A stretch of 57,563 nucleotides of DNA from an uncultured bacterium. GTDB lineage: Bacteria > Hydrothermota > Hydrothermia > UBA1063 > CAJXJZ01. Location: contig CAJXJZ010000002.1 in the NCBI GenBank assembly GCA_913055745.1, positions 1-57,563 on the forward strand, written 5' to 3'. The notes beneath the pieces were generated by a model. It did no database searches and was not told the origin of the DNA. It saw only the letters and a list, made by a program, of their open reading frames with translations. This document shows positions 1 to 57,563 of this stretch, one piece after another. The first letter of the stretch is position 1. Each line of letters starts with the position of its first letter. A program made the translations under genes and the position numbers.

Positions 1-2
1 AT

Positions 3-1250
3 AGACCAGAGGATAGGAGTGATATAGAGGAGAAGATAGGTGATGTATACATGTACATAGGTGATTTCAAAGAATCACTTAAATTTTACGAGAGTGCTAA
101 GGAACATGCTCCCCAAGTGGAGAAAAAATATGTTTATGATATTGACATTGCGTGGATTTTGAAGGAACAAGGAAAGGCTAAAGAGGCTGAAAGGAAACTA
201 TTAACAGTTCTGAGATATTTGACTTCATCACAGAAAGCCTCCCTTGCTACAGCGCATAATGTACTTGCTGCGATTTATATGGATAGGGGACGTTATAAGG
301 AAGCAGAAGAGCATTTCATGAAAGCCCTTAAGTTAAGGGAAGAGATCGGGGATAGAAAAGGAATGGCTGCTGTATATAATAACTTAGGGATTTTGTACTC
401 AAATCTTGATAACTATGAAAAAAGCATGGAGTATTACAATAAAGCGAAAGAAATATATGAGGAGATCAACTTTAAGGATGGAATGGCTACAATGGCATTA
501 AATATAGGGGTATTATATGTTGAACTTTATGATTTTGATAAGGCAATAGAATTATATAAAGATGCGATAAAGATAGATTCCTTAATAGGAGCAAAGGGGC
601 AGTTAATACGTGTATACAGAAATCTTGCCTCCCTGTATAGTACCCTTTTAATGGAAGAGCAGTCTATTATGTATTATGAAAAGGCCCTTGAGATAGCAGA
701 GGAAATAAATTCACCATACAATAAGTTCCTTCTGTTTTTAAATTTTTCTTCTATCTATATAAATAGGAAGGATTTTGAGAAAGCCATGGAATATCTTGAA
801 AAAGCACGCAGGGTAGCAGAAGAACTGAATGATGACTCGGTTTGGGTTTCCTATTATGATAATCTCATAGATTTTTATGAGGAACAAGGAAAATTTGCAA
901 AAGCGTATGATATGGCAAAAAAGGCGTATGAACTTACAAAAAATGTCAATGAGAACAAAAGTTCATACGAGTATCTTTCCTATTATTTTATCATTGCTAG
1001 GCTTGCTGCAAAGTGTGGAAAGATGAGAAGCGCTAAAATATATTTAAGGAAGGTATTTGAACATCCGAAGTTTAATAGCCCTATAGAGCAAAGACAGGCA
1101 TATATAGCATATAATCTTGGTCTTATCTATAAAGCATTGAGAGAAAATGAAAAGGCAAAGGAATACCTTAATAAAGCACTTGAGTTTTACTCATCGAAAG
1201 GACACAAATTAAACTTTAAAAACATTAAAGAGGAACTCTCCAATCTCTGA
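3..1250 (+). CDS. TPR-repeat protein, 5' end cut by the window
   Basis: The frame is already open at base 3 and stays open through the first ATG at base 51, and the codons before that ATG already read as TPR-like helix. The window therefore cuts the gene, and ATG 51 is probably internal. The visible ~415 residues are almost entirely tetratricopeptide helices with a ~40-residue period (the long-spacing type), with recurring patterns such as NNLGILYSNLDNYEKSMEYY. TPR arrays bind partner proteins; no catalytic domain, signal peptide or membrane segment is visible in this part. An effector domain (kinase, cyclase, ATPase or regulator) may lie upstream of the window. The gene ends at a bidirectional terminator shared with the convergent barrel gene. 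The repeat assignment is secure; the cellular role is unknown. Confidence 0.8.
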   Translation, partial: RPEDRSDIEEKIGDVYMYIGDFKESLKFYESAKEHAPQVEKKYVYDIDIAWILKEQGKAKEAERKLLTVLRYLTSSQKASLATAHNVLAAIYMDRGRYKEAEEHFMKALKLREEIGDRKGMAAVYNNLGILYSNLDNYEKSMEYYNKAKEIYEEINFKDGMATMALNIGVLYVELYDFDKAIELYKDAIKIDSLIGAKGQLIRVYRNLASLYSTLLMEEQSIMYYEKALEIAEEINSPYNKFLLFLNFSSIYINRKDFEKAMEYLEKARRVAEELNDDSVWVSYYDNLIDFYEEQGKFAKAYDMAKKAYELTKNVNENKSSYEYLSYYFIIARLAAKCGKMRSAKIYLRKVFEHPKFNSPIEQRQAYIAYNLGLIYKALRENEKAKEYLNKALEFYSSKGHKLNFKNIKEELSNL

Positions 1251-1277
1251 ATAATAAAAAAGTACTTTTTGGACCTT

Positions 1278-1305
1278 CTATGGGTTTTATGCTATGGGTT
1301 TTATG
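1278..1305. repeat. Two tandem copies of a 14-nt unit
   Basis: The unit CTATGGGTTTTATG occurs twice without a gap in the spacer after the TPR gene, just before the terminator. It looks like a simple slippage duplication. No function is apparent. Confidence 0.7.
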
Positions 1306-1312
1306 TAAAAAT

Positions 1313-1338
1313 AAAAGGGGGCTTATGCCCCCTCTTTT
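1313..1338. terminator. Bidirectional intrinsic terminator
   Basis: A six-pair GC stem GGGGGC-TTAT-GCCCCC (1317-1332) is flanked by AAAA on the left and TCTTTT on the right. It can therefore work as a Rho-independent terminator for both convergent genes, the TPR gene on + and the barrel gene on -. Confidence 0.8.
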
Positions 1339-1340
1339 AT

Positions 1341-2465
1341 TTAAAACTTTACTATTGCGCTAACTGTTGATGCAAGTTGGGATGGTGTGCCTGTTAAAAA
1401 GTATGGGCCATTAAATAGTAGGTCATGTGCAATGTTCGCATCTATCCTTACATTACTACCTACGTTGAGATACGCACCTATTGCAACATTGAGTGGTGCA
1501 TCAGCAAACCCCATTGTAGAGTTTGATGTAGATCCATTTTTATTTTTGTTATAGGTGAAAATATTTCTTGTAATACCAGTCCTAAATCCTAACTTTGATG
1601 AAACGAGAGTTTCTCCTCCCAGTACAAATCCAGAGTTTATCGCTATGCTGCCAGTTGAGTCATTTATACTCACATTTTCAACGTTTAGATTTAATCCACC
1701 TATTATATTTACCCATCTCATAGGATGCATATATTTGCCAATCTTTGCATCAATATCCAATGTTGAACCGTTACTGAATGTAGTGCCGTTTTGTTCATAG
1801 GCGTCTTTAAAAAAGTTAATATGCATTGCTGCTATGGTTTTCTGCGTCCTTGAGCCATTGAAGAACCTGAAGTTCATACCAATTGTGGGTATTCCCGCAA
1901 ATTTGAGTGTATCAGTCGGTGCCGTATAGCCTTCATCCTTCCAATGCTGCATTGCAAAGTTCAATGATGCATCAATTCCCATGTTGTCGTTTGTGTAGGA
2001 TATACCAGGCATTATACCTAAGAACATAGCATTATATGAGTATGTGGTATCCTTGGCGGGCGTTTGTGAGAGGTTTCTCATGCCCATATTAACCTGAACG
2101 CCGAGGTTAAGATTCCCCATGCCCATTCCAAGAACAAAGCTATATGCATTGACCCTTAGAGGATTGGTGGGATGGTTGGTCATATAGATAGGTCTATTGC
2201 CGAGGATGCCGAATGCCATTTTGTTGTTGTTAGTAATAAGCAAACCTGCAGGATATGTTCCCATATTCCATGATGGGAGTGTGCCAAACTCAAGGGTAGC
2301 CATTTTACCAAAGTTCAGTACAGTTGATGGGTACAAAGTTACATTTTGTTCATCATTTATCAGAAGGTCAACATCACCTCCCATAGTTGCTACTCTTGTT
2401 TCGGTAGCACTTACGCTTGCCACCATTGCCAGTATGGCTATTACTTTTTTCCAGTGTTTCACCAT
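1341..2465 (-). CDS. Probable outer-membrane beta-barrel protein
   Basis: This 374-residue protein has a short basic N-terminus and a hydrophobic signal peptide (about residues 1-20, ending near SVSATE). The rest alternates polar and hydrophobic residues, is rich in Gly, Asn and Met (MGMGNLNLGVQVNMGMRNLS), and ends in a phenylalanine (AIVKF). That is the usual signature of barrel proteins folded by BamA. The start is supported by an AGGAGG site seven bases upstream. No named family is recognised; a passive porin or a structural barrel is the simplest reading. It follows the YfhO-like gene on the same strand after a 24-base gap, so the two may be co-transcribed. Confidence 0.6.
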   Translation of the reverse strand: MVKHWKKVIAILAMVASVSATETRVATMGGDVDLLINDEQNVTLYPSTVLNFGKMATLEFGTLPSWNMGTYPAGLLITNNNKMAFGILGNRPIYMTNHPTNPLRVNAYSFVLGMGMGNLNLGVQVNMGMRNLSQTPAKDTTYSYNAMFLGIMPGISYTNDNMGIDASLNFAMQHWKDEGYTAPTDTLKFAGIPTIGMNFRFFNGSRTQKTIAAMHINFFKDAYEQNGTTFSNGSTLDIDAKIGKYMHPMRWVNIIGGLNLNVENVSINDSTGSIAINSGFVLGGETLVSSKLGFRTGITRNIFTYNKNKNGSTSNSTMGFADAPLNVAIGAYLNVGSNVRIDANIAHDLLFNGPYFLTGTPSQLASTVSAIVKF

Positions 2466-2489
2466 ATCTCCTCCTTTTTGGTGATTAAA

Positions 2490-4754
2490 TTATAAGGTTT
2501 TACCTTTGAATGTGCAATTTTTACATGAGATAGCAATAAATAAAAGAGAAATAAATGAAAATATAGAGACATATATTGTCCACATGAATGGAAAGCGATA
2601 GAAAATCTTTAATAATGAATGTCCTTTTGGAATGACTATAGTAATGAACTCTCCAAAACCTTTGATTATTGGGGTATTCTTTCCATTTAAATACACCTTT
2701 ATACCCCTATGATAACGATATGGGATAAAAAGGTATTTTTTGCATGGAGATTCAATGTCCATAAAAAGGGTATCGGATTTGAATCTCATATTTTGTATGT
2801 GTGCCTTATCGTGACATGAATCAATATCTTGAGAATTAGAAGCAATGGGAATAATAGAGTCCCATTTATAGGGCGTACTTGTAAAGTCCTGAAAGGTGAA
2901 ATCAGGCTTTATTTCTTTAAATGCGTAGAATCTGTATTTATTATGATTCATTTCTGATTTATAAATGTAGAAAGGAAAAAGGCTATCTGAAATGGCAAAG
3001 GTATGTATTTTTATTGGTTTTGTTGTTATTATCCCATTTATTCCAAAAATTTTGAAAAATTGTTCACGCGCCTTTTCACTGAATGTATCATTTAGTATGT
3101 AGCATGAACTTAATAAAAAGTCCGAAAAAAGTTGAGGTGCTGTGAAGGGTGAGCCCGTTTCATCGCTATCCTGAATGAATAGGTTGCCAATATAGTACCT
3201 ATAGTAAGTGTTTATGAGTCTTATGGTATCTGTTTGAGGAAGATAGTAATACTTCTTTATAGAATCATAAATAGTGACAGGGAACGATATACCTTCTCTA
3301 AAATAGCGTGTATTTTTAATTGGATGATATGAGTATAATATTTTTTTAAGATTTTTGGGGGAGGTCGTCACAAACAGTCTTGAAGTGGTGATATAGATCT
3401 CAAATAGGAATATACCTGGTAGTAGTACGCCTATGATTCTGAACCGTCTGCTCAAAAAGAGTAGAAGTAAGATAGCGTATAAAAAGAATAAAACAATGTT
3501 TGACCACTCGGAGAAAGTAAGTATATCCGATTGGCTGAATGTCTTACCAAGAGCAAGCCTGGCAAGTATATAGTTTAATGCAATAAAACCTATGATAAAA
3601 TAAAATAGCGATCTTGTTCTTTTGGACAATTTTGGATTTTTTAACAGAAGTTCAGCTCCTTTCCCTGCTAAAATGGATAAAGAAAAGGCAAGTGGAATAA
3701 CCCACCTTATGTGAAATCTAAAGTTTTTGATGATAGGGAGTTTGGATAGTATAAGGTATGTTGGGTTATATTTGACAAACATTAAAGAAAAAGATATAAG
3801 TGCCATTATTTTCCAGATACTCAATTTTTTGTCCTGTTCTTTCCATGAAACATCGGCAAGGAGTATGCCACTTAAACTTAGAGTTATGGATTCTATGGAT
3901 AAAAAACGTCTTATAATCATATGAAAGCCCTGGAATCTTGGAAAAAAGAAGTATGGAAAGTGTATAAGAAAATTCAATCCTCCTTTCTGCATCCAGTGGT
4001 ATCCACCCCTATATTTTTTAAGTGTTATCATCCCTTTTTCCCTTAAAAGAGACAAAGCAGGCATTATTTGTGGGAGGGCAATGAAAATCGCTAAGATATG
4101 AACCATTACAAAGAACAGCAATTTGTTTTTCAGTTTAAAGTTGCTTTCTTGTTCTAATAGAATGTATATTAAAAGGCTTGTGGAAGACATATAAAGGGCC
4201 TGTGGATGATAGGCAAAAATCTGAAGTGTTATAAGCAAGGTTGTGAATATAGCGAATCTTAACTGGCCTTTTATAAAAAACCTTCTTGTTGTAAAGAATA
4301 TCCATGGCATAAGGGAGAATACCTCAATCATATTCATGAATGGATGTCGTCCTGTGAGTGGACCTGAGAAGGTGAAAAATATGGCTGCTATATACGCACC
4401 CTTTTTCAAACCCATGTCTTTTGAGAAGAGAAACATGCCAGAGTATGTGATGAAGTATGTGGTGAGCATCTCAAGTGTGTAGCCTATATGAATATTGTTG
4501 AACCAGATAAATATGTATTTTAGAGGATAAAATACGCCGAATTGGCCTTCAGATATAATTGGAAGGCCAAAGCCATAGTTCCAGATGTATAAAAAAGGCC
4601 TATGATGCATGAGCGCGTTATGAACAAACCACCTTAAAGGGATATGTAGAAAACTCACATCTTCAAAGAAAAATACACCCATAAAAAGTTTATGGGAGAA
4701 TATTAAAAACGGTAGAAGGAACAAGATGTATTTAAGTGCCTTCTGATTTTTCAT
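2490..4754 (-). CDS. YfhO-like polytopic membrane protein (GT-C-like)
   Basis: A 754-residue protein with about a dozen hydrophobic segments in the first ~430 residues, a soluble stretch at about 440-700 and a final membrane helix near the C-terminus (FMWTIYVSIFSFISLLFIAI). The N-terminal pattern (periplasmic loop with FEDVSFLHIPLRW, then WNYGFGLPI and FYPLKYIF) resembles bacterial YfhO-family proteins. Those are GT-C-like enzymes thought to transfer sugars from polyprenyl-phosphate carriers to cell-surface polymers. The substrate cannot be told. There is no Shine-Dalgarno site before the ATG. Instead a TTGGAA-N17-TATACT promoter ends six bases before it, so the mRNA is probably leaderless. 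It is divergent from the Asp-box lipoprotein gene. Confidence 0.65.
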   Translation of the reverse strand: MKNQKALKYILFLLPFLIFSHKLFMGVFFFEDVSFLHIPLRWFVHNALMHHRPFLYIWNYGFGLPIISEGQFGVFYPLKYIFIWFNNIHIGYTLEMLTTYFITYSGMFLFSKDMGLKKGAYIAAIFFTFSGPLTGRHPFMNMIEVFSLMPWIFFTTRRFFIKGQLRFAIFTTLLITLQIFAYHPQALYMSSTSLLIYILLEQESNFKLKNKLLFFVMVHILAIFIALPQIMPALSLLREKGMITLKKYRGGYHWMQKGGLNFLIHFPYFFFPRFQGFHMIIRRFLSIESITLSLSGILLADVSWKEQDKKLSIWKIMALISFSLMFVKYNPTYLILSKLPIIKNFRFHIRWVIPLAFSLSILAGKGAELLLKNPKLSKRTRSLFYFIIGFIALNYILARLALGKTFSQSDILTFSEWSNIVLFFLYAILLLLFLSRRFRIIGVLLPGIFLFEIYITTSRLFVTTSPKNLKKILYSYHPIKNTRYFREGISFPVTIYDSIKKYYYLPQTDTIRLINTYYRYYIGNLFIQDSDETGSPFTAPQLFSDFLLSSCYILNDTFSEKAREQFFKIFGINGIITTKPIKIHTFAISDSLFPFYIYKSEMNHNKYRFYAFKEIKPDFTFQDFTSTPYKWDSIIPIASNSQDIDSCHDKAHIQNMRFKSDTLFMDIESPCKKYLFIPYRYHRGIKVYLNGKNTPIIKGFGEFITIVIPKGHSLLKIFYRFPFMWTIYVSIFSFISLLFIAISCKNCTFKGKTL

Positions 4755-4760
4755 ACATAA

Positions 4761-4789
4761 AGTATAAAAGCCTTAAATAAAACTTCCAA
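4761..4789 (-). promoter_or_regulatory. Promoter of the YfhO-like gene (leaderless)
   Basis: Read on the minus strand: -35 TTGGAA (4789-4784), 17-base spacer, -10 TATACT (4766-4761), then six bases and the ATG at 4754. A start point about seven bases after the -10 box falls on the initiation codon. Confidence 0.6.
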
Positions 4790-4793
4790 ATCT

Positions 4794-4822
4794 TTGACAG
4801 GACATAGGCCCTATTATATAAT
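4794..4822 (+). promoter_or_regulatory. Consensus sigma-70 promoter of the Asp-box lipoprotein gene
   Basis: TTGACA (4794-4799), exactly 17 bases, TATAAT (4817-4822): a perfect housekeeping consensus. The predicted start lies just upstream of an AGGAGGT ribosome site and the ATG at 4846. Its -35 sits four bases from the -35 of the divergent YfhO-like promoter. Confidence 0.85.
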
Positions 4823-4845
4823 TTAACAAAAATAGGAGGTGGATT

Positions 4846-6192
4846 ATGAAGAGGGCGTTTTTTGGGTATTTGCTATTCGCTGCTATGATTCTTGGCACAT
4901 CCTGTAAGAAGAAACAAGATGGTGGTGCCAATAATAATCCTCCCGAGCAAATTGCCGATATACATGGGGATTGGGTTGGAAAGTGGCAGTCAGATGTGGG
5001 TGATACTGGCACAGTCCATCTTAAGATCAATCAGGTAAGTGATTCTGTTGATATAAGTGTTATCTTTGATTCTATGTATACGGATACTTTCATTATGATT
5101 GGGCGATTAGATAAAGACCATATAAGTGGATATGCATATTCCACGCATAATGATACGTTTAAATGCATTTTCTCGCTAACTTATGATAACGATACCCTCA
5201 CAGGCACCTACAACTTTGATATACACCATAAAGGTTCATGGTGGGCAGTAAAAGGCACACACCTTGTTGAGATAGGGTGGAACTATTTTGGCAGTCTCTC
5301 TGGGTATCTCAATGATGCATTCTATTCATCTGATGGCATGCTCTACCTTGCTTCCACACTTGGGCTATATGCATCCTTGGATTATGGAATAACTTTTGAA
5401 TTGGTTGATACCACGGGGTTTTATTCTATGTGTGATGCAGATGGAACAATTTATGCTACCGCATTTGGCAAGGTTCTCAAGAGTGATGATGGGGGTAATA
5501 CATGGCAGGACATAACCCCTTCGGGTTTTCAGGGAGGAAGTGGCACTATGATAAGGTTCAGAAGCCGTGATGAAGGGTTTATTGTAAGTGGTGATGATGT
5601 ATATTACACATCAGATGGTGGTAATAACTGGACAGTCAATGAAAACGTACTGCCAGGCCTTTCCAAGAGCGTGTATGTTACATCTTCTTCCGTATATGTA
5701 GCAGGATATATCCCAGGCCAGACTTATGGTGGCTTTGCCGCAGTATCAGGGGATAATGGCGCTACATGGACCCAGTTTGATATAGGCAGTACATACGAGG
5801 TAGATGAGTTATGGGGTATTTATGTAGATGGTGATAAAATACTACTTGGTGGAAAGAAATATAAAAGTGGTACAGATGACCATGACTTGAGGATACTGCT
5901 TTACTCTGAAGATGGTGGAAACACATTTGAAAAGAAGACCTTTCAAACAGTGCCAGAACACGATGAATGGATTGGCCCTGTAATGATAAGCCAAGGCAGG
6001 CTTTATGCCGCTAATGTCTATCCATCAGGCGACCTTATAGTATATTCTTTTAATCCAGATAGAGTGGATACAATAAAGGGTTTTTCAGGTTCTACTCCAT
6101 CGAGGATGCTTGATTATGGAAATGGCAATATGGGGCTTGTTGCAAATACTGCTTCTGGTGATATTGCTGTATTTTATTATAGAAGCAATTAA
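4846..6192 (+). CDS. Lipoprotein with Asp-box (BNR/sortilin-like) beta-propeller
   Basis: A 448-residue exported lipoprotein: signal peptide with lipobox LGTSC, so Cys20 should be lipidated, followed by a polar linker. Residues ~30-140 form a small beta-rich domain. From ~150 on there are at least four Asp-box motifs of the S-x-D-x-G-x-T-W type (SDDGGNTWQ, TSDGGNNWT, SGDNGATWT, SEDGGNTFE). These are the turn signature of sialidase/Vps10/HCF136-type propellers. No sialidase catalytic Arg triad or Tyr-Glu pair was recognised, so a binding or assembly role is likelier than hydrolysis. It is preceded by a perfect sigma-70 promoter and an AGGAGGT site. Its stop overlaps the stop of the convergent protease fusion by four bases. 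Confidence 0.75.
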   Translation: MKRAFFGYLLFAAMILGTSCKKKQDGGANNNPPEQIADIHGDWVGKWQSDVGDTGTVHLKINQVSDSVDISVIFDSMYTDTFIMIGRLDKDHISGYAYSTHNDTFKCIFSLTYDNDTLTGTYNFDIHHKGSWWAVKGTHLVEIGWNYFGSLSGYLNDAFYSSDGMLYLASTLGLYASLDYGITFELVDTTGFYSMCDADGTIYATAFGKVLKSDDGGNTWQDITPSGFQGGSGTMIRFRSRDEGFIVSGDDVYYTSDGGNNWTVNENVLPGLSKSVYVTSSSVYVAGYIPGQTYGGFAAVSGDNGATWTQFDIGSTYEVDELWGIYVDGDKILLGGKKYKSGTDDHDLRILLYSEDGGNTFEKKTFQTVPEHDEWIGPVMISQGRLYAANVYPSGDLIVYSFNPDRVDTIKGFSGSTPSRMLDYGNGNMGLVANTASGDIAVFYYRSN

Positions 6193-8951
6193 TAGTAATT
6201 GCCTATACTGACATTAAAGGTGCTTTTTCTTGATATACTTTTTAGATTGGTTTGCCATGCCCAGTCAAGTTTTAAATAACCTATGCCGATGTTAAACCTT
6301 AATCCTGCGCCAATATCGGCATTTAAATAAAGAAGTGTGTAAGGATTTTTAAAAAACCTTGGCCTTTTAGAAGACCATGCAGCACCTGCATCAAAAAACA
6401 AGATGCCGTTTATACCCTGAATAGAAATAGGAAGTGGAAATCCGAGTTTTAGATATTCTATAAATGGGGTACGAAGTTCTGTATTTAAAAGAAACATAGA
6501 TGTACCCTCAAGTCCCTCATATGGATAACCTCTTAAGGTTTCAGGACCACCGAGATAGAAAACGTATTTATCTTTACCAATAGATTTTCCACCAACTACT
6601 CTTATGGCAAATGTGCTATACTTTGAAAGACCAATATAGTATCTGTTATCAGAAAACAGTAGTCCGAGGTCGTAGAATGTTGAAGACATCTTAATGGACT
6701 TTGAAATGCCCTGATAAAATCTTAATCCCTTTTGTGGAATGCCAAAATAGTTATAGAGCACATTGTCATAGACAAGGGCTGCTCTTGGCATGAGATTATA
6801 ACCCGTCTTTTCTTGCTTTAACATATAATCATATTGAGAAAGATAGATTTCACTTTTGTACCGCTCTAAGGCCATCCCCCCTTCCACCCTTAAGAACCTG
6901 TTTAATGGATAGTAAAGGTCCCAGGAGAGACCTGTTTCTTTCGCAAAATAGAAATTGTTATTGTAATCATAAAATGCGTCAGTGTACTGATAAATGCTTA
7001 TATTGTGGTCTATTCTTTTTGGAAGATAAGTGTATGAAAATAGGAAGTTTGAGTTGGTTATATCGCCTGATAGATCAGTGATTATATCTAATCTCCTATC
7101 ACCAAGTTCATCAGATAAACCAAGATACAACATACCCTCTACCCCAAAACCGCTCATATAAGTCATATAACCGTGGATATAGTCTAATGATAGGGTAGGT
7201 TCTAGTTTTGTTCGTGTGATATACTCGGCTGGCTTAAATGAGAAGAACGTTCCTGTTTCAGAAAAATCGGTTTCTTTTTTGGTATCTTGGCCTAAAATGA
7301 TGTCGTATCCACCTCTATTCAATACAGAGTATGCAATTTTTTTTGACGGTGAGACCGAGTAGTTTACCACCATGGATGAGATATTGGATACTCTATAGAT
7401 TTTATTGGTACTCAGGTCTAAGGAAAAGAGGTTAATGCTTCCAGAATCATCTGCAATAAAATAGATATTGTTTGTTGATTTTGAATAAAAGGGTTCCCGC
7501 ATTATATTTCTGTATGGAGTAAGCCTTTTAATTTTTTTGGTATTTGTATAAAAAAGAAACATTGCATATCTTCCGTATGCAAACCCCTGCTTGTGATTCC
7601 TATCAGACACAAAAACCAGGGTGGTATCGTTTAAAAATCGTGGGTCTTTGTCATCATAAAAATCATCGGTCAATTTAAACAAAGTATTCCTTTTCCTGTC
7701 ATAGATATAAATATCTTCCTTTCCATTTTGAATACCAGCGAATGATATGTATCTTGATGAGGGCGAAAAGACAGGTGTATATATTGCATCAAGGTCAAAA
7801 TGTCGCTTAAAGATTATCTTTTTTCGTTTTAAGTCCATTATTATAAGGGCGTCCCCCCTCCCTGTCTGTGTTGCTATTACAAAAAGGGAATCATCAGTTG
7901 AAACATCATACCCAGGGCGAAGCACATGGATACTTTCAAAATCAGGTTTCATCTCTCCTTTAATTACCTTTCCTATTACCCTTCCTGTTTGAGAGATTAC
8001 CAAAACATCTGTCCTTCCACTTTTATCGCTTACCAAGAAGATTTTACTACCATTTTTAGAAAAAAGTGGATAGGAGTTAAGGAAGTTTTTCCATTTTTCA
8101 TGGTTTATCACAATAAAGCCTAATGAGGATGGTAGTTTTTTGTCACGGAGTATGGGAAAGTATGTTGTTTTAACATAGTCTTGAAAACTTCTATCAAAGT
8201 CTTCTGTGCTCATCCCAAAGGTTTTTTCTATACTTTTGTCAAAGTTTCCTGTGTAAACAAGGTTGCCAAAGAATTCCGCAGGGGCCTTTTTCCCATATTT
8301 CTCGCTTATGAACCTATAGATGAGTTGGCCTTCCTTATAAACAATATAACCTCCATACTGGTTTAGGTCTTTTATGTGAAGTAGCCTGTCCTGAAGGGCT
8401 ATATCCCTTATATATGCCTCTGATGCCTCGTCCCAACCCAATGAAAAATACTCTGCCATTCCTTCCATAACCCATAATGGTATGGTATTCAGGATGCTTG
8501 TATAGAGAAAATTCTTGTAGTTGTTCTTTATCATCATGTATTGGAAAACATGCACGAGTTCATGCCTGAGGACGTGCCTAAACTCTCTATATGAACCTGA
8601 AAATGGTACAACAACGCGGTTTTTCAGGATTTCAGTAAAGCCTCCTACTCCTTCTTCAATAATGCCTGGTATGACATTTGTTTCTTGAAAGTCCTTATAG
8701 GAGGCGTATATAACCACTGGTATCTTATTATCTGGTTTAAATCCAAAGAGGTTTGTATATTCAGGGAAGGTTTGCTCAAGGACAGATAGGGCAAAAGTAC
8801 TCAAAAATTTTTCCCCATCATAATAATACACCTTAAAGTGTTCTGTCTCGCTTACTTTCCAGTTGTAATGGTGTGTTTCATATTTGTTTTTACCAAATGT
8901 GTAAGCAAAAAGCAGGAGAGGGAAGAGCAGAGTTGAGATAAAGCGGACCAT
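6189..8951 (-). CDS. Zn-peptidase MA / TolB-like propeller / Omp85 barrel fusion
   Basis: About 920 residues in three parts after a signal peptide. Residues ~30-270 are a gluzincin peptidase of the 'peptidase MA-like' type, with HELVH (~131-135) and a downstream WVMEGMAEYF that supplies the third Zn ligand. Residues ~280-560 are WD40/TolB-like propeller blades (FSPSSRYISFAG, IYDRKRNTLFKLTDD). From ~590 to the end is a surface-antigen (Omp85/BamA-type) barrel, including the characteristic GGPETLRGYPYEG segment and a beta-strand C-terminus. Inference: an outer-membrane-anchored protease whose periplasmic propeller and protease precede the barrel. The start is taken at ATG 8951; an in-frame TTG at 8954 is possible. 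The ATG overlaps the stop of the upstream M23 gene (TGATG), so translation is coupled. Confidence 0.8.
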   Translation of the reverse strand: MVRFISTLLFPLLLFAYTFGKNKYETHHYNWKVSETEHFKVYYYDGEKFLSTFALSVLEQTFPEYTNLFGFKPDNKIPVVIYASYKDFQETNVIPGIIEEGVGGFTEILKNRVVVPFSGSYREFRHVLRHELVHVFQYMMIKNNYKNFLYTSILNTIPLWVMEGMAEYFSLGWDEASEAYIRDIALQDRLLHIKDLNQYGGYIVYKEGQLIYRFISEKYGKKAPAEFFGNLVYTGNFDKSIEKTFGMSTEDFDRSFQDYVKTTYFPILRDKKLPSSLGFIVINHEKWKNFLNSYPLFSKNGSKIFLVSDKSGRTDVLVISQTGRVIGKVIKGEMKPDFESIHVLRPGYDVSTDDSLFVIATQTGRGDALIIMDLKRKKIIFKRHFDLDAIYTPVFSPSSRYISFAGIQNGKEDIYIYDRKRNTLFKLTDDFYDDKDPRFLNDTTLVFVSDRNHKQGFAYGRYAMFLFYTNTKKIKRLTPYRNIMREPFYSKSTNNIYFIADDSGSINLFSLDLSTNKIYRVSNISSMVVNYSVSPSKKIAYSVLNRGGYDIILGQDTKKETDFSETGTFFSFKPAEYITRTKLEPTLSLDYIHGYMTYMSGFGVEGMLYLGLSDELGDRRLDIITDLSGDITNSNFLFSYTYLPKRIDHNISIYQYTDAFYDYNNNFYFAKETGLSWDLYYPLNRFLRVEGGMALERYKSEIYLSQYDYMLKQEKTGYNLMPRAALVYDNVLYNYFGIPQKGLRFYQGISKSIKMSSTFYDLGLLFSDNRYYIGLSKYSTFAIRVVGGKSIGKDKYVFYLGGPETLRGYPYEGLEGTSMFLLNTELRTPFIEYLKLGFPLPISIQGINGILFFDAGAAWSSKRPRFFKNPYTLLYLNADIGAGLRFNIGIGYLKLDWAWQTNLKSISRKSTFNVSIGNYY

Positions 8952-9856
8952 CAATCAAAGAAAGATTGATAAGGAATGATGTAATTAAGCGGGTTTACTG
9001 GTTTATTGAGGATTCTTACCTCATAATGGAGATGGGGACCTGTTGACCTTCCTGTATTGCCAACCCTTGCTATAATCTGTCCTCTTTTAACCTTTTGTCC
9101 GGGGCGCACAAGGACCATACTCAGATGGCCATACCTTGTTGTAATACCTATTCCATGGTCAATTTCCAGCATAAGGCCATACCCACCCTTAGTCCTTCTT
9201 ACCCTTTTTACTATGCCGTCTGCTGGTGCATATATTGGGGTACCGATGGGCGCTGCAAGGTCAATACCATAATGAAAATGCATTCTTCCTGTAAATGGGT
9301 CATGCCTCATGCCAAATCCTGAGGTAAATCTCCCATTACACGGCAAGATTGATGGTGTATGAGACCTTATATAATTATCTCTTTCTAATTTATTTTCAAT
9401 CTTCTGAAAAGAGGCCATCTGTATATCAACAAATTTTTCTAATTTTCTGATTTTCTCGTCTAAATCAACGACGGGTTTAAGGTCTTTTGTTGGAGGCTCT
9501 TCTATTTGACCACCTATACCAATATTCTTTAGTTCATAGGGTACAGGTTGTACACCTGCATAAGTAGCGAGTGCTGTATATTTATGATAATAATCATCAA
9601 TAGTGCTATCCAGTAGCGCTGTTTTTTGCTCCAACGCCTTTACTTTCTTTTTCAAGTAGTTATTCTCTGTAACATATTGGTTTAGTTTGTACCTTGCCAC
9701 ATTGTAGTTTATAAAGTGGTATAAAAGAAATGTAAATGAAATTAGGAAAAGTGAAATACTTATGAAAATAAATTTAACAAGGCCCTTACTTAATGAAAGG
9801 TCTTTTCCACCCTTGGTCTCATCAGAAAAAATCTTTATTAATATACGCCTCTTCAT
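8951..9856 (-). CDS. M23 (LytM-type) peptidase, membrane-anchored
   Basis: 301 residues: a short cytoplasmic N-terminus, one transmembrane helix (~28-50), a coiled coil (~55-95) and a linker with a second helical stretch. The C-terminus (~170-290) is an M23 metallopeptidase domain. The Zn-site motifs HYGIDL and HLHYEV are both present, as is the upstream histidine in RYGHLSM, so the fold should be catalytic. These enzymes cut peptidoglycan cross-bridges or peptide stems, or activate amidases from the periplasm. TM + coiled coil + LytM is the typical EnvC/NlpD/MepM-like layout. It is the first gene of a two-gene unit with the protease-barrel fusion. Confidence 0.9.
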   Translation of the reverse strand: MKRRILIKIFSDETKGGKDLSLSKGLVKFIFISISLFLISFTFLLYHFINYNVARYKLNQYVTENNYLKKKVKALEQKTALLDSTIDDYYHKYTALATYAGVQPVPYELKNIGIGGQIEEPPTKDLKPVVDLDEKIRKLEKFVDIQMASFQKIENKLERDNYIRSHTPSILPCNGRFTSGFGMRHDPFTGRMHFHYGIDLAAPIGTPIYAPADGIVKRVRRTKGGYGLMLEIDHGIGITTRYGHLSMVLVRPGQKVKRGQIIARVGNTGRSTGPHLHYEVRILNKPVNPLNYIIPYQSFFD

Positions 9857-9995
9857 AATGTTATAATGATAATGCTATCTTTGCGAATTATCAAACCCGC
9901 AAAAAACGAAGTTCTTTAATAATGAAAAAGTTAGTATTTTGTAGTGTTTCAAAAAGGCAAAATTTAAGAGAGATTTTCTTGATGTTGAAAAATCA

Positions 9996-10325
9996 TCACC
10001 TATCATCGCCTTCTCCATGTAATGTATTATGTCTTTGTCTTTTTGCAAGTTTTTCTATATTCGTTTTTGCTACATCTTCCATCGATATGCCCAGTTCAAA
10101 ACATATCGCAGCAATATACCATAAGACATCTCCAAGTTCCTTTTTTACAGCATCTTTAAACTCCTCATCCAATTGATAATTTTTATCCCTTATAAGTTTT
10201 TTAAATTTTTCTGCAACTTCGCCTGCTTCGCCAGAAAGACCCAGTACTGGGTAAAAAAGATTATTACCCCTTTTGGGATAAACGGCTGTTTTGGCGGCAA
10301 GTTTTTCGTATTCCTCAAATGTCAT
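9996..10325 (-). CDS. MazG-like nucleotide pyrophosphohydrolase
   Basis: A 109-residue all-alpha protein with the MazG Mg2+-binding pattern: the first helix has GEAGEVAEKFKK (ExxE) and the third has KKELGDVLWYIA (ExxxD). It has the size of a single-domain MazG/house-cleaning NTPase that hydrolyses (d)NTPs to NMP and pyrophosphate. The exact nucleotide cannot be read from sequence. An AAAGGAG site precedes the ATG. It stands alone, 139 bases downstream of the M23 gene and divergent from the Fur-box operon. The 139-base gap holds only AT-rich sequence with no recognisable gene. Confidence 0.85.
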   Translation of the reverse strand: MTFEEYEKLAAKTAVYPKRGNNLFYPVLGLSGEAGEVAEKFKKLIRDKNYQLDEEFKDAVKKELGDVLWYIAAICFELGISMEDVAKTNIEKLAKRQRHNTLHGEGDDR

Positions 10326-10384
10326 TTTTATACTCCTTTGATATATAAAGATAAAGCAGAACTTGGGAAATCAAAAATATACCC

Positions 10385-10413
10385 TTGACAGTTCACATGA
10401 AAATGATTATCAT
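10385..10413 (+). promoter_or_regulatory. Promoter of the DUF5320/NifX-like operon
   Basis: TTGACA (10385-10390), 17-base spacer, TATCAT (10408-10413). An AAAGGAGG ribosome site and the ATG at 10439 follow. The -10 box lies inside a Fur-box palindrome. Confidence 0.75.
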
Positions 10414-10417
10414 TATT
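10399..10417. promoter_or_regulatory. Fur-box-like operator over the -10 element
   Basis: GAAAATGATTATCATTATT matches the classical 19-base Fur consensus GATAATGATAATCATTATC at 16 positions. It contains the near-perfect inverted repeat AATGAT-T-ATCATT. It covers the -10 box, so a bound Fur-family repressor would block the promoter. A weaker copy sits upstream of feoA. Confidence 0.65.
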
Positions 10418-10438
10418 ATAAACAAAAGGAGGTATAAT

Positions 10439-10819
10439 ATGTGGGGTAGAGGATTTGGAAGAGGTTTTGGAGGCGGTTGGAACCGCGGTATGGGATTTGC
10501 CCTTAGATGGGGCATTGGTAGAGGATTCGGAAGAGGTTTTGGATTTGGGGCAAGACTTGGGTATTGCCCATGGACAGGACTTCCTCGTGGATGGAGATGG
10601 GGGTATGGATATACCTACAATGCTTATACCTATGGGGCCAATGCACCGTATCTACCGAACGATGTCTCTCCTTATGGCTACAATGCGCAGTATGGCACAG
10701 GTTCTTATGGTACAAATTATTCCCCATATGCTCAAGTGGACATGCAGAATGAAGCGGCAATATTGAGGAAAAGGCTTGATGAGATTACAAAGAGAATAGA
10801 GGAATTGGAGGGGAAGTAA
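10439..10819 (+). CDS. DUF5320-like Gly/Trp/Arg-rich small protein with C-terminal coiled coil
   Basis: The ATG at 10439 is chosen over an upstream in-frame ATG at 10385, because AAAGGAGG lies seven bases before it and the longer frame would run through the promoter. The 126-residue product opens with a low-complexity GRGFGRGFG-type region, then a Tyr/Asn/Gly-rich middle, and ends in a charged helix (ILRKRLDEITKRIEELEGK). Gly-rich N-terminus plus coiled-coil tail is the layout of DUF5320 proteins, which in anaerobes usually sit next to NifX/NifB-type domain proteins, as here. The function is unknown; a role in metal or FeS handling is a guess from context. Its stop overlaps the next start (TAATG), so translation is coupled. 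It is under a Fur-like operator. Confidence 0.75.
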   Translation: MWGRGFGRGFGGGWNRGMGFALRWGIGRGFGRGFGFGARLGYCPWTGLPRGWRWGYGYTYNAYTYGANAPYLPNDVSPYGYNAQYGTGSYGTNYSPYAQVDMQNEAAILRKRLDEITKRIEELEGK

Positions 10820-11244
10820 TGAAGGTAGTTATAACATCAGATGGCCCATCTCTTGATGCGCCTGTTTCTATGGTCTTCGCAAGGGCGCCTTATTTTATAT
10901 TGTATGACCTTGCTACAGATAGATATGAAGCACATCAAAATCCTGCCTCTGGCGCGTTTGGTGGAGCAGGACCAATGGCGGCCAATTTTGTAAGTAGTTT
11001 GGGTGCTAAAGCCCTGGTAACAGGTGGTTTTCCTGGTCCAAACGCACAGGGCGTTATAATGGGACTTGGCATTGAGGTTATTCAGTTTCAGGGTCTTGTA
11101 AAGGATGCTGTCTCCATGTTGAAATCAAGATATAATATAAAACCACTTACAAAGGAAGAAGAGTTAAAATTACTGAAAGAAGAGAAGGCGAAGATAGAAG
11201 CAAGACTTAAAGAGATAGAAGAAAGACTGGGTAATAAACAATAA
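10819..11244 (+). CDS. NifX/NifB-type (dinitrogenase FeMo-cofactor-like) domain protein
   Basis: 141 residues. Positions 1-105 match the small NifX/NifB C-terminal domain family (MTH1175-like): start KVVITSDGPSLDAPV, then FGGAGPMAANFVSSLGAKALVTGG and a terminal beta-alpha unit. Residues ~110-141 form a charged coiled coil (EEKAKIEARLKEIEERLG), like that of the preceding gene, so the two may pair through their helices. Nif proteins of this fold bind FeS/FeMo-type clusters. The many stand-alone members in non-fixing anaerobes have no settled role, and no nitrogenase gene is present here. Second gene of the Fur-box operon; a hairpin terminator follows. Confidence 0.85.
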   Translation: MKVVITSDGPSLDAPVSMVFARAPYFILYDLATDRYEAHQNPASGAFGGAGPMAANFVSSLGAKALVTGGFPGPNAQGVIMGLGIEVIQFQGLVKDAVSMLKSRYNIKPLTKEEELKLLKEEKAKIEARLKEIEERLGNKQ

Positions 11245-11254
11245 TAAATTGTCT

Positions 11255-11280
11255 ATGGCTCCCTCAATGGGAGCCATTTT
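11255..11280 (+). terminator. Intrinsic terminator after the NifX-like gene
   Basis: Perfect nine-pair stem ATGGCTCCC / GGGAGCCAT with loop TCAAT, followed by TTTT. It lies between the NifX-like gene and the radical SAM gene, whose ribosome site begins only nine bases later. The second gene then depends on read-through or on an unseen start site. Confidence 0.8.
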
Positions 11281-11298
11281 ATAGAAATAGGAGGATTT

Positions 11299-12225
11299 TT
11301 GGAGTATACGTTTGGACCTGTGCCTTCAAGGAGACTTGGTAGGTCGTTGGGGGTAAATCCTATACCGTTTAAAACCTGTAATTACTCTTGTGTCTATTGT
11401 CAATTGGGGCATACTATCAATTTTACCAACAAAAGGGAAACATTTTTCCCCCCTGATGAAATGGCAGATGAGATTGTAGATGTATGTAAAAAGAAGTTTG
11501 ATAAGATTGATTACATCACATTTGTGGGTGAAGGAGAGCCCACACTTTATAAAGGGCTTTATACTGTAGTAGAAAGTATTAAAAAATCCTGTAATAAGCC
11601 AATAGCAATTATAACAAACGGCGGTCTTTTCTATGAAAAAGAGGTAAGATGGGATGTATCTCTATTTGATGTTATATTAAGTAAGATAGATGCACCGGAT
11701 GAGAGGACATTTAGAAGAATAAATAGGCCCTATAAAGGGATAACCTTTGAGAAATTTATAAATGGTATGATGGCATTAAAAAACGAGTTTAAAGGAAAAC
11801 TCTGGATTGAGACAATGCTCGTGAAGGGCATAAACGACACAGAAGATGTACTTTATAAAATAAGACAGGTACTTGATACGATAAACCCCCACAAGAGGTT
11901 TGTTAGTATCCCAACAAGACCACCGCAGGAAGAGTGGGTAAAGATCCCAGACCCTGATACACTTTTTAAGGCATTTAAGATACTAAATGCCGTGCCCATA
12001 TATGAAGTAGAGTATGGAGAGTTTGACTTAGGCGATTCCATTGAACAGGGTATTCTTACGTTAATAAAAAGGCATCCCCTCCGCATGGAGGAAGTTTTGA
12101 AGGTATTGAGAGAAAGAGGGATAGATAATCCAGAAGATTACATGAAACGCATTAAAGAGAAACATGGAATAAAACTCAAAGAATTTATGGGATTTACATA
12201 TTTATTGCCTCCTGAAAGGAGATAA
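11299..12225 (+). CDS. Radical SAM enzyme (COG0731-like)
   Basis: A 308-residue protein with the canonical CX3CX2C cluster motif (Cys27, Cys31, Cys34 in CNYSCVYC). The N-terminal segment FGPVPSRRLGRSLGVN is typical of the COG0731 radical SAM group, and the GEGEPT motif (SAM binding) follows. No second cluster motif is visible, and the C-terminal ~70 residues look like a small helical domain. Its substrate is unknown; COG0731 includes tRNA wybutosine-like and uncharacterised enzymes. The start codon is TTG at 11299, supported by AGGAGG four bases upstream. It is on the strand of the Fur-box genes but separated from them by a terminator. Confidence 0.85.
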   Translation: MEYTFGPVPSRRLGRSLGVNPIPFKTCNYSCVYCQLGHTINFTNKRETFFPPDEMADEIVDVCKKKFDKIDYITFVGEGEPTLYKGLYTVVESIKKSCNKPIAIITNGGLFYEKEVRWDVSLFDVILSKIDAPDERTFRRINRPYKGITFEKFINGMMALKNEFKGKLWIETMLVKGINDTEDVLYKIRQVLDTINPHKRFVSIPTRPPQEEWVKIPDPDTLFKAFKILNAVPIYEVEYGEFDLGDSIEQGILTLIKRHPLRMEEVLKVLRERGIDNPEDYMKRIKEKHGIKLKEFMGFTYLLPPERR

Positions 12226-12296
12226 AAAAGCATATAAGAAGACCAGCAAATATACGAAGTTGGTGTTTTTAACTTTAATATACCTTTTTAGCATGT

Positions 12297-12302
12297 TATA
12301 AT
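12297..12302 (+). promoter_or_regulatory. -10 box of the kinase-helicase gene (near-leaderless)
   Basis: A perfect TATAAT ends nine bases before the ATG at 12312, and no Shine-Dalgarno sequence intervenes. The -35 region 17 bases upstream (TTTAAT) is weak. Transcription from here would leave a leader of only about 0-3 nt. Confidence 0.5.
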
Positions 12303-12311
12303 AACTATAGT

Positions 12312-14990
12312 ATGCTTAAACAAAAACTGGGCAGATTTGAGATTAAAGAGTGGATAGGCGGGGGGCAGTTTTCTGATGTGTATCTTGCTATAGATACCAT
12401 TATAGATAAAGAATTTGCTTTAAAGATACCAAGACAACGAGCGAAGGAGATAGATATGCTAAAGCAGGAGGCAAAGATCCTCGCCTCATTGGAACATCCA
12501 AATATTGTAAGGTTTTATTCCATAGAAGAGTTTGTGGATAGAATTGTTCTTGTCATGGAATATATAAGAGGCCAATCTCTAAAATCGTATCTTGAGAGGG
12601 AAAGGCGGATTTCTGTTGATAGGAGCCTTTCTATAATTAAGATGGTATTGGAGGGTGTGGGATATGCACATAGACAGGGCATATTACATAGAGATATAAA
12701 ACCTGAAAACATTCTTATTACCGATGAGGGAAAGGTTAAGATCACGGATTTCGGTCTTGCAAAGATTAAATCAGAACTTTCCATGTCTCTTTCTGTCGCA
12801 GGAACACCACTATATATGTCTCCTGAGGCATGGAAAGGAGAATATGATAAAAGAAGCGATATATATTCCATTGGTGCTATATTGTATGAAATGTTATCAG
12901 GGATGCCTCCATATGAAGGTGCATCCTTTGAAGAGTTGAGGCACAAGATACTTCATGGCAAGTTAAGAAAAATAAGAGGGATTCCTCCAAATCTCTGGAT
13001 AGCCATAGAAAAGGCGTTGGCAAAGGACCCTGGTGTTAGATTTAGGTCATGCGAAGATTTTTATAGGGCTCTTGGGTCTGGTGGTTATATGCTGGAGATT
13101 AATGACCTGGTTACAGACGAGGGTAAAAAAAGTGAAATACTTTCAGGTCTTACACCTGTGCAAAGGGAGGCTGTAAAAAGTGGGAATGGTATTATTATTG
13201 TACTTGGAAGTGCAGGCACCGGTAAAACCTATACCCTTGCAAGGCGTATTGCTTATTTAATTAAGGAGAAGAAGGTTGAGCCAGAAAATATTTTAGCAAT
13301 AACCTTTACTGGTAAGGCGGCAGAGAACTTAAAACTTGAGGTTTCTTCGCTTGTTGGAGAACTTTTAACAAAAAAACTATGGATAGGTACCTTTCATCAG
13401 ATGGCAATGAGGATATTCCTAAGTGCCGCAGATAGGCTTGGGTTTGATGAGGAGAATCTTACCATTATATCACCCGAAGATGCACTCTCCATTATTGATA
13501 GCCTCTCCTCAGGGGGGAAGGCAAAATCAATAAAACGTGCGATAGATAGGGCTAAAACAAATCTTATAGGTCCAGAAGAATACAGAAGGTTTGCTAAATC
13601 CTCATGGGAGATGCATATTGCCTCTGTTTATACAAGTTATCAGAATCTTCTCAGGTCAAAGAACATGGTTGACTATGGTGATATTTTAATGTATGCAGTT
13701 TTGGTATTGGAAGAGTTTGATGATATAAGGGATGAGTTTACAAAAAGGTTTAAACATATCTTAGTAGATGAGTTTCAAGATATAGACCCTGCACAGTTTA
13801 GATTAATTGTCATTCTTTCAGAGAAGCATAAGCAACTATTCCTTGTTGGGGATGATGATCAGTCCATTTATGGATTTAGAGGAGCAAATCCAGAATTTAT
13901 CAAAGAACTGGAAAAATTTTACCCTACAAGGGTTAAAAGGTTTTATTTGAATACGAGTTTTAGGGTCCCTCAAAGGGTTATTGATGCCGCAGAAAGGCTC
14001 ATAAGTTATAACAAAAAGCGTATAAAAAAGCCCATGGTAAGTGTATCTTCTACAGAGGGTTCAATACAACTAAAAGAGGTAAATAGTGAGGAAGAAGAGG
14101 CTTCATGGGTTGCAGAGACCATTAAAAAAGAGGTAGAAAGCGGGCTTCAGTATGATGATATAAGCGTTATATATAGGGTTAATGCCTATTCTCGGTATTT
14201 TGAAGAGGTATTCATGAGGAGGGACATTCCATATAATTTAAAAACAGAGGGAGGTTTTTACGAGAGAGAAGAAATAAGGGCTCTAATAGGCATATTGAAA
14301 CTTGCAGAAAAAAGTGCATCCTTTTCTGATATTGAACTTATTACAAAGAGAATAATGGATGCATCACAAAAGGTTTCAAGGTATGTTGCATCAAAGATCA
14401 CAGGAAAAAGGACAAATATGAGGTTAAGTGGCATGGAAAAAGAACATGCAGAGTCCATTCTTAAATATCTTAAGAAGTTTTTAAGAAGTTATGATGAACA
14501 TAAAATAAAGGATTTGAGGCCTTTGGAGATTGTTGATAATTTTTTGGAAGATACTGGTTATTTGGGAAGACTTGAGAGGTCAAGGAGTTCTGCAAAATTG
14601 CAGGAGAGAGAGAATGTACTTGAATTTCTTGAGTTTATGACAAGGTATAAAACTGGAGAGCATAAAAAATTAGAGAATGATGTATCTCTTTTAAGGAAAT
14701 TAGGGATTGAGGCACAATCAGAGAGAGGGGTAAGGCTCATGACGGTTCATCAAGCAAAAGGTCTTGAGTTCCCATGTGTTTTTGTTGTAGGCCTTTATGA
14801 AGGCAGGTTCCCACTTCTAAGCGCCTTTGGAAATGAGGATAATCTGGAAGAAGAGAGAAGGCTGTTCTATGTGGCTATAACCAGAACTCAGGACAAACTA
14901 TATCTTTCCTATCCCAAATTTAGACACCATAAATATAGAAATGAACCATCTTTATTTATTACAGAGTTGTTTATGAAACCAGAAAAATAG
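12312..14990 (+). CDS. Ser/Thr protein kinase fused to UvrD/PcrA-type helicase
   Basis: 892 residues in one uninterrupted frame. Residues 8-255 are a complete Hanks-type kinase: Gly loop 15-20, ATP-anchoring Lys38, HRDIKPEN (126-133), DFG (146-148), SPE (170-172) and the final Arg in helix I. All catalytic residues are present. After a ~20-residue linker, residues ~278-890 are a superfamily 1 helicase: Q motif LTPVQREAV, Walker A GSAGTGKT (299-306), DEFQD, DDDQSIYGFRG, TVHQAKGLEF and AITRTQDKLYL. Both halves look active. The kinase may couple phosphorylation to DNA repair or replication restart, but this is inference. There is no transmembrane or PASTA segment, so it acts in the cytosol. It is single-gene, probably leaderless, and its stop is two bases from the convergent EamA stop. 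Confidence 0.9.
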   Translation: MLKQKLGRFEIKEWIGGGQFSDVYLAIDTIIDKEFALKIPRQRAKEIDMLKQEAKILASLEHPNIVRFYSIEEFVDRIVLVMEYIRGQSLKSYLERERRISVDRSLSIIKMVLEGVGYAHRQGILHRDIKPENILITDEGKVKITDFGLAKIKSELSMSLSVAGTPLYMSPEAWKGEYDKRSDIYSIGAILYEMLSGMPPYEGASFEELRHKILHGKLRKIRGIPPNLWIAIEKALAKDPGVRFRSCEDFYRALGSGGYMLEINDLVTDEGKKSEILSGLTPVQREAVKSGNGIIIVLGSAGTGKTYTLARRIAYLIKEKKVEPENILAITFTGKAAENLKLEVSSLVGELLTKKLWIGTFHQMAMRIFLSAADRLGFDEENLTIISPEDALSIIDSLSSGGKAKSIKRAIDRAKTNLIGPEEYRRFAKSSWEMHIASVYTSYQNLLRSKNMVDYGDILMYAVLVLEEFDDIRDEFTKRFKHILVDEFQDIDPAQFRLIVILSEKHKQLFLVGDDDQSIYGFRGANPEFIKELEKFYPTRVKRFYLNTSFRVPQRVIDAAERLISYNKKRIKKPMVSVSSTEGSIQLKEVNSEEEEASWVAETIKKEVESGLQYDDISVIYRVNAYSRYFEEVFMRRDIPYNLKTEGGFYEREEIRALIGILKLAEKSASFSDIELITKRIMDASQKVSRYVASKITGKRTNMRLSGMEKEHAESILKYLKKFLRSYDEHKIKDLRPLEIVDNFLEDTGYLGRLERSRSSAKLQERENVLEFLEFMTRYKTGEHKKLENDVSLLRKLGIEAQSERGVRLMTVHQAKGLEFPCVFVVGLYEGRFPLLSAFGNEDNLEEERRLFYVAITRTQDKLYLSYPKFRHHKYRNEPSLFITELFMKPEK

Positions 14991-14992
14991 GT

Positions 14993-15859
14993 TTATAAGT
15001 TGCCAAGACCAACCAATATACCACCTAAAACTATAAAGACAATACCGCTTATCCTTAATGTGTCAATATCTTCTTTTAAAAATATGTGGGCATAGACGGC
15101 GCTCATAAATGGGCTTGTTGCTGAAAGGGGCAATACAATGTACAACATGCCGTGCTTAATAGCAAGGAAGAAGAAGAACATACTTAAAAAGTCTCCTGCG
15201 ATTCCAGCAAGGATTACTTCCTGAAGAATAACCTTTTTTATTTCTTTAATAATTCCATTTTTAAAAACAACAAGATTAAAAATTAACAAAAATAACATGG
15301 CAAAAAAGGCGCGAAGGAGAGTCATTACAATGGGTGGTATTTCAAAAAGCACGATTTTAAATAAAAATGTGTTTATACCCCATAAGACTGCTGTAATAAG
15401 GGCAAATAAGAGGGCATGCCTCTCCCCTGTTCTTCTCTTTTTGTCGCTGTGTCGCATATAAAAAAGCCCTATAAGAATCAAAACAAAACCTAAAAGGGCA
15501 ATGAACTTAGGAACAATGCCAAAAAAGATAAGGTCAAGGAGGATGGATATGGCAGGATATGAATTTACAAGTGGATGAACGATAGTAATATCAAGACTTT
15601 TCATTGCCCTAACATAGAAATACCATGCAACAATGGGACCTATAAAGGAACAAAGAGAGACAAGCATGAGTGTTTTTGGTGTGATATAGGCATACCATGA
15701 TGGCATGTAAAACATAACAAATATAAGTAAGACAAAGAAGGATGTTCCTGATTTTAAAAAGGTGATGATAGTGGGTAGAGCCCGGGTTGCACTTTTTTTA
15801 AGGAGAACAGGCTGCATTCCACCAAATATAGCAGAAGAGAGAGCGTATATTATAGCCAC
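14993..15859 (-). CDS. EamA/DMT-family transporter
   Basis: A 288-residue protein with ten predicted membrane helices in two repeated EamA halves (about 1-135 and 145-288). Each half opens with a YALSSAIFGG / FALITAVLWGIN-type helix, and a short basic loop (RHSDKKRRTGER) lies between them. Family members export metabolites, amino acids or nucleotide sugars; the substrate cannot be inferred. The start overlaps the end of feoB by ten bases, so it is the last gene of the feo operon as arranged here. A metabolite or metal-linked role is possible but unproven. Confidence 0.85.
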   Translation of the reverse strand: MAIIYALSSAIFGGMQPVLLKKSATRALPTIITFLKSGTSFFVLLIFVMFYMPSWYAYITPKTLMLVSLCSFIGPIVAWYFYVRAMKSLDITIVHPLVNSYPAISILLDLIFFGIVPKFIALLGFVLILIGLFYMRHSDKKRRTGERHALLFALITAVLWGINTFLFKIVLFEIPPIVMTLLRAFFAMLFLLIFNLVVFKNGIIKEIKKVILQEVILAGIAGDFLSMFFFFLAIKHGMLYIVLPLSATSPFMSAVYAHIFLKEDIDTLRISGIVFIVLGGILVGLGNL

Positions 15860-17772
15860 GCGTACAAAAGCCGTGTAAGGAAAGCCAATAAAGTTGCCAC
15901 AGAGGTAGAAAGTAAGATAGAATAGAACATGATCTTTTTGTTGAATTCTTTGTATATTGCTGCCAAAGTCGCGAGACAGGGAATGTAAAAGATTATGAAT
16001 ACTACAAAGGTTGCAAGTTGTGCATTGCTCATAACACTACCCAATTGACTAAGTTTTGTGTGCATTGCTGTCTGAAGCATTATAAGTGTGAGTTCTTTTC
16101 TCAAAATGCCAAAGAGCAGTGTTGTGCCAACCTGATGTGGAAGTCCCAAAATGCCCTGCGTAAACGGTTTAAAGATATTGTTTATTATTGCCTCTATACC
16201 ATAAAACTGTGCAACACCTAAAAGCATACTTCCTGCAATAAGCATAGGCCATGCCACGAATAAAAACTCCTTTGCATGGAGCCATGTTTTTGAAAGTGCT
16301 ATTTTAAGGGATGGAATTTTGTATGATGGAATTTCAAGGACAATGCCGGGGGAGTATTCCTTGTTGAATAATGTGAGTATTTTTCCTATTATACCAACAA
16401 CAAAGAGATTGAGGATTAGTATAATAGCAGCAAACCACGGTCCCAATAACTTGTCGGATATTGCTAAAAGCACTGTAATTCTTGCAGAGCAGGGAATAAA
16501 AGGCACAAGGAGTGCGGTTAGTACCCTATTTCTCTCTTCTTCTATTATGCGTGTTGCAGTAATAGCAGGTACATTGCATCCATAACCTAATATAAGAGGA
16601 ACCACTGATTTTCCATGCAGGCCCATTTTGTGCATAAGTGTGTCCATAAGATAGGCAGCCCTTGGAATATAGCCTATGTCTTCAAGTATTGATATAAAAA
16701 ACATAAGTGGAATAAGATATGGGAAGACAATACCAATACCACCAGAGAGGCCATCCAAAGTAGCATTCCAAAGAGAATACAAAAGCCCATGTTTTTGGGT
16801 GTACAAAAGATCAAAGGGTTTAGTGAAGTATCCCTCTATAAGTGAACCAATTTTAAATGTTAGGTAAAAGAATCCCAAATAAACTATTGCCATTATAATA
16901 TAACCAAAAACAGGATGCATAACTACCTTATCTATGCTGTCAGAAATAGAATACTTTCTTTTTCTTTTAAGGGTTATTACCTTTTCTTGAATGGCCATGG
17001 ATGTATGGTGTCTTAAGGCATGTATAACATCGCTGCTTTCCATGGAAAATTCCTGCTTCAATGCATTTGAAGACATTCCTATTTGTTTATCTAAGTTTTC
17101 TAAGCATGTTCTATCTTTTATAAAATCACTACCTACAAGTTCCTTTCCCAAGATTTTAGCGGCAAAAAAATAGTAAGCACATTCTGAAGGAAAAGACATA
17201 CAACCAGTTAAGATGTTTTTTACCTTTTCTACTTCTTTATAAATATTTCCTGGAAGGTCATCAAGAAAACATGGAATACTAAGACCCTGTGTTTCTATGG
17301 TATCAAATAACTCCTTTATACCAGTACCGTGTGTTGCTATAGCAGGTACAACAGGGACTTTCAGTATTTTTGATAGTCTTTTGGTATCAATATCAATGCC
17401 CTTTCTTTGAGCCTCGTCCATCATGTTGAGTACTACCACCGTTGGTTTTCCTAATTTCAGCACCTGCAATGTAAGTTCAAGTCCTCTTGAGAGCATTGAG
17501 GCATCAAGTATGTTAATGATTATGTCATAATCCTCTTTGAGCAAGTATTCAAGAGTTCTATTTTCCGCTTCATCACCTTGAGTTAAGGAATAAATACCAG
17601 GTAGGTCCACTATCTCATATATCTTATTACCCCTTTTAAATGTGCCTTTTTCCAGTTTAACTGTTGTACCTGGTAGATTAGATATGCGTGACTTAAAACC
17701 AACAAGATGATTAAAAAGAGTACTCTTTCCGCAGTTTGGCTGACCTACAAGTACAATTCTTTTCTCACTCAT
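15850..17772 (-). CDS. feoB: Ferrous iron transporter FeoB
   Basis: 640 residues, shorter than the ~770 of enterobacterial FeoB. The N-terminal G domain has G1 GQPNCGKS (~8-15), switch I NLPGTT, G3 DLPG and G4 NMMD. A helical spacer follows (~170-260), then the membrane region with two Gate domains and the conserved GYGCNVPA and PCSARITV-type segments carrying the cysteines lining the iron path. It imports Fe2+ across the inner membrane. It overlaps feoA by four bases (ATGA) and is followed by the EamA gene. The Fur-like site before feoA suggests repression by iron. Confidence 0.95.
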   Translation of the reverse strand: MSEKRIVLVGQPNCGKSTLFNHLVGFKSRISNLPGTTVKLEKGTFKRGNKIYEIVDLPGIYSLTQGDEAENRTLEYLLKEDYDIIINILDASMLSRGLELTLQVLKLGKPTVVVLNMMDEAQRKGIDIDTKRLSKILKVPVVPAIATHGTGIKELFDTIETQGLSIPCFLDDLPGNIYKEVEKVKNILTGCMSFPSECAYYFFAAKILGKELVGSDFIKDRTCLENLDKQIGMSSNALKQEFSMESSDVIHALRHHTSMAIQEKVITLKRKRKYSISDSIDKVVMHPVFGYIIMAIVYLGFFYLTFKIGSLIEGYFTKPFDLLYTQKHGLLYSLWNATLDGLSGGIGIVFPYLIPLMFFISILEDIGYIPRAAYLMDTLMHKMGLHGKSVVPLILGYGCNVPAITATRIIEEERNRVLTALLVPFIPCSARITVLLAISDKLLGPWFAAIILILNLFVVGIIGKILTLFNKEYSPGIVLEIPSYKIPSLKIALSKTWLHAKEFLFVAWPMLIAGSMLLGVAQFYGIEAIINNIFKPFTQGILGLPHQVGTTLLFGILRKELTLIMLQTAMHTKLSQLGSVMSNAQLATFVVFIIFYIPCLATLAAIYKEFNKKIMFYSILLSTSVATLLAFLTRLLYAWL

Positions 17773-18002
17773 TCTGCATATTCTACAATAATCTTTAGTG
17801 CTATGCCTCTTCCCAAGGCGAATTTAGAGCCATTTGTAAGGTTCTCCACAAAAAATGTGCCTCTAAATGGTGCAACTTGTATGACCTTGATGTAGTCTCC
17901 AATGTTAAGTCCCATAGAAAATAGCCTGTCTCTTACCCCTCTACCACCTTGTATCTGTAAGACTCTTAGAAGTTTGCCTGGTCTTGCATCAAATAGTGTC
18001 AT
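17769..18002 (-). CDS. feoA: FeoA, SH3-like partner of FeoB
   Basis: 77 residues with the FeoA SH3-like fold pattern: an LLRVLQIQGG strand, RDRLFSMGLNIGDYIKV, then the FFVENLTNGSKFALGRGIA beta-hairpin. FeoA binds FeoB in the cytosol and is needed for Fe2+ uptake. The ATG lies only six bases after a TATAAT box and has no ribosome site, so the feo message is probably leaderless. feoB follows with a four-base overlap. Confidence 0.95.
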   Translation of the reverse strand: MTLFDARPGKLLRVLQIQGGRGVRDRLFSMGLNIGDYIKVIQVAPFRGTFFVENLTNGSKFALGRGIALKIIVEYAE

Positions 18003-18008
18003 ATGTAC

Positions 18009-18037
18009 ATTATAAGAGAAAAAAAATGTCTACTCAA
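18009..18037 (-). promoter_or_regulatory. feoA promoter (leaderless)
   Basis: Minus strand: -35 TTGAGT (18037-18032), 17-base spacer, -10 TATAAT (18014-18009), six bases, then the feoA ATG at 18002. The predicted start point coincides with the initiation codon. Confidence 0.7.
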
Positions 18038-18039
18038 AT

Positions 18040-18058
18040 GAAAATGATTTTAATTATT
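18040..18058. promoter_or_regulatory. Fur-box-like site upstream of feoA
   Basis: GAAAATGATTTTAATTATT agrees with the 19-base Fur consensus at 14 positions. It lies immediately upstream of the feoA -35 box and runs nine bases into the 3' end of mgtE. It is weaker than the site at 10399, but its place before an iron-uptake operon supports it. Confidence 0.5.
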
Positions 18059-19417
18059 TTTCAAAAGTAGTGTTGCAAGAGTAAAATAGGTTAAAAGTCC
18101 TGTGATGTCAACTACGGTGGTTATAAGTGGGCTGGATGATACGGCAGGGTCGATTTTTATTATGCGAAATAGTAGTGGGAGTAAAAGTCCTATGGTATCT
18201 GAGAGTACAATAACCAAGAATAGGGATAATGATACAATGATCGCCACATGTATTGAATTACTTACAAGTTGCGCAATTATAAACCCTACTATGGCAAGGG
18301 GCAGGCCCAGGACAAATGATGTTAGTATTTCATGGATTATTACTTTGCCTATTTTCTTTTCATTAAATTCTCCAGTTGCGAGAGCCCTTACAATGAGCGT
18401 TACGGCCTGTGAGCCAACATTCCCACCTGTATCTGTAAGCATTGGGATAAAGAAGGCTAAAGAAACAACGGCCGAAAGTGTTTCATCAAATCCTTTTAAG
18501 ACAGAACTTGATGCTACCTCTGCTACGAGGAGTCCTAATAACCATGGTATTCTTTTTTTGACCCTTTCCAATGGCGATAACCTGAGGTACTCTTCTTCTA
18601 TTTCTGGTGCTTCAACTGCAGCCATTTTATAAATATCCTCTGTTGCCTCCTGTTCCATTATATCAAGAACATCGTCTACTGTAATGATCCCTAAGAGTTT
18701 ATTCTCACTGTCAACCACAGGAATGGATATAAGGTCGTATTTTTTAATGAGATTTGCTGCTTTTTCTCTGTCATCCTGTGCCCTAACATATACAGGATTC
18801 TTTTCCATTATTTCTTTTATTTTAACATCACCCTTTGAAAGTACAAGTGACTTTAAATCCACTTTTCCAATAAGTTTTTCATCTTTATCAAGAACATATA
18901 TATCGTAAATAGTCTCCACTTCCTCTGATACCGCTCTTATCTTTTGTATAACCTCATCAACTGTCATATCCTCTTGTACATTTAAAACATCAGGGGTCAT
19001 TGCCCTACCAACAGAATCAGGCGGATAGTTGAGGAGTGTTAATGTATGTTCTCTTTCTTCAGGGGAAAGTTTTAATAGAAGTTGTTTTACCACCTCTGGA
19101 GGAAGTTCGTCAAATAGGAGTGCTCTGTCATCTGGGTCCATATCTTCAAGAAGTGTGATCGTTTCGTTGCTTGATAGGTATTTTAAAAGTTTTTGTTGGT
19201 CTTCAAAGTAAAGTTCACTGAAAACAATTGCAGCCTCATGTTTATCTAATAGTCTAAACAAAAGCGCCTTTTCTGCGTGTGAAAACTCTTCAAGTGATAA
19301 AAGGTCTGCAATATCTTGCGGCTTAAGATGCTTTAAAAAGTCTTTTAACTCTTCTAATTCTTTTTCTTTTATAAATTCTTTTATATCGGGTATAAGTACC
19401 CTCTTTATATCAAGCAT
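18050..19417 (-). CDS. mgtE: Magnesium transporter MgtE
   Basis: 455 residues with the full MgtE layout. There is an N-terminal superhelical MgtE_N domain (~20-125, LLEDMDPDDRALLFDELPPE). A pair of CBS domains follows (~135-255), then a plug helix and five membrane helices (~285-455) with the TDTGGNVGSQAVT pore segment typical of the family. It is a Mg2+ channel gated by cytosolic Mg2+ through the N and CBS domains. No Shine-Dalgarno site precedes the ATG, which lies seven bases after the stop of the upstream lipoprotein gene, so it may be translated by coupling. No M-box-type leader is possible in so short a gap. Confidence 0.95.
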   Translation of the reverse strand: MLDIKRVLIPDIKEFIKEKELEELKDFLKHLKPQDIADLLSLEEFSHAEKALLFRLLDKHEAAIVFSELYFEDQQKLLKYLSSNETITLLEDMDPDDRALLFDELPPEVVKQLLLKLSPEEREHTLTLLNYPPDSVGRAMTPDVLNVQEDMTVDEVIQKIRAVSEEVETIYDIYVLDKDEKLIGKVDLKSLVLSKGDVKIKEIMEKNPVYVRAQDDREKAANLIKKYDLISIPVVDSENKLLGIITVDDVLDIMEQEATEDIYKMAAVEAPEIEEEYLRLSPLERVKKRIPWLLGLLVAEVASSSVLKGFDETLSAVVSLAFFIPMLTDTGGNVGSQAVTLIVRALATGEFNEKKIGKVIIHEILTSFVLGLPLAIVGFIIAQLVSNSIHVAIIVSLSLFLVIVLSDTIGLLLPLLFRIIKIDPAVSSSPLITTVVDITGLLTYFTLATLLLKNN

Positions 19418-19424
19418 GAAAAAC

Positions 19425-20729
19425 TTAATAGTTCAAGAAATAGAGGTTATTTATTACATCTTGAGTTCCATTGCCTTGAAGGTCATTTTGTGGAACGCTT
19501 TCAGGCCCATCATAATGGTCTCCACCGGCAATAACTGCAACAATGCCTATTCTACCACTTGATTGTGTGCTAAGAAGTGATATTGGAATACCTGCCTCTA
19601 TTGCACCTTCTGTACCTGGCCCGAGAGTGCTTTTTACACTTATAGAATCTGTTAAATCCAATGTGGTACCTGTAGCATTAATCCTATGGAAAGCAGGAGA
19701 AACTTGACCATCAATCCATTGAGCCAGCATATACTGTGGTTTAAGGCTATCTGGGAAGATAAATTTTCTGGGGTAAAAGTCTACGCTATCCATATTGGCA
19801 TAGCCGAGAGAAGAATCACCTGGCTCTACATGAATATAAATTATAAGAGCATTATTGTCCACAATACCTTCTACGCCTAAGAATAGTGTGTCATTTTGGA
19901 CCTTGGCGTACAGTGAGCCTAAATCTCCACCACTTCCCCATGGGCTGTCTCCAATGGTATCATAAACAGCGGGCGCATCCCAGTCAGACAGGTCTCCATC
20001 AATGATAATTCCCGCTGCCTTTGAAAGAACCACATTTTCTACGATAGTATCATTACTTACTACAATGTTCTTTACAGTATCAGGTACGTATCCTCCAGCC
20101 TCAAACACCAGGGTGTATGTACCATTGGGAAGTGGAGATATGATATATGTTGAAGTGAGGGTATCTGACTGTGTCTCTGCGATTTTGCTGTTTTCATCAT
20201 AAACAGAGATTGTTGCCACAGGATAAGGTGGTGTATCTACATCGCTAAATCCTACGCTGCCTTTAATTGCACCCTGGGGGGCAGAATAAAAACTTATATT
20301 GTAGTAAAGGGTCTGTTCGTCAAAGGTAAATTTCCAATACCCGGGCTTATCAATGGGGCCTGCTGTTATGTGGTTGCCTGTGCCCGTGCAATTGGGTTCT
20401 GCGTAACCAGAAAGACCGCTGTCTGCCCCCTGCGTGCCAAAGGCAAGATCCCAGTTTCCATTGGGTACAATCTTGAACATTATGCTGTCCCTTGTGCCAG
20501 AAAAGTATTGTATTTTTTGCCATGTCCAGTCTGATACGAGTTCCATTTTTGTAGATGCGAGGTCTTCTAATGCCCATCCATTAAAATCACCAACCAGTTG
20601 CATTGTACGATATTGGGTTTTAAATGCCTCTCCTGGTGGATTTATGAGTATTTTCCCAGGCTCTTTTGCACATGAATTAAATACCAAGAAAACTATAAGA
20701 GTGATAGCCCCAAGATATTTTCTATACAT
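19425..20729 (-). CDS. Lipoprotein with starch-binding (X25-like), CarboxypepD-reg-like and CBM9/DOMON-like domains
   Basis: 434 residues. Signal peptide with lipobox FNSC (Cys20). Residues ~40-150 form an E-set/starch-binding-type domain: an LVGDFNGW strand, then FKIVPNGNWDLAFG and a closing YWKFTFDEQTLYYNI, closely like the X25 module of amylopullulanases. Residues ~155-235 are a carboxypeptidase-regulatory-like Ig domain (PLPNGTYTLVFEAGGY). Residues ~240-434 begin IIIDGDLSDWD, the usual opening of CBM9/glucodextranase C-terminal-type domains. No glycosidase domain is visible. It should be anchored in the outer membrane and bind alpha-glucan or a related polymer. Last gene of the surface operon; GGAGGT precedes the ATG. 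Confidence 0.7.
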   Translation of the reverse strand: MYRKYLGAITLIVFLVFNSCAKEPGKILINPPGEAFKTQYRTMQLVGDFNGWALEDLASTKMELVSDWTWQKIQYFSGTRDSIMFKIVPNGNWDLAFGTQGADSGLSGYAEPNCTGTGNHITAGPIDKPGYWKFTFDEQTLYYNISFYSAPQGAIKGSVGFSDVDTPPYPVATISVYDENSKIAETQSDTLTSTYIISPLPNGTYTLVFEAGGYVPDTVKNIVVSNDTIVENVVLSKAAGIIIDGDLSDWDAPAVYDTIGDSPWGSGGDLGSLYAKVQNDTLFLGVEGIVDNNALIIYIHVEPGDSSLGYANMDSVDFYPRKFIFPDSLKPQYMLAQWIDGQVSPAFHRINATGTTLDLTDSISVKSTLGPGTEGAIEAGIPISLLSTQSSGRIGIVAVIAGGDHYDGPESVPQNDLQGNGTQDVINNLYFLNY

Positions 20730-21090
20730 GATATCTTACCTCCAATTTTTTTAAAACAGGATAAAATCTTGCAAAATAGTATATCTGAAACAATAAATAT
20801 GGTATTACTTGCCTTTTATCATCAAAATATGCGGCAATAAATACCCCAGAAAAGGGGAAAACAAGGGGAAATAGGGCAATAATGTAAGATATGACATCCT
20901 TTGATATTTTAAGTTTTAGATGGTTTATAACAATGGATAATGACCTTATGGATAAAAAGAGCATGGCAACCAACATTAAAAAGAGTATATTGAAGTAGGC
21001 TGGAGGATTTGTATTATTTAGATGAACAAAGAGTGATGGGATATATAAAAACAGAGAAACAATGTTTGTTATATAAAATATCCTTAGCAT
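20722..21090 (-). CDS. Small four-helix membrane protein
   Basis: The start is taken at the ATG at 21090, which overlaps the stop of the upstream gene (TAATG). A longer frame from 21231 would be antisense-like overlap with the glycogen-binding lipoprotein and adds only polar sequence. The 122-residue product has four hydrophobic helices separated by short basic loops (HLKLKISKD, FDDKRQ). No family is recognised. Its position between two exported carbohydrate-binding lipoproteins, with overlaps on both sides, suggests it serves the same surface system. Confidence 0.55.
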   Translation of the reverse strand: MLRIFYITNIVSLFLYIPSLFVHLNNTNPPAYFNILFLMLVAMLFLSIRSLSIVINHLKLKISKDVISYIIALFPLVFPFSGVFIAAYFDDKRQVIPYLLFQIYYFARFYPVLKKLEVRYHV

Positions 21091-21491
21091 TATTCGACTC
21101 TGAGAAGTGAATTCTGAAATCCACCTGATTGAACTGTTTCTGGATTGGACGGGTCCAGATACCATGATGTGCCATTTACCACATACTTGTATTGATAATT
21201 TCCGCTTTTTATGGGAAGTATAAGGGTCCATATACCGTCTTTTGCTTTTCTATCCCCCTCTTTACCATCATCGTGCATCCTCCCAATGTGTGGATTAAAG
21301 GGCCCATCCTGTGTGCCACACCATCTGTTGAAATCACCACAAACATTGACGTATTTGGCAGATGGGGCATAAAATTCAAAAATTACGCCACCGGGTGTTT
21401 TGTGGGGGGCAGGAAGACGAGGCTTTACCTCTTTTATTAAAACACATCCAGAAATGAAAATTACCACGCTTAGAAGGAGAGTTCTAACCAT
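21090..21491 (-). CDS. Lipoprotein with AMPK/CBM48-type glycogen-binding domain
   Basis: 133 residues: signal peptide with lipobox FISGC (Cys16), then one glycogen-binding domain filling the rest. It shows the family hallmarks: APSAKYVNVCGDFNRW (first sugar-stacking Trp), YQYKYVVNG (conserved Lys), a second Trp in NGTSWYLDP, and the Asn near the end (FQNSLLRV). The ligand-binding residues known from AMPK beta are therefore retained. An insertion (PFNPHIGRMHDDGKEGD) lies between the first strands. It should display one alpha-glucan-binding module on the outer membrane. It overlaps both neighbours. Confidence 0.8.
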   Translation of the reverse strand: MVRTLLLSVVIFISGCVLIKEVKPRLPAPHKTPGGVIFEFYAPSAKYVNVCGDFNRWCGTQDGPFNPHIGRMHDDGKEGDRKAKDGIWTLILPIKSGNYQYKYVVNGTSWYLDPSNPETVQSGGFQNSLLRVE

Positions 21492-23284
21492 AGTCTTATC
21501 TCCTTTGTATTACTTATGTCTTTTTCTCCCTGTTCTATTGTACCAGCAATGCCTCTAAAATTGTTCTCAAGTTGTGTTAAATTAACACCTTTTGAGGATA
21601 AGTATTCTCTTCTTTCTGTGTATTCATCAAGCAGGTTGTATGGATAAAAGCCATAACCTGCCTTTGCTATCATGTATTGAGAAAATCTATAAGAGATTTG
21701 TATGTAGTGGTCAAAGAAGTCTCTATCAGTGTTTAAGTATGATGATTTTATATGAAAATAACGCAGGTCATAATCCAAAAATAGCCGTTTTATTGGTAAT
21801 GTGAGTTGTAAAATACACTCATCACTTCTCGGTGGTTGGTTTATAGCGTACCTTGCTGTTTGCATGGACAATCTCATTTTTAAAAGAGAAAGTATGTCAA
21901 CATTACCTTTAGCATACAGTGTTGTATATCTATCATAACCCAGTAGTGGGTATTCTATATAAGGTAGCCTCTGTATGTCAAACATCTTAAATAGGGCATC
22001 CCACTTAGTGGAATTTTTATGGGCAAAGAGGAAATGCTCAGAAAGACCTGCCTCAAAATGCCTTCTTTTTATTGAAATACCTGTTTTTAGATTGCTAAAT
22101 CCTTTTCCATACAGAGGGACAAAGATGCTATCAAACTTATGGTGTTCAAGATCCAAAAAGGCTGCCAGTTTTTCATTGCCATAAATGGCTTTGAATTTAT
22201 ACCATTTTCCTATGTTCCACGACTTATTTATAGGGCTTTGTTGTGATTTTGTGCCATCTACATCGTAAAAGTTGGCTCTCTTTTTATCAAGGCCTTCAAG
22301 AAACTGAAATCTTACGCTGTTTTTATCGCCAAACTCGATGGAATAGGCATATCGGTCGTCATAGGTATTGAAATGAAGAAGGGTTGTATCATTTATCCTC
22401 TCGCTATCAGGGGATACAACCTGATATTCTACATTGTTCCCATGCGAAATATAAAGACCTAATCCCGCATAAAAATTTGCAAAATCCTTAGACAATCTTA
22501 GAAAAGCAAGGTCTCTGCCTGTGGATATCTCATTTGAGTATAAAAATGTTATATGTGATACCTTTGGTTGTATCTCCCAGAGAATGCCTTGCTCTCCTCT
22601 TCCTAATGGATAGGAAAACTCATTTACCTTGCCCACAAGTGTAATGGGGTCAGGACTTTCATAGGCAAACATATTATAGAAAGATAGAATATGGAGATGT
22701 CCTTTTTCAAAGTTGAGCCTTGCCCGTTCAAAGTAAAACGGTATCTGATGGGTGGATGGGTCCTGCCCCTGTTGGGTATTGTAATGAAGTATTGCGAGGA
22801 GATTCGCCTCATCCTTGATGTTTACCTTTACATTCATCCTTACATCGGTTTCTGTATTCATAAGGCGATAATGGTTCGTGGAGTCTTTATCCGCATTTAC
22901 AAAACCCTTTGCTTTGGCACCGAATGTTACATATGAATTCATCGGTGTGTTATTTGACATACGAGGAGGTAAAACCCTAAAATCTTGAGCAACCTTGATT
23001 ACTGAATTTCTATAAGGCCCTTCTGTTATAGGATTTGTAGGGTCCTCTACATATTTACCGTCAACAAAAAACTTGTATTGATATTTGCCAGGAGCAAGTG
23101 GTATTACAACGCTCCATAACCCTTCAGCGTTTTTCTTCATTGGCGTTTTAGATGTGTTCCAGTTATTGAAATCACCAACGAGATATACGCTATTTGCATC
23201 TGGTGCAAAGTATGTAAATTCCACGCCATCCTTTGTACCTTGAGGCAAAGAAACCAACAAAAAAACTAATGCCTTAACTAACAT
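21470..23284 (-). CDS. Glycogen-binding domain fused to an outer-membrane beta-barrel
   Basis: 604 residues. After a short signal peptide, residues ~20-100 are a glycogen-binding domain very like the AMPK beta module (YLVGDFNNW, YQYKFFVDGK, DPTNPITEGPYRNSVIKV); the second stacking Trp is replaced by Tyr. Residues ~115-604 are barrel-like alternating strands ending in LWLELSF, the terminal Phe typical of outer-membrane proteins. No SusC, TonB-box or Omp85 motif is visible. The binding module precedes the barrel, so it would lie in the periplasm or be threaded out. Inference: a glucan-specific porin or surface receptor. The gene overlaps the next gene by 22 bases. Confidence 0.75.
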   Translation of the reverse strand: MLVKALVFLLVSLPQGTKDGVEFTYFAPDANSVYLVGDFNNWNTSKTPMKKNAEGLWSVVIPLAPGKYQYKFFVDGKYVEDPTNPITEGPYRNSVIKVAQDFRVLPPRMSNNTPMNSYVTFGAKAKGFVNADKDSTNHYRLMNTETDVRMNVKVNIKDEANLLAILHYNTQQGQDPSTHQIPFYFERARLNFEKGHLHILSFYNMFAYESPDPITLVGKVNEFSYPLGRGEQGILWEIQPKVSHITFLYSNEISTGRDLAFLRLSKDFANFYAGLGLYISHGNNVEYQVVSPDSERINDTTLLHFNTYDDRYAYSIEFGDKNSVRFQFLEGLDKKRANFYDVDGTKSQQSPINKSWNIGKWYKFKAIYGNEKLAAFLDLEHHKFDSIFVPLYGKGFSNLKTGISIKRRHFEAGLSEHFLFAHKNSTKWDALFKMFDIQRLPYIEYPLLGYDRYTTLYAKGNVDILSLLKMRLSMQTARYAINQPPRSDECILQLTLPIKRLFLDYDLRYFHIKSSYLNTDRDFFDHYIQISYRFSQYMIAKAGYGFYPYNLLDEYTERREYLSSKGVNLTQLENNFRGIAGTIEQGEKDISNTKEIRLWLELSF

Positions 23285-23299
23285 AACACACTCTCCTTG

Positions 23300-24709
23300 T
23301 TAAAACCAGTATTTTAATAGTATCTTAAATCTGTCTCTGATTCTTTGATAGGGGAAATCTGATACATCAGGGTCATTTACAAGGTCTGCATCCGTGGCAG
23401 AAGGGTCCCCATATTCAATAAATAACTCACTGTTTGTAAATTTCCTAATGGCGAGTTGTGCAAAAAACGAATTCCAGTTTAGGCCTTGTCCATTACCTAA
23501 GGCTCCTCGCATATAAAACTGCAACCAGTTTGTAAGGTTTATCCACATCTCAGTGCCTAAAATTGAGCGTTGTCCTATGGAAAAATCATTATCCTTTCCA
23601 TGCACATTAATCCCTATGTCTTTTATTTTATATTGAAGTTTGACCTTCATCCGCGGGTTTTCTCCTTGTATCTGGAAGAAAACATGCCTCCAATCACCCT
23701 TTTTGTCCACCGTCCTTTCTGCAAATATCTTAGCGGATACGCCCTTTCTAAATTCTGTGTATATCTCTGCATAATTCCATGAAACGGTAAAGGGTTTAGC
23801 CAGTAGTACAGGATAGTCATACCATGTTTTGTATCTATTTGTCTTATACAGGATGTTTATAGCCTTGTATGGCACAAGATACAATATCTCACCGTAGAAT
23901 CCTTCTCTTCCAAATTCGTGGTCAAATCCTGGATTAAATTTATTAGACATCTCATCAATGAAGTATTTTCCATAATTATAATAAGAACCTGAAATATTAA
24001 AACCCTTGAAGTATATTCTTCGTAACTCAATGGTTAGGGCGTCCTTCTCATGCTGTTTAACTGTATCGCCTGCCGGTTGATTTGGGTGAATAGAAGTTGC
24101 CATTTCTGATGAGAGATAAAGGGTTCTAAAAATATGTAGCCTCAGGTAAAGAGAGTTAATTTTATTGTAAGACGGTTCTTTGCCACCACGCCAGTCCTTT
24201 TTCATATACATATAACTCAAGGTTAGAGTTTTTCCAAAGTTTCTACCAAGCCTCCCTATGTATGCTTCTCCATTCCAACTTTTGTATTTAGAAGAAAGCA
24301 TTGTACCAAAAAAGCCATAGGTATCCCAAAAGTCCCATCTTATGCCCTCACCCTTTGGACCAAAATTGTCGTCTTTTAATCTATCCTGATTGACAAGGTA
24401 TAATAGGGGGCTCTGTACCCAATATCTATCCTCTCTTGCAAAAAGAGCAAGGCTATGATGAGCACCGTTTACCTGAATATGACCCTGATTAAAGAAGAAC
24501 TGAGAGTTATTTGAGTTGGAGAGTGCATTGAATGAGAAAAAGACTTGACCATAATTAGTAGGATGCAGAGTTATCTTAAATTCAATGTAGTTTTTGGGAT
24601 TGTAGAGGTTCCAATAAACAGGGTTCTGCTCCTTTTCCGTATAAAATTCGGATTCAAGATACCCATTAAAGGACACTGGAAACAAAAATAAAAGCATCGC
24701 AAAAAGCAT
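23300..24709 (-). CDS. Outer-membrane beta-barrel protein
   Basis: 469 residues: signal peptide (~1-15), then amphipathic strands rich in Tyr, Trp and Phe, and a C-terminal LLKYWF. The periodic pattern and the length fit a porin-like barrel of about 18-20 strands. No family is recognised. It is the first gene of the five-gene glycan-binding operon and lies 16 bases before the glycogen-binding barrel gene. The start codon lies six bases after a -10-like TAATCT and lacks a ribosome site, so the operon message may be leaderless. Confidence 0.65.
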   Translation of the reverse strand: MLFAMLLFLFPVSFNGYLESEFYTEKEQNPVYWNLYNPKNYIEFKITLHPTNYGQVFFSFNALSNSNNSQFFFNQGHIQVNGAHHSLALFAREDRYWVQSPLLYLVNQDRLKDDNFGPKGEGIRWDFWDTYGFFGTMLSSKYKSWNGEAYIGRLGRNFGKTLTLSYMYMKKDWRGGKEPSYNKINSLYLRLHIFRTLYLSSEMATSIHPNQPAGDTVKQHEKDALTIELRRIYFKGFNISGSYYNYGKYFIDEMSNKFNPGFDHEFGREGFYGEILYLVPYKAINILYKTNRYKTWYDYPVLLAKPFTVSWNYAEIYTEFRKGVSAKIFAERTVDKKGDWRHVFFQIQGENPRMKVKLQYKIKDIGINVHGKDNDFSIGQRSILGTEMWINLTNWLQFYMRGALGNGQGLNWNSFFAQLAIRKFTNSELFIEYGDPSATDADLVNDPDVSDFPYQRIRDRFKILLKYWF

Positions 24710-24715
24710 ATCATA

Positions 24716-24744
24716 AGATTAAAGCAGTTTAGGCGAAATTGCAA
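24716..24744 (-). promoter_or_regulatory. Promoter of the surface glycan-binding operon (leaderless)
   Basis: Minus strand: TTGCAA (24744-24739), 17-base spacer, TAATCT (24721-24716), six bases, ATG at 24709. The -10 keeps the most conserved T, A and final T. The geometry equals that of feoA and the YfhO-like gene. Confidence 0.45.
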
Positions 24745-24767
24745 AAACTTAAAATTTAATTTTATTA

Positions 24768-25098
24768 GAGGGGGGCTGTAAGCCGGGTTCTGTCAAGGGA
24801 GGTCATTTATCTGTACAGGAGATTGCTCTCCTGTCTACTGCGGCCTACCTGGGACCATTGGCCGGGCCAGCCGGTCCCTTTTTGGCCTTGCTCCGGGTGG
24901 GGGTTGCCACGCGTAAGGTTGCCCCTACGCGTCGTGGGCTCTTACCCCACGGTTTCACCTTAGCCTGTGCCAAAGGCCATCGGCTGTCTCGTTTCTGTGA
25001 CCCTATCCGTCGCCTTGCAGCGCCCACCTGTTAGGTGGCACCCTGCCCTCTGGAGCCCGGACTTTCCTCACCTTGCGGCGCGACCTCCTGCCCCCCTC
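24768..25098 (-). ncRNA. rnpB: RNase P RNA, bacterial type A
   Basis: About 331 nt. On the minus strand it begins GAGGGGGGC and ends GCCCCCCTC, forming helix P1. It carries the conserved GAGGAAAGTCCGGGCTCC near the 5' end and GACAGAACCCGGCTTACAG near the 3' end, which pair to form P4. An internal GGGTCACAGAAACGAGACAG stretch is also typical. It is the catalytic RNA that trims tRNA 5' leaders (and pre-tmRNA). It is far more GC-rich than the surrounding genes, which suits a thermophile. A consensus promoter lies just upstream. Confidence 0.95.
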
Positions 25099-25111
25099 TT
25101 AGATTGTATTA

Positions 25112-25140
25112 ATGATAATAAAAAATAAGCGTTATGTCAA
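25112..25140 (-). promoter_or_regulatory. rnpB promoter
   Basis: Minus strand: TTGACA (25140-25135), 17-base spacer, TATCAT (25117-25112), followed 13 bases later by the first base of P1. Confidence 0.75.
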
Positions 25141-25148
25141 GCATGTGT

Positions 25149-25177
25149 TTGTATATACTGCTATGTTGTATTAAAAT
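25149..25177 (+). promoter_or_regulatory. Promoter of the V-ATPase subunit genes
   Basis: TTGTAT (25149-25154), 17-base spacer, TAAAAT (25172-25177), followed by a GAGGAGG site and the ATG at 25201. It is back to back with the rnpB promoter. Confidence 0.5.
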
Positions 25178-25200
25178 TATACGGACGAGAGGAGGAAAAG

Positions 25201-25515
25201 ATGGAATTAGAACTTATTACAAGGGTTAAAAAGGCAGAGGAAGAGGCTAAAAAGATTGTTGAAGAAGCAGAGAATAAGAAGAAAAACATTATAGAAGAAG
25301 CACATAAAGAAGCGGAAAAGATAATTGAAGATGCCCAAAGGGAAGCACTCAGTATTAAGGGGAGGGTGTTAGAAGAAGCGAAGAAAGAGGCAGAGCGAGA
25401 GGTGGATCACATGAAAAAGATGTATCTCGCTGAACTTAAAAAACTGGATGAGGTATCATCTAAAAAGTTAGACGAAGCAACATTGTACCTTCTTAAAAAG
25501 GTGTTTGAAGGTTAA
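25201..25515 (+). CDS. V/A-type ATPase subunit H/G-like coiled-coil protein
   Basis: 104 residues of almost pure charged helix (KKAEEEAKKIVEEAENKKK), ending in LYLLKKVFEG. This is the pattern of subunit H (AhaH, also called NtpF or G), the peripheral-stalk partner of subunit E in A/V-type ATPases. The gene lies two bases before the subunit I gene, the same order as in known V-ATPase operons, which supports the assignment although coiled coils alone are weak evidence. GAGGAGG precedes the ATG. Confidence 0.75.
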   Translation: MELELITRVKKAEEEAKKIVEEAENKKKNIIEEAHKEAEKIIEDAQREALSIKGRVLEEAKKEAEREVDHMKKMYLAELKKLDEVSSKKLDEATLYLLKKVFEG

Positions 25516-25517
25516 AA

Positions 25518-27443
25518 ATGGCTGTAATTCCCGTAGAAAAAGTTTATATAACATTTCATAAGAGTGAGAAAGAAAAGATCCTGGAGACACTTCAGGATGC
25601 TGGCATACTTCATGTATCGGATATTGGTGAAGAGGTAAGGAAAGAATTCGATGTATATGATAAGAAAGAAGAAACAGAACAAAAAGCACTTGAGGATAAG
25701 GTTAAAAATCTTGCGAGAATTATTGATGTATTAGAGAAATATACAAACCCCAAGGGATTTTTAGAATCACTGTTTGAAAAAAAGGAAGAGGTTTCTAAAA
25801 AAGAATTATTGAAAACTGTGAATACTATAAATATAGATGAAAAACTTGAAGAACTCAATGCATTACTTCAAGATAAATCCTTCCTTGAAACAAGACTTAA
25901 AAATCTTTATGCGCAATTGGAGTTTCTAAGGCCGTGGGCTGGCCTTAACCTACCGCTTGAGACATTTACCGAGGGATATGGAAGGATAAAATTCCTTGCA
26001 GGTAAAATAAAGGCAAAGTATCTTGATGAGATTAAAGATATACCCTTTGAAAAGGTATCAGAAGACTCAAAGTTTATATATATTGTCGTTGCCGCATTCT
26101 GGGAAGATTTAGATGAAATAAAGAAAAAACTTGTTGAAATAGAGTTTGAACAGGTGGAATTTCATGGGTACAAATATACGCCGTCAAATGAACTTGCTCT
26201 TATTGAGAAGGAAATAGAGGTTCTTGAAGATGAAAGACGGTTTATTGACAAGTTCTTAAAGGAGCATGCTGAGAATCTTTCCATTTATAGAATGCTTCAC
26301 GATTATTATGTTTCAATCCTACAGAGAGAACTTGTTGATGAAAAAGGGGTCGAGACAGAAAGTGCAACTTTTATTATAGGTTGGGTAGAGAAAAGAAATT
26401 TTAGCAAACTTGAAGAGATTTTAAATAATTTTGAGACCGCTACACTTTTTAAGATTAAACCAGAAGAAGGTGAAGAGGTACCTATATTCCTTGAGAACGA
26501 AAAGATTGCGAAGCCATTTGAGTCGCTGGTTAAATTATACGGTTTGCCAAATTACCGAGAGGTTGACCCTACAGGTATTATGGCGCCATTTTTTGCCATC
26601 TTTTTTGCACTTTGTTTGACAGATGCAGGGTATGGCATAGTACTCATGTTGCTTTCTTATTATCTCATGAAGAAGATTAAGGCAGGATACGATCTCTTCT
26701 GGACCTTATTCATAGGAGGCTTTTTTACCATATTCGCAGGTGCAATTACAGGTGGGTGGTTTGGTGATATTCAGCATCTATGGCATGGATTCGGTGCTTT
26801 TAGAGACAAGTTTCTTTTGTTTGACCCTATGAATGAACCTATGAAGTTTTTCGCAGTTGCGCTTGGCTTGGGGTATTTACAGATTATAGTAGGGTTTTTG
26901 GTAGGATTTTACAAAAAAGTAAAAAATAAAGCCTTATGGGATGGTATATTCAATGAAATATCATGGATTGGTATCCTTATATCACTGCCACTTGGAATAT
27001 ACCTTAAAATAAGCCTTTTAAATTATATTGCCTTAGGTTTTTCCGTTCTTATACTTCTTTTTTCTGCAGGTAGTAAAAATCCTATTGTTAGAGTTTTAAA
27101 GGGTGCGTACAATTTATACGGTGGAATTGGATTGATTGGAGATCTATTATCCTATGTGAGGCTTATGGCATTAGGTATTGTAACTGCTGGTATTGCTATG
27201 GCAGTTAATATCCTAACGAAACTTGTATTTGGCATACCGTATCTTGGATATATTCTTGCCCCGTTGATTTTTGTTGGTGGACATGCCTTCAGTGTATTTG
27301 TTAATGTGATGGGCGCCTTTGTTCACAGTTTAAGATTGCAATATGTGGAATTCTTCAGCAAGTTTTATGAAAATGGTGGCAAGCCGTTTATACCATTTTC
27401 CTGGAAAGGTAAGTATTACCAAGTAAAAACACAGGAGGAGTAA
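25518..27443 (+). CDS. ntpI: V/A-type ATPase subunit I (a-subunit)
   Basis: 641 residues. The N-terminal ~335 are a soluble helical arm with ferredoxin-like lobes (KVYITFHKSEKEKILETLQDAGILHV). The C-terminal ~300 contain seven to eight membrane helices, with the conserved DPTGIMAPFFAIFFALCLTD entry, the LLSYVRLMALGI segment holding the essential Arg for ion transfer, and a GHAFSVFVNVMGAFVHSLRLQYVEFF ending. Subunit I forms the half-channels beside the K ring. Unusually, the genes for K, E, C, F, A, B and D do not follow: the next gene is a TPR lipoprotein. The rest of the enzyme must be encoded elsewhere or be missing. Confidence 0.93.
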   Translation: MAVIPVEKVYITFHKSEKEKILETLQDAGILHVSDIGEEVRKEFDVYDKKEETEQKALEDKVKNLARIIDVLEKYTNPKGFLESLFEKKEEVSKKELLKTVNTINIDEKLEELNALLQDKSFLETRLKNLYAQLEFLRPWAGLNLPLETFTEGYGRIKFLAGKIKAKYLDEIKDIPFEKVSEDSKFIYIVVAAFWEDLDEIKKKLVEIEFEQVEFHGYKYTPSNELALIEKEIEVLEDERRFIDKFLKEHAENLSIYRMLHDYYVSILQRELVDEKGVETESATFIIGWVEKRNFSKLEEILNNFETATLFKIKPEEGEEVPIFLENEKIAKPFESLVKLYGLPNYREVDPTGIMAPFFAIFFALCLTDAGYGIVLMLLSYYLMKKIKAGYDLFWTLFIGGFFTIFAGAITGGWFGDIQHLWHGFGAFRDKFLLFDPMNEPMKFFAVALGLGYLQIIVGFLVGFYKKVKNKALWDGIFNEISWIGILISLPLGIYLKISLLNYIALGFSVLILLFSAGSKNPIVRVLKGAYNLYGGIGLIGDLLSYVRLMALGIVTAGIAMAVNILTKLVFGIPYLGYILAPLIFVGGHAFSVFVNVMGAFVHSLRLQYVEFFSKFYENGGKPFIPFSWKGKYYQVKTQEE

Positions 27444-27445
27444 TT

Positions 27446-28756
27446 ATGAAGAGGTCTTTTATAATAATAGGTATTGCTCTTTTGGCCATTTCGTGTGCAA
27501 CAACCGGGCAAAGCGTGCCAAAACAGGAGAGGCATGTATATAACCCAGACTCTGCAAAGATATGGTATTCAATAGCAAGGGACTATGAAACGAAGGCTGA
27601 GATAAAAAAGGATACATCCTACTTTCGCAGAGCGCTTAAAAACTACTACAGGTCCATTTCCTATGACACGACATTTGAGCCTGCATATCTTGGTCTTGCT
27701 AAGTCGTATATAGGCTTAGGCCTTTTGGATTCTGCTAAGAGCGTTTATAACAAGGTTATAAAATTGCATCCTTCCAGTTCTAAGGGTTATCAGGGTCTTG
27801 GCTTCCTCTATGGTATTATAGAGAAAAACTATACTGAGGCAGAAAAATACTACAAAAAAGCCATTGAAATAGACCCTTCTAATGCTGATGCGTATTTTGG
27901 CCTTGCAAAACTATATGAAAAAGAGGGAAAACCAGAACTCTGTGATACCTTGTATGAAGAGGCGATAAAGAAGAAACCAAATTGTGCACCACTTTTGAAA
28001 TCTGCAGGTCTTTTTTACAAAGAGAATGGAAACTTAGAAAAAAGTACAGATTATTTAGAGAAGGCACTTAAGATAGGCCTGTCAAAGAAGAGTGAGAAAG
28101 AGGTTCGTAATAGTCTAATGGATTCCTACATAAAATTGGCAGGGAAGGAAAAAGATAACAATAAGAAGATTGCACTATACAAGAGGGCAGTAGTGCATGC
28201 CGATTCACTTATATTAACTGATTCTACAAAATATTTATATTACTATGAAAGGGGAGTTGCCAATGAAGGCATAGGGGATGCTTATAGTGCTAAGAAGATG
28301 GAAAAGGTTGCACATAAATATTACAATCTTGCAGAGAGAGATTATAAAAAGGCAATAGAACTTGCAGATGTAAACAATCCATTGCCAAGCATCAAACTTG
28401 CGTCATTGTACATATATGGCCTTAGAAATTTTCAAGAAGCGAAGGTTTATGCAAATAAGGTAATTTCAATGGAGAATATCAATGATGCGTATAAATATTG
28501 GGCATATTTTCTTTTAGGTGAAGCTGATTACAGAATAGGTTATGGAATATATTCAGAAGGTAAGAGGAAAAGAGATTATAAATATGCTTGTGATGCTGTT
28601 TCAACTTATGATAATGCCAAGAATAACTATATGAATGCACTAAAATATGCCAATGATCCATCCATAAAGCAAACAATAAATAATAGACTTGATGCACTCC
28701 AAAAGTCCAGAAAATTAGCGTATAGGGTATGCCATAGGATAGCTACATACAAGTAG
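27446..28756 (+). CDS. TPR-repeat lipoprotein
   Basis: 436 residues: signal peptide with lipobox LAISC (Cys17), then about seven to eight TPR-like helical pairs from residue ~35 onward (GLAKSYIGLGLLDSAKSVYN, AEKYYKKAIEIDPSNADAYF). It is a periplasmic or membrane-anchored scaffold; no catalytic domain. It begins two bases after the V-ATPase subunit I stop and ends one base before the Omp85-like gene, so it belongs to this operon. A role in barrel assembly, by analogy with TPR lipoproteins such as BamD, is possible but unsupported beyond position. Confidence 0.8.
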   Translation: MKRSFIIIGIALLAISCATTGQSVPKQERHVYNPDSAKIWYSIARDYETKAEIKKDTSYFRRALKNYYRSISYDTTFEPAYLGLAKSYIGLGLLDSAKSVYNKVIKLHPSSSKGYQGLGFLYGIIEKNYTEAEKYYKKAIEIDPSNADAYFGLAKLYEKEGKPELCDTLYEEAIKKKPNCAPLLKSAGLFYKENGNLEKSTDYLEKALKIGLSKKSEKEVRNSLMDSYIKLAGKEKDNNKKIALYKRAVVHADSLILTDSTKYLYYYERGVANEGIGDAYSAKKMEKVAHKYYNLAERDYKKAIELADVNNPLPSIKLASLYIYGLRNFQEAKVYANKVISMENINDAYKYWAYFLLGEADYRIGYGIYSEGKRKRDYKYACDAVSTYDNAKNNYMNALKYANDPSIKQTINNRLDALQKSRKLAYRVCHRIATYK

Positions 28757-28757
28757 T

Positions 28758-29993
28758 TTGATAAAAATCGTTCTTTTTGCCTCCCTTTATCTCTCTTCCT
28801 TAGAGATAAAGGGAGGTTTTTTATTACCGCAGTTTACAAAAAAGAGTTTTATTAAAGCATTTGAAAGGGCAAGGGTCGAACCTGACACCCTGATTGATAG
28901 TTTGTTTAAACTATATGAAGATATCGGTTTTTTCAATGTCAAATTTGATGTGGAGATTGATACAATTGATAGCGATACCGCTTGCATGAAAATTAAAGTG
29001 ATAACCCCACATCTTCCTGTTATAGATGAGGTGGCACTTTTGGGAGTAAGATTGCCTTTTTTCATATTAAACACTTATTTTCCCTTTAAGAAAAAGGTCT
29101 TTAGAAGGAAAAGAGTTTTGGAGAGTTTTAGAATACTTGAAAATTTAGGCATTATAAAAGATGCTCAATATTATTTTGTTCCATCATCGCTTGAAAATCA
29201 CTATACTCTTAAAATTAATGCTCCCCCAGCCTTTGAATCTTTTTATTTAAATCTAAAAAAGGGTATTGGTGAGGGCCTCTCTGGTATTGTCAGTCTCTCT
29301 CATCCCAGTTTATTGGGGACTGGATTAGGGCTTAGTACATCTTTGGGGGTGGATAATGGTAAAATATCCCATTACAATGTAAAAGGTACTTTTCTTCTAC
29401 CATTTATTAGAGGTGTGATGTTAAAGGTTGAAGGTTTGGAAATAGATGATTCCATTAAAACCGTGGAAAAGATGGGAGAGATTTCAATGTGGGGCGTGCG
29501 TAGTGGAGTATCCGTAGGACTGGGAGAGTTTAATACCTCATTTTTTACCTCTTTTAAACTGTTTGCATATGAGAAGGCATGGAGAATGGCACTTGGACTT
29601 GAGAAAAAGGGTGGATGGATTATGTTTCAACATACGGGATTTAGGGATAAGTTTGGGGTAAGTATGGAGCAGGGCTTTATAATTCCAAATACTTATCACT
29701 ACATTTTGCTAAGTAAGCCACTTCGTATGTTTGAGAGGTATGTGCCAGAGGAAACTCTTTTCCATTATTTTCTGTTAAGAACCCTTATTCCTTATAAAGA
29801 AAATGTCGGATTATTTATGGATTTTGGAGATATAGGCGGCGAGTATCTTCTGGATATAGGAGCAGGATACATAAAAAAAACATATGGCATATATGTGGGG
29901 TATTCTCTTGACAGAGGTTTTGGTAATATAAATATTGGCTTGGCAATAGGTGTGAAGAATTCCATATTTGAACGTTCTATTTATATACTTTAG
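28758..29993 (+). CDS. Small Omp85-like protein (POTRA-like domain plus barrel)
   Basis: 411 residues. An N-terminal signal-like stretch is followed by one or two POTRA-like units (~25-150: KLYEDIGFFNVKFDVEID, RVLESFRILENLGIIKDA, the latter typical of FtsQ/BamA/TamA POTRA helices). A shortened barrel of ~260 residues follows, opening with VSLSHPSLLGTGLGLSTSLG. The LRGY-type motif is not obvious. At 411 residues it is half the length of BamA, closer to TamA-like or two-partner transporters. The best start is TTG at 28758, directly after the upstream stop; the ribosome site is weak and the start uncertain. The product probably inserts or secretes proteins at the outer membrane. Confidence 0.65.
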   Translation: MIKIVLFASLYLSSLEIKGGFLLPQFTKKSFIKAFERARVEPDTLIDSLFKLYEDIGFFNVKFDVEIDTIDSDTACMKIKVITPHLPVIDEVALLGVRLPFFILNTYFPFKKKVFRRKRVLESFRILENLGIIKDAQYYFVPSSLENHYTLKINAPPAFESFYLNLKKGIGEGLSGIVSLSHPSLLGTGLGLSTSLGVDNGKISHYNVKGTFLLPFIRGVMLKVEGLEIDDSIKTVEKMGEISMWGVRSGVSVGLGEFNTSFFTSFKLFAYEKAWRMALGLEKKGGWIMFQHTGFRDKFGVSMEQGFIIPNTYHYILLSKPLRMFERYVPEETLFHYFLLRTLIPYKENVGLFMDFGDIGGEYLLDIGAGYIKKTYGIYVGYSLDRGFGNINIGLAIGVKNSIFERSIYIL

Positions 29994-30019
29994 ACTATTT
30001 AACTAAAAAAGGGGGTAAA

Positions 30020-32161
30020 ATGGACTACAGTAAACTGTACTGGTTTGCACCATTTGGTTCAATACTTGCACTACTATTTGCTTATTATCTATACACAAAA
30101 GTAAAAAAAGTGGATGAAGGTACAGACAGGATGCGTGAGATAGCCGATGCTGTGCGTGAAGGTGCTACAGCGTATCTAAAAAGACAGTATATGGTAGTAA
30201 CTCTGTTTTTCATTGTGGTTTTCTTTATTCTTCTTTTGCTTGCACTTTTAGGACTTCAACCTATTTTTGTACCATTTGCATTTCTGACAGGTGGTTTCTT
30301 CTCAGGGCTATCAGGCTTTATTGGCATGAGCGTTGCAACTCGCGCAAGCGCAAGAACTGCAAACGCTGCAAGAAAAAGTTTAAACAGCGCACTCCGTGTT
30401 GCTTTTTCTGCAGGTGGTGTAATGGGGCTTGTTGTTGTTGGACTTGCACTATTAGATATGAGTATATGGTTTAAGGTGCTTTCATGGTATTATGGCACTG
30501 TAAAGCACCTTGCAGGGAATGAACTTTTAGAAAACATAACATTTACGATGCTTAGTTTTGGAATGGGCGCCTCTTCACAGGCACTCTTTGCCCGTGTAGG
30601 TGGTGGTATTTTTACAAAGGCGGCAGATGTGGGTGCAGACATAGTGGGTAAAATTGAGGCTGGTATTCCAGAAGATGATCCCCGTAACCCTGCAGTTATA
30701 GCAGACAATGTAGGAGACAATGTTGGTGATGTGGCTGGAATGGGCGCAGATTTGTATGAGTCATATACTGATTCTGTTATCGCTACCATGTCACTTGCTG
30801 CAGCTGCTGTACTTGGGATGAGGGGCGTGGTGCTTCCAATGGTTCTTGCAGGCGGTGGTGTGCTTGCTTCTATTATTGGGACATTTTTTGTGCACACAAG
30901 AGAGGATGCAAGCCAGGGTGCTCTTCTTTCAGCACTTCGCAAAGGGGTCTGGGGCGCAGCCCTTATTTTTGTGATTTGGGCCTTCTTTGCTATAAAGTTT
31001 ATTCTCCCATCTCAGGACTTTAAGATATTCTATGCTGTTTTAGCAGGTCTTATTACAGGACTCATAATAGGTTATTCCACAGAGTACTACACGTCTGACA
31101 ATTATTCACCAACAAGAGCCATATCAAAGTCAGGTCTTACAGGACATGCAACTTTTATACTTGAAGGGCTTTCAACAGGTATGATGTCAACAGCCATACC
31201 TGTTATTGCTGTTGTGATTGCAACACTTGTGAGTTTCTTTGTATCTGGTGGATATGGTAATGTTCAACTTGGGCTTTACGGCGTTGGTCTTTCAGCAGTT
31301 GGTATGCTATCAACCCTTGGCATTACCCTTGCCACAGACGCCTATGGTCCTGTTGCGGATAACGCCGGAGGCAATGCTGAGATGTCAGGTCTACCAGAAG
31401 AGGTAAGACAGAGGACAGATGCACTTGATTCCCTTGGAAATACAACAGCAGCAACAGGTAAAGGCTTTGCCATAGGCTCTGCAGCGCTTACGGCACTTGC
31501 GCTCATTGCTGCATATAACAATGATGTTTTAAGATGGAGTAAGCATTTTGGGCTTTTGGAGGCTTTGAAACATTTTAAGCCACTCTTACAGGACCCCCTT
31601 GTTATGGGTGGTATTTTCATTGGTGCAATGATGCCTTTCTTGTTCTCTGCACTTGCCATAAAGGCTGTGGGTAGAGCAGCGCAGGAGATAGTCGTTGAAG
31701 TAAGAAGGCAGTTTAAAGAGATTAAGGGACTCCTTGAAGGCAAAGCAAAGCCAGATTACGGCAAGGCGGTGCATATAAGCACAAAGGCGGCGCAAAAGGA
31801 GATGATACTTCCATCACTCCTCGCCATCCTGGTTCCAATTATTGTTGGTTATTTCATGGGACCAAATGCTGTAATGGGGCTTCTTGCAGGTGCTCTCACA
31901 AGTGGTTTTGCAGTTGCCCTATTTATGGCAAATGCAGGTGGAGCATGGGACAACGCTAAAAAATACATAGAAAAGGGCAATTATGGCGGCAAAGGGAGTG
32001 ATGCCCATAAAGCCGGTGTCACAGGGGATACCGTAGGAGACCCTTTAAAAGACACAGCAGGGCCATCTCTTAATATTCTTATTAAACTTATGTCCATGGT
32101 TTCCATTGTATTTGCTGGATTTGTTGTTAAATTTAATTTAATAAGGTTTATAGTAAAATGA
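30020..32161 (+). CDS. hppA: K+-dependent membrane-bound pyrophosphatase
   Basis: 713 residues with about 16 membrane helices. It couples pyrophosphate hydrolysis to outward ion pumping. Catalytic clusters are intact: [38 protein letters not shown] and, near the end, [14 protein letters not shown]. The [10 protein letters not shown] segment has Ala rather than Lys, which marks K+-dependent enzymes. GADLYESY has Glu at the position found in Na+-pumping members, so Na+ or Na+/H+ transport is plausible (inference). A GGGGG ribosome site precedes the ATG. It overlaps prs by four bases (ATGA), tying pyrophosphate recovery to PRPP synthesis. Confidence 0.96.
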
Positions 32162-33099
32162 AAGCAAAGGGTATAACGCTTATACATGGTAATGCCTCTT
32201 CAAAACTGGCACAAGGGATTTCAAGGTATCTAAATATACCCATTGTTGATACCCTTGTTTCCAGATTTAAGGATGGAGAGATACGTGTTCAAATAAAAGA
32301 GAATATAAGAGGCTCTGATGTTTTTATAATACAGTCCACTAATCCCCCTGCAGATAACCTTCTTGAATTACTCTTACTTGCAGATGCTGCAAAAAGGGCT
32401 TCTGCCAAAAGAATAACAGCGGTTATTCCATATTTTGGCTATGCGAGACAGGATAGAAAAGACCAGCCCAGGGTCCCAATCTCAGCAAAGGTTATGGCGG
32501 ATCTATTACAAGTAGTTGGAATAAACAGGGTTCTCACACTTGACCTTCATGCAGACCAGATACAGGGATTTTTTGATATTCCAGTGGATAATCTTTTTGT
32601 GACACCTGTTATGAAAGAATATTTTATAGATTTAGACCCTTCTGTTTGGACTGTTGTTGCCCCCGATGTTGGTGCAACGAAAAGGGCAAGAGCAATTGCA
32701 AGGAAACTTGGAAACCTGCCACTTGCTTTGATAGATAAAAGAAGGCCAGAACCCAATGTTGCTGAAGTTTTGCATGTTATAGGCAATGTTCAAGGAAGAA
32801 AACTCCTTATCCTTGATGATATAATTGATACAGGGAATACCATACAGGTTGCAGCAGATAAATTAAAGGCACTTGGCGCACTTGAAATAAAGGTCGCTGC
32901 TGCTCATGCCCTATTTTCTGACAATGCTGTTGAGAAATTGTGTAATGCACCTATAGATGAAATCGTTATAACGGATTCCATAGAGCATAAACAAACATTA
33001 AATATGAAAAAGTTAAAAATACTTTCTGTTGCGCCTCTGCTTGCAAAGGCCATTAAAAGAATACATGATGAGGAATCAGTGAGTGAGCTCTTCATCTGA
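32158..33099 (+). CDS. prs: Ribose-phosphate pyrophosphokinase (PRPP synthetase)
   Basis: 313 residues, the normal class I length. It converts ribose-5-phosphate and ATP to PRPP and AMP. Visible motifs: [20 protein letters not shown] (ATP/flexible loop), [12 protein letters not shown], the PRPP-binding loop [13 protein letters not shown], and a VAAAHALF ending. PRPP feeds purine, pyrimidine, histidine and NAD synthesis, and these phosphoribosyl transfers release pyrophosphate, the substrate of the overlapping hppA product. The start overlaps the hppA stop (ATGA). The C-terminus overlaps the ABC ATPase start by 17 bases. Confidence 0.97.
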
Positions 33100-33853
33100 T
33101 AAGATCTTAGAAGTAGTAAATCTTAAAAAGTATTATAACGACTTTGAAGCACTGAAGGGAGTAAACTTTTCCCTCTATAAGGGAGAGATACTTGGATATC
33201 TCGGGCCTAATGGTGCAGGTAAGACAACAACATTAAACATCTTAGGTGGAGTGTTGCCGAGGGATGGAGGAGATATTGTCTTTTATGGAGAGCCCACAGA
33301 CCCAACATCAGATTTGCAATATAAGTTAAAAACTAGTTATTTACCAGAAGATGCCTCTATGTATGAACATTTTACCATTCGGGAGATAGTAAATTTTTAT
33401 TATGACCTTTATCTTCTTGAAGAGAAAAGAAAGAAGGTAGCGTATGAACTTTTGGAAGTATTTGGTTTGAGTAAATTTATAAATACTCAGATATACAGTT
33501 TTTCCAAGGGTATGAAACAGAAATTGCTTTTTGTGTTAACTGTTATGACTGACCCTGAGATACTCCTATTGGATGAACCTCTTGCAAGCATGGATGCAGA
33601 GTCAACCATTATAGTAAGAGAAATTATAAAAGACCTTAAAAATAAGGGTAAGTCAATAATGTTTTCCTCCCACATCTTAGAGGTAATAGAAAAGATATGT
33701 GATAGGGTTGTCATCATTGATAAAGGAGAAGTAATTGCAGAGGGAACTCTAAGTGATATAAAAGAAATGTCTTCACTGGAGGAGTTCTTTACCCAACTTA
33801 CTGGTAAAGGCGTACTTGAGGAGCGGGTAGAGAGGGCAAAGAAACTTCTTTAA
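33083..33853 (+). CDS. ABC transporter ATP-binding protein
   Basis: 256 residues with Walker A GPNGAGKTT, Q-loop region, a signature-like FSKGMKQKL (in place of LSGGQ), Walker B ILLLDEPLASMD and the switch His in SSHILE. It is of the DRA/NatA-like exporter type. The start is GTG at 33083, inside the 3' end of prs, so translation is coupled. It pairs with the adjacent permease. The substrate is unknown. Confidence 0.92.
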   Translation: MSSSSDKILEVVNLKKYYNDFEALKGVNFSLYKGEILGYLGPNGAGKTTTLNILGGVLPRDGGDIVFYGEPTDPTSDLQYKLKTSYLPEDASMYEHFTIREIVNFYYDLYLLEEKRKKVAYELLEVFGLSKFINTQIYSFSKGMKQKLLFVLTVMTDPEILLLDEPLASMDAESTIIVREIIKDLKNKGKSIMFSSHILEVIEKICDRVVIIDKGEVIAEGTLSDIKEMSSLEEFFTQLTGKGVLEERVERAKKLL

Positions 33854-33854
33854 C

Positions 33855-35354
33855 ATGTCCAAAAGACGCATTTTAACGCTTTATCATAAGGATTTAACAC
33901 TTTTCTTTAAAGGCAGAAGAAAAATAAGGCAAAAGGCCGAGATTCTTTATTTTCTAACACTTTTTGTAATCTCTTTTTTACTTGGCATTTTATATAGAAG
34001 GGTCAAAATACAAACAGGTGCCTTTGCTCTCACATTCACATTTTTTCTCTATCTTTTAATGAGTTTCATTTTTGAACTAAAACATTTCATTTTTTTAGAT
34101 GAAGATAGGAAAATAATAAAGAGACTCCCTGTCCTTGATAAGGAGTATTATACTTCAAAATCCCTGCTCATTTTAACCTTTGGTATTATTTTTACCACTA
34201 TTATACTATTGGGGCATTTTGTTGGAGCGTATATATTGGCACACATTGTTATTCCCATTCATAAAATGGCGTTTTGCCTTCTATTTAATTCGTTTTTTAG
34301 TATTGCATTTTCTATGTTTATATATGCCCTTTTGCTTATAATTTTTAAAAGTTCTACAAATGGTGATGTTGTTTCAAAAGTGCAGATAGCACTTGGCATA
34401 CTTTTTGGCTTGATATTTGCATTTGCGCCTAATCTTTCCCCTATTCTTGATGCCATAGATAGAGGCAATTTAGATGGGCATTTTTGGTTTACAATATTAC
34501 CCTTTACACAATTTGTTAAAGCCTCGTGGCATTTTAGTATAAAATCCATCTTAATTGCAACATTGTACATTATCTTTCCACTGTATTTTGCCGTACTTTT
34601 GGGTTTTGATGAGAAGGAAGTTAACATGCAGGATAATGTAAGAAGTTTTGATAGGTTTATCTTTGTAAGGGATAGGAAGAAGAGGAGTATCCACTTGCTC
34701 GTTTTAACACATATTACAAGGAGCAAGATAACAAAAAGAACCCTTATTGCCCCCACTGTAATAAATATGGTTGTTCTATTTATGTGGATTTTCAGTAAGA
34801 ATGCACAAAGCATTGTGTTTTTTGGAGTATGGACGCTTGTCTTTATGAGTGTGATATCCTATCTTGCTCTTTCCATAAGTGATTCATACAAGGCTTTTTG
34901 GATGTTGAAAAAAGCCCCAATGATAGATAAAGATGTGATAGCAAACGGAATAAACGCAGGATTTCTTTATATTGTTCTCCCTTATGGCTTTTTTGTATTT
35001 TTGGTCTTTCTACTTAAAGGTATATCCATTGCTATGGCCCCTCTTCCTATTTTGTATGGCCTTGTTTTGTGTTATTTCTTTATGCAATTACTCTTTATTG
35101 TAAGGCCCTGTATGCTCTTTTCAAGAGCAGGCTTTGAAAGAGGCATAAGTTCAATCAAAGAACTTGTTGTATCTTTCATTCTTGTACCTACGGCTGCAGG
35201 GCTTTTCAATTTTCTATATAAATTAGAATCTCACACTTTTTTGAAGATTGCCATAGGAGCATTCTTAATAATTGACATCTTTCTGAATAAAATAGTGAAA
35301 TATAATGGTGGAGGCGGCGGGAATCGAACCCGCGTCCGGTTGCCCGGCTCCTGA
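33855..35354 (+). CDS. ABC exporter permease, C-terminus encoded across the tmRNA 3' end
   Basis: 499 residues with about ten to twelve membrane helices and basic loops. It begins with a short polar segment (MSKRRILTLYHKDLTLFFKG), as ABC-2-type permeases often do. It is the partner of the ATPase one base upstream. The last ~15 residues (GGGGGNRTRVRLPGS) are the antisense reading of the tmRNA acceptor and T-arm: no stop occurs before the tmRNA gene, and the frame ends 49 bases inside it on the opposite strand. The final membrane helix ends just before this tail (IAIGAFLIIDIFLNKIV), so the tail is probably tolerated and not functional. Confidence 0.8.
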   Translation: MSKRRILTLYHKDLTLFFKGRRKIRQKAEILYFLTLFVISFLLGILYRRVKIQTGAFALTFTFFLYLLMSFIFELKHFIFLDEDRKIIKRLPVLDKEYYTSKSLLILTFGIIFTTIILLGHFVGAYILAHIVIPIHKMAFCLLFNSFFSIAFSMFIYALLLIIFKSSTNGDVVSKVQIALGILFGLIFAFAPNLSPILDAIDRGNLDGHFWFTILPFTQFVKASWHFSIKSILIATLYIIFPLYFAVLLGFDEKEVNMQDNVRSFDRFIFVRDRKKRSIHLLVLTHITRSKITKRTLIAPTVINMVVLFMWIFSKNAQSIVFFGVWTLVFMSVISYLALSISDSYKAFWMLKKAPMIDKDVIANGINAGFLYIVLPYGFFVFLVFLLKGISIAMAPLPILYGLVLCYFFMQLLFIVRPCMLFSRAGFERGISSIKELVVSFILVPTAAGLFNFLYKLESHTFLKIAIGAFLIIDIFLNKIVKYNGGGGGNRTRVRLPGS

Positions 35355-35651
35355 AAGCCCTACATGCTTAGCCCATGTTTATACTCTGACCCAGACCCAT
35401 GGGCAGGTCCCAGAGGTCAGAGCCTGACTTCCTTTTACCCTCTCTGTGACAGTCAGGATGCCACACAGAGGGCTTCCATCCTCTATGACGCCCTACCCGA
35501 AAGTGGATGGAGCCTTTCGGGGGACGGGCTGCTCATTTATTAAGCAGCCAGTGCGTAATTTGTGTTGGCAGTTATTTCTGCAGGTTTAAGGGTCCTGCGC
35601 CCTGCATGCACTTTCAGGAGCCTTTTGGCCCCGTCGAGTCCGTACGCCCCC
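35306..35651 (-). ncRNA. ssrA: tmRNA
   Basis: 346 nt. The tRNA-like ends pair as GGGGGCG (5') with CGCCTCC (3'), the T-arm reads GGTTCGATTCC, and the terminal CCA is encoded. The tag reading frame on the minus strand is GCA GAA ATA ACT GCC AAC ACA AAT TAC GCA CTG GCT GCT, then TAA TAA. It gives AEITANTNYALAA with the ALAA degradation signal. tmRNA rescues stalled ribosomes and tags the nascent chain. It is GC-rich like rnpB. Its 3' end overlaps the permease gene by 49 bases. Confidence 0.97.
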
Positions 35652-35664
35652 GATTAGGTATTAT

Positions 35665-35693
35665 AATGTAATTCTAAACCTTCGTTTTGTCAA
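35665..35693 (-). promoter_or_regulatory. tmRNA promoter
   Basis: Minus strand: TTGACA (35693-35688), 17-base spacer, TACATT (35670-35665). A better -10 match, TATAAT (35665-35660), lies five bases further on but at a 22-base spacing. Either would start just upstream of the mature 5' end, which RNase P trims. Confidence 0.5.
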
Positions 35694-35701
35694 GTATTAT
35701 T

Positions 35702-36241
35702 TTATCCTTTAAACGGTTCAAAGTTTACAAAGTCTGCGTGATGGATTATCCATGATTCTGTGGACCTTTTTGTAAAGTCTCCTTCTTTTGAATGTGCAAC
35801 GATGATATGTACCACCTCAAGTGGGAGGCCAACCTCACTTGCAATTATTCCCCCTGATACAGGATGCCTCAATCTTTTACCATAATGGCTTTTTACAACC
35901 TTCCCATCTTTGTCTTTTTCAAACTCAAGGACCTTTCCTACATCGTGTAATATGGCACCTGATATAACATAATCCATACGAATAGGCATTTTATCTCCGT
36001 AGTTCTCTATAAAACTCTCAGCAATCTTTATGGATGTATTAACAACAGCATTTGTATGCTTTAAAAGGCTAATATCTGTTTTATCAAGGAGTAGTGTAAA
36101 TGGGATTTTATCTAAGTCTTCCAATGAAAATGGAGACATCTCTATAGCCTTTTTCCAACATTCTATGGTTTTTTCTCTCAATGTTATGTCTTTTATATCC
36201 ATTATCTTGGGAAAGAGTTTTATTATCTCATTCTTCATCAT
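35702..36241 (-). CDS. HD-domain phosphohydrolase
   Basis: 179 residues with the HD metal site: His in LLKHTNAVV, the GAILHDVGKV doublet and later HIIVAHSKEGD and HHADFVN. The fold hydrolyses phosphate esters of nucleotides or signalling molecules; the substrate is unknown. The start overlaps the citryl-CoA lyase-like gene by 14 bases and uses an AGGAGG-type site inside it, so it belongs to that operon as the last gene. Two ATGs are adjacent (36241 and 36238). The 3' end lies eight bases from the tmRNA promoter. Confidence 0.85.
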   Translation of the reverse strand: MMKNEIIKLFPKIMDIKDITLREKTIECWKKAIEMSPFSLEDLDKIPFTLLLDKTDISLLKHTNAVVNTSIKIAESFIENYGDKMPIRMDYVISGAILHDVGKVLEFEKDKDGKVVKSHYGKRLRHPVSGGIIASEVGLPLEVVHIIVAHSKEGDFTKRSTESWIIHHADFVNFEPFKG

Positions 36242-37004
36242 GGACCTCCCCTATGTATTCGTGGTCCACAGGGTCTATCTTTCTCATAGGTTTTTGTTCT
36301 GTTTGCTCTTCGTAAATATGGGCTATTATACCTGGCACCCTTGCCATTATGAAAAATGCATTCCCTAATTCAGGAGGGAAACCCAGTTCACACAGAACCG
36401 CGGCAATGGCACCATCCACATTAATAGGGAGTTTTTTATTTTTTATCTTATAGATGGCATCTTTTATTGAAAGTGCTGCCTTCACATAATCGCCATAAAA
36501 TCCAGTCTCTTTTGCTATTTCAAATAATCTTGCGGTCCTTGGGTCATTTGTGTGGTATCTGTGTCCAAATCCAAAGAGTCTTTTCTTTTGTGATAGCATA
36601 TTATTTGTAAACTCAAATGCAGCATCTTCAATAGATAGACCTTTTTCCTTTGCAAGATTAACCACATCAATATAGTGGTGCATTGCATTCTCAATCGCTC
36701 CTCCATGCCATTTGTATATGGATAGGATACCACCTGCAAGGGCTGCATTTAATGGACTTCCTGTTGATGCAATGGTTATTGCTGCCAATGTTGAGGGTGG
36801 CGTTGCACCATGGTCAATAGATGAGACAAGTATGGCATCTATCATTTTACCTGTATTTTTGTCAGGCAGTTCGCCTTTTAAAACCAGATAAATGGCCTCA
36901 GGAAAGGAGAGTTTTCCCATAAGTTTATCAATCCTGTATCCCCTCACATAAATCTTATTTGGTTCTATTTTTGTTATTTTTGTTGTCCAATGATTTTCTC
37001 CCAT
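36228..37004 (-). CDS. Citryl-CoA lyase-like protein (citrate synthase fold)
   Basis: 258 residues, only the length of the ACLY C-terminal citrate-synthase-like domain or of Hydrogenobacter citryl-CoA lyase, and far short of true citrate synthase (~370-430). The catalytic triad is visible: His65 in SSIDHGATPPS, His148 in FGFGHRYH and Asp197 in INVDGAIAAVLCELGF. The start of the alignment (YRIDKLMGKLSFPEAIYLVL) and the end (GIIAHIYEEQTEQKPMRKI) also fit. Expected reaction: citryl-CoA to acetyl-CoA and oxaloacetate. AGGAGG precedes the ATG. The gene follows the two synthetase-like subunits by 11 bases, giving all three activities of ATP-citrate lyase as separate genes. Confidence 0.8.
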   Translation of the reverse strand: MGENHWTTKITKIEPNKIYVRGYRIDKLMGKLSFPEAIYLVLKGELPDKNTGKMIDAILVSSIDHGATPPSTLAAITIASTGSPLNAALAGGILSIYKWHGGAIENAMHHYIDVVNLAKEKGLSIEDAAFEFTNNMLSQKKRLFGFGHRYHTNDPRTARLFEIAKETGFYGDYVKAALSIKDAIYKIKNKKLPINVDGAIAAVLCELGFPPELGNAFFIMARVPGIIAHIYEEQTEQKPMRKIDPVDHEYIGEVHDEE

Positions 37005-37015
37005 CTTAAACCTCC

Positions 37016-37912
37016 TTATTTACCAAGCACCCTTTTAACGGCCTCTGGTATGTCTGTTATTTTATCAACAACAATGGCTCCTGCTTCTCTTAAGGCGTTT
37101 ACCTTGCTTTCCCATGAGCCTCTATTACCTTCTACTATAGCGCCTGCATGTGAAAATCTTGTCCCTTTTTGCGCTGCCTTACCACCGATAAAGGCAACAA
37201 GAGGCTTTGTTAATTCACCTTTTTTAATGAGTTCTGCCACCCGCTCTTCCTGTGTGGTGCCGATTTCTCCAAACATAGCAATTACTTCTGTCTGTGGGTC
37301 TTTTTCAAATAATTTCATAATCTCTGGATGTGGCATACCTACAACAGCATCACCGCCAACATGCACGATAGTTGACTCACCAAGCCCTGCTTTTGAGATA
37401 TAGTACGAGATAGCGCTTGTAATACCGCCACTTCTTGATGACACTCCAACAGGACCTGGCTTGAACCATTCTCTTGCTGATTGGGCTCTTCCGCCTATCA
37501 TACCTAAGACGGCCTTTTGTGGACTTAGTACACCGAGGGTATTTGGCCCTATAAACCTTGCCCCCTTTTGTTTCGCATAAGCATGGATTTCAAGTACATC
37601 GTGGATAGGTACCCTGTCTGGTACCAATAAAAGGAGTTTTATGCCAGCCTCTATAGCCTCCAATGCTGCCTCCTTTACAAGTGGTGCAGGGACAAAGATG
37701 CAAGAGGCGTCAAAAGGACCCATTTTCTCCCATGCCTCAAAAACGGTATCAAACACAGGCACACCTTCAACATCCTGTCCACCCTTTCCAGGTGTTACGC
37801 CTGCTATAACCTTTGTGCCGTATTCCTTCATAAGGCGAGTTCTTGTTCGGCCTTCTCTTCCAGTAATACCTTGAACTAAAACCCTTGTGTTTTCATCTAT
37901 TAAAATAGACAT
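37016..37912 (-). CDS. Succinyl/citryl-CoA synthetase alpha-like subunit
   Basis: The start is taken at ATG 37912 (298 residues), preceded by GGGGGG and one base after the upstream stop; an ATG at 37933 adds seven residues. SucD-type layout: CoA-binding Rossmann domain (VLVQGITGREG, IAGVTPGKGGQ), GPNTLGVLSP, then a flavodoxin-like ligase domain with the phosphorylated His255 in RFSHAGAIVEG. The SRSGG segment matches ATP-citrate lyase better than SucD (SRSGT). Expected role: with the ATP-grasp partner it forms an acyl-CoA via phosphohistidine. Citrate is favoured over succinate because a citryl-CoA lyase-like gene follows; succinate cannot be excluded. Confidence 0.8.
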   Translation of the reverse strand: MSILIDENTRVLVQGITGREGRTRTRLMKEYGTKVIAGVTPGKGGQDVEGVPVFDTVFEAWEKMGPFDASCIFVPAPLVKEAALEAIEAGIKLLLLVPDRVPIHDVLEIHAYAKQKGARFIGPNTLGVLSPQKAVLGMIGGRAQSAREWFKPGPVGVSSRSGGITSAISYYISKAGLGESTIVHVGGDAVVGMPHPEIMKLFEKDPQTEVIAMFGEIGTTQEERVAELIKKGELTKPLVAFIGGKAAQKGTRFSHAGAIVEGNRGSWESKVNALREAGAIVVDKITDIPEAVKRVLGK

Positions 37913-37913
37913 T

Positions 37914-39476
37914 TTATCCCCCCTGTTTTTCAATGATTTTTTCTCTATATTCCTTAAGACCTGGAATGGGAAGATCTATATGAATAGCCCCTTCTCCATG
38001 AAACTTACAAGCAATTTCACAGGCAAGACACTCTGTGCATTTACCCTTTTTTGCATCTTCTTTGTCAATTTTTAACATAGGCTTTCCATCTTTGAGTTCT
38101 ATGACATCGTATTGACAAGCATCAACGCATGGCTTTTCTTCACACTTTTCACATAAGGCATGGTCAATATAGATATGACCCGTCATTGTCTCTATCACGT
38201 ACTCTGTGCCCTTTGGCTCATATGCTTTATGAGGTACAACCTTGTGTGGTTTTCTACCGTTTTCTTCTACCAATTTCTTTAACCTATCTGCACAAAAATC
38301 AGGGGAGTCATCTTTTTTATACCCTTCAACCTTACAAGGTAAGTCCTTAAGATATGTATGAAGTATTTCTACGGCTTTTTCTTCATAGTTCCCACCGAGT
38401 CTTAAAACAGCAGGAATATCAATATTGTCTTCTAAGAATGCCTTTACAAAACCCCTTGCTGAATGGAACTGCTCCTGAGATGCAACGCCAGAGCCTGATG
38501 CAAAGTATCCTACAATATTGGGCTGAGACAGGATTATTTTTGCAGCCCTGTACACCTTTGATGCAGGTGGATTGCCACTTGTGTCTGTAAAATTGGCTAT
38601 CTTGAAACCAGCATTCAATACGGCATCCATACTCATCATAGAACCACCGCCACCTGCTCCATGAAAACCTATATGTGTTCCATCATCTGGAACATCCTTT
38701 ACCATTTGTATAAAATAGAATGTGCCCCTATAGTCGTTTTTCTCAACATTCCACGCGATTTTTTCAAGTTCTGTCGCAGGTCTTGGAAACTCCCTTGCTA
38801 TCTCAATACCAAGGTCAGGGTGTCGGAATGCACCATAGTCGTCAATTACTATGTGTGCATCAAGTGCCACAACATCACCATCTTCTGTGATGCCAAGTGG
38901 ATTTGTCTCAAGGCTTCTTGCGTCATACTCCTTCATTGCCTTGTATAGTTTTGCAAGGGTGGTGCCTATCTTGTTTAATATTTTTCCTTTTATACCCGTC
39001 TTCCTTGCAACCTCTCTCGCCTGGTAAGAATAGAGGCCCCTCGTATAGTCTATGTGCATCTTTGCCACTTTGTCTGGATGTGCATTTGCAATCTCTTCAA
39101 TGCCTGAACCACCAATGCTGGAAAATATAAGAACAGGCTCTGCCGTAGCGTCATCAATGATGAAGCCTGCAAAGAGTTCCTGCTTTATGGAGAGTTTTTT
39201 TTCTATGAGTATTGTATCAACGGTAAACTGTCCCCATTCCATACCAAGGAATTTTTCTGCATATTCCTCTACGCATTTGGCATCCTCACAGAAGGCTATA
39301 CCACCTTTGCCCTTTCTCCCTGTCTCCCATATCTGTACCTTGATAACAACAGGATATCCAATCTTTTCCGCGATGTCTACAGCCTCTTGTTTTGTTTTTG
39401 CAATGCCGCCCTCTGGTATTTTCACACCATATTTTTTTAATATTTCTTTTGATTGATACTCAAAGAGTTTTGCCAT
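37914..39476 (-). CDS. ATP-grasp (SucC/citryl-CoA synthetase beta-like) subunit fused to a 2x[4Fe-4S] ferredoxin domain
   Basis: 520 residues. Residues ~1-230 are the ATP-grasp domain (FEYQSKEILKKYGVKIPEG, VVIKVQIWETGRKGKGG, SLETNPLG metal site). Residues ~255-400 are the ligase/CoA domain (GGGGSMMSMDAVLNAG). After a linker, residues ~430-500 are a bacterial-type ferredoxin with Cys442-x2-Cys-x4-Cys-x3-Cys454 and Cys480-x2-Cys-x2-Cys-x3-Cys490, enough for two [4Fe-4S] clusters. SucC and AclB are ~390-400 residues without such a tail. The tail may dock or wire the enzyme to a ferredoxin-dependent 2-oxoacid oxidoreductase using its acyl-CoA product (inference). First gene of the operon; the ATG has a GGGGTAGG site. 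Confidence 0.85.
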   Translation of the reverse strand: MAKLFEYQSKEILKKYGVKIPEGGIAKTKQEAVDIAEKIGYPVVIKVQIWETGRKGKGGIAFCEDAKCVEEYAEKFLGMEWGQFTVDTILIEKKLSIKQELFAGFIIDDATAEPVLIFSSIGGSGIEEIANAHPDKVAKMHIDYTRGLYSYQAREVARKTGIKGKILNKIGTTLAKLYKAMKEYDARSLETNPLGITEDGDVVALDAHIVIDDYGAFRHPDLGIEIAREFPRPATELEKIAWNVEKNDYRGTFYFIQMVKDVPDDGTHIGFHGAGGGGSMMSMDAVLNAGFKIANFTDTSGNPPASKVYRAAKIILSQPNIVGYFASGSGVASQEQFHSARGFVKAFLEDNIDIPAVLRLGGNYEEKAVEILHTYLKDLPCKVEGYKKDDSPDFCADRLKKLVEENGRKPHKVVPHKAYEPKGTEYVIETMTGHIYIDHALCEKCEEKPCVDACQYDVIELKDGKPMLKIDKEDAKKGKCTECLACEIACKFHGEGAIHIDLPIPGLKEYREKIIEKQGG

Positions 39477-39489
39477 AATCCTACCCCTT

Positions 39490-40404
39490 TTACGAGATTT
39501 CTATCATTTTTAAAAGCGCTTTTTGTGCCCTTTTTATAATATCCTCCTCTAAAACCACCTCATATTGCTCTTTTAAAAGGCTTTCATATATGTTCTCAAG
39601 GGTTATGCTTTTCATGCCCCTACAAATAGCCTTTTTACTGGCAGGATAGAACTTCTTATTTGGGAACATATTAGCCAGGCGTGTGGTCATATCCGCTTCT
39701 GTTGCGATAATATACTCATCATAAGGCTCCTCTTCTATAATTTTTAGCATACCATTTGTTGATGCCACGAAATCAGCCATCTGTAGAACCTCTTCTCTTG
39801 CCTCGGGATGTGCTATTATCTTGGCATTTTTGTGCATTTCTTTCTGTAAGATTAAATCCTTTTGAGTAATGAGTTCATCGTGCACATAGCAATAACCATC
39901 AAATGGGATGATTTCCTTTTCTGGCACTTCTTTCTGTACATAATGGGCTAAATTCCTATCAGGTATGAAGACTATTCTCTTTGCGTCAAGGCTTTTTACA
40001 ACATTTTTTGCGTTTCTTGATGTGCAACATATATCACACTCTGCCTTAACCTCGGCGTATGTGTTAACATAGCATACTATTTTCGCATCTGGATACTGTT
40101 TTCTAAGTCTTATAACATCTTCTCTTTTTGCCATATCAGCCATTTCGCAGTTGGCATCAGGGGAGGGTAATAGAACCTTTTTTGAAGGAGATAGTATTTT
40201 TGCTGTTTCTGCCATAAAACGCACACCTGCAAATACAATAATATCCTTGTCAAGGTTTTTCGCTTTGCGTGATAGATCAAGGGAATCTCCAAGAATGTCC
40301 GCTATATCCTGTATATCCTTTCTTTGATAGTTGTGCGCCAAGATGACAGCGTTTTTCTTTTTCTTGAGTTCTAAAATCCTTTGTTTTAATGCTTCTTTGT
40401 TCAT
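39490..40404 (-). CDS. nadA: Quinolinate synthase
   Basis: 304 residues, the typical length of the compact NadA. It condenses iminoaspartate with dihydroxyacetone phosphate to quinolinate for NAD synthesis and carries one [4Fe-4S] cluster. The three cluster cysteines are seen in SPDANCEMAD, in the ECDICCTS region and in KKAICRGMKSIT. The N-terminal AVILAHNYQRKDIQDIAD is diagnostic. No nadB or nadC lies beside it. A GGAGG site precedes the ATG, and the short AT-rich gap to YjbQ has several TATAAT-like boxes without a clear -35. Confidence 0.96.
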   Translation of the reverse strand: MNKEALKQRILELKKKKNAVILAHNYQRKDIQDIADILGDSLDLSRKAKNLDKDIIVFAGVRFMAETAKILSPSKKVLLPSPDANCEMADMAKREDVIRLRKQYPDAKIVCYVNTYAEVKAECDICCTSRNAKNVVKSLDAKRIVFIPDRNLAHYVQKEVPEKEIIPFDGYCYVHDELITQKDLILQKEMHKNAKIIAHPEAREEVLQMADFVASTNGMLKIIEEEPYDEYIIATEADMTTRLANMFPNKKFYPASKKAICRGMKSITLENIYESLLKEQYEVVLEEDIIKRAQKALLKMIEIS

Positions 40405-40437
40405 ATTACCTCCGTTATATATATTATATATTATAAC

Positions 40438-40854
40438 CTATTCACCCTGGAACTGGATAATAACCCTTCTTGTTCTTTTTCTGTTGTCAAAGTCAATTAC
40501 AACGATGTTTTGCCATGTACCCAATATGAGCTCCTTGTCTTTAAATGGTATACATAAGGATGTCTTCTGTATGGATGACCTTAAATGTGAAAACCCATTT
40601 CCATCATGCCATGTGTCATTATGGTGGTAGGGTTTATCAGATGGAATAAACCTCTCCATAAATTCTTTGTAGTCTTTTATGTTTCCTGGTTCATACTCTG
40701 TTGTTGTGACGGCGCCTGTTGCTCCTGGTATAAATATAAGGCACATACCGTGTTTAAGACCTGTATCCTTCAATTTTTCTCGCACAATATCTGTAATGTT
40801 GTGCATATCACAAAACCCTTCTGTTTTTAGTGTTATCTCATATGTCTTTACCAT
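40438..40854 (-). CDS. YjbQ/UPF0047-family protein
   Basis: The start is set at ATG 40854 (138 residues), which has GGGGGAT before it; a longer frame from 40881 adds nine basic residues. The sequence matches the YjbQ family: MCLIFIPGATGAVTTTEYEP, then HNDTWHDGNGFSHLRSS (conserved His cluster) and the LGTWQNIVVIDFD ending. The family is a compact trimeric beta-barrel; weak thiamine-phosphate synthase activity has been reported for some members. The thiamine genes of this window lie 11 kb away. It overlaps the glycosyltransferase gene by 17 bases. Confidence 0.9.
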   Translation of the reverse strand: MVKTYEITLKTEGFCDMHNITDIVREKLKDTGLKHGMCLIFIPGATGAVTTTEYEPGNIKDYKEFMERFIPSDKPYHHNDTWHDGNGFSHLRSSIQKTSLCIPFKDKELILGTWQNIVVIDFDNRKRTRRVIIQFQGE

Positions 40855-41596
40855 GTTTTTTATCCCCCTTTTCAAGTTCATATAAAAAACTGTACTTGAA
40901 GACAGTGTATGAAAAGTAAAACAAAGAAAAAATAAGGCCTCTTATACCCTCTTTTATACAACCCTTTAATATAAAGTGCTTTAAAAAATTCAGTATAGGC
41001 CTTAAAAAGAGGTAAGATGCCTTAAATCTTATGCCATTTTGGTATTTTTCCTGTGCAATAAGTCTTGCATATTTCAAATTCTTTTCATATTGATCCATAA
41101 GGTTCTCAAAGGGAAAATGTATGATAGGGTTTTTCATAACACCTGTTTTTCCTTCTGGTCTCATTTTTTCATGTACAAGTCCAGTCCATTTCGCCCTGCC
41201 CTTCTTTACAATCCTTATAATCCTATCAGGTGACCAGCACTTAAGATGCTCTCCAAGATAATAGTTTTTTCTTGGCACAAAGTAGGCTACATACTCCTCT
41301 TTCCCAACTCTCTTTCTTATCTCATCCTTTAACTCCTCGCTCAATCGCTCATCTGCATCTAATGATATAATCCATTCGCCAGTTGCCATTTCCATGGCAA
41401 AGTTTTTCTGATCAGCATACCCTTTAAACGGTCTTTTTATAACACGGGCTCCAAGTGATGCTGCTATCCTGGTTGTTTTATCTTCTGAATATGAATCAAC
41501 AACGATTACCTCCTGGACAATATCTTTTGCACTCTCAATACAGCCCCTTATATATTTTTCCTCATTGTATGTGATGATAACCAGTGATATGTTCAT
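40838..41596 (-). CDS. Family 2 glycosyltransferase (WaaE-like)
   Basis: 252 residues. The GT-A fold opening (ISLVIITYNEEKYIRGCIESA), VVDSYSEDKT and the SLDADER metal-binding motif are clear. The ERIIR/KKG-type loop and a C-terminal hydrophobic segment (~215-240) match the WaaE/KdtX branch, which adds sugars to the lipopolysaccharide core. The donor and acceptor cannot be told. It overlaps the O-antigen ligase-like gene by four bases (ATGA), supporting a role in surface polysaccharide. Confidence 0.9.
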   Translation of the reverse strand: MNISLVIITYNEEKYIRGCIESAKDIVQEVIVVDSYSEDKTTRIAASLGARVIKRPFKGYADQKNFAMEMATGEWIISLDADERLSEELKDEIRKRVGKEEYVAYFVPRKNYYLGEHLKCWSPDRIIRIVKKGRAKWTGLVHEKMRPEGKTGVMKNPIIHFPFENLMDQYEKNLKYARLIAQEKYQNGIRFKASYLFLRPILNFLKHFILKGCIKEGIRGLIFSLFYFSYTVFKYSFLYELEKGDKKHGKDI

Positions 41597-42762
41597 ACCT
41601 TCGCCTTTTGGAGATATATGCCAGAGAAAAAGAAAAATGCATGTGCAACCTCTGCATCAGAGAAGTTATATTCAAAAAAACCAGCAAAAATAAAAATAGA
41701 AAACATAAACAAGAAGGCATATTTCATAGGCTCATCTAACAAAATGGCATCCTTAAGCATTGTAAATATAAGGTATAGATAAAACACGAGCAAAGGGATG
41801 CCCCCGTTTATAGCCATTTCAAGGTATGTGTTATGAAAATGTCCCCTTATTGCCCGTGCATTTGGTGAATCCTTGATTATAGTTGATCTTAAAAGATGTG
41901 AGCCGTATTTGTTCACCATACTATCTGCCACCCTGGGCCATGTTTCAAATCCTATACCAAAGACAGGATGCTTATTAAGTATTTTAACGCCCATTTTCCA
42001 GAGGTCAAGGCGGATTTTAATGCTTGTGTCAGGGTGTTTTGGATTCGTTGTTTTAAATCTTTTATAGGTTTTTGGAAAGCTCATTACTAAAACTATGAGT
42101 GTAAATAGAGTAAGGAGGAGGTATTTGTAGTATTTTTTAAGGTTTAATAATCCGATAACAAAGACGGAGAAAAGGATGCCAAAAATATAACTACGGGAAG
42201 TATTGATACCTGTTGATATAATAAGTAGCAGGAGAGCAAGTATCCCATCTTTGTATGGTATTCGCTCAAAGATTATGCCTCCCATAGCACTTAAAACACC
42301 TGCATAGGTGAGTTTTCCCCCAAGAAAGCCTGTTAGAATACCATGTCTGTTTAAAAGGGGAGAGAATCCGCCTTTAGAATAAAGGTATAAAACAACTGAT
42401 AATGTGGATAATATGACAAATGATATAAGTCCGTGTTTTTTAACCCTGCCTTCAAGGTTATGTGTTGTTATGATGTATCCCATAACAAATGGCACGAGTG
42501 TATCAAAAATAACACCTGAGATTTTTTTTATGGCGTATAGTCTGTACGGGGAAAACAGTGAAGTAAAAAAAGATATGAAGTAAAACATCAAAAAAGCCTG
42601 CAACACCCTGTTTTTAAGTAGTGTTTTTGATGCCTTTAATTCAAAGAGGATAAAATAGAGAAGAAATATAATTAAAAGTGCTGTTTGCAGGGTTATAGAC
42701 AATAAAAGAGACCATACATATAAAATGCCAATTAAAATTAAGGTTTTATCTCTCTGTTGCAC
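41593..42762 (-). CDS. O-antigen ligase/polymerase-like membrane protein
   Basis: About 389 residues with ten or more membrane helices. A large polar loop near two-thirds of the length carries GIGFETWPRVADSMVNKYG and HFHNTYLEMAINGG, the H-N-x-Y/F-L pattern of the Wzy_C/WaaL family. Such proteins join or polymerise undecaprenyl-linked glycans on the outer face of the inner membrane. The frame is open from GTG 42813, but that lies inside a terminator hairpin. GTG 42762, six bases after TATCAT, is preferred and leaves a short polar N-terminus before the first helix. Neither start has a ribosome site. Confidence 0.8.
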   Translation of the reverse strand: MQQRDKTLILIGILYVWSLLLSITLQTALLIIFLLYFILFELKASKTLLKNRVLQAFLMFYFISFFTSLFSPYRLYAIKKISGVIFDTLVPFVMGYIITTHNLEGRVKKHGLISFVILSTLSVVLYLYSKGGFSPLLNRHGILTGFLGGKLTYAGVLSAMGGIIFERIPYKDGILALLLLIISTGINTSRSYIFGILFSVFVIGLLNLKKYYKYLLLTLFTLIVLVMSFPKTYKRFKTTNPKHPDTSIKIRLDLWKMGVKILNKHPVFGIGFETWPRVADSMVNKYGSHLLRSTIIKDSPNARAIRGHFHNTYLEMAINGGIPLLVFYLYLIFTMLKDAILLDEPMKYAFLFMFSIFIFAGFFEYNFSDAEVAHAFFFFSGIYLQKAKV

Positions 42763-42768
42763 ATTTGA

Positions 42769-42774
42769 ATGATA
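42769..42774 (-). promoter_or_regulatory. -10 box of the O-antigen ligase-like gene (leaderless candidate)
   Basis: Minus strand TATCAT, six bases, then GTG at 42762; the -35 position reads TTTTTA (weak). It lies just downstream of the terminator of the preceding gene, and TATCAT also serves as -10 at rnpB and the Fur-box operon. Confidence 0.4.
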
Positions 42775-42793
42775 ATTCAATAAAAGGGTATTA

Positions 42794-42820
42794 AAAAGGG
42801 GTGCCTTTGGCACCCCTTTT
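42794..42820 (-). terminator. Terminator of the large adhesin-like gene
   Basis: Perfect 12-pair stem AAAAGGGGTGCC / GGCACCCCTTTT with a three-base loop, eight bases after the stop of the 1239-residue gene on the minus strand. It ends in a T run in that direction. Confidence 0.85.
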
Positions 42821-42828
42821 GTCTTATA

Positions 42829-45800
42829 TTAATGTGCTATGACTATCTTTTTGTTAATGGACGACGAAGATGTAGATATACGGACAAAATACACGCCGCT
42901 TCTTAGGTTGTTTTTGAGTTTTATTGAGTGAATACCGCTTTGTAGAATGAGGTTATTGTTCTGAACGACCCTTCCCTCTATGTCAAAGACCTTTAATGTA
43001 AGAGGAGTTTTCTCGGGAATACTCAAGGTGAGTGAAGGGGCATGCATAAACACATTGCCTTTTGTGAGAAGTGCAAGTTTCTTTATGTTGTTTTTGTGTT
43101 CATTTACACCTGTCCATTGAGGAAGAATAATCTTACCATAGTATGCAGGCTTATTCCAGTTATTCATTATAAGGTCCTGTGGCCACCATCCGTAAAATAC
43201 ATCATTGTCCGCATCATAGGCATAAGCAAAGAATCCAATAGTATCCCCTGGATTTGCATTTATAAACTCAGGTTCCGTGCCAAATGGAATTTCAATTTCA
43301 TAGGATACAAAGGAGTCTGTAATGCCTATGCCCTTTGCTGCAGACATAACAACAGTATCTCCCGATGTTCCATCACTGTAAATGGGCCTATAGTTATAAC
43401 TTATACCGGATGGATGATATACAAGCCAGTAGTTCCCTTCTGTATTGTTGCCAGGGCCTGGGAATAGTCCATCGTTGTTATCATCAAAGAAGAGCCCTAT
43501 CTGATCATAGTCAGAGAGCGCAGGGTCATACTTTTCTTGTACAGCAATGAATAGTCTTGACAAGAATGTATCTACTTTCATATACATCTTTGCTGTAAAT
43601 GGTGGAATCTCTGTCCCTCCCTGTCCATACACATCAGAAAGTTCTATGCTCTTTGCATCATCCCATTCACCCTGTTTGATAATGCCATCAATATCAGGGC
43701 TAAAGGCTAAGGCAGGAACCTCTATATTTTTCTCTAATTTAACGGTAGTAAATGTCTTTACGAGGTAATTATTCGTTGTATCCTCCCCATCAATAGGTAT
43801 TATCTTTGCCATAACATGGTATGTTATTCCCTCATCGCCTGTTAAAACAGGGTCAAGGTATACATCTTTGCTCTCAAATGAATCAATATCAAATTGGATA
43901 GTTTGACCGTGCATATTTATACTGTCAGAATCCACAATGGCAACCAAAACGGCATTTTCATTGGAAAGTCCCTCATTGGTGATATGTACCACTGGAATAA
44001 AATAGGAGTTTGGTTCAACAAAACTAGAGGGCTCAATTTTTGATACAACAAGGTCATGAAGCGGATAATACGGCATCATATCAATGCCTGCAACATCGTC
44101 TATATACCAACCGGGATAATTAACAGACCCATCTGAACCAAACTGCCATTTGATAATAACAGTGTCTCCTACTGTGACATTGGGAATGTGGAACACAGCA
44201 ATTTGCCATGTTCTTTGGTGTCCTGAGAATCCGGGCTCATTGGGTATTGCAGCATTATCCTGTGATATACTGTCGTATGGGTATCCCCCTTCTGGGTAAA
44301 GCATCTCAAAACTCTGTCCATTATCCTTGGAAATCTTAACGTTTCCACCATCGTATCCAGACTCTATATCATACCAATGATAAAAGAGTAGTGTGGGATT
44401 TGTACCTTTTATGATGAATTTCCTTGTCATAGTGAAGTTGGCGTTATTATCATAGTTTCCACCAAGCACTGTACCAAGCATTTTGCTCCCGCTATGTGCC
44501 ACAGGCTCATCCTGGGATGTGGGCTCTCCCCATTGCCATCCAGCCAGGAGGGAGAATCTGTCTTGGGAGTTTTCAAAATCAATTATTCTATTTACTACAA
44601 AAAGTGGTGTTGTAATTGTGTCATTTTGAGGTCTTTCATCCTGCGAAAGGGTAGAGTAGCCCTTTATATAGTATGCACCAACACTCGTTATACCAGGGAC
44701 AACGATTGTATCACAAACAGTTGAGTATGTGTCCAAAGATGTTATTATATCAGATACAGAATTTATCAAGGCACTGTCAGCACTATATATGTCAAGTTTT
44801 ACCTCCACATCGGTTTCTTGATTTATCCCATCATTAAACACTGTAATTTCAATGGGAATATCCTCATTGATTTTTGCTAAAGCATTTAATTTTACATCAG
44901 TTAATGCAATGTCGTGGTTATAAACCGGCCTTTTGAACATAATAGCAAGGCTATCATGGGGTATTAAGGGATATCCATTATATATATACTCAAGATAGTA
45001 GTTATTATCGCCATAACCGCCCTGGATACCTATGGTGCTTGAGTTGGCATAACTTGAATCAATGTGTTGATACTGCATAAGGATATCGCCATTTGGATAT
45101 AAAATAACCTCAAAGGTATTTCCAACTGTCTGTCCATAGTGTGGTACGTTGACAAATCCTATGAGTGCATAGGAACTATCCGAGGGTACATAGTAGTAAA
45201 CATTGCCCTGTGAAGATGGATTCAAATCATCCCACCAGGGTGCAATGATATTGTACTTTGTGGTATCAGGAAGTTGATAGTTTGCAAAGCCAGTACTTTT
45301 TGTTATGCCTGCTAAAAAACCATTGGAAGAGAGTGTAAGATGAGAGATTACACCTTCATAGAAAGGAAATGCAAAAGGAAGGTCAATACCAATGGTATCA
45401 TCGTCTCCAAGTGTTAACTCCTGGCCAGATGAGGGGTCAATCCATGAAAAGTCAGGTCCTCCTGATACATCGTTGTCCAGGAATGTGTATCCAAAGCCAC
45501 ATGGGCCACCTATGTGTGGATTAAGGGTGTATATTACAGTATGCAGGGTATCATTGCTTCTATCCTCATCCTGGGCAAGTTCAGTTATGATGGATAGTCC
45601 ATAGTGTACATGCATACCTTTGAATACAAAGTTGCCAAAGGATACCTCCTCTGAGGAATCAGGAAGAAGGGAAAGATTTACAGTAGTATCAAGCATGGTA
45701 GTACCTTCTGAATCTATTACGCATCTTACATCAAAGGTATCAGGGTTTATACCAAAATTACCTACTACCGCATTTATCGGAACTGTATCGTCAGGCATGA

Positions 45801-46548
45801 CAGTATCGGATACAGGGGAGGTGATGCTCAAAGGTGCAACATCATGTGCATATGGTGCATAAAAACTTACATCATCAATACCCCATATATACCAGAGTCC
45901 ACCTGTTGCCTGTGCGCGAAATGCCACCTGAACAGTATCGTTTGCATAATTAGATATGTCAAAGGTAAATGCCTGCTCTACCCATCCTGTATCAGGCGCT
46001 GTAAATTGAGCAAAATCCATCAGGGTGTCCCATGATGTATCGGCTATTGACTTAATGAGTACATAGTAATGGTCCCCATGTGTTGAGCCTTTATATGCAT
46101 AGGTCCAGAAAGAGAAGTAGTACTTGTCATTTGGAGAGCCAGAAAGTATTACTGAGTCAGATATGAGCCATTCATCTTGATCTGCGTAGGACCACCAGAC
46201 TAAAGCAGAATATGAACCAGAATGATACCATCTTGAATCCTTATGCCAAGTGGAATCTGCGGTATTTTGTGAAATCACAGTCCAACGAGATGGTGGGAAG
46301 TCGCCTTCAAAGTCCTCTGATAAAAGATAATTGTACTTTTCATTACGTCTTTTTCGTGTGTATCTGTGGAACCTTATAGGAGTACGAGCGTTTTTCACAG
46401 CCCATTTGGGAAGTTGTGGTGCCTCGTATGTCTTTACCTCTCGAGGATTTTTGCTTTGTAGGTACACTGATGATGTAGGCCTTTTGGATAGCATATTTGT
46501 GCCCATGGCACCATGTGCCAATAGTACTGCTACTATAACATGTAGCAT
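42829..46548 (-). CDS. Giant secreted adhesin-like protein with Por/T9SS-type C-terminal tail
   Basis: 1239 residues: signal peptide (~1-16), then a mosaic of surface domains. About 75-240 is a cleaved-adhesin/MAM-like jelly roll (LLSEDFEGDFPPSRWTVIS ... WYIWGIDDVSFYAP). CARDB-like repeats follow (HDVAPLSITSPVSD, HDIALTDVKLNA, HDLVVSKIEPSS). A beta-rich NHL/nidogen-like region comes near 360-540, and a second MAM-like domain near 690-860. A CBM9-like domain begins FSPDIDGIIKQGEWDDAK. The last ~70 residues (LKVFDIEGRVVQ ... LRSGVYFVRIS) are a type-A Por secretion tail. No protease site was seen. Likely role: surface adhesion or matrix binding (inference). Confidence 0.75.
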   Translation of the reverse strand: MLHVIVAVLLAHGAMGTNMLSKRPTSSVYLQSKNPREVKTYEAPQLPKWAVKNARTPIRFHRYTRKRRNEKYNYLLSEDFEGDFPPSRWTVISQNTADSTWHKDSRWYHSGSYSALVWWSYADQDEWLISDSVILSGSPNDKYYFSFWTYAYKGSTHGDHYYVLIKSIADTSWDTLMDFAQFTAPDTGWVEQAFTFDISNYANDTVQVAFRAQATGGLWYIWGIDDVSFYAPYAHDVAPLSITSPVSDTVMPDDTVPINAVVGNFGINPDTFDVRCVIDSEGTTMLDTTVNLSLLPDSSEEVSFGNFVFKGMHVHYGLSIITELAQDEDRSNDTLHTVIYTLNPHIGGPCGFGYTFLDNDVSGGPDFSWIDPSSGQELTLGDDDTIGIDLPFAFPFYEGVISHLTLSSNGFLAGITKSTGFANYQLPDTTKYNIIAPWWDDLNPSSQGNVYYYVPSDSSYALIGFVNVPHYGQTVGNTFEVILYPNGDILMQYQHIDSSYANSSTIGIQGGYGDNNYYLEYIYNGYPLIPHDSLAIMFKRPVYNHDIALTDVKLNALAKINEDIPIEITVFNDGINQETDVEVKLDIYSADSALINSVSDIITSLDTYSTVCDTIVVPGITSVGAYYIKGYSTLSQDERPQNDTITTPLFVVNRIIDFENSQDRFSLLAGWQWGEPTSQDEPVAHSGSKMLGTVLGGNYDNNANFTMTRKFIIKGTNPTLLFYHWYDIESGYDGGNVKISKDNGQSFEMLYPEGGYPYDSISQDNAAIPNEPGFSGHQRTWQIAVFHIPNVTVGDTVIIKWQFGSDGSVNYPGWYIDDVAGIDMMPYYPLHDLVVSKIEPSSFVEPNSYFIPVVHITNEGLSNENAVLVAIVDSDSINMHGQTIQFDIDSFESKDVYLDPVLTGDEGITYHVMAKIIPIDGEDTTNNYLVKTFTTVKLEKNIEVPALAFSPDIDGIIKQGEWDDAKSIELSDVYGQGGTEIPPFTAKMYMKVDTFLSRLFIAVQEKYDPALSDYDQIGLFFDDNNDGLFPGPGNNTEGNYWLVYHPSGISYNYRPIYSDGTSGDTVVMSAAKGIGITDSFVSYEIEIPFGTEPEFINANPGDTIGFFAYAYDADNDVFYGWWPQDLIMNNWNKPAYYGKIILPQWTGVNEHKNNIKKLALLTKGNVFMHAPSLTLSIPEKTPLTLKVFDIEGRVVQNNNLILQSGIHSIKLKNNLRSGVYFVRISTSSSSINKKIVIAH

Positions 46549-46549
46549 A

Positions 46550-47863
46550 TCATACCTCCTTTTTGTATTTTTTCGTAATATATTTTAATGCTTCCTTTTT
46601 GTTTTGTAAAGTACCTGCCATAAATTCTTCTTGGACATCCTCTAAGATTGTTCTAAATAGAGGAGATGGCTTAAATCCCAATGATATAAGGTCATGTCCT
46701 GTTATAATACGCTCTTGTTTGTGCCTTTGTTCATTTCTTATCTCATCCATTAGTTTTTTAAGTTTTTTGTATCCATCCATTCCACCCTCCCTTGGCGGAG
46801 ATGCCTTTGCATCAGAGAGTGCAAATAAAAAGAGAAAATCAGCATATTCTCCCGCTCTTCTTAAGAACCTTGCAACAGCCTTTTTTGTAAGGTTATCCAA
46901 ACTGGCAAGGTGGTGGGGATACATATGTAGAGCAACAACCTTTTTTGCCCCTTCTATCTCGCGAGTAGAGAACCGCAGTCTTTTTAATTCCTTTTCAAGA
47001 ATCTCTGCGCCGAGTTTATCATGGCCATGAAAATGCGTATTTCCCTCTTCATCATAGGATAAGGTAGAGGGTTTTCCGATATCGTGCAAAAATGCACCAA
47101 GTATCCATGCAGGTTCGTAATAAATCTCTTTTTCTTTTAACATCTCTTCAAGGTATTTTAAAGCCATGAGGGAATGGTAAAGCAAGTTCTGATTGTTATA
47201 ATATCTCTGTGAAGTTTCTCTAAGGCGTGATACCTCAGGGAAAAGCATGTCCATTACCTTTGTATCACACATGATCCCGAAAGTATTATATACATTGGAA
47301 GATGCGAGTATCTGTAAAAGTTCAAGCCTTATGCGCTCTGCTTTAACCTGAGAGAGCATTTCTCTTATCTTGTAAATCCAACTTAACGTGTGTTCTTCAA
47401 TAGTAAACCCCAATGTTGCATAAAATCTGAATGCCCTTAGTATTCTCAAAGGGTCCATCTTTAAATTTTCAATATCACACGTCTTTATAATCTTTTTTTC
47501 TATATCCTTTTGACCATTACAAGGGTCAATGAGTTTTTTTGCTTCTATGTCATAGGCGATGCTGTTAATGGTAAAATCCCTTTTTTCTAAATCATCTATG
47601 ATGCTCTCCCCCTTCATTTCAGAAAGATCAATCCAGAAGTCGCGGAAAACAATCCTATACTCTTTTTCCTTTTCATCAAGAACTACTATTTTTCCCTTTT
47701 CCCTTAAATGCCTCAGGGCATTTTCAATATCTTTTCCCACAAGGTCAAAATCCTGTGGCGTTTTTTTTAATAATATGTCCCTTATGCTACCTCCTACAAT
47801 ATAAAGATGATGCTCCTTTATAATGTTTTTTATGAAAGTGGGTAGGACACTTTCTATATTCAT
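46550..47863 (-). CDS. tRNA nucleotidyltransferase / poly(A) polymerase family protein with HD domain
   Basis: 437 residues. The head domain has YIVGGSIRDILL, the metal-binding TPQDFDLVG and KRDFTINSIAYD, followed by the neck RILRAFRFYATLGF. An HD domain (~225-335, FLHDIGKP, HGHDKLGAEI) and a C-terminal helical region follow. CCA-adding, A-adding and poly(A) enzymes share this layout and cannot be separated reliably here. The HD part would give phosphatase or phosphodiesterase activity on 2',3'-phosphates. The start overlaps the upstream gene by four bases (ATGA). Confidence 0.92.
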   Translation of the reverse strand: MNIESVLPTFIKNIIKEHHLYIVGGSIRDILLKKTPQDFDLVGKDIENALRHLREKGKIVVLDEKEKEYRIVFRDFWIDLSEMKGESIIDDLEKRDFTINSIAYDIEAKKLIDPCNGQKDIEKKIIKTCDIENLKMDPLRILRAFRFYATLGFTIEEHTLSWIYKIREMLSQVKAERIRLELLQILASSNVYNTFGIMCDTKVMDMLFPEVSRLRETSQRYYNNQNLLYHSLMALKYLEEMLKEKEIYYEPAWILGAFLHDIGKPSTLSYDEEGNTHFHGHDKLGAEILEKELKRLRFSTREIEGAKKVVALHMYPHHLASLDNLTKKAVARFLRRAGEYADFLFLFALSDAKASPPREGGMDGYKKLKKLMDEIRNEQRHKQERIITGHDLISLGFKPSPLFRTILEDVQEEFMAGTLQNKKEALKYITKKYKKEV

Positions 47864-48750
47864 TCTACAGTGATTTTTTTGTTAAATTCTTTGTTGTTTG
47901 CCTTTAATGAAAGGGTATATTCACCTTTTTGCAGTTTCCCAACAAAGTAGTCAAAATTGTATGTGCCTTCTGGCAGGGTGCCATCTGCAATGTTAATAAC
48001 TTTATTTTTTGACCTAAGATAAATAGTGTAGGTTGTCTTCTCTACAAACTTAAGCGATAGTTTGAGTGTGTCATTGTTGAATGATACATGTTCAATAGGG
48101 GAAATAGTCTCTTCTGTATTTATAAGACTTCCCTTTTTAAGTGGTATCTTTGTTTTATTGTACATTACCATTACCCTGTCCCACCCATTTAATGGTATAA
48201 TGCCAGAGAAGATATATGGATTTATCTGAACCTTATATGTTCTCTTTCCCGCTGAGTACAAAATCTCGTATGTCTTTTTACTCTGTATAGTGGCATAGTT
48301 TGATATACTGCTCGTATTTTTGAAAAAATATAGGTTATCCTCTTTATCTGTATAGAGGAGGTCCAATGAATTATTATTATCACAATCAAAAAAGACAAAG
48401 GATTTTACATTATAGAATGTATGTATGGGCCTTCCCCCTGAGTTTATAGTGAGAGTGGCATTTTTAAATGTAATTCTCTCAAACTTTCCATCTCCATTTA
48501 AATCAAATGGCATTTGTTGTATCTCTATTCCACTCTCAAGTGTATCTTCAGTATAACTTATGGACTTCCTTACAAAAACAAGTGGTGCAATATGTTCATA
48601 GTATGCCCATTTGCCATCTATATATAGCATAATACCAGAGGAGAGGGGCGCGTTTCTTACGAGTCTTACATTTGTATGTGGTAAGACAATGTCATTATTC
48701 TTTATAAAAACAGGCGATTTTAAGAGTAGAAGAGTGATAAGGAATATCAT
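47860..48750 (-). CDS. Exported protein with EF-hand/FG-GAP-like calcium loops
   Basis: 296 residues, N-terminal hydrophobic signal (~1-12), otherwise beta-rich. Two Asp/Asn-rich loops (DLNGDGKFERI and DCDNNNSLDLL) look like the calcium loops of FG-GAP or dockerin-type repeats. The C-terminus (~215-296) reads as an Ig-like domain (EKTTYTIYLRSKNK, KGEYTLSLKANNKE). No family is recognised and no enzyme motif is seen. No ribosome site precedes the ATG. It lies 49 bases after the metallophosphatase-like gene and overlaps the nucleotidyltransferase gene. Confidence 0.55.
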   Translation of the reverse strand: MIFLITLLLLKSPVFIKNNDIVLPHTNVRLVRNAPLSSGIMLYIDGKWAYYEHIAPLVFVRKSISYTEDTLESGIEIQQMPFDLNGDGKFERITFKNATLTINSGGRPIHTFYNVKSFVFFDCDNNNSLDLLYTDKEDNLYFFKNTSSISNYATIQSKKTYEILYSAGKRTYKVQINPYIFSGIIPLNGWDRVMVMYNKTKIPLKKGSLINTEETISPIEHVSFNNDTLKLSLKFVEKTTYTIYLRSKNKVINIADGTLPEGTYNFDYFVGKLQKGEYTLSLKANNKEFNKKITVE

Positions 48751-48798
48751 AATATTTTATTTTACAAGCATAAACGCAAGATCTTTTCAAGCAAGAAC

Positions 48799-49692
48799 TC
48801 ACTCAAATTCTTTAAGTATTCTTTCATCTGGCTCTAAGTCCTCCTCCATCAATGTTATTTGCTTCGCCTTATATCCTGTTATGCAATGCGCTATTTTATC
48901 GTAGAATATATTTACCTCCATCGCCTGGGAAAAGGATCTGTAATTTCGTAGTATTACTGTATGCGTATAGTAGTTTTCATACGGTTCTCTTAATCCATAA
49001 CCCATAAATCCTCCAAAGATAAAATCAATACCATATACGCTGTCTGCGATTGCTTTTTCCCTCGCCGAACCTGTAGAGGATAGGAGTATTATTATATCTG
49101 CGCCCTTGTTTTTTAATAAATTAACCATTCTCCTTGCTGTTTCTATCTCTCTTAAAAAGAATGTTTGTTTTATCCACCAATCATTGGCAAATAGGGGCAT
49201 TTTTTCTGTTGTAAGGCCAAAAACACCAATTTTTACACCATCTACATTAAATATCTTGTAGGGCAATACGCCATCAAAGTTTTTCAATGTATCACGCTTG
49301 TAAGTGAGATTCGCTGCAAGAAGGGTGATACCGTTTTTATGTAGGTACTCTATGCCATCTTCTCCCTTGAAGAACTCTCGCCACCCGGGGACCATTGCAT
49401 TATAACCCATGAGTTTATAAAATTTTATAGTCTTATCAAGACGAATATCCTGGCCTGAGACATATCCCCCTGTCATATTCCCTGTATCAAAGAGTAAAAG
49501 GTTTGGATATGTTTTTCTTGTGTTTTTTAAATAGGTATAGAATGATGCGGCACCTCCAAGTGGCGGTGGAAATACAGGATTTATGAAGCTCGCACCCTTT
49601 TCTCCAAACTGACCTATAATATCGTTTGTAAACACGACTTTTATGGTATCAATCTGTCCAACAAGCATTAAAATCATAAGTTTAATAAGCAT
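48799..49692 (-). CDS. UshA-like metallophosphatase fold lacking its metal ligands
   Basis: 297 residues, exported (signal ~1-14). The order of segments is that of UshA/5'-nucleotidase metallophosphoesterases, but the ligands are changed. TNDxHG reads TNDIIG (His lost), GD reads GN, GNHEFD reads PGWREFF (Asn and His lost), LSHxG reads LSSTG (His lost), and GGHxH reads GGFMGYG (both His lost). The fold would be kept without a dinuclear metal site, so it is probably a binding protein or structural relative, not a nucleotidase. The C-terminal nucleotide-binding domain of UshA is absent. AGGAGG precedes the ATG; the PLD-like gene lies nine bases upstream. Confidence 0.75.
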   Translation of the reverse strand: MLIKLMILMLVGQIDTIKVVFTNDIIGQFGEKGASFINPVFPPPLGGAASFYTYLKNTRKTYPNLLLFDTGNMTGGYVSGQDIRLDKTIKFYKLMGYNAMVPGWREFFKGEDGIEYLHKNGITLLAANLTYKRDTLKNFDGVLPYKIFNVDGVKIGVFGLTTEKMPLFANDWWIKQTFFLREIETARRMVNLLKNKGADIIILLSSTGSAREKAIADSVYGIDFIFGGFMGYGLREPYENYYTHTVILRNYRSFSQAMEVNIFYDKIAHCITGYKAKQITLMEEDLEPDERILKEFE

Positions 49693-49701
49693 AAAAGCCT
49701 C

Positions 49702-50895
49702 CTAATTTGTTCTGTACCATGATGGCAGTTTCTTCGGTGCATCTTTTTTGATAAGATGAAAATACTTTCTGAAATATGAAGAGGCGCCTTCTGAAATAAT
49801 AAGAACATTTCCCTCATCGTTCCACTCAAATGCAGGAAGGGTCCAGTTTGTAGAGCCAAAGAGCAGGTATTTTTCATCAACAAGTATGAGTTTTGCATGT
49901 GTTGTGATATCATAGGCATCAAAGTGTGCATTTACTCCATAGGGCTTAAGGTAATCTATAAACCCTTCTTTGTTTTGTACAGTGTTCACTCTGTTATAGT
50001 TTGAGCCATCAAGTATGAGTTCGGTATAAACCCCCTTTTGGGGAAGATGCTTTAGGTCATTGAAAAGGACCTCGTTAAAAATAAATGTATCCCTTTTATA
50101 GGTTCTTGCAGATAACATTGCCACAAGGACGCTATCTTTTGCATGGGTCAAAAGTTCGTGAAGGGCTATTGTATAATTGCGGTTCGGAACAGCATAAACC
50201 ACGCCTTTGTACCCATCTATGTCCGGAATGGGTGCTGTAAGACTTCTTGGCATAGCGCTACCTTCTTTGGAGTTTGGTATCTTTTTCATCTCTCTTTTGT
50301 AGAATTTATCCCATCCATAGTATGATGGAAGGTCTTTTGTAGACACCCTTTTTACCTCGTCCAAATATTTTAAGTAATAATCTGCAAGACCCTTTGATTT
50401 TATTATTACTGATGCCTCATTGTTTGCCGCGAGCGCATAGAAACTCCAGTTTGTAGAGCCGACTACTACATATTGGCTGTCAACCACTATAACCTTATCA
50501 TGGCTTGTTACATCGGGGGGGTCATACCATACCTCTGCCCCATATTTTTTAATCTCTTCGCCAAATAGTTTATTGTGCAAACTATTACTCTTATTCCAAT
50601 CCGATGCGTCTAAGATGAGTTCTACCTTCACTCCACGAGAGAGCGCATCTTTTAAAGACGCCAGAAGCTCTTTCCCGACATCACCTTTGTATTCACGATA
50701 ATACCTTGCCGTGAATATCAATACCCTTATTTCTTTCTTCGCTTTCTTAAACAGGGTTTTTATACCTGGAAGGTAGTACCTGTTGGGGATGGGGTAGATA
50801 GTAGCCTCATAGGGACCCGCGAGTTTACTAAAATCAGGTCCACTATCAAAAGATGTTGAAAATAACACAATACCCAATATAATAGCAGAAAACAT
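49702..50895 (-). CDS. Secreted PLD-family nuclease/phosphodiesterase with two HKD motifs
   Basis: 397 residues: signal peptide (~1-16), then two homologous halves. Each half has the phospholipase D active-site motif, SHDKVIVVDSQYVVVGSTNW in the first and THAKLILVDEKYLLFGSTNW in the second. One His and one Lys from each half would form a single active site. Such proteins cut DNA or phospholipid headgroups; two tandem HKD halves in one short chain fit bacterial Nuc/cardiolipin-synthase-like enzymes. Being exported without a lipobox or anchor, it probably acts in the periplasm or outside, for instance in DNA scavenging. An AAGGAG site precedes the ATG. Confidence 0.88.
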   Translation of the reverse strand: MFSAIILGIVLFSTSFDSGPDFSKLAGPYEATIYPIPNRYYLPGIKTLFKKAKKEIRVLIFTARYYREYKGDVGKELLASLKDALSRGVKVELILDASDWNKSNSLHNKLFGEEIKKYGAEVWYDPPDVTSHDKVIVVDSQYVVVGSTNWSFYALAANNEASVIIKSKGLADYYLKYLDEVKRVSTKDLPSYYGWDKFYKREMKKIPNSKEGSAMPRSLTAPIPDIDGYKGVVYAVPNRNYTIALHELLTHAKDSVLVAMLSARTYKRDTFIFNEVLFNDLKHLPQKGVYTELILDGSNYNRVNTVQNKEGFIDYLKPYGVNAHFDAYDITTHAKLILVDEKYLLFGSTNWTLPAFEWNDEGNVLIISEGASSYFRKYFHLIKKDAPKKLPSWYRTN

Positions 50896-50924
50896 ACATA
50901 CTCCTTTTTATTGTTATTTTATAC

Positions 50925-51803
50925 CTATTTACCTGTTTTGTCAAGTAAGAATGCTGCCTCACTTGCCCTATACGATGATCTAACCAACGGTCCTGATGCA
51001 ACAAAGCGGAATCCCATTTTTAAGCCGACTTCCTTATAGTAATTAAATTCCTCAGGGGTTACATATCTTTCTACTGGTAGATGTCTTCTTGTGGGCCTAA
51101 GATACTGACCTATGGTGATTATTTCACATCCCGCATCTTTTATGTCTTGCATGGTTTCTATAATCTCATCTGCTGTCTCCCCAAGTCCTACCATGAAGCC
51201 TGATTTTGTTATAATATGGGGGTTTAATTTTTTTGCAATCCGAAGAGTTTCTAAGGATTTTTCATAGGAGAATCTTCTGTCCCTTACCATTTTGGTAAGG
51301 CGTTTCGTTGTTTCAACATTGTGGGCGAATACATCTACGCCAGAGGATATTACTATTTCTATTAATTCTGGGTCTGCATAAAAATCAGGTGTCAAAACTT
51401 CGACATATATTTGAGGATTTAATCTTTTTATTTGTTTTACGGTCTCAGAATAGATATGTGCACCCTGGTCTTCTAAATCGTCTCTTGTAACAGAGGTTAA
51501 TACCACATAATTTAAGCCCAGCTCCAATACTGCCTTTGCTACCCTCTCTGGTTCTTCCTCATCCACTATGCCATGCGGATTGCCAGTTAAAGTGGCACAG
51601 AACTTGCAATGTCTTGTGCATACATTACCTAAGATCATGAAGGTCGCTGTACCACTTCCCCAACATTCGCCAATATTTGGGCATCTTGCCTCTTCACATA
51701 CTGTATGTAGTTTGTATTTACGCAATATCTTTTTTACATTCCTAAATTGCCCTGCGCCGGGAAGTCTTGTTTTAAGCCAGTTAGGTTTTCTCTTTATCTC
51801 CAT
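50925..51803 (-). CDS. lipA: Lipoyl synthase
   Basis: 292 residues from ATG 51803 (MEIKRKPNWLK), preceded by AGAGG. The longer frame from 51920 would overlap thi4 by 140 bases with non-family sequence, so it is rejected. The auxiliary cluster motif CX4CX5C (CEEARCPNIGEC), the radical SAM motif CX3CX2C (CTRHCKFC) and the C-terminal SSYRA serine ligand are all present. It inserts two sulfurs into octanoyl chains to make lipoate for 2-oxoacid dehydrogenases or the glycine cleavage system. Its start lies 23 bases inside the 3' end of thi4. No lipB or lplA is near. Confidence 0.97.
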   Translation of the reverse strand: MEIKRKPNWLKTRLPGAGQFRNVKKILRKYKLHTVCEEARCPNIGECWGSGTATFMILGNVCTRHCKFCATLTGNPHGIVDEEEPERVAKAVLELGLNYVVLTSVTRDDLEDQGAHIYSETVKQIKRLNPQIYVEVLTPDFYADPELIEIVISSGVDVFAHNVETTKRLTKMVRDRRFSYEKSLETLRIAKKLNPHIITKSGFMVGLGETADEIIETMQDIKDAGCEIITIGQYLRPTRRHLPVERYVTPEEFNYYKEVGLKMGFRFVASGPLVRSSYRASEAAFLLDKTGK

Positions 51804-52572
51804 CTTGTAGCCTCTTAGAGAGTATTTCAAAAAGTTTTTTACCTGAGAGGAGCATGCCACCAAAGATAGGTCCCATTCTGTAATATCCGAACACAGCCGC
51901 TGTTGACATTCCACAAACAAAGAGCCCGGGGTATACCTCTTTCGTATTATTTACAACCCCTTTTTCTGCAGGTTCTGCAAATAATGAGCGCTCTCCCAAG
52001 GGCTTTCCTGTGGGGGTGTTGAGTTTTACATCATTTTTTCTTGACAGGGTTTTGACTACTTCGTGCTCATGCCCTGTGGCGTCAACAACAAATTTTGCCT
52101 CAATGGTTAGTGGATCTATGGGAAAACCTTCCATGAGTGCAAATGTATTGTTGATAACGACCCCTCTTACCCTCTTTTCACTTATTAAGAGGTCTTCTAC
52201 TGTGATGAGGTTGAATAGTTGTGCGCCCTTTTTAACTGCACCGAAAATAAGACCTGATGCAAGTTCAATGGTATCAAATACAAAAAGGCCTGATGGGTCT
52301 TCCACATAGGAGATATTAAAATCCTGTAGTACTTTTAGAGCCTCCTTTTGAACCGTTGCGTATTTAAATCCCATACCACCTCCCCATACACCACCACCTG
52401 GGGATAGCCTTTTTTCCAATACTGTGACCTTTATCCCTTTTTCACTTAAGTAACCTGCTGCAACGAGTCCAGAAGGCCCTGCGCCCACAATAACTACATC
52501 TGTGGATAGGTTATCCATTAATGCATTAAAATGCGATTTTAGTATAGCCCGGGATATTTCTATTTCTTTCAT
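51781..52572 (-). CDS. thi4: Thi4-type thiazole synthase, non-cysteine type
   Basis: 263 residues. The NAD-binding glycine loop VVIVGAGPSGLVAAGYLSEKG, the GGGVWGGGMGF segment and the closing GYYRMGPIFGGMLLSGKK are diagnostic of Thi4 (archaeal-type short form). The sulfur-donor position, Cys in yeast and plants and His in Methanocaldococcus, is Pro151 here (GFPIDPL), so this is not a suicide enzyme and must use free sulfide. That suits a sulfidic anaerobe. It lies ten bases after thiC and overlaps lipA. No thiG, thiH or thiF is seen. Confidence 0.92.
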   Translation of the reverse strand: MKEIEISRAILKSHFNALMDNLSTDVVIVGAGPSGLVAAGYLSEKGIKVTVLEKRLSPGGGVWGGGMGFKYATVQKEALKVLQDFNISYVEDPSGLFVFDTIELASGLIFGAVKKGAQLFNLITVEDLLISEKRVRGVVINNTFALMEGFPIDPLTIEAKFVVDATGHEHEVVKTLSRKNDVKLNTPTGKPLGERSLFAEPAEKGVVNNTKEVYPGLFVCGMSTAAVFGYYRMGPIFGGMLLSGKKLFEILSKRLQDGDKEKT

Positions 52573-52581
52573 GTTGCCTCC

Positions 52582-53844
52582 TTAATCTCCAAGTATTAAA
52601 AATACACAGTATTCCCCACACATCGTGCAAGGTCCTTCACCTGAACGCTCTTTTCTCATCTCTCTTGCCCTTTCTGGGTCAATGGCAAGTTCTATCTGCC
52701 TATCCCAATCAAGGGCTTTCCGTGCCTTTGATAACTCATTGTCCCAATTATCTGCATTGGGGAATCCACGTGCTATATCCGCTACATGTGCCGCAATTCG
52801 TGCAGCAATTACGCCTTCATGTACATCTTCCTTTGTTGGAAGTCCAAGATGCTCCGAGGGTGTCACATAGCAAATAAAGTCTGCTCCAGCCCATGCTGCC
52901 ATGGAGGCGCCAATAGCAGAGGTGATGTGGTCATAGCCTGGAGCAACATCTGTAACCACAGGCCCGAGCAGGTATAAAGGCGCATTGTGGGTGAGTTTTT
53001 TGATGCGCTCTACTGCAGGTTTTACAAGGTGTAAAGGCACATGCCCTGGACCCTCTATCATGCTCATAACACCCCGACGAAGTGCCCTTTGCTGGAGTTC
53101 TCCCAATACCTCTTGCTCTCCAACCTCAAACATATCCCCTGCATCATAAATGGCACCGGGTCTTAATCCATCGCCAAGTGAAAGCACAGCATCGTATTTC
53201 TTTGCAATATCAAGGAGCCTGTCGTATTGCTCATAAAGTGGGTTTTCTTGACCTGTACTCTTTATGTATGCCGCTGTTATGGCACCGCCTCTGGATACAA
53301 CTCCACCTAACCTTTTGCCTTTTCCATACCTGTCAATGAGTTTTTTAATCACACCTGCGTGAACAGTAATGAAATCAACCCCCTCTTCCAACTGCCTCTC
53401 TATCACATCAAAGAATTCTTCTGTGTCCAGTCTTACCACTGCTCCTCTTTTTATTCTTGCAAGTGTTGCAGCCTCGTAAATAGGTACAGTTCCAACAGGT
53501 ACTGTGGATTCTGAAAGGACCATTTTCCTTATTTCCCGAAGGTCATCGGATAATGATAGGTCCATTACAGCATCTGTTTTCGCTCTGAGTGCAGTATGAA
53601 GTTTCTCCTTCTCTTCTTTTAGGGAGGACCTTAAGGTGCTCGTTCCTATATTGGCATTTACCTTAACTCTTGTGCCTTTTCCAATAACTTTTGGTCCCCT
53701 CTTGGTTCTATACCCTATTACTACAGATTCGCCTTTTAATATGTTTTCTGCGAGTTTCTCTACTTCAATATGCTCATTTTTGGCGATTTCCTTTAGGTCT
53801 TCTGGAATAATGCCTTCCCTTAATGTTTGAATGAGCGTTTTCAT
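52582..53844 (-). CDS. thiC: Phosphomethylpyrimidine synthase
   Basis: 420 residues, the compact form lacking the long N-terminal extension. It converts AIR to HMP-phosphate by radical SAM chemistry. It has the C-terminal CX2CX4C cluster motif (CTMCGEYC), the MSMIEGPGHVPLH segment and VTDVAPGYDHITSAIGA. Together with the next gene, thi4, it supplies both halves of thiamine. The 67 bases upstream hold an AAGGAGG ribosome site and no recognisable TPP riboswitch, so control by this element is not supported. Confidence 0.97.
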   Translation of the reverse strand: MKTLIQTLREGIIPEDLKEIAKNEHIEVEKLAENILKGESVVIGYRTKRGPKVIGKGTRVKVNANIGTSTLRSSLKEEKEKLHTALRAKTDAVMDLSLSDDLREIRKMVLSESTVPVGTVPIYEAATLARIKRGAVVRLDTEEFFDVIERQLEEGVDFITVHAGVIKKLIDRYGKGKRLGGVVSRGGAITAAYIKSTGQENPLYEQYDRLLDIAKKYDAVLSLGDGLRPGAIYDAGDMFEVGEQEVLGELQQRALRRGVMSMIEGPGHVPLHLVKPAVERIKKLTHNAPLYLLGPVVTDVAPGYDHITSAIGASMAAWAGADFICYVTPSEHLGLPTKEDVHEGVIAARIAAHVADIARGFPNADNWDNELSKARKALDWDRQIELAIDPERAREMRKERSGEGPCTMCGEYCVFLILGD

Positions 53845-53911
53845 AATGCCTCCTTCTTCATGTTTGATAATTACTATTTTACATTAAGGATAAAGTTCTA
53901 TGAAATATAAG

Positions 53912-55663
53912 TCAAAATCTTTTAACTTTTACCTTTATTTCCTCTCCTGCTAAGAAGGGAAAATCAAGGCCCTTTATTCTGTCTTCTGGCATCACATAGA
54001 TGTCATAGTATTTTTTAGATAGGGGTGTTAGTTTTTGGGGACAGTATTCTACCTGGACCCTGTAGGAGCCAGGTGGCACATTTGAAAACTTATACTTGCC
54101 TTTTTTCCATGTCCATGTTCTTTTTCCATTCAAACTTACAATACATCCTTCAAGGGGCACATCATCTCCATCAAATACACCATCTACATTGTTGTCAATA
54201 AATAGTCTCCCCTCTACTTCTCCAAGGGCAGCAACCTTAAACTCCACATATTTTTCGCCTACGAACCCCACTGTTACATCCCTTTCATACCCATTCATTG
54301 GGCCCAATTCTGCTGGTAAGAGACCAAGATCTAATCGTATTTTGTGATGCCCTCTTGGAACAAATTTGAATGTGAAGTGTCCCTTTTTGTTGGTAAAGGT
54401 ATAATTATCGTTATCAAGTATTATTTTAACGCTATCTAATGGCTTGTCGTATTTATCATAAATACCATTGCCATTTTTGTCAAAATATACCTCTCCCTTT
54501 ATCGTGGATAAAGATGGTACTTTAAGGGGAGAATAAAAGTTTACCCCTGTTGAAAATTGCAGATTCCTGAGTGTATCTCTTGTATACAAATAAATGTTTT
54601 GAAGTAGGTTTAAACCGTGGAATTTAACGGTATTTCTGGATATAAAATACTGCCTTTTCTCTGAAAAGAAGTATACTGAGGAAGTGGAAAATTTGCCGAA
54701 GTCAAGTTGTGATGATATCCTTGAGCCTGTCTCGTTTTCATGTATGTCTCTTGAAAGTCTTATAACGAGAGGCTTTCTTCTAAAGGTTATGGAGTATGAT
54801 TTTCTTTTAGATATTATTGAAAAATTAAACAGCACACTATTCAATGACCTATTATAAGAAAAACCGGGTATCCATTTATTGGCGTAATTATAAAATAGGC
54901 TAAACTGGCCAAGTTTTGGGGAGTTGTATACAATATTATTACTTAGGGTGTATGTCTTATTCCCTCCCCTGTCTATAAAACCTGCTTGGTTGTTATAGAA
55001 TAGATGCTCAAATGCACGGAAGGAAAAAGAGGAGTTGATTGATAGAAATGGTGAAATTCTGCGTCCAGCGGCATAAAAGTTCTTAAAATACTTCGTTATA
55101 CTCATTGAAAGAGATGATTTTTCACCCTTTAACATTGCTCTTGTATAGAGTGCAAAGGATAGGTATGGTGATAGGCTCATTGCTCCTTCTATCTGAAAGT
55201 ATCTTTTGTTATATCCAGATACAAGATTTAGTGCGGTTTTCTCTGTTTTGTCTTTTGTGAGCAATGCCTTTCCATATATGGATTTTTTTTGAATGGATGA
55301 AAGAAGGGTAAAGGTGTTGCGAGTTGCCTTAAAATCCTCTTTAAATACGCCAAAGGAGAACTCAGGATTATAAAAATTTAGACCGATGTATTGCCATGGT
55401 AGAGATACGAGTCTTCCAATGTTTAGCCTTGTATGACCTATATGTATAAATCCAAGATAGTCCAGGGGAAATTGAAAAGAGACAGAGTTGATGGTGCTTG
55501 TTTTGTTATGTGAGAGATTAAGGGAGAGATTGAATATTGTGCTATTATTTCTTAATAACATATAGGCGTTTTTGTAATCGCTAAATAATGGCCTTTTCCC
55601 GTATGAATAAAAGCCAATATTCATTCTACCATAAGAGAGGACAAATAAAAACAGAACATACAT
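53912..55663 (-). CDS. Usher-like outer-membrane barrel with two C-terminal prealbumin/SdrB-like domains
   Basis: 583 residues: short signal peptide, a beta-barrel part (~15-400), then two small beta-sandwich domains. The first opens VEGR/KGEVYFDKNGNGIYDKYDKPL and the second VEGRLFIDNNVDGVFDGDDVPL. These SdrD_B/CarboxypepD-like modules, with DxNxDG loops, resemble the C-terminal domains found in ushers. Known ushers are ~800 residues with an N-terminal chaperone-binding domain and a plug inserted in the barrel; both seem absent. Its place directly after the chaperone-like gene (ATG one base after the stop) supports an usher-like role (inference). An alternative is an unrelated barrel anchor. 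Confidence 0.6.
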   Translation of the reverse strand: MYVLFLFVLSYGRMNIGFYSYGKRPLFSDYKNAYMLLRNNSTIFNLSLNLSHNKTSTINSVSFQFPLDYLGFIHIGHTRLNIGRLVSLPWQYIGLNFYNPEFSFGVFKEDFKATRNTFTLLSSIQKKSIYGKALLTKDKTEKTALNLVSGYNKRYFQIEGAMSLSPYLSFALYTRAMLKGEKSSLSMSITKYFKNFYAAGRRISPFLSINSSFSFRAFEHLFYNNQAGFIDRGGNKTYTLSNNIVYNSPKLGQFSLFYNYANKWIPGFSYNRSLNSVLFNFSIISKRKSYSITFRRKPLVIRLSRDIHENETGSRISSQLDFGKFSTSSVYFFSEKRQYFISRNTVKFHGLNLLQNIYLYTRDTLRNLQFSTGVNFYSPLKVPSLSTIKGEVYFDKNGNGIYDKYDKPLDSVKIILDNDNYTFTNKKGHFTFKFVPRGHHKIRLDLGLLPAELGPMNGYERDVTVGFVGEKYVEFKVAALGEVEGRLFIDNNVDGVFDGDDVPLEGCIVSLNGKRTWTWKKGKYKFSNVPPGSYRVQVEYCPQKLTPLSKKYYDIYVMPEDRIKGLDFPFLAGEEIKVKVKRF

Positions 55664-55664
55664 G

Positions 55665-56381
55665 CTATTTCATAAAGGATTTTACCCCCTCTATGGCATA
55701 AGGACCATGGAAATCTACTCTGAACTTTGCAACATATTGTCCTTTTTTTAAGGTATCCAAAGGAAAGGCCTTGTATATCGCCTTTTGTGGGAGAAGAAAT
55801 ATGCCTTTGACATCTTTTTGTAATATAGGTGATTTTTGGTCTTGCGCCTTAAAGATCTTTAATGTGCCGTTTGCCCTTATGTGTCTTATCCCAGGATTTA
55901 TAATCCTGAAATAAAGAGAGTCCTTTCTTATAAAAGAGGTATCAATATCACATTCAGGCATCGCTCCTATGGGTATGAGATAGAAGGGGACACCCACTTC
56001 TTTGACGAATCTTATGCCTGCATATTCAGGTAATGGAGGGGGCATCTGTTGGAATACAAGCATAAACCATTTCTCCTTACTCATATCCTCGGGTGTTTTT
56101 ACAGTTATTCTCACAGAGTATTCATCTTGGGGAGGTATTGAAAACTCTACAGGATTTATTATAACATCATTATCATTGTAGGAAGAGAACAATGTCTTTC
56201 CTGTGGAATCCTGATCAAAATGCTCTACATGTGAACGCACAAATAATGTATCTGAAGAGGCATTGATTAAGGTCACTTTCTTTGTTATTCTCTGACCTGG
56301 TGCGGCTTCCACCTCAAATAGAATAGGCCGCACTATCATGCCTTGTGCTATAAAGAGAAGTGTAAATATAAAACTATTCAT
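55665..56381 (-). CDS. PapD-like periplasmic pilus chaperone
   Basis: 238 residues: signal peptide, then two Ig-like domains. The first starts IVRPILFEVEAAPGQRITKKVTLINASSDTLFV, the pattern of fimbrial chaperones where strand G1 donates to pilin. The middle holds FSIPPQDEYSVRITV and WFMLVFQQMPP; the second domain begins near ~145 (DSLYFRIINPGIRHIRANGTLKI, as in the 'NPTPY' region of PapD). The subunit-anchoring Arg/Lys pair cannot be fixed by eye. The gene overlaps the preceding pilin-like gene by four bases (ATGA). It should fold and cap pilin subunits before they reach the usher-like barrel. Confidence 0.65.
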   Translation of the reverse strand: MNSFIFTLLFIAQGMIVRPILFEVEAAPGQRITKKVTLINASSDTLFVRSHVEHFDQDSTGKTLFSSYNDNDVIINPVEFSIPPQDEYSVRITVKTPEDMSKEKWFMLVFQQMPPPLPEYAGIRFVKEVGVPFYLIPIGAMPECDIDTSFIRKDSLYFRIINPGIRHIRANGTLKIFKAQDQKSPILQKDVKGIFLLPQKAIYKAFPLDTLKKGQYVAKFRVDFHGPYAIEGVKSFMK

Positions 56382-56929
56382 AATCCATAAAACCTTATAT
56401 ATACTGTAGTAGATACACCACCTGGTGGGGTGGGATTATCATCACTTTCAAGTTTAAAACACATATCCATATTATACTGTCTTTGTATAGACCTTCCAAC
56501 AATAGGAATCTCATCAACATTTGTCCATGTGAGAGTAAGGGGATGCCATGGATGCGCAGGCTCTGTGCCCGGTGGAGGCAGCGTCTGGGGATTTATTGTC
56601 CAATAGATTTGATCGCAGGTGATACTGGTTGAAGGATTTTGAGAGGCCCGAACATCAAGATAAGCATTGCTGATAGTTTGTCCAAATATATTGATTACCA
56701 TGACGCTTATTGAGACACCATTTGGATTACTCTGTGTTCCACTTGATGGAAAATAGCATGTAGGGTAAACTTTTGGTGGAAATCCTGGAGTATTGCCTAA
56801 GTCGAATGTTATATCAATATTTGAATTATTATTGTCAACTTGCATAATGATAAGACTAAGCGGGTAGAGTTTGAGAGGGAGGAAAAATAGGATTAAAAAA
56901 AAGAGGGGAAGTATAGCCCAATATCTCAT
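56378..56929 (-). CDS. Pilin-like subunit, second of a pair
   Basis: 183 residues with an N-terminal hydrophobic signal (~1-24, LPLFFLILFFLPLKLYPLS) and a beta-rich body. It shares with the next protein an SNPNGVSISVMV-type strand, a middle strand with a Thr- and Asp-rich turn, and a C-terminal acidic DDNPTPPGG motif followed by an alternating strand (TTVYIRFYGL). That resembles a donor-strand-exchanged Ig-like pilin. Two Cys (C in PTCYF and ITCDQ, plus MCF) may form a disulfide. An AAGGAGG site precedes the ATG. The family is not recognised by name. Confidence 0.6.
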   Translation of the reverse strand: MRYWAILPLFFLILFFLPLKLYPLSLIIMQVDNNNSNIDITFDLGNTPGFPPKVYPTCYFPSSGTQSNPNGVSISVMVINIFGQTISNAYLDVRASQNPSTSITCDQIYWTINPQTLPPPGTEPAHPWHPLTLTWTNVDEIPIVGRSIQRQYNMDMCFKLESDDNPTPPGGVSTTVYIRFYGL

Positions 56930-56951
56930 ACTTCCCCTCCTTTATAGTAGA

Positions 56952-57497
56952 TTATTGTGCGTATACCCTGTAATATATGTAAATCCCTGCATCCACTGGT
57001 TCGTCGTCCGCCTCTGCCTTAAACCGATAATCCTGGTTCTCATTCTGCCATCCACCGGTTTTATTTCCGCTGGCAATCTCTGTTGGGGTTGTACTAAATG
57101 CAGTCCATGAGCCTGCGCCCTGGGGTGAATATTCAAGTTGGTCTAAGGTAACTGTTGTACTAAAATCTCCACTGCCCCATGTCTCAAGATGCCATGTCAG
57201 TGTTGGAGAGTTTGAGAAAACCTTAACCCCTACACCGTTTGAGTTTTCTGTGGTACCTTCTGTTGGATTGTAATAGGCGGGGAAAGTGGTTGGAGGATAC
57301 GTCCCATTTGCAACATACTGATTGAAGTCAAATACAACAGAATCATTGCTGACTTGCAGACCAATAATAGATGGGAATATAATATGGACACGAGCGCTGT
57401 CCAGGAGTGTATCCTGTGGGGCTATACCTATGTTAAGCCCTGCATTGAGGCTTACCACCCATGCACCTATTATTATAGGTATTACCCACTTCTTCAT
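56952..57497 (-). CDS. Pilin-like subunit, first of a pair
   Basis: 181 residues with a signal peptide (~1-19, ending SLNAG) and a beta-rich body. It is paralogous to the following gene: NSNGVGVKVFS corresponds to SNPNGVSISVM, and the end DDEPVDAGIYIYYRVYAQ to DDNPTPPGGVSTTVYIRFYGL. There is no Cys, unlike its neighbour. A GAAGGGA site precedes the ATG. It is the first gene seen of the pilus-like operon; 66 bases upstream remain in the window, and more subunit genes may lie beyond. Secretion and a beta-sandwich fold are well supported; pilus assembly is inference from order. Confidence 0.6.
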   Translation of the reverse strand: MKKWVIPIIIGAWVVSLNAGLNIGIAPQDTLLDSARVHIIFPSIIGLQVSNDSVVFDFNQYVANGTYPPTTFPAYYNPTEGTTENSNGVGVKVFSNSPTLTWHLETWGSGDFSTTVTLDQLEYSPQGAGSWTAFSTTPTEIASGNKTGGWQNENQDYRFKAEADDEPVDAGIYIYYRVYAQ

Positions 57498-57563
57498 AGT
57501 TTATTCATCCCTTCAACTCATTGGGTGAAGAGCTTATAAATGATATAGATGCTCGAATTCACT

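Follow-up and report, generated by a model that had tools for sequence, protein, structure and literature searches.

Architecture and conservation of the fusion gene

The window analyzed here is a stretch of 57,563 nucleotides from contig CAJXJZ010000002.1 of an uncultured bacterium in candidate division WOR-3 (GTDB Hydrothermota). It contains a single uninterrupted ATG frame of 892 codons (892 aa) in which a Hanks-type Ser/Thr kinase is joined by a short linker to an SF1A UvrD-like helicase (Table 1). The earlier note on this DNA described a full kinase motif set (Lys38, HRD 126-128, DFG 146-148) followed in the same frame by a full SF1 helicase (Walker A 299-306 and motifs II-VI). These positions are correct and Pfam agrees: Pkinase (PF00069) matches aa 9-221 (3e-55; 188 bits against a cut-off of 31.7), and UvrD-helicase (PF00580, aa 280-537, 1e-71) and UvrD_C (PF13361, aa 545-867, 4e-50) both score far over their cut-offs.

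Table 1. The fusion gene, its domains and motifs, and neighboring features (nucleotide positions in the window; residues in the fusion protein)
Feature	Position	Residues	Strand	Basis or remark
Gly-rich ORF, 144 aa	10385-10819			very rich in Gly, Arg, Tyr, Trp
Radical-SAM gene	11299..12225		+	ends 87 nt upstream of fusion
Possible own promoter	12275..12302		+	TTAATA-16-TATAAT type, TG before second hexamer; just upstream of start codon
Kinase-UvrD fusion gene	12312..14990		+	ORF, Pfam, homologues
Hanks-type Ser/Thr kinase domain	12336..13073	9-254	+	Pfam, 48-homologue alignment
Kinase G-loop		16-21
Kinase K38	12423-12425	38	+
Kinase HRDIKPEN	12687-12710	126-133	+	H126-R127-D128
Kinase DFG	12747-12755	146-148	+	D146-F147-G148
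Kinase activation loop		Ser157/159/161; GTP 164-166; SPE 170-172; W174		W174 family-specific
Interdomain linker	13074..13148	255-279	+	25 residues
SF1A UvrD-like helicase domain	13149..14912	280-867	+	Pfam, 48-homologue alignment
Helicase motif I (Walker A)	13206-13229	299-306	+	GSAGTGKT
Helicase motif II	13767-13781	486-490	+	DEFQD
Helicase motif III		513-525		GDDDQSIYGFRGA
Helicase motif IV		550-551		FR
Helicase motif V		812-820
Helicase motif VI		847-858		R849, R850, R858
feoB, then 77-aa FeoA-like ORF	15850-18002		-	4-nt overlap
ARPP-1 beside cdaA, f4/f10				loci L173-L176, L183
ARPP-1 near Nudix genes, f1/f2				loci L165-L169, L184, L191

Both domains had also been taken as apparently active, a reading with which the alignment of 48 homologues is consistent, the active sites being intact and the catalytic residues essentially invariant. 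In the kinase, the G-loop, VAIK Lys, HRD Asp, Asn, DFG Asp and APE Glu are all present and conserved; K38, H126, D128, K130, N133, D146, F147, G148, T165, E172 and W174 are invariant (48/48), and a Ser or Thr precedes the GT of the activation loop in 46 of the 48. The helicase motifs I-VI follow one another in order, with K305, D486, Q489, D490, Q517, R551, K816, G817, E847, E848, R849, R850 and R858 invariant in 48/48 full-length homologues and E487 kept in 47. Two helicase residues, G299 and F550, together with W174 of the kinase, which is not the consensus in 21 standalone kinases, set the family apart from the phylum's standalone kinases and UvrDs. The linker is nearly constant in length, though not in sequence, with 24-34 residues from position 254 to 284 in all 48 homologues. 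From these alignments we regard it as close to certain that the fusion is real and that both domains would be catalytically competent. A predicted structure (AlphaFold, input with one relative) was uninformative (pLDDT 37.7).

The kinase shares its catalytic core and GT/PE activation segment with the PknB/PrkC/StkP Hanks kinases, but it lacks their transmembrane helix and PASTA repeats and carries a helicase at its C-terminus. It scores 241 bits against the PASTA kinase model NF033483 (cut-off 450). No membrane segment was found in the protein, as had been proposed, the highest 19-residue Kyte-Doolittle mean being 1.25, in the motif V strand.

The helicase had been called UvrD/PcrA, of which the UvrD-like SF1A part stands and the PcrA part does not. 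As in PcrA, UvrD and Rep (TIGR01073, TIGR01075; PDB 1pjr, 3lfu, 1uaa), all SF1A motifs occur in order, with about 35% identity alignable over aa 275-886. The fusion differs from these proteins in opening motif I with G rather than A, in an F for Y in motif IV and in its N-terminal kinase, and it forms a clade separate from the PcrA proteins that the same genomes encode. Its scores fall well below the PcrA, UvrD and Rep cut-offs (453 bits against 911 for TIGR01073, the match stopping at 631/725, and 350 against 1144 for TIGR01075), and the C-terminal extension is missing. A UvrD/PcrA gene is present elsewhere in the genome (G000:C20:9343-11190; 36% identical). PcrA orthology was rejected on these grounds together with the separate clade, and the separate gene, the sub-cut-off scores and the missing extension suggest that the fusion is an additional, specialized motor.

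Locally, the gene stands alone, as had been noted, and the downstream genes are convergent; across its range it is not alone, and in much of it has an operon partner, ARPP-1, with which it is co-inherited (see below). The possible promoter upstream of the start codon is of a type matched no more often than by chance (9 found against 9.7 expected in shuffles). The radical-SAM gene and the other adjoining window genes were rejected as partners because they are not conserved outside the genus, and the radical-SAM neighbor probably lies outside the fusion system. In two congeners, a lipoprotein-like gene of 548-551 aa, absent from the window, separates the fusion from the radical-SAM gene (L051 10665-12320, L052 10569-12215); its N-terminus, judged by eye, may be that of a clostripain-type peptidase. 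The feoB/FeoA-like pair beside the fusion is conserved within the genus. Further upstream, the Gly-rich ORF directly precedes a dinitrogenase FeMo-cofactor domain gene (PF02579), a domain often paired with small Gly-rich proteins, which this ORF resembles.

Distribution and origin

The domain order, which the earlier note had proposed searching for across genomes, is widespread. A first search, covering 60 relatives, recovered the same architecture in a single frame in many families. Within WOR-3 it occurs in 60 of 147 genomes and 32 of 79 genera, in one copy each, at a threshold of E ≤ 1e-115 that misses diverged copies such as the full-length fusion of G076 (1e-97). Contig ends cut the copies in G071, G134 and possibly G103. 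At E ≤ 1e-105 and 1e-108, two overlapping broad samples from outside the phylum (390 and 386 genomes) yielded the fusion only in G160 and G314; G204 was listed as well, but on inspection has no fusion. Two further small phyla beyond WOR-3 thus carry the architecture, and in that of G314 five genomes do. No full-length fusion was found on the plasmid, phage or viral contigs searched.

Maximum-likelihood trees group the fused kinase halves in a single clade against 21 standalone kinases (SH-aLRT 100), and likewise the fused helicase halves against 30 standalone UvrD/PcrA sequences (SH-aLRT 99). Given that each half forms a single clade, the simplest reading is one ancient fusion followed by joint inheritance, and these trees fit a family that has been vertically maintained from a single origin. 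Families f3 and f9 have no fusion; their soluble standalone Hanks kinases, 351-404 aa long, group in a common clade (L111-L117, L126, L127). These were rejected as a split version of the fusion, for they have no adjoining UvrD gene and fall outside the fusion kinase clade.

Both refuting conditions set by the earlier note, a misassembled junction and separate kinase and helicase genes in relatives, failed when checked. That the frame is an assembly chimera or a chance read-through joining two genes is vanishingly improbable, because the same junction recurs in dozens of independent genomes, several of them single-contig assemblies, with its linker length conserved, and because no genome examined has a kinase gene beside a separate UvrD gene.

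ARPP-1 as a co-inherited partner

We clustered the neighbors of 39 fusion loci, and one outstanding conserved gene emerged. It encodes an ARPP-1 protein (PF20208) of about 290 aa and adjoins the fusion on the same strand in 21 of the 39 loci, 15 of these pairs overlapping, commonly by 4 nt, or lying no more than 10 nt apart. The partner lies mostly upstream of the fusion, and downstream in two loci. Linked loci span seven WOR-3 families (f18, f25, f27, f29, f30, f34, f37), and the same linkage recurs in three families of two other phyla. Membership in PF20208 is clear (207-229 bits against a cut-off of 27), and the Cys and Gln conserved in the ARPP family are present. In the window's genome, ARPP-1 is unlinked and on the same contig, matching at G000:C2:76267-77091, about 19 kb past the window's end.

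With a profile built from the linked copies, ARPP-1 proteins fall into two types: the partner type scores at least 234 bits and is as a rule 278-306 aa long, and the other scores at most 205 bits and measures 314-452 aa. A tree agrees with this division, with modest support (81) on the separating branch. The unlinked copies of the window's class, including that of the window's genome, are of the partner type. Of 37 families, 19 have both the fusion and partner-type ARPP-1, and the remaining 18 have neither one (Fisher 5.7e-11, a value that overstates the case, as it treats families as independent although they belong to a single phylum). By genome, 57 of the 60 with the fusion have an ARPP-1. 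None was detected in the remaining three (G003, G008, G033), and no fusion was detected in G002 and G024, both of which have partner-type ARPP-1 (that of G024 typed by length and family, its sequence lying outside the tree). These five exceptions suggest either that neither gene strictly needs the other or that the assemblies are incomplete. Tight genetic coupling of the fusion to ARPP-1, as operon partner or by co-inheritance, is well supported by these genomic patterns, and functional coupling of the two is very probable.

Iyer et al. (2022) proposed that ARPP acts on ribose and might, like SRAP, make covalent links to sugars (PMC9503650). The family was originally reported from systems with a predicted role against viral ADP-ribosylation, and the contexts listed there (ARG systems, HIRAN, WYL, deacetylase) do not include a pairing with a kinase-helicase (PMC9503650). 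A PDB profile search with ARPP-1 returned no sequence-related solved structure. In the numbering of the window genome's copy, Q79, R81, C101, E103 and R106 are absolutely conserved; among the 51 partner-type sequences, C101 and Q79 are present in all and Q146 in 50. S168 is likewise invariant in 51/51; the residues listed for 32/32 of the others do not include it, and invariance in the partner type only makes it no more than a candidate phosphosite. The possibility that ARPP-1 acts on a sugar of DNA or of a nucleotide is real, if somewhat under even.

Possible roles of the kinase-helicase

Helicases, RecA and SSB are known substrates of bacterial Ser/Thr kinases, which are enzymes separate from them. 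A precedent for how the fusion might work is YabT of Bacillus subtilis. This Hanks kinase is stimulated by DNA, most of all by single-stranded DNA (PMC3708118, PMC6333020). ssDNA activates YabT, which in turn phosphorylates RecA (PMC3708118); in contrast to the fusion, YabT is membrane-anchored and has a small basic DNA-binding stretch and no motor. RqkA of Deinococcus radiodurans is described as a DNA-damage-responsive Ser/Thr kinase, and on that description can be set beside the fusion, with no helicase reported for it in the cited text (PMC6052341). Bacterial phosphoproteomes also include PcrA, SSB and other DNA proteins (PMC4754617). Our literature search found no description of a kinase-helicase fusion; as it covered open-licence papers only, this is weak evidence. 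What is new here is a soluble Hanks kinase with a motor as output or targeting module, and its previously unreported pairing with ARPP-1.

The earlier note suggested that the fusion would place phospho-signaling on a DNA repair or replication motor, which is plausible; regulation could also run in the opposite direction, the motor bringing the kinase to DNA. Taken as a whole, the best explanation, which we hold tentatively and at slightly less than an even chance, is that the fusion works with ARPP-1 as a DNA-activated kinase response to damaged or modified nucleic acid. The motor would load on ssDNA or on a stalled or damaged structure and then translocate. DNA engagement would cause clustering, or a domain rearrangement across the short linker, so that the kinase trans-autophosphorylates its Ser-rich activation loop. 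Once active, it would phosphorylate targets on site, which might be the helicase itself, ARPP-1 (perhaps at S168) or repair and replication proteins. Such local action of a DNA-activated kinase on DNA-associated proteins seems to us nearly, but not quite, an even proposition. ARPP-1, with its invariant Cys, Gln, Glu and Arg set, would then act on the lesion or nucleotide at its sugar or ribose, for example in abasic-like, 3'-blocked or ADP-ribosylated nucleic acid. The overall outcome would be a LexA-independent response to DNA damage or DNA modification.

The window's genome has lexA, so the fusion was rejected as a LexA replacement. Putative LexA boxes (palindromes) could be read upstream of lexA in f18 (TGTAAACAAATGTTTACA) and f11 (ACTATACATTTGTATAGT) (L211-L226), and no LexA-type box was found near the fusion operon in the f18, f29, f30 and f11 loci. 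This test covers families with a box readable from lexA; in the window's family, f1, none was definable. LexA regulation of the fusion was therefore rejected where testable, and a classical SOS role is not supported, given the lack of a box near the operon in those four families and the presence of lexA in the window's genome. A full LexA-independent damage-signaling machine, in which a translocase-borne kinase fires at a lesion and ARPP-1 deals with the sugar of a nucleotide that is damaged or ADP-ribosylated, is a speculative and rather unlikely extension. In sum, the architecture and the coupling are well supported, and the mechanism that we infer from them is plausible.

The main rival to a motor-delivered kinase is a kinase that switches the motor. 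Here the kinase would regulate the helicase in cis, giving a self-regulated repair or replication motor whose autophosphorylation switch answers a cytoplasmic signal, with ARPP-1 in an auxiliary role, providing or clearing that signal, which would be a nucleotide derivative. The short linker of near-constant length and the Ser-rich activation loop are consistent with this, as are the neighbors of unlinked ARPP-1 genes. In f4 and f10 (five genomes), partner-type ARPP-1 is followed by cdaA, encoding the c-di-AMP synthase, with a gap of 1 or an overlap of 4 nt; in f8 and f11 a RelA/SpoT gene directly follows or overlaps it. A Nudix hydrolase gene lies beside ARPP-1 in f2 (7-26 nt, opposite strand); in f1 a single gene, for a carbamoyltransferase, separates the two. 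Given these neighbors, ARPP-1 could serve nucleotide signaling rather than DNA, and may have a role in nucleotide second-messenger metabolism. Against cis-regulation, however, the kinase has no sensor domain, and beyond G299 and F550 no helicase residue is conserved in the fusions yet not in standalone UvrD, which leaves no obvious cis-phosphosite. We consider this rival unlikely.

An anti-phage role appears quite improbable. It would combine a GajB-like helicase, a kinase and an ARPP-1 that counters phage ADP-ribosylation, in keeping with the predicted antiviral systems in which ARPP was first described (PMC9503650). The helicase half does match PADLOC GajB (316 bits) and, like GajB of Gabija, has a UvrD-like core without the C-terminal extension; the kinase half matches PD-T4-6 (234 bits). 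These matches are generic, however, and PcrA models score higher (453 bits). The fusion also differs from GajB in its fused kinase and in having ARPP-1 rather than GajA as partner: neither the GajA OLD/TOPRIM nuclease gene nor any other defense gene is a conserved neighbor in the 39 loci. The stable, single-copy and family-wide rather than patchy distribution, together with these missing defense neighbors, makes such a role less likely, and the lack of full-length copies on the plasmids and phages searched also speaks against it.

Very unlikely, finally, is a kinase that is only targeted to the nucleoid, the helicase half serving mainly as a DNA-binding anchor with unwinding dispensable. A small DNA-binding motif suffices for activation in YabT (PMC3708118), but the helicase keeps every one of its ATPase and coupling motifs unchanged across deep divergence, more than simple anchoring would require.

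Our preferred reading remains a kinase activated on DNA and coupled to ARPP-1. Kinase and motor have been one polypeptide since early in the history of the phylum, with both active sites strictly conserved, and this raises a testable question, namely whether kinase output follows from DNA engagement or the motor is driven by phosphorylation. ARPP-1, an orphan family predicted to act on sugars, gains a concrete partner and an assay. Its shared inheritance with the fusion suggests an undescribed coupling of DNA handling to signaling. If the proposed damage-signaling role is true, the fusion would correspond in function to the DNA-dependent checkpoint kinases of eukaryotes while being assembled from unrelated parts.

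Follow-up and report, generated by a model that had tools for sequence, protein, structure and literature searches.

The window analysed here, a stretch of 57,563 nucleotides, carries on its minus strand, from position 24709 down to 19425, a run of five genes, of which the first two encode a barrel and a barrel fused to a CBM48 domain and the last three a lipoprotein with CBM48, a small membrane protein and a lipoprotein of three domains. Together with their flanking features they are as follows.

24763 to 25099: RNase P RNA, upstream of the operon
23300 to 24709, minus strand: A469, an outer-membrane beta-barrel with a signal peptide and the C-terminal residues LLKYWF
24353 to 24436, minus strand: residues 92-119 of A469, the REDRYWVQSPLLYLVNQDRLKDDNFGPK region, the best conserved segment of A469 in the alignment, strandless by DSSP of the model and lying between strands 5 and 6
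21470 to 23284, minus strand: B604, with a CBM48/AMPK glycogen-binding domain at about residues 18-100, a low-confidence linker at 107-147 and a C-terminal beta-barrel at about 147-604
21090 to 21491, minus strand: C133, a lipoprotein with an ISGC lipobox, essentially a single CBM48 domain with the four glucan-contact residues present
20722 to 21090, minus strand: D122, by hydropathy a small hydrophobic membrane protein
19425 to 20729, minus strand: E434, a lipoprotein with an FNSC lipobox, starch-binding-like at about residues 38-150, with a CarboxypepD_reg-like Ig domain at 165-233 and a CBM9-like part at about 238-434
18050 to 19417, minus strand: an MgtE magnesium transporter (Pfam), 7 bp downstream of E434

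The sequence-only reading of this locus had described five overlapping or near-abutting genes, and this description is borne out: all five open reading frames are present, A469 and B604 are separated by 15 bp, B604 overlaps C133 by 22 bp, D122 overlaps E434 by 8 bp, a TAATG is common to the stop of C133 and the start of D122, and ribosome sites of the AAGGAG/GGAGG type stand ahead of B604, C133 and E434. The small membrane protein of that reading is also present, but it is shorter than was thought. Its start had been placed at 21231, giving 169 residues and an overlap with C133, and as the alignment of homologues does not begin until about 21090, we moved it to the ATG at 21090, which gives 122 residues. 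The window belongs to the hydrothermal-vent phylum WOR-3 (Ca. Hydrothermota). A469 occurs in 21 of the 147 genomes of this phylum, always in one copy, and the order A-B-C-(D)-E proves to be conserved among WOR-3/Hydrothermota relatives, being kept in families f1, f2 and f7; the distant family f25 retains A-B-C, and in f6 the pair B604-C133 stands apart from A469. A pattern-based scan that extended outside the phylum gave matches that include WOR-3/Hydrothermota records. Within the genus synonymous change is near saturation, with pS of 0.71-0.89 versus pN of 0.06-0.30, and selection on the operon genes is purifying. Since the gene order is conserved and pS is near saturation while pN is low, the five genes are not chance open reading frames. 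In the neighbourhoods of relatives, MgtE is linked to the operon in one genus only, that of the window, and it is probably a passenger of the operon.

The CBM48 domains of B604 and C133 both exceed the curated Pfam cut-offs of 22.4 bits for PF02922 and 26.8 bits for PF16561. B604 matches CBM_48 with E 1.6e-15 and AMPK1_CBM with E 1.3e-13 (57.6 and 51.4 bits), and its N-terminal domain also matches AMPK beta1; the corresponding values for C133 are E 5.7e-10 and E 1.7e-07 (39.8 and 31.8 bits). The contact residues W100, K126, W133 and N150 of AMPK beta1 have as their equivalents in C133 W57, K102, W110 and N127, all of them invariant in relatives, and in B604 W42, K71, Y78 and N93, with relatives showing either W or Y at position 78. 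The earlier claim that sugar-stacking residues are kept in two of the three proteins is therefore correct, the two being C133 and B604. The domain is that of the AMPK beta subunit, the glycogen-binding domain or CBM48, with its contact residues kept, and it differs from the AMPK case in being exported, on a lipoprotein in C133 and on an outer-membrane barrel in B604. There is good support for the prediction of an operon that combines barrels with alpha-glucan-binding proteins. The alpha-glucan specificity of CBM48 is not absolute, since the domain is also found on a feruloyl esterase, a fusion that is among the PDB matches.

E434 is harder to place. The earlier proposal was an X25-like starch domain plus a CBM9-like domain, and what stands of it is a weak X25 match in relatives only (20.4 bits in the relative L119, against a cut-off of 27). 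In the window protein itself the X25 starch-binding domain is not matched in the N-terminal part, the C-terminal part has no Pfam match at E<=10, CBM9 included, and the CarboxypepD_reg-like middle domain had gone unmentioned. Neither of the two outer domains is significantly assigned to any family, and one relative of E434 has a weak SusF_SusE match (E 0.0026). The C-terminal domain is homologous to a family of 325-residue proteins (hhalign prob 99.9, E 3.6e-34) whose gene lies, in the neighbourhoods read, directly downstream of a gene for a MalE-like solute-binding protein. A type IX sorting tail is frequent in this E434-like partner family. In the PDB the E434-like family matches best, though at a non-significant E of 0.065, the CBM74 module with which Sas6 binds starch, and comparison of the family with Glucodextran_C gives an hhalign prob of 10.8.

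Profile searches place the two barrels in none of the described porin or Sus families. Pfam gives no match for A469, neither A469 nor the barrel part of B604 matches a porin family among the Pfam profiles at E<=1, LamB included, and Pfam finds no TonB plug or TonB receptor domain in either; three plug proteins are encoded elsewhere in the genome. The AlphaFold2 model of A469 (pLDDT 82) has 24 strands, as has the usher pore PapC, which is its closest structure (Z 20 over 380 residues, rmsd 5.0). Ushers, OprD/Occ, AlgE (Z 15), SusC-like barrels and LamB (Z 14.1) are all among the structure matches, and the search gave no clear functional relative among these barrels. That the structure closest to A469 is an usher, a pore for export, and not a sugar porin is an observation that, on its own, counts against uptake. 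We considered whether A469 might be a chaperone-usher and rejected this candidate: the barrel fold is similar, but the 469-residue chain is barrel throughout, with no space for the plug and the N- and C-terminal periplasmic domains, and there is no Pfam usher match. Within the model, residues 92-119 could possibly form a plug or constriction in the lumen.

Structure prediction of the fused barrel, which had been proposed earlier as a check, does yield a barrel for B604, but at middling-to-weak confidence (mean pLDDT 67.7), too weak for the fold to be named. A common origin of A469 and B604 was likewise considered and set aside, with an hhalign prob of 4.7 and no detectable relationship, and B604 has no relatives in the viral contigs searched. 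An N-terminal domain that precedes an outer-membrane barrel is normally periplasmic. By default, the CBM48 domain of B604 would face the periplasm, where it may draw chains inward instead of catching them outside, and for this domain we do not follow the earlier assignment to the cell surface.

Where are the enzymes? The operon contains no amylase, SusC or SusD, as had been noted and as Pfam agrees, and the phrase "without hydrolases" is accurate for the locus but not for the genome, on which our statements rest on targeted searches. A search of the genome with AMPK1_CBM returned two further domains, both in a single open reading frame of 1054 residues on another contig; this secreted-type enzyme combines two CBM48/AMPK domains with GH57 and Glucodextran_C and has a plausible N-terminal signal. 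The second of these CBM48 domains and the one in B604 share 52% identity. Three other GH57 genes are present, one of them a branching enzyme beside GlgA; the targeted searches found neither GH13 nor SusD in the genome, the SusD control being positive in Bacteroides. In a sample of 60 genomes, the GH57-CBM48 protein is found in 15 of the 19 with A469 and in none of the 41 without it (Fisher p 7e-11), and the MalE-adjacent E434-like protein in 18 of the 19 and, two marginal tail matches aside, in none of the 41; both counts are uncorrected for phylogeny. G003, a genome of the same genus that lacks the GH57-CBM48 protein, encodes a CBM48-bearing GH13 amylase. The gene for the GH57-CBM48 protein comes within about 6 kb of B604 in family f4 only. 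A protein of 1024 residues in the f4 cluster was taken by eye for a GH57 (HHGNQ, WIPER, GDDWEK), a candidate that we dropped, as it is unsupported by hhalign (prob 0.6, from a low-power alignment) and by Pfam at E<=10.

The neighbourhoods of relatives connect the operon with sugar transport. In two distant families, seen in f4 and at L109, a single cluster holds the genes for A469, B604, the MalE-like protein and the E434-like protein (the contig of L108 ends inside B604), and in the order-level relatives L099 and L107 the operon is preceded on its own strand by genes for MalF, MalG, MalK, OtsAB (trehalose-phosphate synthase/phosphatase) and TreT. The window genome has a MalE match with E 3.5e-32, and on its contig C10 a gene for a Glucodextran_C protein is followed by MalF/MalG genes. 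In this genome the GH57-CBM48 enzyme, MalE and MalFG are on contigs other than that of the operon, which taken by itself speaks against uptake. Links in relatives to peptidoglycan or lipid, which were also looked for, were not found; the links seen are to glucan enzymes and sugar transport.

Our analysis suggests that the operon is probably the outer-membrane and periplasmic arm of a pathway for the uptake of alpha-glucan (starch, glycogen, maltodextrin). We favour this reading because the GH57-CBM48 protein co-occurs with A469, because its CBM48 domain and that of B604 are so similar, because the MalE and MalFGK genes are linked, and because the contact residues are kept. The pathway has no SusD, no GH13 in the window genome and no profile-assignable porin. 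In our model, a secreted enzyme of the GH57 amylase/pullulanase type with two CBM48 domains, encoded elsewhere, would cut the polymer, the products would cross the outer membrane through the A469 barrel, the B604 barrel or both, the N-terminal CBM48 of B604, C133 and E434 would hold glucan chains at the membrane, and the MalE-like protein together with its E434-like partner would pass maltodextrins to the MalFG permease. Glucan binding, pore function, the direction of transport, the membrane side of each domain and the exact sugar are what we infer in this model. Neither starch nor maltose supported growth of sy37, the only cultured WOR-3 strain (PMC12285271), a result that counts against uptake only if that strain carries the operon. 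More tentatively, and with more doubt than confidence, we can imagine an uptake machine independent of SusC/SusD, in which a 24-strand pore that contains a conserved internal segment cooperates with a second barrel whose periplasmic glycogen-binding domain draws maltodextrins inward by affinity, followed by a relay of E434 and MalE, and which might be the main alpha-glucan route in part of WOR-3.

Could the same genes serve an outward purpose? It is conceivable, but in our judgement unlikely, that the barrels export or tether the cell's own alpha-glucan, be it an extracellular storage polymer, a capsule or a matrix, and that the CBM48 and E434 lipoproteins hold this polymer on the cell. The resemblance of A469 to large export pores such as PapC and AlgE would suit such a role, as would the trehalose synthesis genes upstream in sister genera, an operon that itself has no enzyme, and the sorting tails of the E434-like partner family; on the other hand, MalE-like proteins and MalFGK importers are linked, a secreted-type GH57 with two CBM48 domains co-occurs, and no alpha-glucan polymerase gene lies beside the operon in the neighbourhoods read. 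Because of the MalE-like linkage and the MalFGK genes in sister genera, we prefer nutrient uptake to the storage-polymer or matrix-anchoring role that had been suggested earlier.

We consider it improbable that the system only adheres, as a surface tether to starch granules or glycogen comparable to Ruminococcus bromii Sas6, with the barrels as anchors and without transport. The several binding domains and the Sas6 match, although the latter is not significant, fit a tether, but the system has two distinct large barrels, one of which, A469, ranks with the best conserved proteins and has no binding domain, a 24-strand pore exceeds the needs of an anchor, and the linkage to MalE would be left aside. 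Finally, we give little credence to uptake of another glycan, such as a beta-linked oligosaccharide or one of plant hemicellulose, bound by CBM48-like domains, for which the feruloyl esterase fusion and the unassigned outer domains of E434 might speak, but against which stand the conserved contact residues of AMPK type, the close match between the CBM48 domains of B604 and the GH57 enzyme, and the fact that known GH57 activities are mainly on alpha-glucans.

The uptake pathway proposed here can be compared with three known systems. Like the Bacteroidetes Sus, it has an operon with an outer-membrane barrel and several starch-binding lipoproteins, and one E434 relative has the weak SusF_SusE match; unlike in Sus, there is no SusD or GH13 in the genome and no TonB plug in either barrel, and the enzyme is encoded elsewhere and belongs to GH57. 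With the enterobacterial Mal system (LamB, MalE, MalFGK) it shares MalE-like and MalFG-type genes, present in the genome and clustered with the barrels or the operon in relatives, but neither barrel matches a porin family, the model of A469 has 24 strands versus the 18 of LamB, and nothing in LamB corresponds to the fusion of CBM48 with a barrel. The clusters of GH57 amylopullulanase and MalEFG-TreT in Thermococcus and Thermotoga resemble it in having a GH57 with Glucodextran_C, and TreT and MalFGK are neighbours in sister genera; those cells are not known to carry this outer-membrane set. Judged from its genes, the system would work like Sus or Mal while falling under neither definition, its parts appearing recombined. 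We found no description of the operon in the literature, and a genome survey of WOR-3 makes no mention of starch genes.

Little is known of how large glucans are transferred across the outer membrane in Gram-negative bacteria beyond Bacteroidetes and Proteobacteria, and the operon adds two barrel families for which Pfam has no model, one of them joined to a glycogen-binding domain, from a phylum of which a single cultured strain has been reported. From our analysis we predict that some WOR-3 bacteria live on starch or glycogen, which detritus or dead cells at vents could for instance provide, and as the CBM48 domains are small and probably thermostable, this prediction can be tested.

Among the CBM9-like proteins of about 325 aa that are encoded downstream of a MalE-like gene and are homologous to the C-terminus of the operon protein E434, 5 of 11 members end in tails resembling type IX sorting signals (best E 7.5e-5), and these tails hint that the family is exported to the cell surface.

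L111:9085-10062, family member, plus relatives

In the distant WOR-3 family f4, a protein of 1024-1030 aa is encoded between the homologues of A469 (predicted barrel) and B604 (CBM48-barrel fusion).

L085:9718-12792; L086:11195-14272; L087:6662-9754, the f4 protein

It matches no Pfam family at E<=10 and is possibly a new enzyme. By eye only, we saw GH57-like motifs; its C-terminus resembles a sorting tail.

Four further features lie in the window.

12312-14990, plus, kinase-helicase ORF, 892 aa (Pfam)
24763-25099, minus, RNase P RNA (class A)
28758-29993, plus, 411-aa protein, TTG start
35306-35651, minus, tmRNA gene

Both RNA genes lie close to the operon and share its strand. The 411-aa protein has no match in a Pfam search; judged by eye, its sequence resembles that of an outer-membrane barrel whose N-terminus carries POTRA-like repeats. 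In the 892-aa ORF, residues 9-221 match a Ser/Thr protein kinase (E 3e-55) and are joined, unusually, to a UvrD/Rep-type DNA helicase (residues 280-867); L097 ends with a homologue of this helicase portion.

The same-genus genome G003 lacks the secreted-type GH57-CBM48 enzyme but carries a GH13 amylase.

L138:8219-10198 (G003:C100), GH13 amylase, 659 aa, N-terminal CBM48

The enzyme family may have been exchanged inside one pathway.

Follow-up and report, generated by a model that had tools for sequence, protein, structure and literature searches.

Citrate cleavage decides whether the TCA cycle runs forward or backward, and the organisms able to fix carbon by the reversed TCA cycle are usually recognized by their SucCD, Ccs and Acl annotations. 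In the closest described system, that of Hydrogenobacter thermophilus, the citryl-CoA synthetase CcsAB (6HXQ) and the citryl-CoA lyase Ccl (6HXP) are three separate polypeptides, as they are in the locus described here, which has a lyase of the same family. ATP-citrate lyase (AclAB, ACLY) has related folds and catalyses the overall reaction that is expected of the locus, while SucCD has the CoA-ligase fold and chemistry and the HAGA histidine loop in common with the locus. In Planctomycetes, the Ccs/Ccl genes are annotated as SucCD plus citrate synthase, according to the section of PMC5459899 on those genes, and that section makes no mention of a ferredoxin domain on them. A ferredoxin-fused citryl- or succinyl-CoA synthetase was not described in the literature searched, which was mostly outside subscription journals, and an earlier description is possible.

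The DNA analysed here (the window, 57,563 nucleotides from an uncultured bacterium) comes from a WOR-3-like genome whose nearest named relatives are WOR-3 bacterium and Candidatus Hydrothermota. An earlier note, made from this DNA alone, had placed three near-abutting genes at 36228-39476 and read them as an ATP-citrate-lyase-like operon with a ferredoxin fused to the ATP-grasp subunit. Open reading frames for beta, alpha and lyase were found there, nearly abutting on the minus strand. A fourth cassette member, an HD-domain gene absent from that note, overlaps the end of the lyase gene by 14 bases. The features are as follows.

37914..39476, minus strand: beta subunit, 520 aa, with an ATP-grasp/SucC-like core (residues 1 to ~405; Pfam ATP-grasp_2, 171 bits) and a C-terminal ferredoxin domain
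37917..38204, minus strand: ferredoxin-like tail of beta, residues 425-520, homologous to the stand-alone gamma of relatives
38115..38153, minus strand: cysteine motif I, C442-x2-C445-x4-C450-x3-C454, present in 100% of the 81 fused relatives and in nearly all stand-alone gammas
38007..38039, minus strand: cysteine motif II, C480-x2-C483-x2-C486-x3-C490, 98-99% conserved in fused relatives
37016..37912, minus strand: alpha subunit, a SucD-like CoA ligase of 298 aa with the HAGA histidine loop and an SRSGG signature
36228..37004, minus strand: citryl-CoA lyase-type enzyme, 258 aa (NCBIfam PRK06224.1-6, 284.5 bits; PDB 6hxp, E 4e-65)
35702..36241, minus strand: HD-domain protein, 179 aa, fourth gene of the cassette (Pfam HD, 36.9 bits)

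For alpha, the ATG at 37912 (298 aa) agrees with the starts in relatives, and the upstream TTG at 37933 (305 aa) is less likely.

Alpha and beta are most similar overall to SucCD structures, but beta reaches only 249 bits against the NCBIfam SucC model (cut-off 375.55) and alpha 311 bits against sucCoAalpha (cut-off 353.2). In trees, the tailed betas form a single clade of their own (100/100) outside SucC, and their partner alphas form one clade (100/98) outside SucD; a placement of both subunits inside ordinary SucCD, which would have spoken against the earlier proposal, was thus not observed. An ordinary SucCD with a random fusion is ruled out by these model cut-offs and trees. Beta did not group with CcsA, which is a long branch whose exact place is unsure. 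An RPxTExE insert, a GGG[GA]S loop and an SGNP-like loop are common to beta and the CcsA and AclB references and are absent from SucC, and alpha reads SRSGG where SucD reads SRSGT. The AN.T loop (ANNT in CcsA, ANFT in AclB), two residues of which we take to contact citrate in the human ACLY structures, reads ASQE in the window's beta and in the aligned fused relatives, which could mean that the acid is not citrate or that it binds differently. We do not file the synthetase as CcsAB but treat it as a separate clade, in a cassette that probably works like a citryl-CoA synthetase plus lyase.

The lyase is, by sequence, a member of the known citryl-CoA lyase (Ccl) family. It exceeds two NCBIfam citryl-CoA lyase cut-offs (PRK06224.1-6, 284.5 against 212; PRK06224.1-3, 279 against 245), it matches 6HXP from H. 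thermophilus with E 4e-65 and all of the blocks DHG..PPS, HGGA, G[FY]GHR and NVDGA kept, and it groups with 6HXP in a tree that places full citrate synthase very far away. These results support the two-enzyme route, a synthetase followed by a citryl-CoA-lyase-type lyase, that had been proposed for the operon.

The tail of beta carries eight cysteines in two motifs, CX2CX4CX3C and CX2CX2CX3C, at exactly the positions given before (442-454 and 480-490). Each is 98-100% conserved in an alignment of 81 fused relatives in which most remaining tail positions are variable, thus indicating that the cysteines are not there by chance. The whole beta chain was modelled with a pLDDT of 92, the tail blocks mostly scoring above 90, and the best fold matches of this model are SucC (3ufx) and citryl-CoA synthetase (6hxq). 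An AF2 model of the isolated tail/gamma (pLDDT 93) returned fold matches that are weak by E-value (best 2e-3) and mostly ferredoxin-type domains, including the archaeal RNA polymerase iron-sulfur D subunit, which is among the best-ranked, and parts of Etf/Fix, Hdr, hydrogenase and oxalate oxidoreductase. Against Pfam Fer4_7 the window tail scores 24.8 bits (cut-off 27), and the Pfam ferredoxin models all fall just short. The solved-structure match closest to the gamma profile is 8ys5_D, annotated as a 2-oxoglutarate:acceptor oxidoreductase (E 2e-4). With its two four-cysteine motifs and a modelled ferredoxin-like fold, albeit one with weak fold E-values, the tail resembles a 2[4Fe-4S] ferredoxin and presumably binds two [4Fe-4S] clusters. 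Cluster A would be held by C442, C445, C450 and C490, the usual ferredoxin pattern, and almost every sequence in each group, fused or stand-alone, retains these four residues. In the other cluster, C480 is lost in the Desulfobacterota gammas and C483 is replaced by Asp in the Chloroflexota gammas, so a two-cluster electron wire is not a conserved feature. No SucC or AclB with such a tail occurs in the solved-structure set, in keeping with the remark in the earlier note that no standard SucC or AclB has one.

Two peptide patterns specific to the family, when run against named genomes, yielded 335 confirmed relatives, of which the best 80 were taken for analysis. By their genome records, these 80 span more than ten bacterial lineages, and the relatives include Aminicenantes, WOR-3/Hydrothermota, Chloroflexota, KSB1, Zixibacteria, Caldithrix, Marinimicrobia, Syntrophobacterales and others. 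The fused architecture, thus searched against genomes, recurs: 78 of the best 80 of the 335 relatives carry the eight-cysteine tail, the exceptions being one contig-end truncation and one single Cys-to-Ser change. Since these are other assemblies, a sequencing or assembly artefact is ruled out. Within the window's phylum, a tailed beta was found in 13 of 147 genomes (one of the 13 being a fragment that ends before the tail). A short lyase and a close alpha were present, adjacent or not, in all 35 of the tailed-beta genomes searched, and in four Chloroflexota relatives alpha is fused to the lyase, as in AclA.

The tail also has a separate counterpart in sister operons. Two Chloroflexota genomes with the fused form also carry an operon in which a separate ferredoxin-like gene of 107-115 aa stands in the order beta, ferredoxin-like gene, alpha, HMG-CoA-lyase-type lyase. 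With the Chloroflexota small protein as query, a stand-alone homologue of ~100 residues was found in 20 of 395 sampled Desulfobacterota genomes, lying in the inspected loci between a beta (~44% identical to that of the window) and an alpha (~50%). In the Desulfobacterota loci examined at greater length, the next part of the operon is mostly a CitE-type (HpcH/HpaI) lyase gene, and genes for a glycolate-oxidase-like protein, malic enzyme or pyruvate:ferredoxin oxidoreductase are often nearby, neighbours that would fit a malyl-CoA-type pathway. At one locus the small protein forms the N-terminal part of a fusion with alpha. The fused tails are 46-52% identical to one stand-alone gamma (E 1e-18 to 6e-20), and the two forms align end to end; all gamma-partnered betas, fused or separate, form one clade (100/97), and the fused betas form one clade within it (100/99). 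Given the separate gene in relatives and the single beta clade, the best reading of the tail is that a family of acyl-CoA synthetases has a third subunit, an iron-sulfur gamma, which was fused to beta once. The stand-alone gamma scores below the Pfam ferredoxin cut-offs and is therefore easily annotated as hypothetical.

Of 41 loci with an adjacent lyase and enough sequence, 37 have the HD gene directly after the lyase, and the metal-site residues H62, H/D99-100, H126, H145, H150 and D170 are largely invariant in 41 sequences. A restriction of the HD protein to the tailed form was considered and dropped, because tailless HD-beta-alpha-lyase operons of the ordinary Ccs/Ccl type also occur in the window's phylum. 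These operons indicate that the HD protein goes with the Ccl lyase and that this chemistry can, in general, proceed without the tail. The commonest further neighbours of the cassette are genes of the aconitase type (21/31 loci) and the isocitrate-dehydrogenase type (19/30), again counted where an adjacent lyase and enough sequence were available, and PrpD/MmgE-type genes (2-methylcitrate dehydratase family) lie downstream in five loci. Elsewhere in its genome, the window's organism encodes another SucC and SucD, distinct from the cassette, as well as an operon for citrate synthase, aconitase and isocitrate dehydrogenase, so the cassette is neither the cell's succinyl-CoA synthetase nor its sole citrate route; the genome also has four POR_N matches (2-oxoacid oxidoreductase family). 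A full-length citrate synthase is present in 27 of 35 tailed-beta genomes and a second SucD in 26, and the absence of the former as a general rule was accordingly dropped. In six of the 35, PF00285 detected no citrate synthase, a search that excludes the unrelated Re-type enzyme.

On this evidence, the cassette is probably a citrate-activating synthetase plus a citryl-CoA lyase, with the tail as a gamma subunit acting on the ligase. Alpha and beta would activate citrate to citryl-CoA using ATP, and the lyase would split citryl-CoA into acetyl-CoA and oxaloacetate, both steps being reversible in principle. Gamma would act on the ligase itself, either by holding the complex together or by switching it with redox state. 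Citrate is the likely substrate, and ligase assembly or redox control is the most likely role of gamma. Gamma occurs alongside three lyase types that are unrelated to one another, which indicates that the ferredoxin part goes with the ligase. This change of lyase, together with the lack of a match to the single pyruvate:ferredoxin oxidoreductase query in the 80 fused-type loci, suggests that gamma acts on the ligase. A redox switch would make sense because a normal citrate synthase is encoded in most of the tailed-beta genomes, including that of the window, and ATP would be wasted if the two routes ran at the same time. The citrate-cleavage reading put forward earlier holds for the window, with its Ccl lyase, but is too narrow if limited to citrate, since sister synthetases pair with CitE-type (malyl-CoA-like) or HMG-CoA-type lyases. 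We tentatively extend the proposal to an old subfamily of ADP/ATP-dependent 3-hydroxy-acid CoA synthetases, defined by gamma and working with citryl-CoA-, malyl-CoA- and HMG-CoA-type lyases, in which the clusters could be a redox switch that sets when ATP is made from, or spent on, citrate and malate; this wider scheme is speculative.

The clusters could instead be purely structural, stabilizing or assembling the synthetase with no redox role, like the D subunit of archaeal RNA polymerase, although we regard this as somewhat doubtful. The rank of that subunit among the fold matches is consistent with such a role, as are the near-universal cluster-A ligands alongside the lost or swapped ligands of cluster B, which leave no conserved electron relay, and the fact that the tail accompanies the ligase and not electron carriers. 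However, the near-complete conservation of all eight cysteines in the fused clade goes beyond structural need, and oxygen-labile clusters would be a costly choice for a structural element.

It is unlikely that the synthetase and lyase serve another acid, such as 2-methylcitrate, instead of citrate. The ASQE sequence in place of AN.T in the acid-binding loop and the PrpD/MmgE-type genes at five loci would fit such a substrate, but PrpD-family enzymes can act on citrate too, the closest lyase is the Hydrogenobacter citryl-CoA lyase, and genes of the aconitase and isocitrate dehydrogenase types are the more usual neighbours.

Less probable still is the docking role suggested in the earlier note, in which the tail would link the ligase with an oxidoreductase for pyruvate or 2-oxoglutarate that depends on ferredoxin, allowing channelling or an exchange of electrons. 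The annotation of 8ys5_D, the POR_N matches in the window's own genome, the pyruvate:ferredoxin oxidoreductase genes near some Desulfobacterota loci and the Hdr/Etf-like genes directly upstream of the operon in one Chloroflexota locus are compatible with it. Yet none of the 80 fused-type loci (the best 80 of 335) matched a pyruvate:ferredoxin oxidoreductase in a single-query tblastn search, which could miss two-subunit or divergent enzymes, neither the ligase nor the lyase reaction brings about a net redox change, and gamma persists across the three lyase types. An ordinary succinyl-CoA synthetase with a decorative tail, for which the overall similarity to SucCD structures might argue, is largely refuted by the model cut-offs, the positions outside the SucCD clades, the separate SucC and SucD in the same genome and the lyase found in every tailed-beta genome searched.

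The preferred reading, a citrate-activating synthetase with an iron-sulfur gamma subunit, concerns a widespread enzyme family that is split between the labels 'succinyl-CoA synthetase' and 'hypothetical protein' in many uncultured anaerobes. What the window carries looks like an undescribed iron-sulfur subunit of this whole family rather than a stray fusion, and gamma offers a means of recognizing these operons in genomes. The family is predicted to carry a cofactor that is sensitive to oxygen and not required by the reaction, and it offers an opportunity to test whether an enzyme of substrate-level phosphorylation is controlled, or assembled, by means of iron-sulfur clusters.

Compared with described systems, the beta subunit shares the GGGGS, GNPPA and RPxTExE/DxRG features with CcsA, but CcsA lacks the ferredoxin domain and has ANNT where the window has ASQE; beta and alpha also form clades separate from CcsAB, and the window has an HD gene attached. 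AclA is an alpha-lyase fusion, whereas alpha and lyase are separate reading frames in the window and are fused in some Chloroflexota relatives; among the ATP-citrate lyase structures found, none has a ferredoxin part. From SucCD the window differs in its clade, its scores below the model cut-offs, the extra tail and the lyase partner. The D subunit of archaeal RNA polymerase, an unrelated enzyme with weak structural similarity, offers a parallel in that a ferredoxin-like iron-sulfur domain sits in an enzyme without redox chemistry, as proposed here. A counterpart of the sister operons may exist in Desulfitobacterium hafniense, in which SucC (ACL21112), a hypothetical protein (ACL21111), SucD (ACL21110), a citryl-CoA lyase beta subunit (ACL21109) and a malic enzyme (ACL21108), neighbours as judged by their accession numbers, are all up 5- to 30-fold in pyruvate fermentation (PMC9888536, Table 1). 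Their order matches that of the Desulfobacterota beta-gamma-alpha-CitE-type operons with the hypothetical protein in the place of gamma, and we predict, by gene order alone, that ACL21111 is a gamma subunit.

An HD-domain protein is encoded with Ccl-type (citryl-CoA) lyase operons in which the ATP-grasp beta subunit carries a ferredoxin tail (the window) and with others in which it does not (L132, L133, L136 and L141), and the position of its gene varies among them, either 3' of the lyase gene or ahead of that for beta. No HD-domain protein was found in the CitE-type operons.

Window 35702-36241, minus strand: HD-domain protein

L132, L133, L136 and L141 represent a second operon type in the phylum of the window, with the order HD-beta-alpha-Ccl and no tail, and their beta subunits form a separate clade beside SucC. 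LeuC/LeuD-type dehydratase genes surround these operons, some of which have two sets. L131 likewise has a tailless beta-alpha-Ccl operon, but without the HD gene.

Two loci have other arrangements of a ferredoxin-like part and the SucD-like alpha subunit:

L139 2569-4845: CcsA-like beta and alpha, then a separate 68-aa gene
L224 3694-4908: gamma-alpha fusion, 404 aa, with gamma (the stand-alone homologue of the tail) at the N-terminus of alpha, not on beta

The 68-aa product has two cysteine motifs resembling those of a bacterial ferredoxin; a divergently transcribed pyruvate:ferredoxin-oxidoreductase-like gene lies nearby. In L130 (2795-11554), Hdr-like and Etf-like genes stand immediately upstream of a tailed beta, the sole case noticed among the 80 loci.

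Elsewhere in the window, inspection by eye revealed overlapping Thi4-type thiazole synthase-like ORFs, possibly one gene split by a frameshift, with an adjoining ThiC-like gene (50925-53844), and an apparent membrane-bound pyrophosphatase gene with one for a PRPP-synthetase-like protein immediately after it (30020-33099).

In four Chloroflexota loci (L112, L118, L122 and L230), alpha and citryl-CoA lyase are one fused protein, which resembles AclA of ATP-citrate lyase; in contrast to that enzyme, the fusion is partnered by a ferredoxin-tailed beta.

Follow-up and report, generated by a model that had tools for sequence, protein, structure and literature searches.

Chaperone-usher pili, in their archaic (Csu) as well as their alternative (Ecp, CFA) forms, combine subunits of a strand-lacking fold with an N-terminal extension, a PapD-like chaperone, and an outer-membrane barrel, the usher, whose N-terminal domain receives the chaperone. 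A particular proline is described as invariant across the chaperone-usher superfamily, and Arg89 is a hallmark of the archaic and alternative chaperones (PMC4654587). The WxL/WxLIP clusters of Gram-positive bacteria provide another point of comparison: there, a hairpin of WxLIP is predicted to occupy a gap in the sandwich fold of WxL, so that one partner is completed by a strand of the other (PMC10599100), much as we propose here. The operon described below resembles the chaperone-usher systems in all three kinds of component and in the strand-lacking, extension-bearing subunit fold. A literature search of partial coverage found no description of this cassette.

The window (the whole stretch of DNA analyzed, 57,563 nucleotides) belongs to contig C2, in a 1.79 Mb genome of 63 contigs. 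Near its end, entirely on the minus strand, lies an operon with the gene order subunit A1, subunit A2, subunit B, chaperone, and barrel protein, a gene set and order that were computed directly. The last four of these are open reading frames within the window, encoding 181, 183, 238, and 583 amino acids, respectively, with a 22-base gap between A2 and B, a 4-base overlap between B and the chaperone gene, and a 1-base gap between the chaperone and barrel genes. The sequence-only reading had listed the same four overlapping or abutting genes, each of which was recovered in place; four genes are indeed there, but the count was incomplete, a third subunit gene, of type A, being cut by the window edge. 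The window closes with 46 bases (57518..57563) from the 3' end of this gene, A1, which comprise its last 14 codons and the stop, as seen when the contig is read past the edge. The whole gene (contig C2:57518-58063; L002:7519-8064) lies mostly beyond the window and encodes 181 amino acids, with a signal peptide near-identical to that of A2; the signal peptides of the operon proteins were read by eye. Upstream of A1 are genes for tRNA-Cys and tRNA-Leu. Downstream of the operon is a thiamine/lipoate gene block, named by sequence reading and syntenic in two congeners, that has no obvious link to the operon.

The same gene order is found in three congeners and in many distant genomes, and the operon is therefore not a chance assembly; the conservation that the sequence-only reading had proposed to look for in related genomes is present. 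As a single query, the window chaperone has relatives in 11 of 60 genomes, and a 12-member chaperone profile has matches in 39 of the 147 genomes of the phylum, some of which are different, two-chaperone proteins. At the loci examined, the chaperone is followed by a barrel protein of roughly 580-760 residues, save where a contig end cuts the locus and except at L024/L079, where an orphan pair of subunit and chaperone has no barrel beside it. This pair, as well as the minimal gene set, would also suit a system for secretion only, in which small secreted proteins are kept in solution by the chaperone and pass as monomers through the barrel to the cell surface or the medium, an alternative on which the subunits bear directly (see below). 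Among the branches covered by a profile built on the barrel domain, with the SdrB-like domains excluded, all 15 solid matches abut a chaperone, and one further marginal match lies in a frame with stops; in the genus of the window, which this profile did not reach, the operons show the chaperone-barrel adjacency directly. Thus, what was found is the opposite of barrel homologs that never sit next to chaperones, an outcome named in advance as contrary evidence. The homology of the barrel domain between the window genus and the other groups is weak, with the best links at 2e-4 to 8e-3, and profile comparisons between groups are mostly weak as well, the f18 group linking the rest; the two C-terminal domains of the barrel protein are conserved throughout the family. 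The named relatives belong mostly to candidate division WOR-3 (NCBI name Caldifarciminota), in agreement with the original placement of the operon outside Proteobacteria. Pili are visible on a cultured isolate of WOR-3, which also possesses an outer membrane (PMC12285271), although any connection with this operon would be conjectural.

Subunits A and B are homologous, a profile of the A-type proteins matching the window B protein at 3e-21, which bears out their proposed paralogy. The AlphaFold2 model of A2 (56952..57497; 10 sequences, mean pLDDT 78.5) is a secreted, pilin-like, Ig-like domain, the final strand of which runs to residue 180 of 181 and corresponds to strand F. A missing last strand was the outcome that the sequence-only reading had anticipated, and the model has this form rather than the complete fold. 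In the VIA comparison, the top-ranked matches of A2 are the TLP-1 fibril proteins (TLP-1a and TLP-1b, PDB 9ikj and 9ikk; Z 8.1 over 136 residues, 12% identity), pond-water filaments of the CryoSeek work. These are tied within about 1 Z unit with the chaperone-usher pilins FimG, FimA, PapA, and CsuA/B, which make up most of the next ranks (Z 6-7.2, about 100-130 residues) and are aligned up to their C-termini, as in strand-lacking pilins; at lower ranks, integrins and a few others are intermixed. Foldseek finds CsuA/B at an E-value of 1.7e-2 and a probability of 0.99. These scores are modest, the Foldseek E-value being above 1e-3 and Z-scores under 8 being capable of reflecting a common arrangement, and because the Foldseek E-values are weak, the assignment relies on the consistent family of matches and not on any single score. 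With this qualification, the model places A2 in the class of chaperone-usher-pilin-like Ig folds that lack the C-terminal strand. By sequence, the subunit profiles have no match in the PDB and none in Pfam; in contrast to the chaperone-usher subunits, they match no pilin family.

The A-type subunits carry an N-terminal extension, which appears to be a donor strand. In A2, residues 33-43 lie outside any strand of the model, with V37, I39, and F41 alternating; across the A-type proteins, the extensions computed from the sequences have alternating hydrophobic residues and mostly end in proline (VHIIFP in the window, TIDVQLLIP in L075). Positions 57372..57401 encode residues 33-42 of A2 (DSARVHIIFP), the putative donor strand. 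In B (56378..56929), by contrast, the alignment shows the signal peptide directly abutting the first core strand, with no extension. As a paralogue of A that lacks the extension, B is probably the tip subunit; because the B proteins of families f20 and f14 are only weakly related, this role is safest to assign in the f18/f30 loci, the L019/L020 group, and the genus of the window. Paralogous subunits, one with the donor-strand pattern and one without, together with a fold match to pilins that polymerize, argue against the export of mere monomers, and we consider a secretion-only system quite improbable compared with a fiber.

The chaperone (55665..56381) was initially described as PapD-like, and its match to Pfam PapD_N (PF00345) exceeds the curated cut-off (25.5 bits versus 23; E 1.4e-5); the protein would be periplasmic, with two domains, to judge from this match and from weak profile alignments to CsuC, EcpB, and FaeE. 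Across its 27 relatives, PapD_N matches 3, WxLIP_PGBD (PF06030) 5, and fn3_5 7. The best PDB match of one chaperone profile is EfmWxLIP1 (E 7e-4), whereas a broader profile finds FAP81 first and then, below significance, EcpB, CsuC, and FaeE. Pro77 (56151..56153), invariant in 27/27 chaperones, aligns with the proline region of CsuC and EcpB; the putative G1 donor strand, residues 127-137 (KEVGVPFYLIP; 55971..56003), aligns with RYSIPLF of CsuC. Known chaperones have carboxylate anchors, R8/K112 in the classical ones and Arg89 in the archaic and alternative ones, that lack conserved counterparts here: in an alignment that is weak (E 0.15-0.9) and covers the K112 and Arg89 positions, with that of R8 not resolved, the equivalent of K112 is glycine and that of Arg89 is F, S, Y, G, or others, so that the Arg89 anchor of the archaic and alternative chaperones is absent here. 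Given the mixed PapD_N and WxLIP matches, and a proline that agrees with the chaperone-usher superfamily while Arg89 is lacking, the protein belongs to the PapD superfamily, its branch being uncertain, and stands equally close to WxLIP and PapD.

This affinity brings up another scenario, a non-polymeric surface complex in which the PapD/WxLIP-like protein is the permanent partner of WxL-like proteins, and the barrel serves for anchoring or display, with nothing threaded through it. It would account for EfmWxLIP1 being the best PDB match and for the WxLIP_PGBD matches outnumbering those of PapD_N, and the WxLIP precedent implies that strand donation alone need not mean a pilus (PMC10599100). 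However, inspection of the chaperone by eye revealed neither a transmembrane helix nor a peptidoglycan anchor, the A subunits possess a donor-like strand of their own alongside a paralogue without one, which suits a chain, and a barrel of some 26 strands, as modeled in a relative, exceeds the needs of an anchor. Moreover, unlike the WxL/WxLIP clusters, the operon belongs to a diderm host and includes an outer-membrane barrel, and a search of 27 subunits for the Pfam WxL domain found none. Hence a surface complex of this kind seems unlikely, although less so than secretion of monomers, and we retain the polymeric fiber as the preferred reading.

The last gene (53912..55663) appears to encode a usher-like outer-membrane beta-barrel protein, a prediction that draws on the model of its relative in L075 and on Foldseek. 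In the AlphaFold2 model of the L075 protein (9 sequences; pLDDT 71, pTM 0.46; roughly 20% identical to the window barrel), 26 long strands at residues 26-454 are followed by two sandwich domains, the same succession as in FimD. The first predicted strand comes directly after the signal peptide, at residue 26, and the barrel has no insert longer than about 20 residues, which leaves no room for the N-terminal domain or the plug of ushers; the window barrel is shorter still. Both parts had been noted as lacking in the window protein, and the model supports this observation, while the size of the modeled barrel allays the concern that it could be too small for a subunit. An amphipathicity count, which is crude and overcounts L075 (29-30 picks for the 26 modeled strands), yields, with the thresholds unchanged, 22-26 in the genus of the window and so suggests about 20-24 strands for the window barrel domain (about residues 18-385; 54509..55612). 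Behind it, sequence profiles delineate two domains similar to SdrB and carboxypeptidase-regulatory domains, the first with a DKNGNG motif (54230..54499) and the second with a DNNVDG motif and a conserved KxF at its end (53915..54217); Pfam detects two SdrD_B stretches in the protein, as expected from the two DxNxDG domains recognized earlier. Their SdrB-like character sets them apart from the chaperone-usher systems, and it is on these domains, not on the barrel, that the significant PDB sequence matches of the barrel profile fall.

With the L075 model as the query, Foldseek places FimD/PapC at ranks 1-12 without exception (E 2.4e-15 to 2.7e-9), with LptD and TonB receptors behind the ushers (about 1e-5 to 1e-4), whereas VIA has MtrB at the top (Z 17.3); LptD and ushers follow at about Z 13-14.4, in the company of numerous other large barrels. 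The two methods agree on a large barrel, and Foldseek alone singles out ushers, in a ranking that may reflect the general order of a barrel followed by sandwich domains. The MtrB match might be taken to mean that the barrel has nothing to do with secretion and is, for example, a receptor or a conduit of the MtrB type that lies next to a pilin-chaperone pair by chance or for co-regulation. Yet that match spans the L075 barrel only (model residues 52-453) and leaves out the C-terminal domains, the solid barrel-domain matches lie beside chaperones over distant genera, and the gene order in Deinococcus is similar, so that we regard this explanation as highly improbable. An MtrB-type conduit was rejected on gene context. 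As for a true usher, Pfam Usher (PF00577) has no match in the window barrel and none in any of 100 genomes of the phylum, with a positive E. coli control; in this, and in the lack of the N-terminal domain and the plug, the window operon departs from the chaperone-usher systems, as it does in its WOR-3 host.

The Deinococcus relatives are operons on plasmids of D. psychrotolerans, D. sp. NW-56, and D. sp. AB2017081, in the order subunit, chaperone, subunit, barrel; a Thermaceae MAG (L083) has three subunits, a chaperone, and a barrel. The proteins are annotated mostly as hypothetical. The WOR-3 chaperone profile finds its Deinococcus counterparts at 2e-30 to 8e-27, and the barrel proteins are recovered at 1e-20 to 4e-8, owing at least in part to their C-terminal domains. 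Unlike the 583-residue window protein, the Deinococcus and Thermaceae barrels comprise 978-1090 amino acids, with N-terminal NEW3/Ig-like domains and extra C-terminal ones, and a WOR-3 barrel (L071) has NEW3/Ig-like matches in front as well. We speculate that these domains could stand in for the N-terminal domain of the usher. Because such longer relatives exist, the short form could have been reduced from them rather than from FimD/PapC.

It appears likely, then, that the operon encodes a donor-strand-exchange surface fiber that works like a chaperone-usher system, and we infer a chaperone-subunit complex, translocation, and polymerization of the following kind. The A-type and B subunits, each presumably an Ig-like domain without its last strand, would enter the periplasm via their signal peptides; there, the G1 strand of the chaperone would cap the groove of the subunit, and the chaperone would hand the subunit to the barrel. 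Seated in the outer membrane, the barrel would act as both gate and assembly platform, and both of its C-terminal domains would face the periplasm. Having no N-terminal extension, B would accept a strand without being able to donate one and would therefore be the first subunit exported, forming the tip. The A subunits would follow, each inserting its N-terminal strand into the groove of the subunit ahead, with the release of the chaperone.

Nevertheless, the operon cannot be filed as a member of the chaperone-usher family because the usher family, the N-terminal domain, the plug, and the carboxylate anchors were all sought and not found. The initial description of a stripped or divergent chaperone-usher machine thus holds in that the operon is chaperone-usher-like, whereas its derivation from a true usher by stripping is not supported: no usher family is detectable, the chaperone is equally similar to WxLIP and PapD, and longer, Ig-bearing relatives exist. 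A tentative alternative, which we find possible although on balance doubtful, is that these operons form a separate class of donor-strand pili in WOR-3 and Deinococcota, with a gate not derived from the usher family, a chaperone intermediate between PapD and WxLIP, and a receiving domain that the short forms lack and that is NEW3/Ig-like in the long ones.

The barrel matches no known usher family, and the operon may represent an unrecognized branch of pilus assembly. If this is true, donor-strand pili extend beyond the usual organisms and the usher family, and searches with the Usher model miss such pili; a gate that works without an N-terminal domain and a plug would show which parts of the usher are essential. 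A chaperone intermediate between PapD and WxLIP bears on the kinship of the strand-donating systems of Gram-negative and Gram-positive bacteria, and the relatives in Deinococcus make these propositions testable in cultured bacteria.

A KxF motif is conserved at the very end of the barrel proteins of the window (53915-53923) and its relatives, after the C-terminal domains, and its phenylalanine (F583 in the window) is invariant; this ending recalls the signals that target proteins to the outer membrane, even though the barrel is not the last domain here. In f20, one family of relatives, response-regulator and sensor-like genes lie on either side of the operon (L075:3152-12672, with equivalents in L076-L078), which suggests that it is under dedicated regulation.

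Genome G053 harbors a second copy consisting of a B-type subunit and a chaperone (L024:5034-6270, identical to L079:5358-6594), with no adjoining barrel or A subunit. A divergent locus (L070:1663-7392) encodes two A-like subunits and a distant chaperone, together with two further proteins, one of 662 aa with DUF11 and one of 587 aa without a match in Pfam; next to it lies a type IV pilin-like gene.

A protein of ~510-600 residues, which in most cases has two tandem PapD-like chaperone matches, is immediately followed in WOR-3 genomes by one of 420-540 residues. The latter is a secretin at the loci scanned by Pfam (L066:5484-8483, L067:261-3206, and L069:3768-6826), and a genome-wide search placed secretin matches next to the ~510-600-residue protein at the remaining loci as well (L068:4537-7403, L072:5565-8764, L074:38-2886, and contig G105:C125). 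Possibly, these pairs represent a chaperone-secretin system making surface fibers.

Deinococcus plasmids carry four-gene operons, annotated almost entirely as "hypothetical", that encode a subunit, a chaperone, another subunit, and a ~1010-1090-aa barrel (L088:4907-10653, L089:4950-10523, and L090:4851-10536); these are relatives of the window system in cultured bacteria.
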